Source of the DNA: a virus
DNA: 26,176 bases
Direction: 5' to 3' (one strand)
IMG/VR virus record: IMGVR_UViG_3300027784_000478
Coordinates: 1-26,176 of that record
The translations under genes and the position numbers were made by a program. Shown piece after piece: positions 1 to 26,176 of this stretch; the first letter of the stretch is position 1, and each line of letters begins with the position of its first letter. Under the pieces are notes generated by a model, which saw nothing but the letters and a program-made list of their open reading frames with translations, was not told the origin of the DNA and ran no database searches.

Positions 1-270
1 TATCTTAAATCATGCAAATGACGAAAGTAACTTTGCAATCGCAGCCTGATCTCAGGTGATGCCGAGTGATGACAACTTAGGAACAGAAAGTCGTAAACAG
101 TGTGGTCACGTTTTCGGTACACACCATTAAGTTGAACCGACCAAGTTTTGTCAGTTTTGAGGGAACGAAACTAAAACTGAATACTTTATTACTTTAGAGA
201 AAGTAAAAAAACTTGTATAATTGTCTTTATTGATTGTAACAACACTCGGGTTCGAACCCCGACATCTCCA
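1..270 (+). ncRNA. ssrA: tmRNA (transfer-messenger RNA), 5' end outside window
   Basis: Rescues stalled ribosomes and tags the unfinished protein for proteolysis. Seen: a resume frame GCA at 14 reads ANDESNFAIAA and stops at TGA 47-49, close to the E. coli tag ANDENYALAA. The stop lies in a small hairpin (45-48 with 53-56). A later helix 151-158/173-180 and hairpin 189-195/200-206 fit the pseudoknot domain. The 3' end is tRNA-like: T stem tcggg 246-250 / cccga 258-262 with loop TTCGAAC, acceptor strand catctcc 263-269, discriminator A270. CCA is not encoded. The 5' acceptor strand, expected to be ggagatg, must lie just upstream of the window. Tag and T arm together make this assignment strong; the pseudoknot folding is by eye only. 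Confidence 0.92.
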
Positions 271-293
271 CTCATATTAATTATATACTATCC

Positions 294-539
294 ATGAAAT
301 TAAAAAACCTTTTACCAGAAAATCAAAATAACTTACCAACTAAAGATGGTAAATTACCGTCAAGACAGAATTTTAAAGTTGGAGATCGTGTTATAATAGT
401 TCGTGGGAAAGACAAAGGTGAGCGAGCTAAAGTGGTCAAAGTAGAGGGTCAAAATAGCATTGGATTATATTTATATAGTATTAAAGATGTTGCATCTTGG
501 TATAGTTCTAAAAATTTAAGACCAGATCCAACTAAATAA
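294..539 (+). CDS. Small KOW-motif-like protein
   Basis: This 81-residue protein has a basic N-terminal tail (residues 1-25) followed by FKVGDRVIIVRGKDKGERAK (about 28-47). That segment matches the KOW pattern of ribosomal protein L24 and NusG: a hydrophobic strand, a G-K-D-K-G turn and a second strand. KOW domains bind RNA or ribosomal partners, so a role near the ribosome or RNA polymerase is possible but inferred. It sits between the tmRNA and the first tRNA, which fits a translation-related setting. It is far too short for NusG. ATG 294 is the only sensible start and there is no Shine-Dalgarno sequence, only an AT-rich leader. Confidence 0.7.
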   Translation: MKLKNLLPENQNNLPTKDGKLPSRQNFKVGDRVIIVRGKDKGERAKVVKVEGQNSIGLYLYSIKDVASWYSSKNLRPDPTK

Positions 540-560
540 TCATAATAAAATTATATTTAT

Positions 561-631
561 CCCGATATTGTCTAACGGCAGGACACTACTCTCATAAGGT
601 AAGGGTTCAGGTTCGATTCCTGATATCGGGA
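561..631 (+). tRNA. tRNA with CAU anticodon (Met, or Ile if lysidine-modified)
   Basis: Complete cloverleaf. The acceptor cccgata/tatcggg pairs fully, the D arm is gtct/ggac around a loop with GG, the anticodon loop is CTCATAA (anticodon CAT), and the T arm is tcagg-TTCGATT-cctga. The discriminator is A631 and CCA is not encoded. The first pair of the anticodon stem (27-43) is C-A, a mismatch. Sequence alone cannot separate elongator Met from Ile-CAU. Confidence 0.93.
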
Positions 632-639
632 CAATTATC

Positions 640-740
640 GTTTTCCACATAATAAGTGGCGAGCAGAACACGTTAGGGATTACAATGGTGTTCACGGAAA
701 AGGCGAGTATCTGCTGAGAAAGATATGTGTAATCCTACGG
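640..740 (+). ncRNA. Candidate pseudoknotted RNA between two tRNA genes
   Basis: This 120-base gap between tRNA-Met and tRNA-Gly codes for nothing plausible but can form an H-type pseudoknot. Stem 1: 662-666 agcag pairs 711-715 ctgct, and 667-671 aacac pairs 688-692 gtgtt. Stem 2: the loop bases 674-684 pair 728-737 over 10 bp with one bulge at G677. A 5' hairpin ccac 645-648 / gtgg 656-659 precedes it. No known class was recognised and there is no T arm, so it is not a tRNA. The pairing was found by eye and could be chance or tRNA-processing structure. Confidence 0.35.
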
Positions 741-752
741 TAATTATTTTTA

Positions 753-824
753 GCGAGATTCGTATAATGGCTATTACGGTGGCTTGCCAAGTCACGGACA
801 CGGGTTCGATTCCCGTATCTCGCT
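753..824 (+). tRNA. tRNA-Gly (GCC)
   Basis: The acceptor gcgagat pairs with atctcgc, the anticodon arm is gtggc-TTGCCAA-gtcac (anticodon GCC), and the T arm is acggg-TTCGATT-cccgt. The discriminator is T824. CCA is not encoded. The D stem is short (gta/tac). It lies six bases before tRNA-Cys, so the two are surely processed from one transcript. Confidence 0.93.
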
Positions 825-829
825 CACAA

Positions 830-901
830 GAACAGGTGACTGAATGTTTTAGGTGAAGGGTTGCAAACCCTTTAATGGTGGTTCGAATCCACCCCTGTTC
901 T
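830..901 (+). tRNA. tRNA-Cys (GCA)
   Basis: The acceptor gaacagg pairs with cctgttc, the anticodon arm is aaggg-TTGCAAA-ccctt (anticodon GCA), and the T arm is ggtgg-TTCGAAT-ccacc. The D stem is reduced to act/ggt. The discriminator is T901. CCA is not encoded. Confidence 0.94.
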
Positions 902-932
902 CTAATCAAACAACTAATATAATATTAAACTA

Positions 933-1091
933 ATGGAAATAGTTATACACTTTTTTGAACATTTCTTTGCTCTTTGTGGAGCTCATTCAATAACACACCC
1001 TACTATATTTTTGGTAGCTATCGTGATGTTTGGAATCTATTATGGATATAAAACTTACAATAGTACTCCAGATACCGCGGAAAATAAATAA
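933..1091 (+). CDS. Small single-helix membrane peptide
   Basis: A 52-residue reading frame starting MEIVIHFFEHFF and ending NSTPDTAENK. One hydrophobic stretch (about residues 22-40, TIFLVAIVMFGIYYGY) should span the membrane, leaving a short polar C-terminus. It fills the space between tRNA-Cys and the second tRNA-Met. There is no Shine-Dalgarno sequence, as for its neighbours. Its function is unknown. It is supported mainly by an intact frame, a sensible hydrophobic profile and gene-sized packing; a chance frame cannot be excluded. Confidence 0.55.
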   Translation: MEIVIHFFEHFFALCGAHSITHPTIFLVAIVMFGIYYGYKTYNSTPDTAENK

Positions 1092-1130
1092 CCATTTTTT
1101 CCATTTAGTTTATATTTATACAATATACAT

Positions 1131-1206
1131 TGTGGGGAAGAACGTGTGGTTTTCGTCAACGGTCTCATAAGCCGTTCATTCGTGGGTTCGACTCCCACCC
1201 CCGCCA
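1131..1206 (+). tRNA. Second tRNA with CAU anticodon
   Basis: The anticodon arm acggt-CTCATAA-gccgt and T arm gtggg-TTCGACT-cccac are clear. The acceptor tgtgggg/ccccgcc pairs at six positions, with a T1-C72 mismatch and a G-T pair. The D arm is weak (acg/cgt at best). The discriminator is A1206 and CCA is not encoded. A broken 1-72 pair recalls initiator tRNAs, but the anticodon stem lacks the three G-C pairs of an initiator, so the identity (Met, fMet-like or Ile) is open. Confidence 0.85.
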
Positions 1207-1230
1207 CTAATAAAATATCGAAATGACTAT

Positions 1231-1584
1231 ATGTGGGATATTGTAAAAAATCCAAAAAAACAAGGACTTATAATATTGATATTGGTACTGGGTTATTGGA
1301 GTTGGGGACTATTTATCCACGAAACCGATGTACCAATTGAAGTACGAGTAGAGTCTTATGAAATACCCGATACAACCATTACAATGGAACGAAGTGTACC
1401 TGAATTAATGGAACGACGTTCAGAACCAAATGATGATTATGAATACCGTATTATGTTTTGGGATATGATATTGGGTCATTTATCGTCGATACTTGGGTCA
1501 ATTGCCGCTCTACTTACTCCACTAATTACAGTTTATCTAAACAAGAAAGGTTACTTTAATCCAAGTGAAAATCCACAAAGTTAA
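1231..1584 (+). CDS. Membrane protein of unknown function, two helices
   Basis: 117 residues. Two hydrophobic segments are visible: about 12-29 (LIILILVLGYWSWGLFI) and about 82-104 (ILGHLSSILGSIAALLTPLITVYL). Between them is an acidic, polar segment of about 50 residues rich in E, R and D. The positive N-terminal end (KNPKK) favours a cytoplasmic N-terminus with the middle part outside, giving a hairpin topology. No family was recognised. It opens a run of three small membrane proteins leading to groEL, suggesting an envelope-directed function. ATG 1231 is preceded by AT-rich sequence without a Shine-Dalgarno. Confidence 0.75.
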   Translation: MWDIVKNPKKQGLIILILVLGYWSWGLFIHETDVPIEVRVESYEIPDTTITMERSVPELMERRSEPNDDYEYRIMFWDMILGHLSSILGSIAALLTPLITVYLNKKGYFNPSENPQS

Positions 1585-1622
1585 TACTTATATACTCACA
1601 CTTTAATTAAAGGGAAAATACA

Positions 1623-1820
1623 ATGCCAAGAAAAACAATAACAAAATTCATAAGTGATGTTAAAGGATACGGTTTTACTGCACTCTTAGCTTTAGGGTTA
1701 GGAATTACATTCTTCGTTTTCGGAAAACCACTTATAGCCGGAATATGTTTTGGTGTTTTCTTCACACGTAATTGGGATATTATCGAAACATATCTTCGTG
1801 ACGAATTAAATGTTATATAA
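1623..1820 (+). CDS. Small membrane protein
   Basis: 65 residues with a basic N-terminus (MPRKTITKF) and a long hydrophobic region, residues about 17-46, broken by GKPLIAG, so probably two short helices. The C-terminus is charged (YLRDELNVI). No family was recognised. It follows the two-helix protein at 1231 after 38 bases and ends just before the promoter at 1827, so it closes the preceding transcription unit. The leader holds a weak AGGG about 10 bases before ATG, one of very few Shine-Dalgarno-like sequences in the window. Confidence 0.7.
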   Translation: MPRKTITKFISDVKGYGFTALLALGLGITFFVFGKPLIAGICFGVFFTRNWDIIETYLRDELNVI

Positions 1821-1826
1821 AATATC

Positions 1827-1855
1827 TTGACATTTATTGTTTAATTTTATATCTT
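1827..1855 (+). promoter_or_regulatory. Promoter, TTGACA-17-TATCTT
   Basis: TTGACA at 1827-1832, spacer of exactly 17, TATCTT at 1850-1855 followed by A. Read in Bacteroidota style it is TTG-N20-TAnnTTA. The spacer (TTATTGTTTAATTTT) is almost identical to that of the promoter at 6332. It lies in the gap before the membrane protein at 1893 and would drive it together with groEL, stopping at the terminator at 3784. Confidence 0.7.
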
Positions 1856-1892
1856 ATCATAGATACTACAAAAACGTTATACTTTACAATAA

Positions 1893-2090
1893 ATGAAACA
1901 TTTAAGTCAAAAACAATCTTTATATTTAAGAGGTACGATATTTTTAATCGTACTCTCTTTCATTTCTTTTTTCGGGTTAAATCTATTACCAATCGACTAT
2001 TCTTTTAGATTTCTCGAAGTATTTGGACTCATTATGTTAATCCTATTAGGGATACTTGGGTTCAATCCTGAATTTATTAACGAAAATTAA
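1893..2090 (+). CDS. Small two-helix membrane protein upstream of groEL
   Basis: 65 residues. Helices at about 12-31 (LRGTIFLIVLSFISFFGLNL) and 40-57 (FLEVFGLIMLILLGILGF) are joined by a short polar turn. No family was recognised and there is no signal peptide beyond the first helix. It is the first gene after the promoter at 1827 and only 26 bases separate it from groEL with no terminator between, so the two are probably co-transcribed. That pairing is unusual: GroEL is normally preceded by GroES. It does not resemble GroES. Confidence 0.75.
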   Translation: MKHLSQKQSLYLRGTIFLIVLSFISFFGLNLLPIDYSFRFLEVFGLIMLILLGILGFNPEFINEN

Positions 2091-2095
2091 AATAA

Positions 2096-3760
<1,665 letters not shown>

Positions 3761-3783
3761 GATTGGGTTAATCGAGAGAGAAG

Positions 3784-3814
3784 ACCCGTAGGATTTAACC
3801 TACGGGTTTTTTTT
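3784..3814 (+). terminator. Intrinsic terminator after groEL
   Basis: A perfect 9-bp stem, acccgtagg (3784-3792) with cctacgggt (3799-3807), six-base loop atttaa, then a run of T (to 3814). It closes the groEL unit 23 bases after its stop codon. Confidence 0.92.
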
Positions 3815-3833
3815 ATATTCTATATTTATTTAT

Positions 3834-4595
3834 ATGACTTATAGGCCACTAAAAGAAAAGACAAATCGGTATGTCACACAAAACGGTTCATATACCAATG
3901 TGGATGGTGACTTCTATGCTCAAACTGATCTTGGGAATACTCAACAAGTAATAAGTTCAGGTGTCAAACGTGATTTTACAATTGACGATTTGATTGTGGT
4001 TGAGGATGTTTCTATATACTTTGTGGTTAAAATTGGTAATGAGTATTATACATCCAAACGATTAAAGGATGATTTGGTGTCTGCAAGTGAAGAAGTAAAT
4101 CCATACTTTTCCATTGAATATGTCACTCTTATCGAAATCAATCAAGATCGTGTAAACACTCAAATACAAAATAGACGTGATAACGGTGAACGAACTGCCA
4201 GAGTATCGGTGGAGAGGACACTTGACAATCCAATTGATATCGTAAAACAAATTGATTGGACGACACGACCCGTTTCAGTTTCGGGTGATGAAAGTTCACA
4301 CGTCATTGATATTGGTGAATGGTCAGTGGATAGACTTGGTGATGAAGTTTACGACTTCCGAAATTCAGTTAGAATAATAGAACCAGATCCACGAACTGAT
4401 GTCGATGATGATGAAGGGAATGATACTGATATCAATGGTGAACCTGATGAAGATCATGAGAAGTTAGATCGAACCGATGGTGAACCTGGAAGTAGAACAA
4501 CAATAGAACCACGTAGAGAACAACCGAGAACGGGTGGTGGTGTACGTGAAGTTGACGATGAACTAAAACCAACACAAGATATAAATGTAAGATGA
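3834..4595 (+). CDS. Unknown protein with acidic, disordered C-terminal third
   Basis: 253 residues. The N-terminal two thirds alternates beta-type stretches (DLIVVEDVSIYFVVKIGNEYY, about 52-72, and FSIEYVTLIEINQDRV). From about residue 185 it turns into a low-complexity acidic tail rich in D, E, P, R and T. No signal peptide or membrane segment. No family was recognised. Its ATG lies only 19 bases after the terminator poly-T and three bases after TATATTTATT, so its own promoter is unclear and the transcript may be leaderless or come from read-through. It overlaps the next gene by ATGA. Confidence 0.75.
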   Translation: MTYRPLKEKTNRYVTQNGSYTNVDGDFYAQTDLGNTQQVISSGVKRDFTIDDLIVVEDVSIYFVVKIGNEYYTSKRLKDDLVSASEEVNPYFSIEYVTLIEINQDRVNTQIQNRRDNGERTARVSVERTLDNPIDIVKQIDWTTRPVSVSGDESSHVIDIGEWSVDRLGDEVYDFRNSVRIIEPDPRTDVDDDEGNDTDINGEPDEDHEKLDRTDGEPGSRTTIEPRREQPRTGGGVREVDDELKPTQDINVR

Positions 4596-4915
4596 AAGAA
4601 GAAACATCCAGACCACTACATAAAGTACATTGGGGAAAATATCTAAATCGTGACGAACATCCAAACGCCAAAAACTTTCTTGAAGAGCATGGTGACGTAG
4701 CGTTCAAACATATCATTGCGGTTATTGAGAAGACACACGAGTTGGATGATATTGACGATGTAGATGCTATATATTTTGACGACCAAGATATTATGTGTCA
4801 AATCAATAGGTCAGAATACACATTGATTTTGGAAAAGGCAATGGAATGGTTTATAGAGTCGGAACAGTATGAATATTGTGCAACAATTAGAGATTTAATG
4901 AAATCGGTAGACTAA
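4592..4915 (+). CDS. Small protein with UVR-like C-terminal helix
   Basis: 107 residues, overlapping its upstream neighbour by four bases (ATGA), so translation is probably coupled. The N-terminal half contains NAKNFLEEHGDVAFKHIIAV, and the middle is acidic (DDIDDVDAIYFDDQD). The C-terminus EQYEYCATIRDLMKSV resembles the UVR helical hairpin motif (E-Y-E-x-C-A-x-x-R-D) of UvrB and related proteins, which mediates protein contacts. One such motif on a short protein is only a hint. Function unknown; no DNA-repair partner is visible. Confidence 0.7.
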   Translation: MKEETSRPLHKVHWGKYLNRDEHPNAKNFLEEHGDVAFKHIIAVIEKTHELDDIDDVDAIYFDDQDIMCQINRSEYTLILEKAMEWFIESEQYEYCATIRDLMKSVD

Positions 4916-4916
4916 T

Positions 4917-5315
4917 ATGAAAATACCAGTAGGACGACAACTTTATTATTACAGAGCAAGAGTTAGAAATGTTTATGACGGTGATACATTCAGAGCGGAT
5001 GTTGATTTGGGAATGAATGTAGGAACATCTTGGAAAGGTCAATCGTTTCGGTTATCCGTGATTGATACTCCTGAAATTCGTGGGGATGAACGTGAGGATG
5101 GTTTAATAGTTCGTGATTATGTGAGAGATCTTATTCTTGATAAAGATATTATCATCAATACCGAACAATCTGGTTCATTTGGTAGATGGTTGGCATGGGT
5201 TTTCATTGAAAATTCCGATGTGTTAGATCCACGAGAAACCCTTAATGAGCATTTGTTGAAGATTGGATACGCGGTATATTGGGGTGATGAATGGCCAGGA
5301 CTTCCTGAAAAATAA
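4917..5315 (+). CDS. Staphylococcal-nuclease-like (thermonuclease) domain protein
   Basis: 132 residues, almost entirely one SNase domain of the OB-fold class, which cuts DNA or RNA using Ca2+. The pattern is clear: VYDGDTFRADVDLG (D21), then R45 and VIDTPE (D50, T51, E53), and finally GRWLAWV with R90. These match D21, R35, D40, T41, E43 and R87 of the staphylococcal enzyme. There is no signal peptide, so it should act inside the cell, for example on host DNA or RNA, which is inferred. It lies one base after the stop of the upstream gene. Confidence 0.88.
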   Translation: MKIPVGRQLYYYRARVRNVYDGDTFRADVDLGMNVGTSWKGQSFRLSVIDTPEIRGDEREDGLIVRDYVRDLILDKDIIINTEQSGSFGRWLAWVFIENSDVLDPRETLNEHLLKIGYAVYWGDEWPGLPEK

Positions 5316-5337
5316 CATTAGAAAGTCCAAATAATAC

Positions 5338-5366
5338 TTGACTTTTATACCAGAATTGATTACCTT
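5338..5366 (+). promoter_or_regulatory. Promoter, TTGACT-17-TACCTT
   Basis: TTGACT at 5338-5343 and TACCTT at 5361-5366 followed by A, 17 bases apart. Upstream, at 5312-5324, lies ATAACATTAGAAA, which also precedes the promoter at 5811 at nearly the same distance. It would drive the small genes at 5401 and 5582. Confidence 0.6.
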
Positions 5367-5400
5367 ATATATGTAATGAGTTAACAAAACCCAAACACAT

Positions 5401-5580
5401 ATGACTCGATTCGAAAAAATTAATGAAAACACTTACCGTTCCACTGTCGATCCCAACTTTAGGATTGAACGGAATGAGTTTGATACCTACGACGTTATTA
5501 ATGAATACGATGTAAGAGATTACACAGGTATCACACTCGGTGATTCTCTTGATTGGATTGACATTGTAAGTGAGGTATAG
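5401..5580 (+). CDS. Small acidic protein, unknown
   Basis: 59 residues beginning MTRFEKINENTYRS and ending WIDIVSEV, acidic, with many D, E and Y and no hydrophobic segment. It starts about 35 bases after the promoter at 5338, with an A/C-rich leader (acaaaacccaaacacat) and no Shine-Dalgarno. The next gene begins two bases after its stop, making a small operon. No family was recognised. The promoter placement and tight junction support it as a real gene despite its length. Confidence 0.7.
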   Translation: MTRFEKINENTYRSTVDPNFRIERNEFDTYDVINEYDVRDYTGITLGDSLDWIDIVSEV

Positions 5581-5581
5581 A

Positions 5582-5788
5582 ATGAAAGGAGAAATTATAC
5601 GAGAAGTTCGTACATCGAAACACCCATATTCCAATAAAATATCTTCCAAAACTGAATACAAATTCTACATCAATGGTGAGTTGAAACATTCCTCACGGGA
5701 TGGAAGACCATATAACCACGTGTCACGATATAAGAAATCAATGTCCAAATTGTTTGACATTCCTGTCGATGAAATAGAAGTAATATAA
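5582..5788 (+). CDS. Small basic protein, unknown
   Basis: 68 residues from ATG 5582, which directly follows the upstream stop; a GTG at 5570 would add four residues but overlaps that gene. It is rich in K, R, S and Y (MKGEIIREVRTSKHPYSNK) and ends with FDIPVDEIEVI. The middle has beta-like spacing (EYKFYINGELKH). A GAGG lies about 6 bases before the ATG, probably because it belongs to the upstream coding sequence. Unknown function; possibly a nucleic-acid-binding peptide given its charge. Confidence 0.7.
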   Translation: MKGEIIREVRTSKHPYSNKISSKTEYKFYINGELKHSSRDGRPYNHVSRYKKSMSKLFDIPVDEIEVI

Positions 5789-5810
5789 CATTAGAAAATC
5801 AAAATTCGGC

Positions 5811-5839
5811 TTGACTTTGATGGTGGAAGTGTGTATATT
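5811..5839 (+). promoter_or_regulatory. Promoter, TTGACT-17-TATATT
   Basis: TTGACT 5811-5816, 17-base spacer, TATATT 5834-5839 followed by A. Preceded at 5785-5797 by the same ATAACATTAGAAA tract as the promoter at 5338. The expected transcription start is near 5846-5848, which argues against the ATG at 5854 as a start for the next gene. Confidence 0.72.
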
Positions 5840-5868
5840 ATAGTAGTTAATTGATGATAACCCAACTA

Positions 5869-6324
5869 ATGAAACCCATGAAAACTTTCCCTTCTCAATT
5901 CCAAAAAGTTGTTGACTATCTTAAAGAAGAACATGACGTTGAAGTAACACTCGGTCAAATGACTTCATTTCTTGGACACAACCAAAAGAAAATAGTTATC
6001 CATCACAATTACAATCTTCAAAAAAACGGTCTGATAGCTCTTCTTCATGAAGCAGGACACGTTCTTCAAGAACCAAACGGTTCCGCTAACTTTTACAAGT
6101 CGATAGATGACGAAGACGAACCACGAAAATTCACAATGTATCAATTCCTTAACGAAATAAACGCTTGGGATAATGGTGTGAAGTTGATGAAGGAATTGGA
6201 ATTGGAAGTTGATTCAAACTCTTTTATGAAACTTCGAGAAGAAGCTCTTCTTACTTATTTTCCAAATCCACAAATAACCGTTCTGAAAGAATATCACGAA
6301 TCAATGTTATCACAACTTTCTTAA
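5869..6324 (+). CDS. IrrE/ImmA-like zinc metallopeptidase-type protein
   Basis: 151 residues from ATG 5869 (5878 is equally possible; TTG 5851 and ATG 5854 lie too close to the predicted transcription start). The segment LIALLHEAGHVLQ carries the zinc-binding HExxH motif (HEAGH, residues 60-64), and a glutamate in NEINAWDNGVKLM about 32 residues later could be the third ligand. This arrangement is typical of ImmA/IrrE-like (COG2856-type) peptidases, some of which cleave repressors. No helix-turn-helix domain is attached. A role in removing a host regulator is inferred. It has its own promoter, so it is probably expressed on its own. Confidence 0.7.
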   Translation: MKPMKTFPSQFQKVVDYLKEEHDVEVTLGQMTSFLGHNQKKIVIHHNYNLQKNGLIALLHEAGHVLQEPNGSANFYKSIDDEDEPRKFTMYQFLNEINAWDNGVKLMKELELEVDSNSFMKLREEALLTYFPNPQITVLKEYHESMLSQLS

Positions 6325-6331
6325 AAATCTC

Positions 6332-6360
6332 TTGACATTGATTGTTTAATTTTATAACTT
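6332..6360 (+). promoter_or_regulatory. Promoter, TTGACA-17-TAACTT
   Basis: TTGACA 6332-6337, 17-base spacer, TAACTT 6355-6360 followed by A. It is nearly the same sequence as the promoter at 1827 through box and spacer. The leader downstream can form a hairpin, gtgtat 6378-6383 with atacac 6389-6394. It drives the genes starting at 6417. Confidence 0.7.
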
Positions 6361-6416
6361 AATATTATAACAAACGAGTGTATAACCCATACACATTTTA
6401 ACTCAAAATACATACA

Positions 6417-6743
6417 ATGAGACAAGTTAAACAAGTGATAATGTCACTTCTTATTATTTTAGTAATATTTACATACCCATTATCATACTACAATTCACAG
6501 GAAGTTGTTACCATTGAAGTTCTTGACAAAGAACGTATTGGATTGGACAACGGAAAATATAAATTTTTGGTATATTCAACTGGTGAAGTTTTTGAGAACA
6601 CTGATACGTTCCTTTTCTTAAAATATCGAAGTTCAGACTTACAAAGAGATCTAACAACCGGTGAGACATTTGATGTCAAAGTTGCGGGATGGAGAGTACC
6701 ATTCTTATCATGGCACCGAAACATTATAAAAATTGAAAAGTAA
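6417..6743 (+). CDS. Membrane-anchored small protein, DUF1523-like
   Basis: 108 residues. The N-terminal segment about 7-24 (VIMSLLIILVIFTYPLSYY) is a signal anchor. The rest is a small beta-rich domain with the pattern KYKFLVYSTGEVFENTDTFL, then KYRSSDLQ and AGWRVPFLSWHRNIIKIEK. The -VFENTD- and -GWRVPF.SW- signatures recall short exported proteins of unknown function grouped as DUF1523-like; this match is from memory and tentative. The domain should face the periplasm. First gene of a unit that continues through 6743, 6897, 7361 and 7876 with overlapping ends. Confidence 0.7.
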   Translation: MRQVKQVIMSLLIILVIFTYPLSYYNSQEVVTIEVLDKERIGLDNGKYKFLVYSTGEVFENTDTFLFLKYRSSDLQRDLTTGETFDVKVAGWRVPFLSWHRNIIKIEK

Positions 6744-6916
6744 TGAAGAAATTAAACATACCACCTGAAAATTATAAAGAGTTAGTAGATTCATCCACTG
6801 AAATCTTAAAGTCATTAGTAAGTGAAACACGGTCAGTAGACGCCTTCCAAACCCACCGACTGAAATTAGCATTAGAATTGAATGGAGTAAATACAGATGA
6901 ACTTGATATCAAATAA
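6743..6916 (+). CDS. Small helical protein, unknown
   Basis: 57 residues, MKKLNIPPENYKELV to NTDELDIK, starting within the TAATG that ends the previous gene and overlapping the nucleotidase start by 20 bases. The composition (many L, E, K and S; no proline after residue 8) predicts helices. No family was recognised. The overlaps at both ends are typical of translational coupling and are the main evidence that it is translated. Confidence 0.65.
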   Translation: MKKLNIPPENYKELVDSSTEILKSLVSETRSVDAFQTHRLKLALELNGVNTDELDIK

Positions 6917-7364
6917 AAAGATTCTTTGGTTTGACATGGATGGTGTCCTTGTCGATTTTGGTTGGGGTATTCGGAATTCACGAACATTTCAGGCCGATCC
7001 AGACCGTTGGGATGGTCGAGTTGATGAAATACCTGGAATATACCGAGATTTACCACCGATTGAGGGGGCGGTTGAAGCCGTCCAACAAATATATGAAAGT
7101 GGTCGATATGAAATGAATGTGGCCACAACAAACTCATGGGGCAATCCATATGGAGCCACAGACAAACGATTTTGTATCGAAAAACACTTCGGAGAGATAT
7201 TTTACAAGAAATTAACGATTACACACACCAAACATCTCTTAATTGGTGATTATTTGATTGACGACCGACTGAAAAACGGAGCCAGTCAATTTCAAGGAGA
7301 ACATATTCACTTTGGAACAACAGGATGGCCTGATTGGGATTCTGTACTATCTTATCTATTATGA
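6897..7364 (+). CDS. 5'(3')-deoxyribonucleotidase (HAD superfamily, NT5C type)
   Basis: 155 residues. The HAD motif I is LWFDMDGVLVDF, with nucleophile D13 and acid D15. Motif II is the threonine pair in ATTNS (77-78), and motif IV is GDYLIDDR (D118, D122, D123). Spacing and length fit the cytosolic 5'-nucleotidase type C family, which removes phosphate from deoxynucleoside monophosphates. In a phage it would adjust nucleotide pools during replication, alongside the ThyA at 10119. It overlaps the next gene by ATGA. It could also act on another small phosphate ester. Confidence 0.86.
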   Translation: MNLISNKKILWFDMDGVLVDFGWGIRNSRTFQADPDRWDGRVDEIPGIYRDLPPIEGAVEAVQQIYESGRYEMNVATTNSWGNPYGATDKRFCIEKHFGEIFYKKLTITHTKHLLIGDYLIDDRLKNGASQFQGEHIHFGTTGWPDWDSVLSYLL

Positions 7365-7879
7365 AAACATTATTAACCATCATATTAATTTTATTCACGA
7401 TTTCATGTGTCGAAACGGTACAACCATTGGAAATTACAGACTGGGGTATCAAAATTGTACCCAGACTGACCGAAACTGTTGATGGTTACTATGTGTTACC
7501 TATTGATACAACGAGATTACAGACGTTACATAGATTGAGTGGTGAATTACGACAGGATGGTGGGATTCCTACCCATCGGGAAAAAATTGGATGGGAATCT
7601 TCTCATATGTGGGTCGTTGGAGATACACTTGGGTTTATTGTCAGACGAACAATTGACGCATTTGGGAATTGGTCTGTATTAGACACGTCGTATGTTGATT
7701 GGTTTGAGGGATATGAGGTTCCTACCATCAATTCTACGTCTATCACAAAAGACAGTGGTGAGTTTAACGTGATGATGGCTCCTATCCATCCGATGAGGGG
7801 TGATACAATGACCATCAGAACGTATATTTACAAGAATAATGAAGAAATTGACGATATAATCCAAATTATTTTACAATGA
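7361..7879 (+). CDS. Putative lipoprotein, unknown
   Basis: 172 residues from ATG 7361, which overlaps the nucleotidase stop as ATGA; an upstream in-frame ATG at 7334 would place nine residues before the signal peptide and is less likely. The N-terminus MKTLLTIILILFTISC looks like a lipoprotein signal peptide with Cys16 as the lipidated residue, though TISC is a loose lipobox. The mature part is beta-rich (GYYVLPIDTTRLQTL and DTMTIRTYIYKNN). No family was recognised. An envelope location is inferred; such proteins can block superinfection, but nothing here shows that. Confidence 0.72.
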   Translation: MKTLLTIILILFTISCVETVQPLEITDWGIKIVPRLTETVDGYYVLPIDTTRLQTLHRLSGELRQDGGIPTHREKIGWESSHMWVVGDTLGFIVRRTIDAFGNWSVLDTSYVDWFEGYEVPTINSTSITKDSGEFNVMMAPIHPMRGDTMTIRTYIYKNNEEIDDIIQIILQ

Positions 7880-8379
7880 GACAGAAAAACAACATAAGTT
7901 TAGTCGAACCTATTCCTATTAAGTACTTTGGTACACCGATAACGGATGAAACCTTCGAAAAACAAGACTGGGAACGAATTGAAGGTCAGGATTCACCATT
8001 TGACGATGATTTTGACGATGATTTTAGTGAATTTGACATAGAATTCAGTCCTGATCCGGATATTTTTGATGAAGACGACCCATTTGGTGATTTTGATGGA
8101 GAATTTGAGGATTTTCCGTTCGAACCTGAACCAAAATACCCAAATGAGGGTGAATGGGAGGATGAATATTACTTTTGGGTATTAAAATTACCAAGAGATT
8201 ACCCAACCGATAACTGTTTGACGTTAATTTCAACCACAAGTGACCATCATTTACCTGGATTCAAAAAGGGAGAGTATATTGTGGAACTTTATGGTGAAAA
8301 TGGACTTGGAATATGTCAATCAGAAGAACAAATCGAAATATTATATAAAGCAATCACTGGTGAAAGTATTTATGATTGA
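7876..8379 (+). CDS. Highly acidic protein with D/E/F-rich repeats
   Basis: 167 residues, beginning within ATGA of the previous gene's stop. Residues about 38-95 form a low-complexity acidic stretch with the repeated unit FDDDFDDDFSEFDIEF and further D-P-D, F-G-D-F-D-G-E-F units. This is followed by a compact C-terminal domain (YYFWVLKLPRDYPTD to ITGESIYD). Such an acidic, aromatic surface could mimic DNA, as phage anti-restriction proteins do, or simply be a disordered linker; this is inference. No membrane segment. It ends the unit, with a terminator 25 bases on. Confidence 0.72.
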   Translation: MRQKNNISLVEPIPIKYFGTPITDETFEKQDWERIEGQDSPFDDDFDDDFSEFDIEFSPDPDIFDEDDPFGDFDGEFEDFPFEPEPKYPNEGEWEDEYYFWVLKLPRDYPTDNCLTLISTTSDHHLPGFKKGEYIVELYGENGLGICQSEEQIEILYKAITGESIYD

Positions 8380-8403
8380 TATTTAACTATTTGAGTTAGG
8401 GTT

Positions 8404-8440
8404 ATGGGGTAGAATTTGACCGTTCTATCCCATTTTTTTT
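8404..8440 (+). terminator. Intrinsic terminator
   Basis: An 11-bp stem, atggggtagaa (8404-8414) with ttctatcccat (8423-8433), one G-T pair, loop of eight, then T-rich sequence 8433-8440. It ends the unit begun at the promoter at 6332. Confidence 0.88.
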
Positions 8441-8501
8441 GTTTTTTAGATAACACAGTACTTATAACCATACAAACAACACACAAAATTAAAGAAATAT
8501 T

Positions 8502-8693
8502 ATGAAAGTTGCATATCAAGAAAAAATCCTGTCAAATTTTGACGCCATCGAGAAACGAACTAATCTTTTGAGAGAAGTTGCTGGTGGAAAACGACCAGAT
8601 ATTAGTGCTGACCAAGCTATAAAGATATTAGGTGAAATTGACCATCTTTTGGAACAATCACGTAATATGGTTGAATTGGTACAGACTCGATAA
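8502..8693 (+). CDS. Small helical protein, unknown
   Basis: 63 residues, MKVAYQEKILSNFDAIEKRT to MVELVQTR. The heptad-like spacing of leucine and isoleucine (DQAIKILGEIDHLLEQSRNMVELV) predicts two amphipathic helices, perhaps a helical hairpin that dimerises. No family was recognised. It lies after the terminator at 8404 and immediately before the membrane coiled-coil protein at 8709, with a 15-base gap, so they may form one unit. No promoter of the TTGAC type was found in the 60 bases ahead of it. Confidence 0.7.
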   Translation: MKVAYQEKILSNFDAIEKRTNLLREVAGGKRPDISADQAIKILGEIDHLLEQSRNMVELVQTR

Positions 8694-8708
8694 AATCTTA
8701 CCTATGAT

Positions 8709-10052
8709 ATGACAATTAGAACTCTATTAATCGGACTTGCCGCGTTATCCATAGCGGGTTGTTCTGCTTACTTCTCTATAATAGGTCTGTCGACTTTATT
8801 TGCGGGAGCAAGTATCGCAATTATGGTTATGGCCGCCTCAATGGAGTTCTCCAAACTTGTCACTGCGTCATTCCTTTATATGTATTGGGAGAAGTTGGGA
8901 AAGGTTATGAAGATCTATCTTACAACCGCACTTCTCGTACTTGTTATCATTACGTCAATGGGTATCTATGGATTTCTCACGGCAGCTTTCCAAAGTACAT
9001 CACAAGAGTTGGAGATTATAAACCGACAGGTACAAAATGTAGAACTGAGGAAGGAGAGATTTGAGGAACAAATCCAATTGGACAGACGTGATCGTGAGGT
9101 TATGAATGAATCAGTCACACAACTAACGGAAGGTTTGGCAACTGGTAATGTCATTCAGTATGTCGACCCAGAATCCGGACAATTGGTTACAACAACTTCT
9201 GGAGCCCAACGAAACATCTTACGTGACCAACTCGAACGAGCTCAGACAGAACGTGACAGATTGTCTAATAGAATAGAAGCATACACCGATTCCGTTACCA
9301 CACTTGACATGAGAATTTTGGACATGAGAAGTGATACAGACTTAGCAACTGAACTTGGGCCACTACAATTTGTGGCTGAAGTGTTGGATGTACCAATGGT
9401 TCAAGTTGTCAATATACTCGCCATTCTTATTATGTTTTCATTCGACCCATTAGCTATCGCCTTGGTTATCGCATTCAATATGTCAATTTACTTCCACAAT
9501 AAAGATAAGTTTGATGAATTACTTGAAGGTAAGTCCAACGATGATACTAAAGTAGAAGATAGAGTGGTAGAAACAACCCGTGACGTGGACTTATCTGATT
9601 CCGTCGATACGGAGAAAGAGTTGAAGGAACGTTATGATATATTATCCACAAAGATTAGAAAAGATTCCAAGACCGAAGATTTGTATTCAGAAAATGAACC
9701 CATCAAAATTGATGATGTACCAGAGGTTGATGACACTCCAGAAGTCGTCGAACCGAAACGTGACGTGAAAACAATATTAGATAACCTAACTCGTAAAGAG
9801 ACACCCGTTAAATATGAACGTGGTGGGAAACAGGTCGGATACGATAGATCGAAAAATGGTAGAGTCGACCAATGGACAAGTTCGGACTTGTATAGAAAAT
9901 ACAGAGGACACCATCCATATTATATGAAGACAGATTTCAATTGGAATGATTTGGATTCTTGGGTGAGTGATCAAGCCGCCGTCAATTACTGGATTACTAA
10001 TGTTAAATCCAATAATAAATACCCAACGGATTTTTCTTCAAAAACTTATTAA
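8709..10052 (+). CDS. Large-phage membrane protein with central coiled coil
   Basis: 447 residues. Hydrophobic segments lie at about 5-25 and 30-55 (STLFAGASIAIMVMAASMEF), 68-95 (IYLTTALLVLVIITSMGIYG) and 227-255 (VNILAILIMFSFDPLAIALV). A coiled-coil region rich in E, R and Q fills about 97-215 between the third and fourth. The C-terminal 190 residues are polar and partly disordered with acidic patches, ending in a compact basic domain (GRVDQWTSSDLYRKY). Related proteins, with the same SIxGLxxxFAGA and DPLAIALVIAFN features, are common in large marine phages as far as I recall, with no assigned function. The N-terminus ends in GCS and could pass for a lipobox, but the helix continues beyond it. 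Confidence 0.75.
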   Translation: MTIRTLLIGLAALSIAGCSAYFSIIGLSTLFAGASIAIMVMAASMEFSKLVTASFLYMYWEKLGKVMKIYLTTALLVLVIITSMGIYGFLTAAFQSTSQELEIINRQVQNVELRKERFEEQIQLDRRDREVMNESVTQLTEGLATGNVIQYVDPESGQLVTTTSGAQRNILRDQLERAQTERDRLSNRIEAYTDSVTTLDMRILDMRSDTDLATELGPLQFVAEVLDVPMVQVVNILAILIMFSFDPLAIALVIAFNMSIYFHNKDKFDELLEGKSNDDTKVEDRVVETTRDVDLSDSVDTEKELKERYDILSTKIRKDSKTEDLYSENEPIKIDDVPEVDDTPEVVEPKRDVKTILDNLTRKETPVKYERGGKQVGYDRSKNGRVDQWTSSDLYRKYRGHHPYYMKTDFNWNDLDSWVSDQAAVNYWITNVKSNNKYPTDFSSKTY

Positions 10053-10058
10053 AATTAC

Positions 10059-10087
10059 TTGACATTACTTACAATATTTAGTATATT
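10059..10087 (+). promoter_or_regulatory. Promoter of thyA, TTGACA-17-TATATT
   Basis: TTGACA 10059-10064, exactly 17 bases, TATATT 10082-10087 followed by A. It lies in the 66-base gap ahead of thymidylate synthase and fits the family seen at 1827, 5338, 5811, 6332 and 13198. Confidence 0.72.
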
Positions 10088-10118
10088 ATTATATAGATAT
10101 AATAATGTATAAAAACAT

Positions 10119-11138
10119 ATGAATAATTTAGATAGACAATATCTTAAAATCTTAAAGGACATAATTGAAAATGGGTATACGGACTCGAATAGAACTGGTG
10201 TTGATACACGTTTTGTACTTGGTAGGGAAATTAAACACAACATGTCCGAAGGATTTCCAATCCTCACAACAAAACGAATACCATTCCGAACTGTAACAAA
10301 GGAGTTACTTTGGTTTATCAGTGGTTCAACGGATATTCGAGATTTGTGGAAACGGAATGTTCATATTTGGGATGGTGATTGGTATAAGAACTATTCACAA
10401 TCTTGTAGTGATCCATATCCATTAGAGAAAATGATCGAATTCGCGGTAAAAAACGAACCATACGTCCACCCATCCATTTGGGATTTGGGGCCAATCTACG
10501 GTCGCCAATGGAGAAAATGGAATAGTGATGGTGACACTGATGGGATAGATCAATTGACAAACGCAATTGAAATGTTACAAAACAATCCAACATCACGACG
10601 AATCATGGTGAACGCATGGAACGTTGGTGATTTGGATAAAATGACGTTACCACCATGTCATTATGGGTTTGAATTACATACACGACCACTGTCAGTCGAT
10701 GAACGAGTTCATATTTGGTTCCACAAAAAGAAACCAAACCGAGATGTAGTCGATCATTTTGACGAAGAATTGACAACCGAAGAACAACACACATATTTAG
10801 ATGAACGATATATTCCAAGACGGGGTTTAACTCTTATATGGAATCAGAGATCGGCCGACTTTCCACTTGGAGTTCCATTTAACATCACATCATACGGAGT
10901 GTTATTGATGATGATTTGTGATGAAGTTAAAATGGTTCCAGATCAGTTGATTGGTCGTTTCGGAAACTGTCACATTTATGAAAATCAAATTGACGGTGTG
11001 AAAGAACAATTGAATCGAGATCCAAGAGAACTTCCAACACTTCACGTAAGAGATGGTATATATTCGGGTGGTGATGGTGACTTTATACTTAAAAATTACA
11101 ATCCACATCCAACCATTAAATTTCCATTGACAAACTAA
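10119..11138 (+). CDS. thyA: Thymidylate synthase (folate-dependent, ThyA type)
   Basis: Converts dUMP and methylene-tetrahydrofolate to dTMP. Visible features: R25 in DSNRTG, the catalytic cysteine C180 in LPPCHYGFEL, the SRRIMVNAWN phosphate-binding segment with R160 and R161, NQRSADFPLGVPFNI with D247 and N255, and HIYENQ with H285 and Y287. At 339 residues it is about 75 longer than the E. coli enzyme. Much of the extra length is an insertion at about 188-236 between the cysteine strand and the QRS strand, charged and loop-like (HKKKPNRDVVDHFDEELTTE). Phage ThyA is common and supplies dTMP for replication. It starts 31 bases after the promoter's -10 box, with no Shine-Dalgarno. Confidence 0.96.
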   Translation: MNNLDRQYLKILKDIIENGYTDSNRTGVDTRFVLGREIKHNMSEGFPILTTKRIPFRTVTKELLWFISGSTDIRDLWKRNVHIWDGDWYKNYSQSCSDPYPLEKMIEFAVKNEPYVHPSIWDLGPIYGRQWRKWNSDGDTDGIDQLTNAIEMLQNNPTSRRIMVNAWNVGDLDKMTLPPCHYGFELHTRPLSVDERVHIWFHKKKPNRDVVDHFDEELTTEEQHTYLDERYIPRRGLTLIWNQRSADFPLGVPFNITSYGVLLMMICDEVKMVPDQLIGRFGNCHIYENQIDGVKEQLNRDPRELPTLHVRDGIYSGGDGDFILKNYNPHPTIKFPLTN

Positions 11139-11293
11139 TGATTAAATTATTTGGACTTAAATATGTAAGGGTTTTGAGATATGACCGGACACACAAAAAA
11201 TCATTAAAATTATATAAAGATCGTAAAGGAAACTTATGGTCTGGATATAACAAATATATTGTAGAATTATTTCAGAAAAATCCAAACTTCTAA
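11138..11293 (+). CDS. Small basic protein, unknown
   Basis: 51 residues, MIKLFGLKYVRVLRYDRTHK to LFQKNPNF, strongly basic. It begins in the TAATG that ends thyA, so translation is probably coupled, and stops two bases before the next ATG. No family was recognised. The alternating charged and hydrophobic pattern (SLKLYKDRKGNLWSGYNKY) suggests a small beta-fold of the kind that binds nucleic acid, but this is only a guess. Confidence 0.6.
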   Translation: MIKLFGLKYVRVLRYDRTHKKSLKLYKDRKGNLWSGYNKYIVELFQKNPNF

Positions 11294-11295
11294 TT

Positions 11296-11949
11296 ATGAG
11301 TGATGATCCATTCAATATCGACAAACGAATGACACGTAAAGGATTTGAAGAACAATATCACGTTTCCTTCGATCCGGCCAGTCCTTATCAAGATTCTATG
11401 AGTATCACGAAGACAGTTCGAAATCGGATAAACTTACCTGAAATATATTCAGAGGTAAAGGTTTCAAGAGATTTATTCCGTCACAGCGACCACATAGATG
11501 ATTCAAAACAAATAGTTGAACGATGTAAGAGGGATATAGTTGAGTCGATGATTTCTAAACTAATAGAAATGGGGATCGTCCGGATCGTTAACATGACCGA
11601 GAACGTTTTGAGAAAACATAAAGAAATCGGAAATTTGACACCAAAGGAACAAGGAATTTTAGATGAATATGAAATACATGGCACTATAACATTAATTGGA
11701 TTTTTAGATATTGACAATATAGATCACGGTTATACTTACGATGATTTTAACAGTATAGATAAACTTAACCCAGAATGGAAATACAACATTGATGAAGAAG
11801 ATGCAAGCTTTATATGGAAATTATTACCACCACGAATAAATGGAATTGATGATTCCAAACATCCATTACAACCTGGATGGATGGGGTCATTACCACGTGG
11901 AAAGGATACTCACATTATAGAAAAAGTTAAACGAATATTAAACAAATAA
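11296..11949 (+). CDS. Unknown conserved-looking phage protein
   Basis: 217 residues, soluble, with no signal peptide or membrane segment. The first third is polar (FNIDKRMTRKGFEEQYHVSF). The middle holds helices (VERCKRDIVESMISKLIEMG, about 75-94) followed by a likely strand (THGTITLIGFLDID-like), and the end is charged. The tail contains KHPLQPGWMGSLPRGKD. No family was recognised. The size and position between thyA and peptide deformylase suggest a middle gene. The leader is AT-rich without Shine-Dalgarno. Confidence 0.75.
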   Translation: MSDDPFNIDKRMTRKGFEEQYHVSFDPASPYQDSMSITKTVRNRINLPEIYSEVKVSRDLFRHSDHIDDSKQIVERCKRDIVESMISKLIEMGIVRIVNMTENVLRKHKEIGNLTPKEQGILDEYEIHGTITLIGFLDIDNIDHGYTYDDFNSIDKLNPEWKYNIDEEDASFIWKLLPPRINGIDDSKHPLQPGWMGSLPRGKDTHIIEKVKRILNK

Positions 11950-11960
11950 AGTTATAACAT

Positions 11961-12680
11961 ATGAATGAAGAAATAGTAGAAATAGAAGAAGACCAAGAAC
12001 AACTACAATATTTGTCGGCCGAATTGGTAGACTCAATAGAACCAAAGGATATCATTACGGATGTAAATGCATTGTCTGAACGTAGAGAAATTCAAGAGAT
12101 GAATGACGAAGACATTACCATTACATCCGCTGAACTCTTTAGGACATTAGTTGAGGCAGGTGGTCTTGGATTGGCAACTACACAAATTGGTAATCCATAT
12201 CGAGCGTGTATTGTCAATGTAAAAGAACCATTAGTCTTAATCAATCCACGAGTTGTAAAATTCGGAACGGTAGACGAGAACGAAAACAACGGAAAAAGAG
12301 TTATATACCGTGAATCATGTCTCTCAATTCCGAAGACTATGAAAAAACCAAAAAAGACGGTTAGGTTTACACATGTGACAGTTCAGACCGATAATCTTGG
12401 AGTCGTTGAGTTCAAACCAGACAATACTAATTGGAGAAGTCAACAAGATATGTACGAGGATGAGGGTCTGTTAGAATCAATCGTAGTCCAACATGAGATT
12501 AACCACTTGGATGGTATACTCATTACAGATCCAAAGATTCGTTACAACAAACAAGTTACAGTAAATAAAACAGGACGAAATGAAAAGGTAATGGTAATGA
12601 ATCCAGAAAACCAAGAAATTTCGTACATGAAGTATAAGCACGCACAACCATTATTGGAGTTAGGATATGAAATCGTTTAA
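11961..12680 (+). CDS. def: Peptide deformylase
   Basis: Removes the formyl group from the N-terminal methionine of new proteins in the cytoplasm. All three family motifs are present in order: GGLGLATTQIG (residues 67-77; GxGLAAxQ in hosts), ESCLS with metal ligand C120 (118-122; EGCLS in hosts), and the metal site HEINH (178-182) with H178, E179 and H182. At 239 residues it is longer than the 150-190 of usual enzymes, with an acidic N-terminal extension of about 50 residues, an insert before HEINH and a C-terminal tail of about 45. Phage deformylases are known in cyanophages and other large phages. The next gene overlaps its 3' end by 14 bases. Confidence 0.92.
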   Translation: MNEEIVEIEEDQEQLQYLSAELVDSIEPKDIITDVNALSERREIQEMNDEDITITSAELFRTLVEAGGLGLATTQIGNPYRACIVNVKEPLVLINPRVVKFGTVDENENNGKRVIYRESCLSIPKTMKKPKKTVRFTHVTVQTDNLGVVEFKPDNTNWRSQQDMYEDEGLLESIVVQHEINHLDGILITDPKIRYNKQVTVNKTGRNEKVMVMNPENQEISYMKYKHAQPLLELGYEIV

Positions 12681-12936
12681 AGAATACAAATCAAAAATTA
12701 CTTGGGAAACAGAAGATCCGTTAATTAGGGAAGCATCTAAAATTCAGTTAGAGGTTCCATCAGATTTGGACATTCACGAATTTAAAATTATGTGTATCCG
12801 ATTAGCATCTGCTATTGGTTATCATGAAAAATCTATAAAACGAGCATTTGGTGATACGAGTGAGTCACCATCAACGAGAGAACTTTCATTAGAAAATCTT
12901 ATAAAAACAATAAAAACTAATAATAATGGCGAATAA
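12667..12936 (+). CDS. Small protein, unknown
   Basis: 89 residues, MKSFKEYKSKITWETEDPLI to KTIKTNNNGE. It is alpha-helical by composition (a patch EFKIMCIRLASAIGYHEKSIKRA at about 38-60) and is overlapped at both ends: 14 bases by the deformylase and 11 bases by the next gene. No family was recognised; it is not GroES. The chain of overlaps suggests a translationally coupled set of small proteins with the deformylase. Confidence 0.7.
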   Translation: MKSFKEYKSKITWETEDPLIREASKIQLEVPSDLDIHEFKIMCIRLASAIGYHEKSIKRAFGDTSESPSTRELSLENLIKTIKTNNNGE

Positions 12937-13201
12937 AAAGGATATAACGTTTCTATATAATAAAATTACAAATCTTGAAATAATTGTCGAAACGTTATAT
13001 GAATTGATGGTTGAAAACGGAATGACCACTCAGGAAGACTTTGACGACCGTATTAAAGTCAATATTGAATTAGTTCAGAAGGAAATGAATAAGATATTAA
13101 AGGACATTGATAAATCACCCGATAAATCTGATTCAAACCCTGATGAATCAAAAACGGAAGGGTTAAATCCATTATACTGGGGTAAGCAAGGGGAAGCTTG
13201 A
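12926..13201 (+). CDS. Small coiled-coil-like protein, unknown
   Basis: 91 residues. The first 60 are helical with heptad-like hydrophobics (ITNLEIIVETLYELMVENGM), probably a short coiled coil, followed by a polar, disordered tail (KSPDKSDSNPDESKTEGL) ending PLYWGKQGEA. No family was recognised. Its stop codon TGA at 13199-13201 lies inside the TTGACT box of the promoter for the next gene, an economical overlap of coding and control sequence. Confidence 0.7.
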   Translation: MANKKDITFLYNKITNLEIIVETLYELMVENGMTTQEDFDDRIKVNIELVQKEMNKILKDIDKSPDKSDSNPDESKTEGLNPLYWGKQGEA

Positions 13202-13226
13202 CTTTCAAGTAAAAAATTTGTATATT
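13198..13226 (+). promoter_or_regulatory. Promoter, TTGACT-17-TATATT, overlapping a stop codon
   Basis: TTGACT 13198-13203, exactly 17 bases, TATATT 13221-13226 followed by A. The TGA stop of the upstream gene is part of TTGACT. It drives the lysozyme-like gene at 13261 and probably the two genes after it, including the late sigma factor. Confidence 0.72.
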
Positions 13227-13260
13227 ACATACTTATTACCTCAACAAACCTAAAATTTGT

Positions 13261-13866
13261 ATGAAAATTCAATATGTATGGTTAATCCAATTTGGATTTA
13301 TACTTTTATTACTGTTAACTGGATTAAAATACTCAAATTCAGTCGAATCTTCTGAATTTATTGTGGATGAAGTTGAAATTGAAATACTTGATGAAATCAA
13401 ACCAACTATTACAAAGGAACTTGAAGACTTTCTAAATGATGTAGGGTTTAGAGAATCAGGTAACAGATATGGTGTTGTAAATTCTTACGGATATTTGGGT
13501 AAATTCCAATTTTCACCACATTTACTTCGTAGACTTGGATTTACGGTAACTCGTGAGGAATTCTTGTCGAGTCCAGAGTTACAAGAGGAAGCAATGATTA
13601 CTCTCTTAAATCATAACAAGCATGTATTGAGACGAGTAATTGAATTATTTGATGGTCAAACATTTGATGAACTAATATATGGAGTAGATAGTTGTTATAT
13701 TGAAACTTACACCGTCACAGAGAGTGGAATTTTGGCCGCAGCTCATTTAATAGGGCCTTATAGGACACGGTTATTTTTGGAACAACGAATTGTATCTCGT
13801 GATGGCTATGGTACTACGGTTACAGAATATCTATACTCATTCAGTGGGTATAACTTAAATTTATAA
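13261..13866 (+). CDS. Membrane-anchored lysozyme-like (transglycosylase-type) protein
   Basis: 201 residues. The N-terminal hydrophobic stretch, about 7-22 (WLIQFGFILLLLLTGL), is a signal anchor. It is followed by a short acidic linker (IVDEVEIEILDEIKPT) and a lysozyme-like domain starting FRESGNRYGVVNSYGYLGKF (63-82). The catalytic glutamate is E65 in ESG, and GKFQF corresponds to the second conserved segment. A later AAHLIGPYRTRLFLEQ segment matches the end of the fold. It probably cuts peptidoglycan, either for host lysis (signal-anchor-release style) or at the cell wall. It sits just after the promoter at 13198. Confidence 0.78.
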   Translation: MKIQYVWLIQFGFILLLLLTGLKYSNSVESSEFIVDEVEIEILDEIKPTITKELEDFLNDVGFRESGNRYGVVNSYGYLGKFQFSPHLLRRLGFTVTREEFLSSPELQEEAMITLLNHNKHVLRRVIELFDGQTFDELIYGVDSCYIETYTVTESGILAAAHLIGPYRTRLFLEQRIVSRDGYGTTVTEYLYSFSGYNLNL

Positions 13867-13878
13867 AATAATATTTTC

Positions 13879-14166
13879 ATGATTGTTGAAATTCTATTCA
13901 TACTTGGGTTTATACTATCCATTTCTCTAAACATTTTTCTATTCATAGCCTTACGTCGAGCATTATCTAAAATAGAGGGTTTCGAAGAAAAAATACTCCA
14001 ATCGAATATGATGTTACATAATATGCAGTCTGCAATGAGAGAGATTGACGAACGTGGTATGTTCGAAAAGGACGATATGGTTGGGAGTATATTTGACCAA
14101 TTACATACACTAATTAAATTTTATTCTAAACTTATAATCACACAGAATGCCGAAGAAAAAAAGTAA
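13879..14166 (+). CDS. Membrane protein with helical tail
   Basis: 95 residues. One membrane segment at about 3-26 (VEILFILGFILSISLNIFLF) is followed by a helical tail, about 30-90, with the sequence MREIDERGMFEKDDMVGSIF. I recall this phrase as recurrent in hypothetical proteins of marine T4-like phages, usually close to the late sigma factor gene as here. It overlaps that gene by 20 bases. Function unknown. The cytoplasmic tail could be a coiled coil. Confidence 0.72.
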   Translation: MIVEILFILGFILSISLNIFLFIALRRALSKIEGFEEKILQSNMMLHNMQSAMREIDERGMFEKDDMVGSIFDQLHTLIKFYSKLIITQNAEEKK

Positions 14167-14857
14167 AAGATATTTCACCGAAGACACTGACGCCGCAATA
14201 GCAAGGTATAACGCGACTGACAACCCGAAGGAGAAAAATCGAATTTACAAAGAAGATTTACAGTATGCTTTTGAAAAATTGGCAGAAAATGTTTATCACA
14301 CATTCGACTACCCATATGTCGAAAATGATCCAGAAGATGCAAAAGCAGCTTTAGTTTCATTATTTATTGAGAAAATTCATATGATTGATGGATCAAAGGG
14401 TAAGGGATATTCATACCTAACGGTGACAGGTCGAAACTTTCTTATGATGGATTCAATGAAGAACTATAAAAAGATTAAACGAATAAAGGGTATAGACGAT
14501 ATGCCTCCATCTTGGGATGTCGAGAATGACTTTGAAGAAACTGAACTTGGTGATGACTACAGTGAATTAAAGGAACTCACGTTACGATTTTGGGAAGATA
14601 ATTTGACATCCATATTTACAAAACGTAGAGATATACAAATCGCAGATGCTATTCTTGAACTCCTACGACGAGCTCATTATATTGAAGACTTTAACAAAAA
14701 ACATCTATATATTCTCATTCGAGAAATGACTGGAGTTAAAACACATTATATAACAAAAGTTGTCAATACGATGAAATCATATCAAGTAAAAATAATGAAT
14801 GATTTCTTCGAACACGGTGATATTCAAGAGACAGGTAAGACCACGTTTTGGAGTTAA
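14147..14857 (+). CDS. 55: T4 gp55-type late transcription sigma factor
   Basis: 236 residues. The segment YNATDNPKEKNRIYKEDL (about 24-41), then FEKLAENVYHTF, a conserved SLFIEKIHMIDGSKGKGYSY, and NFLMMDSMKNYKKIKR follow the layout of gp55 proteins: a short sigma-family region 2 (core binding and -10 recognition) without the usual regions 3 and 4. T4 gp55 is 185 residues; this one has an extra C-terminal helical part. It directs RNA polymerase to late promoters with a TATAAATA box. The structural genes follow it, with an octamer of that sequence at 14895. It overlaps the upstream gene by 20 bases. Confidence 0.86.
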   Translation: MPKKKSKRYFTEDTDAAIARYNATDNPKEKNRIYKEDLQYAFEKLAENVYHTFDYPYVENDPEDAKAALVSLFIEKIHMIDGSKGKGYSYLTVTGRNFLMMDSMKNYKKIKRIKGIDDMPPSWDVENDFEETELGDDYSELKELTLRFWEDNLTSIFTKRRDIQIADAILELLRRAHYIEDFNKKHLYILIREMTGVKTHYITKVVNTMKSYQVKIMNDFFEHGDIQETGKTTFWS

Positions 14858-14879
14858 ATATGAAAATATAATATATGTA

Positions 14880-14902
14880 TATTTATAGTTAAACTATAAA
14901 TA
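14880..14902 (+). promoter_or_regulatory. Inverted repeat with divergent TATAAATA late-promoter boxes
   Basis: Arms of 11 bp, tatttatagtt (14880-14890) and aactataaata (14892-14902), with one central base A14891: a perfect inverted repeat. The + strand holds TATAAATA (14895-14902), the T4 late consensus, 9 bases before ATG 14912. The - strand holds the same octamer (14880-14887). It separates the late sigma gene from the structural block. The closeness to the ATG would give an almost leaderless message. Confidence 0.6.
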
Positions 14903-14911
14903 CGCTATATT

Positions 14912-15322
14912 ATGACAAATGATTTTGAACTCTTTAAGGGTAAAAACCTTAGTGGTCTTTTTGAGGACATTTATAACAACCAAGTACAAAAGAAAGTAAA
15001 GATTTCTTCTCTTATAGAAGAAGTACGTGTTCTTGTAAAAAACCAACATGATCTATCAGTTCTCGCTCCTATCATAAATGATATGATAAGTCAGTCTATC
15101 CGCAATGACGAACATCTTATCAAGTTAGCGACTATCGCCCAACGTTTAATTGTTTCTCAAAACAAATCGGAAGGTGATGATGGATTCTTATCCGAAGAAG
15201 AAAAACAACAGTTGTTAGACCAACTTGAACATACTAAACAAGAGGTCACTGAAACAACGGATAGTCTTGGTTATGAAATAGATGAAATAAAGTCAAAGTT
15301 GGACAAACCTAAAAATGATTAA
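14912..15322 (+). CDS. Small helical protein opening the late block
   Basis: 136 residues. The pattern LFKGKNLSGLFEDIYNNQVQ (7-26), then IAPLI-like LAPIINDMISQSIRNDEHLI and LATIAQRLIVSQ, matches a conserved family next to structural genes in marine T4-like phages, without assigned function as far as I recall. The C-terminal part is acidic and helical (SEEEKQQLLDQLEHTKQEV). It is the first gene after the inverted repeat with TATAAATA and overlaps the next gene by 8 bases. It may be a virion or assembly protein. Confidence 0.7.
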   Translation: MTNDFELFKGKNLSGLFEDIYNNQVQKKVKISSLIEEVRVLVKNQHDLSVLAPIINDMISQSIRNDEHLIKLATIAQRLIVSQNKSEGDDGFLSEEEKQQLLDQLEHTKQEVTETTDSLGYEIDEIKSKLDKPKND

Positions 15323-16571
15323 ATCAATATCCAATTTAACGTCAAACACATTTGATCGTGTTTCACGGGAAGATATATCAAAACTTGGTGTTGTTTCCGA
15401 CGTTATTTTAAGTGAAGACAGTCCATTGATTCCAGAAATTGAAACGGATGTCGAAAACTTTACCGACCGAGAAACAACATACATTGGTGCGGTTCGTATA
15501 TCTCGTATTTCGGACGGAGTTGTGAATAAGGAAAACTTTGATTTCGCATTTCCATATGATCGGAATATTATTAGACTTCCAGTTAAGAATGAAGTTGTTC
15601 AATTGATTGAAGTTAGTGGTGATCTATATTACACACCAATTGAAAGTTATTTTTCACCATCCATTACAGCATCACCCACTCTATTAAATGATATATTAAA
15701 TTCATCCGAATTTAGAGATAGTGAAACTAAACAAGTAAATTCATATAGGAACACATCAAAAACAGGTATCCCACGGTCGACCGATGTTGGTGACGACGAC
15801 GAAGGTAGTCTTGGTGATTATTATCAAGGTGATGACAGTATTCACCGATTACGATTATTTGAGGGTGACATACTAATGGAATCAAGATTCGGTCAGTCTA
15901 TTAGATTTAATGGATATGATGGTGTTAATCCAGATTTTAATCCTACAATATTTATCCGAAACGGAGAAAGTGGATTATCCCAATCTCAAAACAGAATCGG
16001 TGATACTACTATTGAGGATATAAATCGTGACGGAACTTCAATTGTCATATCATCAGGAACAAGGATACTTGACTTTTTACCTGGAACCGTTTCATCCCAA
16101 TCCAATTCCGACTTTAAAACAAGTCCTAATTCAGTAACTAATTATCCACAACAATTTGATGGAGATCAAACACTTGTTTCATCAGGACGTATTATCATTT
16201 CATCACGGACAGGAGAAACCCTATTGTTTTCCAAAGGAAATATCGGTGTAATATCTGATAAGAATTTTTCATTAGATTTGGGTGGTGGGATCATTGGAAA
16301 TGTCAAAGGAAATATTGACATCAAAACTAACGACAAAAACGTCCTTTTACGGACAGGTAACGGTCGAGTCGAGTTAGGTACTGATAACTTGGAGAAGATC
16401 GTTCTGGGTGAAACTCTCGTTGAACTGATGGAGAATATATTAGACGCGATCATTCAACAAACATACGCGACACCATCCGGCCCGACATCACAAGGGCCAC
16501 TCAACCAAACCGAATTCAGACGACTAAAATCTCAAATTAGAAAAATTCTTGGTAAAAATTTAACAAACTAA
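15315..16571 (+). CDS. Baseplate spike/hub-like protein (gp5-like)
   Basis: 418 residues. The N-terminal part (TTYIGAVRISRISDGV, then FPYDRNIIRLPVKNEVVQLI, about 50-100) looks like an OB-fold domain. Residues about 180-260 hold LFEGDILMESRFGQSIRFNG, PTIFIRNGE, and EDINRDGTSIVISS. The end, about 290-370, is a repetitive beta structure (SSGRIIISSRTGETLLFS, IDIKTNDKNVLLRTGNGRVE). This combination resembles baseplate hub or spike proteins of marine T4-like phages. No lysozyme domain is seen, unlike T4 gp5. Such a protein forms the tip that pierces the host membrane. The exact hub name is uncertain. Confidence 0.65.
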   Translation: MIKSISNLTSNTFDRVSREDISKLGVVSDVILSEDSPLIPEIETDVENFTDRETTYIGAVRISRISDGVVNKENFDFAFPYDRNIIRLPVKNEVVQLIEVSGDLYYTPIESYFSPSITASPTLLNDILNSSEFRDSETKQVNSYRNTSKTGIPRSTDVGDDDEGSLGDYYQGDDSIHRLRLFEGDILMESRFGQSIRFNGYDGVNPDFNPTIFIRNGESGLSQSQNRIGDTTIEDINRDGTSIVISSGTRILDFLPGTVSSQSNSDFKTSPNSVTNYPQQFDGDQTLVSSGRIIISSRTGETLLFSKGNIGVISDKNFSLDLGGGIIGNVKGNIDIKTNDKNVLLRTGNGRVELGTDNLEKIVLGETLVELMENILDAIIQQTYATPSGPTSQGPLNQTEFRRLKSQIRKILGKNLTN

Positions 16572-16573
16572 TC

Positions 16574-17152
16574 ATGTCATGGGATATATTCAAACAACGA
16601 ATGGTTCAATATGGTGAAAATCAAAGATCAACATCACCAGAGGGATACGCGAGAAAATTCGTACAAGAATATGACCAATGTATAAAGCGTGGACATGACG
16701 CATTACACTTTATTCCATTACAACTTGGGAATACTGAATTGATGGAGTCAAGTGTTAGAACAATTTTCCAATCTCAACAATTAAATTCAAATCAAACACG
16801 ACTTATCAGATTACTTGGGACTTCGGTTTTGACATATTGGGGTGCTGCCACAATGGCAAACTTTCCAATACCAACCGCTCCCGCGGGTGCAGGTATTCCG
16901 GCCATTCCGGCACCTGGATCTGTATCTAACATAGGAATAAACAGTAATATAGTACTAAATCCTGGAGCATGGACGTTAGATTTTGATATATTTCCAACGA
17001 CAAACCCAAACGGTTGGTTGGATTTTTTCATAATTTCTGCAAGAACTCATTTACAAACTGTATCGGGTCTTATAACAACAACGTCCATTTATCCACCCAT
17101 TGGAACTCCTGGACCTGGATTTATATTTTGGACAGGATATATAATACCATAA
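16574..17152 (+). CDS. Tail-associated protein, unknown
   Basis: 192 residues. The N-terminus MSWDIFKQRMVQYGENQR, followed by FVQEYDQCIKRGHDALHFIPLQ and NTELMESSVRTIFQSQQL, is helical. A central segment rich in A, P and G (PIPTAPAGAGIPAIPAPGSV, about 98-117) leads into beta-like, hydrophobic sequence to the end. Related proteins lie between baseplate genes in marine T4-like phages as far as I recall, function unknown. It starts two bases after its neighbour's stop. Virion association is inferred from context. Confidence 0.68.
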   Translation: MSWDIFKQRMVQYGENQRSTSPEGYARKFVQEYDQCIKRGHDALHFIPLQLGNTELMESSVRTIFQSQQLNSNQTRLIRLLGTSVLTYWGAATMANFPIPTAPAGAGIPAIPAPGSVSNIGINSNIVLNPGAWTLDFDIFPTTNPNGWLDFFIISARTHLQTVSGLITTTSIYPPIGTPGPGFIFWTGYIIP

Positions 17153-17204
17153 ATAATTCTATTTTTCTGTATATTTTATATTTATACTCTGATAGAACGT
17201 ATTA

Positions 17205-17939
17205 ATGCACAAACACATTATGGACACAGATAAATTATTAAAAGCAATCCGAATTCTAATTAAAGAAGAAATTCGTAGTAATCTACCAAAGATTATTAAG
17301 AAGGTTGTCGACGCAGAGGTTGGCAAACAGAGTAAAATTATAGAATCCCGTTTGAGAAAATCTATTACAAAGGAATTATTGAAAGAACAAAGAACGACAC
17401 CAAAACCTGTCGTGGAAGAAGTGGTTGAAGAAGACCCATTTGAATTGGCGAATCAACGATTGGCGGAATCACGTGCTCAAGGTAGTGTTGAGGATTCACA
17501 AGAACAAGTATCATACAGTAAAAACAAAACGATAAATGAGATTCTTGCAGAGACTGCAAAATCTTATAACCCAGGAGACTTGAATAGAGGACACCAACCG
17601 AAGAATGGTGGAGTTCCAATAAATATGTCAATGTCAAATCCTGACGCAAGTATACCAACGGAAGATCCAATGGACACTCACGAACAGATGTTAAACGAAC
17701 GAACAATGAAATTTGATTCGTCAGATGTTCACAAAGTTGGAATGAATCAGAGTGGGGATATTTCACGAGCGGAAATGGCTACTAAAATGGGATACGGTGA
17801 ATTGACTGGTGGTTCCAAGATTCCAACGGAAACAATTGAAGGTAAACCAGTGAATACTGCAGACCCTAATACACAACCTGTTATGAAAGCATTAAACCGA
17901 GACTACACAGAATTGGTTAAACGATTTAAGACAAAATAA
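17205..17939 (+). CDS. Helical, partly disordered baseplate-neighbour protein
   Basis: 244 residues from ATG 17205; ATG 17220 (MDTDKLLKAI) is equally plausible. The N-terminus is a basic helical region (LIKEEIRSNLPKIIKKVV, then ESRLRKSITKELLKEQ). An acidic linker (VVEEVVEEDPFELA) and a long polar, methionine-rich disordered part follow, ending PVMKALNRDYTELVKRFKTK. The motif KTINEILAETAKSYN recalls proteins upstream of gp25 in marine T4-like phages. Function unknown; possibly a chaperone or linker for baseplate assembly. The 52-base gap ahead contains TATATTTATA at 17177-17186. Confidence 0.68.
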   Translation: MHKHIMDTDKLLKAIRILIKEEIRSNLPKIIKKVVDAEVGKQSKIIESRLRKSITKELLKEQRTTPKPVVEEVVEEDPFELANQRLAESRAQGSVEDSQEQVSYSKNKTINEILAETAKSYNPGDLNRGHQPKNGGVPINMSMSNPDASIPTEDPMDTHEQMLNERTMKFDSSDVHKVGMNQSGDISRAEMATKMGYGELTGGSKIPTETIEGKPVNTADPNTQPVMKALNRDYTELVKRFKTK

Positions 17940-17942
17940 TAA

Positions 17943-18377
17943 ATGGCTTTTGAAATTGGTCGGAAACGAGTAAAGGATACTGAACAGTTCAATGACTTTG
18001 CACTTGGACTATCATTACCAATACAAAATGGTAACACTGGAATGTTCAGGCAAAATTTCACGACCGTTGATCAGACAAGATCTAATTTGAAAAATTTACT
18101 TATGACACGAGTAGGTGAGAGGGTGATGCAACCTAACTTTGGTAGTAATCTTCATTCAGTTTTATTCGAACAATTAGATGAAGCCGAATTTGAAGATAGA
18201 GTTTTAACGACCATTGAAACGGCGGTTGAAACTTGGATACCATATGTTACAATAGGTGACATTGAACTTGATATGTCGAATTCAAATATTGATAGAAATT
18301 TAGTTTCGGTTACAATTTCCTTTACAGTTGGAAATGATATTGATACAAATACTGTAACATTCATTATAGAAGAATAA
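17943..18377 (+). CDS. 25: Baseplate wedge protein gp25-like
   Basis: 144 residues, gp25-like family, related to a lysozyme-like fold without enzyme activity. The diagnostic part is LMTRVGERVMQPNFGSNLHS (about 53-72), where the usual E/Q-P-x-F-G-S core appears, followed by LFEQLDEAE and a beta-rich end (VSVTISFTVGNDIDTNTVTF). T4 gp25 is 132 residues. In the virion it joins gp6 in the baseplate wedge; gp6 follows directly here, in the same order as other T4-like and contractile-tail systems. Confidence 0.93.
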   Translation: MAFEIGRKRVKDTEQFNDFALGLSLPIQNGNTGMFRQNFTTVDQTRSNLKNLLMTRVGERVMQPNFGSNLHSVLFEQLDEAEFEDRVLTTIETAVETWIPYVTIGDIELDMSNSNIDRNLVSVTISFTVGNDIDTNTVTFIIEE

Positions 18378-18382
18378 TTTAT

Positions 18383-20398
18383 ATGGCAAAACCAAAATTA
18401 AAACCAAGAGATATACGATACTTAAATAAAGATTTTACATCATTTCGTGATAATCTCATTGAGTTTTCAAAAACTTACTTTCCAAAAACATATTCTGACT
18501 TTAATGAGTCGTCTCCAGGGATGTTATTCATTGAGATGGCATCCTATGTCGGTGATGTATTATCATTTTATGTTGATGATACATTAAAGGAGAGTATGAT
18601 GATTCACGCTCAAGATCGTCGAAATGTATTATCACTTTCACAATATCTTGGGTATAAACCAAAAGTGACATCACCATCTGTGACAACACTTACGGTATAT
18701 CAATTGGTTCCATCATCTGGTAGTCTTGGTAATGAAGTACCTGATCCAGATTATTATTTGAGAATTAAGGAAGGACTTGAGGTGGAATCAACTTCCAATC
18801 CGGATATACGATTTATCACAACCGAAACTGTAGATTTTTCATCACCAGTTGATAGAGAAATTACCGTTCATAGTGTCAATGGTACAACGACTAATGTCGA
18901 ACAGTTTTTGGTGACCACAAAGGTTTCCGCAATTTCTGGTGAAATAGTTTCCGAAGATTTTGAGTTCGGTTCCGCTGAGCCATTCACAACAATACAACTT
19001 GACGAGACTGATATAATACAAATTTTGGATATAACAGACTCCGATGGAAATCGTTGGTATGAAGTTCCATATCTCGCACAAGAAATGGTATATGCTGAAT
19101 TTCCAAATGTTCCTGAAAGAGATCAAGAGTTGGCACAGTTCAGAGAGTCAGTTCCATCCATACTTCGATTATTAAAGACACCACGACGTTATACGACAAA
19201 GGTAAATGAAGATAACACAACAACGATAACGTTTGGAACAGGTGATCCATCGGTAAGTGATGAGTTGATTATACCAAACTTTAAGAATGTTGGATTGGGA
19301 CTTCGTAATTCAATTTCACGATTGGAAGAATCATTTGACCCTACAAATTTCTTAAAGACAAAGACATATGGACAAGCACCATCAAACACTACACTAACAG
19401 TTCGTTATGTGACAGGTGGTGGTATAAACTCCAATGTTCCCGCAGGTGATTTGACACGGATAACAAGTATTGAATTTGAGAATGACTTTACAGGATTAGA
19501 CCAAAACAATGTCAATCTTATAACATCAGTCCAATCATCTATTGCAGTTGAAAATGAAGTTCCAGGTGTCGGTGGTAGAGGAGCTGAAACGTTGGAAGAA
19601 ATACGAGAAAATGCTCTTGCAAACTTTTCATCACAAAACCGAGCGGTAACGAGAAAGGATTATGTAGTTAGATCATTGGCGATGCCACCAAAATTTGGAA
19701 CCATTTCCAAAGCGTACGCGTCACCAGATTCCGAGTTGGACATAAATGACGTAGAGTCAATCTTAAAAAGTCACGACGTATTTGAAGAATTCACTGACTT
19801 GGTTCTTGATTTTGTGAATTTGGAAGAAAAACCAACCGAAGGTGAAATCAAACAAGAATTATTGGGATTACTTGAAGGTCGTAAGAAAAGTTTCAATGAT
19901 AAATTAAATCCGTTTGCGGTTAATTTATATATACTTGGATATGATGGAGATAAAAATCTGGCAGAATTAAACCGAGCGATAAAAGAAAATCTGAAAACCT
20001 ATTTGAATGAATATCGGATATTGACGGACAGTGTGAATATCATCGACGGATTTATTGTAAATATTGGAATTGATTTTGAAATTATAACATATCCAAATTA
20101 TAACAAACGAGAAGTTCTATTAGATTGTATAGAAGAATTACGTGAGTATTTTAATATTGACAATTGGACATTCAATATGCCAATAAATTTAAGTGAAGTT
20201 GGTTTAGTTATATCAAGAATTGATGGTGTATCATCAGTTTCAAATTTGGAAGTTACGAATAAATGTGGTGGTGACTATTCACCGAACGCATATAACATTG
20301 AAGCGGCAAAACGAAATAACATTATATACCCATCACTTGACCCATGTGTATTTGAAGTTAAATTTCCAAACCGTGACATAAAAGGACGAGCACTATAA
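18383..20398 (+). CDS. 6: Baseplate wedge protein gp6-like (baseplate J family)
   Basis: 671 residues against 660 for T4 gp6. The N-terminus IRYLNKDFTSFRDNLIEF, then DFNESSPGMLFIEMASYVGD and LSFYVDDTLKES, is typical of marine T4-like gp6. The mid-region has the baseplate J features: VTGGGINSNVPAGDLTRI and VPGVGGRGAETLEEIRENAL, followed by AVTRKDYVVRSLA. The C-terminal part (DGFIVNIGIDFEIITYPNYN) is the wedge-connecting part. It forms the ring core of the baseplate that changes shape when the tail contracts. It ends by sharing TAATG with the next gene. Confidence 0.94.
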   Translation: MAKPKLKPRDIRYLNKDFTSFRDNLIEFSKTYFPKTYSDFNESSPGMLFIEMASYVGDVLSFYVDDTLKESMMIHAQDRRNVLSLSQYLGYKPKVTSPSVTTLTVYQLVPSSGSLGNEVPDPDYYLRIKEGLEVESTSNPDIRFITTETVDFSSPVDREITVHSVNGTTTNVEQFLVTTKVSAISGEIVSEDFEFGSAEPFTTIQLDETDIIQILDITDSDGNRWYEVPYLAQEMVYAEFPNVPERDQELAQFRESVPSILRLLKTPRRYTTKVNEDNTTTITFGTGDPSVSDELIIPNFKNVGLGLRNSISRLEESFDPTNFLKTKTYGQAPSNTTLTVRYVTGGGINSNVPAGDLTRITSIEFENDFTGLDQNNVNLITSVQSSIAVENEVPGVGGRGAETLEEIRENALANFSSQNRAVTRKDYVVRSLAMPPKFGTISKAYASPDSELDINDVESILKSHDVFEEFTDLVLDFVNLEEKPTEGEIKQELLGLLEGRKKSFNDKLNPFAVNLYILGYDGDKNLAELNRAIKENLKTYLNEYRILTDSVNIIDGFIVNIGIDFEIITYPNYNKREVLLDCIEELREYFNIDNWTFNMPINLSEVGLVISRIDGVSSVSNLEVTNKCGGDYSPNAYNIEAAKRNNIIYPSLDPCVFEVKFPNRDIKGRAL

Positions 20399-21387
20399 TG
20401 TATCATTTCATACCAGCGGATAAAGACGCTACACTTTACGAAGAACAACCGAGACAGAATACTGGATTAGATCCTATATTAGAAGTGTCTGCGGGTATGC
20501 TTTCTACAAACGCAAAACGTTCGGTATTATCCTTTAATTTAGACGAACTACCCCTAACACCAGATTACACGGCGGAATTATTACTTAAAGAAACAGAAAG
20601 TCAAGAGTTGAAAATTGATTATAACGTATTTGTGTATCCACTTACCGAATCGTGGGAAATGGGAATTGGTAGGAGAGATTATGATTACTCAAATAATGGG
20701 GTATCATGGCAGTATAGAGAAGGTGAATCTGCATTAGCGTGGTCTACAATTGGTGGTACTTTTGATGCCTCCGTAGAAGCTTCACAATCTTTTTCATATG
20801 AGTCCGCCGACATACAAATGGACGTTACGAATGTAGTTGAATGGTTAGACTCCAATACTAACAATGGAATAATAGTAAAGTTTTCGGACGAAAATGAAAA
20901 TGATTCAATTGACTTTGGAACATTGAAATTTTTCTCCAAAGAAACACACACAATATTCCAACCATATTTACGAATTGGATGGGACGACTCACTATTCTCA
21001 ACTGGATCGTTAGAACCATTAACCGGATTCAATGAGATACGAGTTCAACCAATATTGAAACCATCATACAAAATTGACACGGTTCAGAGAATCCGAATTA
21101 AAAGTCGTGATAAATACCCACCACGAGAATTTGATAGGTTCCAATATAATACAGACTTTTATTTACCAGAGGATACTTATTATAGAGTCATAGACATAGT
21201 TTCAAAACATGAGATTATACCCTTTTCTGATTTTTCCAAAGTTAGTTGTGACGGACTTGGTAATTACTTTGATTTAGATTTTGAGAATTGGGAAGTTGAT
21301 AGAGTATATGAAGTTCAATTAAAAACTGAACGAGATGGTTCCATTGAAATTTTCAAAGACAAGTTCATCTTCACATTAGTTAGATAA
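20398..21387 (+). CDS. Structural protein with DNRLRE-like beta domain
   Basis: 329 residues. The first 200 residues have the pattern DATLYEEQPRQNTGLDPILE, KRSVLSFNLDELP, ESWEMGIGRRDYDYSNNGVS and AWSTIGGTFD, followed by VTNVVEWLDSNTNNGIIVKF. This is the layout of DNRLRE-type (disaggregatase-related, carbohydrate-binding-like) beta-sandwich domains. A separate C-terminal beta domain follows (about 215-329). Its place after gp6 indicates a baseplate or tail component; a surface-binding role is possible. It is linked by TAATG on both sides. Confidence 0.7.
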   Translation: MYHFIPADKDATLYEEQPRQNTGLDPILEVSAGMLSTNAKRSVLSFNLDELPLTPDYTAELLLKETESQELKIDYNVFVYPLTESWEMGIGRRDYDYSNNGVSWQYREGESALAWSTIGGTFDASVEASQSFSYESADIQMDVTNVVEWLDSNTNNGIIVKFSDENENDSIDFGTLKFFSKETHTIFQPYLRIGWDDSLFSTGSLEPLTGFNEIRVQPILKPSYKIDTVQRIRIKSRDKYPPREFDRFQYNTDFYLPEDTYYRVIDIVSKHEIIPFSDFSKVSCDGLGNYFDLDFENWEVDRVYEVQLKTERDGSIEIFKDKFIFTLVR

Positions 21388-22334
21388 TGACAAATAACGG
21401 AAACATACGAACACGGTTAGTCAAACCAAAATATGACAATGAAGAACTATTAAAGGCAGTAGATACTGTTATTGATGAGTTGATACCAGAGGTGGATGCT
21501 CCCAATTTTGATTTAGTTCCGAGATCCGAGTTCGACCGAGTTAGTGATATAAATGATGATTTAACCAATGATATTGTTGATTTGCAACGAGAACTTGACA
21601 GTGCAAATACAAATATCATTGATTTAGAATCAACAATCCAACAGATCAATATTGACTTGGATCAAGCGAAAGTTTCCGAAGCTGTTGCTCAAAATCAAGT
21701 GGAGTCATTACAACTTCAATTTCAACAATTGAACTTGGACTTCCGAGAATCATTACAGAAATCTATCCAAGAGGGAATTGACAAAGTATCATTACAAGCT
21801 CAAAATGATGGATTACGAGCAGAGGTCAACGCGTTACGAGCCGATTTATCGTCATTGATATCCACAGTTGCACAACTTCGTGAGAGGCTTGAAGGTAGAG
21901 AGGCTGATGTTGTAGAGGGTGCGGATGTAGTTGGTGATATTACGATATTGAACTTACAACAGTCCGATGAATTTACTGAGGATGTTCGATTCCAAACAAC
22001 ATACGATGATGCATGGCGTAAACGTGGAAGTTGGAGAACAGGTCAAGAATTTAGAATCCGAAATACTGGAACAAAACCATTGACAATAAATGTAGAACAT
22101 ACTGATATTGGGACATTATGGATGGTTCCAACTCAAAGGAGATTTATATTACAGGGTGGTGAATCACGTGATATATCATTTACATTGATATGGTCAACAA
22201 TTAAACGTGCGAAACCACGTGGTAGTAGTAGATTCCGTAGATCCAGATCATATGATGGGACGTTGGTAATACGAGTGGATGAGACTGGACAAGAACGACG
22301 TTTACGAACAAGATTGAGAAAGAATAGAAAATAA
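21387..22334 (+). CDS. Coiled-coil structural protein with C-terminal beta domain
   Basis: 315 residues. After a short N-terminal part (to about 50), residues about 52-170 are a long coiled coil (heptads such as DIVDLQRELDSANTNIIDLE and AEVNALRADLSSLISTVAQL). Residues about 188-315 form a beta domain with FRIRNTGTKPLTINVEHTD and GGESRDISFTLIW, resembling an Ig-like or fibronectin-type sandwich. It ends very basic (RRLRTRLRKNRK). Such rod-plus-sandwich proteins build tail or baseplate fibres. Context supports a virion protein; the exact role is unknown. Confidence 0.72.
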   Translation: MTNNGNIRTRLVKPKYDNEELLKAVDTVIDELIPEVDAPNFDLVPRSEFDRVSDINDDLTNDIVDLQRELDSANTNIIDLESTIQQINIDLDQAKVSEAVAQNQVESLQLQFQQLNLDFRESLQKSIQEGIDKVSLQAQNDGLRAEVNALRADLSSLISTVAQLRERLEGREADVVEGADVVGDITILNLQQSDEFTEDVRFQTTYDDAWRKRGSWRTGQEFRIRNTGTKPLTINVEHTDIGTLWMVPTQRRFILQGGESRDISFTLIWSTIKRAKPRGSSRFRRSRSYDGTLVIRVDETGQERRLRTRLRKNRK

Positions 22335-22337
22335 GAT

Positions 22338-23516
22338 ATGTCATTACGAAAGTATAAAAAAATAGAAGATAATCGTGGATTTTTCATCGACGACCGTGAT
22401 AGTCAAATTTTTGAGACAGAGTTTCAGAAATCACTATATGGTGAAGGTGAAAATGATGTAATATCATTTACATTATATGATGTAAACGAAAATCTATTAC
22501 CACAACAAGGATATGGTAATACGAGATATATACATTCGTCAGACTTTAGTGAGTATTTCAAGAAAATAAAAGGGACTGAAAATCAAACTAATAATCAACC
22601 ATTTGAATATGAGTTAAATGTTGATAAATTAATCAAAGAGGGTGGATATACAACAGGTATATTCAATGTTGAAATACTATTAATAAATAATAGAGTAGGT
22701 TCCAATCATGAACGAGATCGTGTATGGATTCACGAAATATCACCATCACGGACAGAAATTCGTGTATTACCATTGAAAGTGAAAAATCAGAAATTACAAG
22801 AACTGATTAATGAATCTTATCAATCGTTGATTGACAATAAGACATTTTTAGACGATATCCGGGAAGTTTTAGACTTATTTATAGATTCAATACATATTGA
22901 GAACATTGAAGAATTATTAATAAAAAAATATGGTGGAAAGTTTGTTCGTAGAATGCGAACTCAATTTTTCAAAGATGGTGGATTCAATCTTACAATGATT
23001 AATATAGTGGAAGACTTTAAAAACTCTGTCAGATATGTTGTTGAAAATAAGAATTCATCAATTGGTGATGTGAATTTTGGAAAACCACTTGAAGTTAGAC
23101 CACCTGTCAGTTTAGATATTAAAACCGTTGTCCGACAAAAATTGAGAGAATCTATATCATATCACTTACCAGTTGTATCAGAACGTGAAGATGTGAATAA
23201 GGAATATCGTGAGAGACAAATAGACATAGAAACTCAAAACTTAATTAAACGAGTTGAAGAACGGTCGAGTGTCGATGTAAACCCGACAATCGAAAGAACG
23301 ACAATCGAACAAACTGATGGTAGGTATGTAAGACGACGTACATTGATTGACGATGACGAACAGGATGTGGTTATTGATATCGAAGAAGTACCCGAAGATA
23401 TTATACCAAAAACTCCGGCACCTGAACCAATTTTACAACCAGACCCACGAGTTCCACTTGATACAACCGAAAGAGAAGTTATAGACGGTGAACGTAACAC
23501 TGAAGATATTAGATAA
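22338..23516 (+). CDS. Tail/baseplate structural protein
   Basis: 392 residues. The N-terminal domain (about 20-150) is beta-rich and contains VWIHEISPSRTEIRVLPLKV, a phrase I recall from structural proteins of marine T4-like phages. The middle is helical (VLDLFIDSIHIENIEELLIK), and the end is an acidic, proline-rich disordered tail (IPKTPAPEPILQPDPRVPLD). No enzyme motif. It lies between the coiled-coil protein and the long Ig-like protein, and joins the next gene by TAATG. Probably part of the baseplate periphery or a fibre attachment, inferred. Confidence 0.7.
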   Translation: MSLRKYKKIEDNRGFFIDDRDSQIFETEFQKSLYGEGENDVISFTLYDVNENLLPQQGYGNTRYIHSSDFSEYFKKIKGTENQTNNQPFEYELNVDKLIKEGGYTTGIFNVEILLINNRVGSNHERDRVWIHEISPSRTEIRVLPLKVKNQKLQELINESYQSLIDNKTFLDDIREVLDLFIDSIHIENIEELLIKKYGGKFVRRMRTQFFKDGGFNLTMINIVEDFKNSVRYVVENKNSSIGDVNFGKPLEVRPPVSLDIKTVVRQKLRESISYHLPVVSEREDVNKEYRERQIDIETQNLIKRVEERSSVDVNPTIERTTIEQTDGRYVRRRTLIDDDEQDVVIDIEEVPEDIIPKTPAPEPILQPDPRVPLDTTEREVIDGERNTEDIR

Positions 23517-26176
23517 TGGCAGATAAATTACAATTTGACGACGGTATACAATTTGACGACCAGTCAGATGATGAGTTTAGAGATATAGATCCTACACTTG
23601 ATGATTTTGATTCAGATGATGATATCGGTACGTCAACGCCTATAATAGATTCCCCAAAAGTACCAACGTATGAGCCGAGTGGTATTCAATTTTTCGTAAA
23701 TGGTAATACGGATAGTTTAGATATTACCGTTGATGGTGATTTTAAGATATCATCTCCAGGATCCTTTGCACTACCATTTAGTTCTCTATTAGACACGGGT
23801 GTCCGAATCCGTGCAACCAAAACGTCATGGGAACCTACCGAATATTTTATCGTAAAGACTACATGGTTACAAGTCACTGAAGAGTATGATAGATTAGAGG
23901 AATTCGATGACACGGTAAACGGTGATAGATCCACCGTTGATAGTTTGGAGAGAGAAAACGGAAAGTTCACCGTAACATTCAGAAAACCAATTGTATTAGT
24001 TCAACGATTTGACAAAGATGGAGTCAGACTCCATAGTGAAAATGTTAATTTGGAGTCAACACAGAGAGTTGATTTATTCTTTAATATGGTTAGGGAGACT
24101 CCAATCATTGAACCGAAACCAGTCTCTTTATTCGTTCGATCCGAGGCCGTCGATAGTTCAATATTTGACACACAAGACGACGTTGAGAATTTATTCAACA
24201 TTGAAGTCTTAAATGAAGATTTAGAATTGGACTTCCGTGACGACCCAACTGGAACATTTATATCAAACTTTCCAGATACAAATCAAGACATCCGAATCTT
24301 TTTGAAAAATGAAGATTTTAAGATTGTTGGATTTGTAATTTACAAAAACAATGGTGAATTTGATTACGAAGTATCAGAAGTAATTCGAAATATATCCGAC
24401 ACTGATGAATTGACATTACGTATTGATAAACATTTGTTGGTGGAAGTTGAATATGTTCGGGCCAATTTCAATGAAGAAGTACCCGAAGATATAAAACCAA
24501 AAATCAAACTTGATCAAGCATCATTTACATATAATGTTGATGATCCAAATCCACCATCCATTGGGTTTGAATTACTACGTGGTGATGGTGTTAGAGTTCA
24601 AGTTGGAAGTCGAACATTCGAACCGACCATACGTGAGGACAATAGAGGTCGTGTAGAACTTGAAAAATCTGACTTTGATGGTATCGGTCAATACAAAGTA
24701 TTCTTTATACCGTTTGACGAAGTTGGTGATGGTATATTATCAGAAGCTCTTATTACGGTTGTCCAAGACCCAATTGAACGGATTGCACAATTCACAGAGA
24801 TTGAGTATCCGTCTATTATTGAAGGTGCGGACTTCGACGGATATGATACAGAATTTACAATCCGTTATACAACAGAACAAACACAATATGTAAATATATT
24901 TGTTGGTGATGAATTTAAGTCATACGGTCAGTTCGGTCGAAATGAGAACATTACATTAAATGTAAATGAACTTATCAATTTTTACGATGTAGATCCCACT
25001 GGACCAGATAATACATTCAATTTCCGTATCAAATTAGTTCCAGTCTTGGATGGAGTTGATGGTCGTGAAGAAACACTTGACATTGAATTTAGAAAAAGTA
25101 GAGTTCAACTACCGAATGATTTAGTAGAAGATAATATTGAAAATCTTTTATTGGATGAAATGGATTTCGATATTTTTGATATCAATTCATCAAAATATCT
25201 TACACACATTGTAAACATAGAAGGTATTGATTATAAACTTGTATCCAATTGGGAACGTGATGATGTAACGTTCACTGAAACAGAGTTGGATGATCTTGGT
25301 AATGAATTACCTAAAGATGGTATAATAAATTCGACATTAGTTCTTAAACTGTTTGAACCACTACCGACATCGGTTCAACCAAACACTCAACTGTGGATTT
25401 CCAAAATCAAATCAACACCGTTCATTGACCGTGTAACGTTAGATGATCGAGTGGGTGATGTATGTGTTCAGTTGAGACCTGCCAACTTCACACCCGTTTC
25501 AAAGGGTAGTTTAGCCTACGAAATGTTTGATGAGATTGTTGCGTCCGATTCACCAACGTCAACACAAATTATACGTGAGTTTGTGACCCAACAAGGTATT
25601 GACACATCCAAGTTGGATATTGATTACACCATTCAGGTAGTAGACCCAGAATGGGATGAAAAATCAGATCCAATAGAAGATAAGTATATTTCAGAATATC
25701 AATTTCAAAACTTCGTACATTTTGGATCTGCAGAAGAACAATCTATAAACTTTCTATATAAAGTTTCCTTATTATCACAATATGAAGATCAAATTGATGA
25801 TCTTGAAAGTTCACCATCAAGTGGGAGTATATCTGTCCAAAATGATATACGACGGATTAATGATCGAATTGAGGGTGTATTATCAAGTTTTTCAGGATTT
25901 GAAGATTTCCTATATAATTCCGACGAACCTCTTTCATATTTACAAGATGAAAATGGTGATCCTGTTAATGAGTCTGAATGGTTTGATAACATACTTAAAC
26001 CTGCGGCTATAAAATACGACAAATATAATGAGAATGCACTTGTAAATAATATGCCTGCTCACATATTAAAGGACAACAATAATGAAGAATTCATTGTGTT
26101 CTTAAATATGATAGGACAACACTATGATATATTGTGGTCATATATAAATGGTATAAAATCAAAAAACCGAGTCGAA
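23516..26176 (+). CDS. Large structural protein, 3' end outside window
   Basis: ATG 23516 lies in the TAATG ending the previous gene, and the frame stays open for 887 codons to the window edge, so the gene is incomplete. The N-terminus is acidic with a small repeat (LQFDDGIQFDD). It then shows a series of beta domains (for example IQFFVNGNTDSLDITVDGDF and ALITVVQDPIERIAQF), probably several Ig-like or PapD-like modules in tandem. Residues near 835-887 hold YDKYNENALVNNMPAHILKD and FIVFLNMIGQHYDILWSYI, which I recall as a conserved element of long tail proteins in marine phages. It probably belongs to the tail fibre or baseplate periphery. Confidence 0.8.
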   Translation, partial: MADKLQFDDGIQFDDQSDDEFRDIDPTLDDFDSDDDIGTSTPIIDSPKVPTYEPSGIQFFVNGNTDSLDITVDGDFKISSPGSFALPFSSLLDTGVRIRATKTSWEPTEYFIVKTTWLQVTEEYDRLEEFDDTVNGDRSTVDSLERENGKFTVTFRKPIVLVQRFDKDGVRLHSENVNLESTQRVDLFFNMVRETPIIEPKPVSLFVRSEAVDSSIFDTQDDVENLFNIEVLNEDLELDFRDDPTGTFISNFPDTNQDIRIFLKNEDFKIVGFVIYKNNGEFDYEVSEVIRNISDTDELTLRIDKHLLVEVEYVRANFNEEVPEDIKPKIKLDQASFTYNVDDPNPPSIGFELLRGDGVRVQVGSRTFEPTIREDNRGRVELEKSDFDGIGQYKVFFIPFDEVGDGILSEALITVVQDPIERIAQFTEIEYPSIIEGADFDGYDTEFTIRYTTEQTQYVNIFVGDEFKSYGQFGRNENITLNVNELINFYDVDPTGPDNTFNFRIKLVPVLDGVDGREETLDIEFRKSRVQLPNDLVEDNIENLLLDEMDFDIFDINSSKYLTHIVNIEGIDYKLVSNWERDDVTFTETELDDLGNELPKDGIINSTLVLKLFEPLPTSVQPNTQLWISKIKSTPFIDRVTLDDRVGDVCVQLRPANFTPVSKGSLAYEMFDEIVASDSPTSTQIIREFVTQQGIDTSKLDIDYTIQVVDPEWDEKSDPIEDKYISEYQFQNFVHFGSAEEQSINFLYKVSLLSQYEDQIDDLESSPSSGSISVQNDIRRINDRIEGVLSSFSGFEDFLYNSDEPLSYLQDENGDPVNESEWFDNILKPAAIKYDKYNENALVNNMPAHILKDNNNEEFIVFLNMIGQHYDILWSYINGIKSKNRVE

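Follow-up and report, generated by a model that had tools for sequence, protein, structure and literature searches.

The virus record analyzed here (hereafter the window, a complete record of 26,176 bases that begins at base 1) opens inside a gene for tmRNA, which releases stalled ribosomes and marks their incomplete products for degradation. Positions 1-270 of its + strand are the 3' two thirds of a phage tmRNA (ssrA) gene, truncated at its 5' end by the end of the contig, an assignment that combines the Rfam tmRNA model RF00023, a profile of phage tmRNAs and calibration of the scores. A phage-borne tmRNA had been proposed in the first-pass annotation, and both the Rfam match (E 1.3e-10) and the phage profile stripped of its T-arm (E 6.7e-8) bear it out. 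Approximately 80-90 nucleotides at the 5' end of the tmRNA fall outside the contig; the positions before base 1 would hold the 5' acceptor strand, the D-loop, PK1 and most of helix 2. A search of the rest of the contig for the missing 5' half yielded no convincing candidate, and end repeats are absent. We consider it highly probable that a large tailed phage carries here its own one-piece, working tmRNA, which would use the alanyl-tRNA synthetase, SmpB and proteases of its host. The gene itself, its tag frame, the T-arm, the acceptor 3' strand and the relatives are the observed part of this explanation.

The Rfam covariance-model search gave a mixed result. It returned a tmRNA match (model positions 78-374, marked as truncated 5'), whose score of 30.0 bits for this 5'-cut copy is under the curated cut-off of 47 bits. 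The tmRNAs of two related phages (L169 and L166) score 82.8 and 101.8 bits when complete and 54.5 and 51.8 bits, respectively, when cut at the start point of the window, which leaves the window copy 22-25 bits under relatives cut alike. Its low score is thus due in part to truncation, while the window copy itself has diverged further. Rfam does not decide the matter by itself: removal of the T-arm abolishes the RF00023 match to the window, and the same model gives ordinary tRNAs of the window 19-21 bits.

A profile test independent of the T-arm settles the identity of the tmRNA where Rfam alone would not. The profile comprises eight tmRNAs from phages reached via the GroEL of the window, and its T-arm-less version drops the last 45 nucleotides. 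With the T-arm included, it matches window positions 34-271 (E 5.6e-12); without the T-arm, it still matches positions 33-216. Over 2.04 Mb of loci, the T-arm-less profile gives the window 25.5 bits versus 7.6 bits for the best non-tmRNA match; tmRNAs of beta- and gammaproteobacteria reach at most 10.9 bits with it, and the top score among 1000 dinucleotide shuffles is 1.7 bits. A local alignment between the window and L166 with the T-arm removed was better than all 500 of 500 shuffles. In the six reading frames of the window, the combination of a residue from the set I, L, V, M or F with AA, a stop codon and a T-loop within 350 nucleotides downstream occurs once, at the 14-49 tag. The minimum-energy fold of the fragment is not stabler than those of shuffles (z -0.96). 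We also considered and rejected a permuted two-piece tmRNA (RF04321), which scored 14 and 12.7 bits; the tag lies before the T-arm, not downstream of the acceptor piece.

The tRNA-like 3' half, with T-arm, acceptor 3' strand and A73, is present at positions 246-270 (+). The T-arm (246-262), seen in the sequence, the RF00023 match and the fold, reads TCGGG-TTCGAAC-CCCGA and has a perfect 5-bp stem. It is preceded by ACAC in the window and by GGAC in most relatives. The segment at 263-270 consists of the acceptor 3' strand CATCTCC (263-269), in which position 267 is U70, and the discriminator A270. The latter is the mature 3' end of the tmRNA: CCA is not encoded, and the downstream tRNA genes likewise lack it. 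Three relatives (L164, L167 and L169) have an identical CATCTCC strand, whose 5' partner is GGGGATG and whose pairing includes G3-U70. Eight of eight relatives possess G3-U70 in a complete acceptor, while in the window U70 is present and G3 lies off the contig. Given both observations, we expect the missing 5' strand to be GGGGATG, which would give G3-U70, instead of the GGAGATG that had been anticipated.

Approximately 200 nucleotides of putatively structured RNA separate the tag from the T-arm, and the candidate PK2-PK4 region there shows a sequence match to relatives. Local folding of positions 30-65 (-8.7 kcal/mol) predicts a hairpin at 41-62 (+), where the tag ends, and places the stop codon close to the loop; this is the helix 5 equivalent, its position being that seen in E. 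coli tmRNA. The PK2 region (78-102, +) contains the motif TAGGAACAGAA-N6-AAACAGTG, which alignment with L166 revealed to be common to the tmRNA of that phage. Six stretches of viral contigs contain this motif, and the tmRNAs among them are L226, which belongs to the same record as L166, and L228, from a further short contig with the same sequence. A PK3-like element (100-140, +), read by eye in this single sequence, would pair GUGUG (100-104) with CACAC (120-124) and UCGGU (114-118) with ACCGA (136-140), the first of these stems also appearing in the local fold. In the minimum-energy fold of the fragment, the PK4 region (142-215, +) contains the stems CAAGUUUU/AAAACUUG and CAGUUUU/AAAACUG, as well as a hairpin UACUUU/AAAGUA.

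The tag frame noted earlier, ANDESNFAIAA, is indeed present (GCA AAT GAC GAA AGT AAC TTT GCA ATC GCA GCC TGA, 14-49, +), with FAIAA and the stop at 32-49 and UGA itself at 47-49, but its start is probably one codon earlier. In E. coli, A86 at position -4 relative to the resume codon is nearly invariant, and its mutation to U abolishes activity (PMC2481249). Eight of eight relatives have U at -5 and A at -4, provided that L168 is read with GGC as its resume codon; ARAGORN places the start of that tag at GTT, one codon too far downstream, and with GGC the -5/-4 rule holds again. In the window, GCA at 14 is preceded by U at -4, whereas CAU at 11 has A at -4 and U at -5, so that A at -4 is found solely for CAU. 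Comparison with the relatives and the A86 rule point to UAAAU (6-10, +), immediately before the predicted resume codon, as the frame-setting sequence. Because CAU has the near-invariant A and GCA lacks it, we favor CAU, and the tag frame would then extend over 11-49 (+) and probably encode HANDESNFAIAA. Resume codons of the relatives all begin with G, and CAU would be unusual among them. Searches of viral contigs for the exact tag DNA of the window, for a degenerate ANDE...AIAA pattern with a T-loop and for a CAY-resume pattern returned no match.

The AIAA tag end, initially described as unusual, is ordinary and not peculiar to the window. In a published tag table, C. difficile has ADDNFAIAA and X. 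campestris has ANDDNYGSDFAIAA (PMC12493166). When we scanned 84,980 species genomes with the pattern ANDE-x(0-3)-FAIAA, 13 places emerged, in beta- and gammaproteobacteria, 12 of which are tmRNAs according to ARAGORN with the tags ANDETFAIAA or ANDERFAIAA. There is no reason to view a Leu-to-Ile change in the ClpX recognition end as redirecting proteolysis, and the idea of an odd recognition end, as originally proposed, fails to hold. One Succinivibrionaceae MAG (that of L239) contains a second ANDE..FAIAA place (L248; JAEEOK010000030.1, 7947-7979, -), for which ARAGORN makes no call because the locus ends there; this could reflect another tmRNA gene or a mixed assembly. The last five tag residues of the bacterial FAIAA-tag tmRNAs are identical to those of the window, but with the T-arm removed, the proteobacterial RNA bodies do not exceed the 10.9 bits given above versus 25.5 bits for the window. 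The earlier comparison to a proteobacterial form fits the start of the tag, but the RNA body is like the tmRNAs of related phages and unlike those of proteobacteria.

Phages that share with the window GroEL and a baseplate protein with 48-60% identity include G045 (287 kb), G049 (266 kb), G048 (182 kb) and G043 (94 kb), and all four carry a tmRNA above the Rfam cut-off. Further records that have the baseplate protein, among them G002 (130 kb), are fragments, and no tmRNA was seen in them. The G048 phage (contig 3300027754_000039, 181,588 bases) resembles the window in having GroEL and a baseplate homologue (48%), and its tmRNA (L166) resembles that of the window in the PK2 motif, the AIAA tag end and the lack of an encoded CCA. 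The L166 tag starts with ANE, a further point of resemblance. Unlike the window, L166 has a 24-residue tag (ANEISDFTFEDALSFVSNEVAIAA), GCA as the resume codon and the higher Rfam score when cut alike. Its tag, ANEISDF-TFEDALSFVSNEV-AIAA, looks like the tag of the window with a 13-residue insert. The jumbo phages G045 and G049 also have GroEL and a 60% baseplate homologue, and CATCTCC is present in the tmRNA of the former (L169); unlike the window, their tmRNAs (L169 and L168) have the tag GVNNYALAA, near the type that the first-pass annotation associated with Bacteroidota, and higher Rfam scores. A GOLLD RNA (RF02032, 261 bits; L169:2924-3331) lies approximately 1.1 kb downstream of the G045 tmRNA, on a locus with tRNA genes. 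Both L167 and L169 have a tRNA-Met gene downstream of the tmRNA; we rejected this as conserved synteny, as the two tRNAs are not clearly the same gene.

Tags differ strongly between the relatives. Their ends include YALAA, YAVAA, VAIAA and YPVAA, and five phage tmRNAs (L163, L164, L165, L166 and L167) have tags of 23-24 residues. Four long tags, of 24 residues, share TFEDA-x-x-FV in mid-tag (G039, G042, G043 and G048; DVELSTMTFEDAMAFVGADYAVAA and its kin, and ANEISDFTFEDALSFVSNEVAIAA). We based nothing on the starred ARAGORN hits in L029, L032 and L205 or on the L197 tag frame. A bolder proposal, which we regard as doubtful, is that the tmRNA of the window resumes at CAU, unlike its relatives with their G-starting codons, within a group of large phages whose tags have been repeatedly remodeled (from 9 to 24 residues, with the shared core in the longer tags), as though selection had given phage tags a role of their own, for example evading or exploiting host protease adaptors. 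With their differing tags, these relatives form a natural set for asking whether such tags are phage-shaped or host-copied.

The gene next to the tmRNA (294-539, +) encodes a KOW-domain protein of 81 amino acid residues (Pfam KOW, E 6.2e-7); it was rejected as a synteny anchor, since it has no relatives in viral contigs or related phages, and is not conserved beside the tmRNAs of the relatives. It is followed at 561-1207 (+) by a phage tRNA-gene context identified by ARAGORN and Rfam: Met(cat) 561-632, Gly(gcc) 753-825, Cys(gca) 830-902 and Met(cat) 1131-1207. The window also carries genes for GroEL, thymidylate synthase, peptide deformylase, 5'-nucleotidase and the baseplate wedge. Among named phages, Microcystis phage Mel-JY01 (42%) comes closest by baseplate protein, followed by Flavobacterium phage immuto (39%); no tmRNA was found in either. 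DNA similarity to named phages is confined to the tRNA-Gly gene, the tmRNA having no match. A Shine-Dalgarno-like sequence is present at 3 of the 31 genes of the window, and scarce Shine-Dalgarno sequences fit a Bacteroidota host. Together with the occurrence of GVNNYALAA as the tag in G045 and G049, this makes a Bacteroidota host plausible.

Charging, use of SmpB, tagging and benefit to the phage are the part of the explanation that we infer. The G3-U70 pair is the identity element recognized by alanyl-tRNA synthetase, and, judging from U70, the host enzyme would charge the tmRNA. SmpB was not detected in 18 records, with the control positive in ten of ten bacterial genomes; phages of this group therefore probably rely on a host SmpB partner, which would deliver the tmRNA to ribosomes stalled on truncated messages. 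Translation would then restart at the predicted CAU and append HANDESNFAIAA, and the hydrophobic end with its two alanines would pass the tagged protein to ClpXP-type proteases of the host. The phage would probably gain extra capacity for ribosome rescue while it takes over the cell in lytic growth, when cleaved messages may leave many non-stop ribosomes.

The main rival to a working tmRNA is a decaying one, acquired by the phage and still recognizable, which has lost charging or tagging. The deficit of 22-25 bits relative to relatives cut at the same place, the loss of GGAC ahead of the T-stem, the U at -4 should translation resume at GCA and the off-contig position of the 5' third would all agree with decay. 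On the other hand, the tag frame is intact with its A-A end, the T-stem is perfect, U70 and A73 are kept, and the acceptor 3' strand is identical to that of three relatives; we regard decay as unlikely. The intact tag argues against a decoy that would inhibit the host tmRNA by binding to SmpB or the ribosome, since a decoy would not need a tag, and we consider this very improbable. Such phage RNAs have been reported (PMC4131195, PMC11915505): the tag-less tmRNA-like RNA of mycobacteriophage DS6A was reported to act in this way on expression in E. coli. A tag-less form is present in a 484-kb phage. The latter, a 109-nucleotide tmRNA-like RNA (L199:1501-1609; LR756508.1, around 414804), has a complete acceptor with G3-U70, a T-arm and no evident tag frame, scores 58 bits with RF00023 and resembles the reported DS6A RNA; its uncultured phage also has a long tmRNA at 92434-92880.

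That the region might not be a tmRNA at all, but a tRNA-like 3' end standing by chance behind a short open frame, would be in line with the RF00023 scores of the window tRNAs and with the loss of the Rfam match without the T-arm. It is strongly disfavored, to the point of being scarcely credible, by the T-arm-less profile score and by the PK2 motif common to the window and L166.

Phage tmRNAs as such are already known, having been found in 402 of 18,146 phage genomes (PMC9004378). Those described in the literature come from mycobacteriophages Bxz1, Cali and Wildcat, Bacillus phage G, methylophage Melnitz and huge phages (PMC4131195, PMC9004378, PMC7162821). The tmRNA of Melnitz is two-piece whereas that of the window is one-piece, and some huge phages are reported to have SmpB, in contrast to the relatives of the window, where none was found. 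The known examples are phage-borne, as is the tmRNA described here, but they belong to other phage groups, and the window represents one more phage group that carries a tmRNA.
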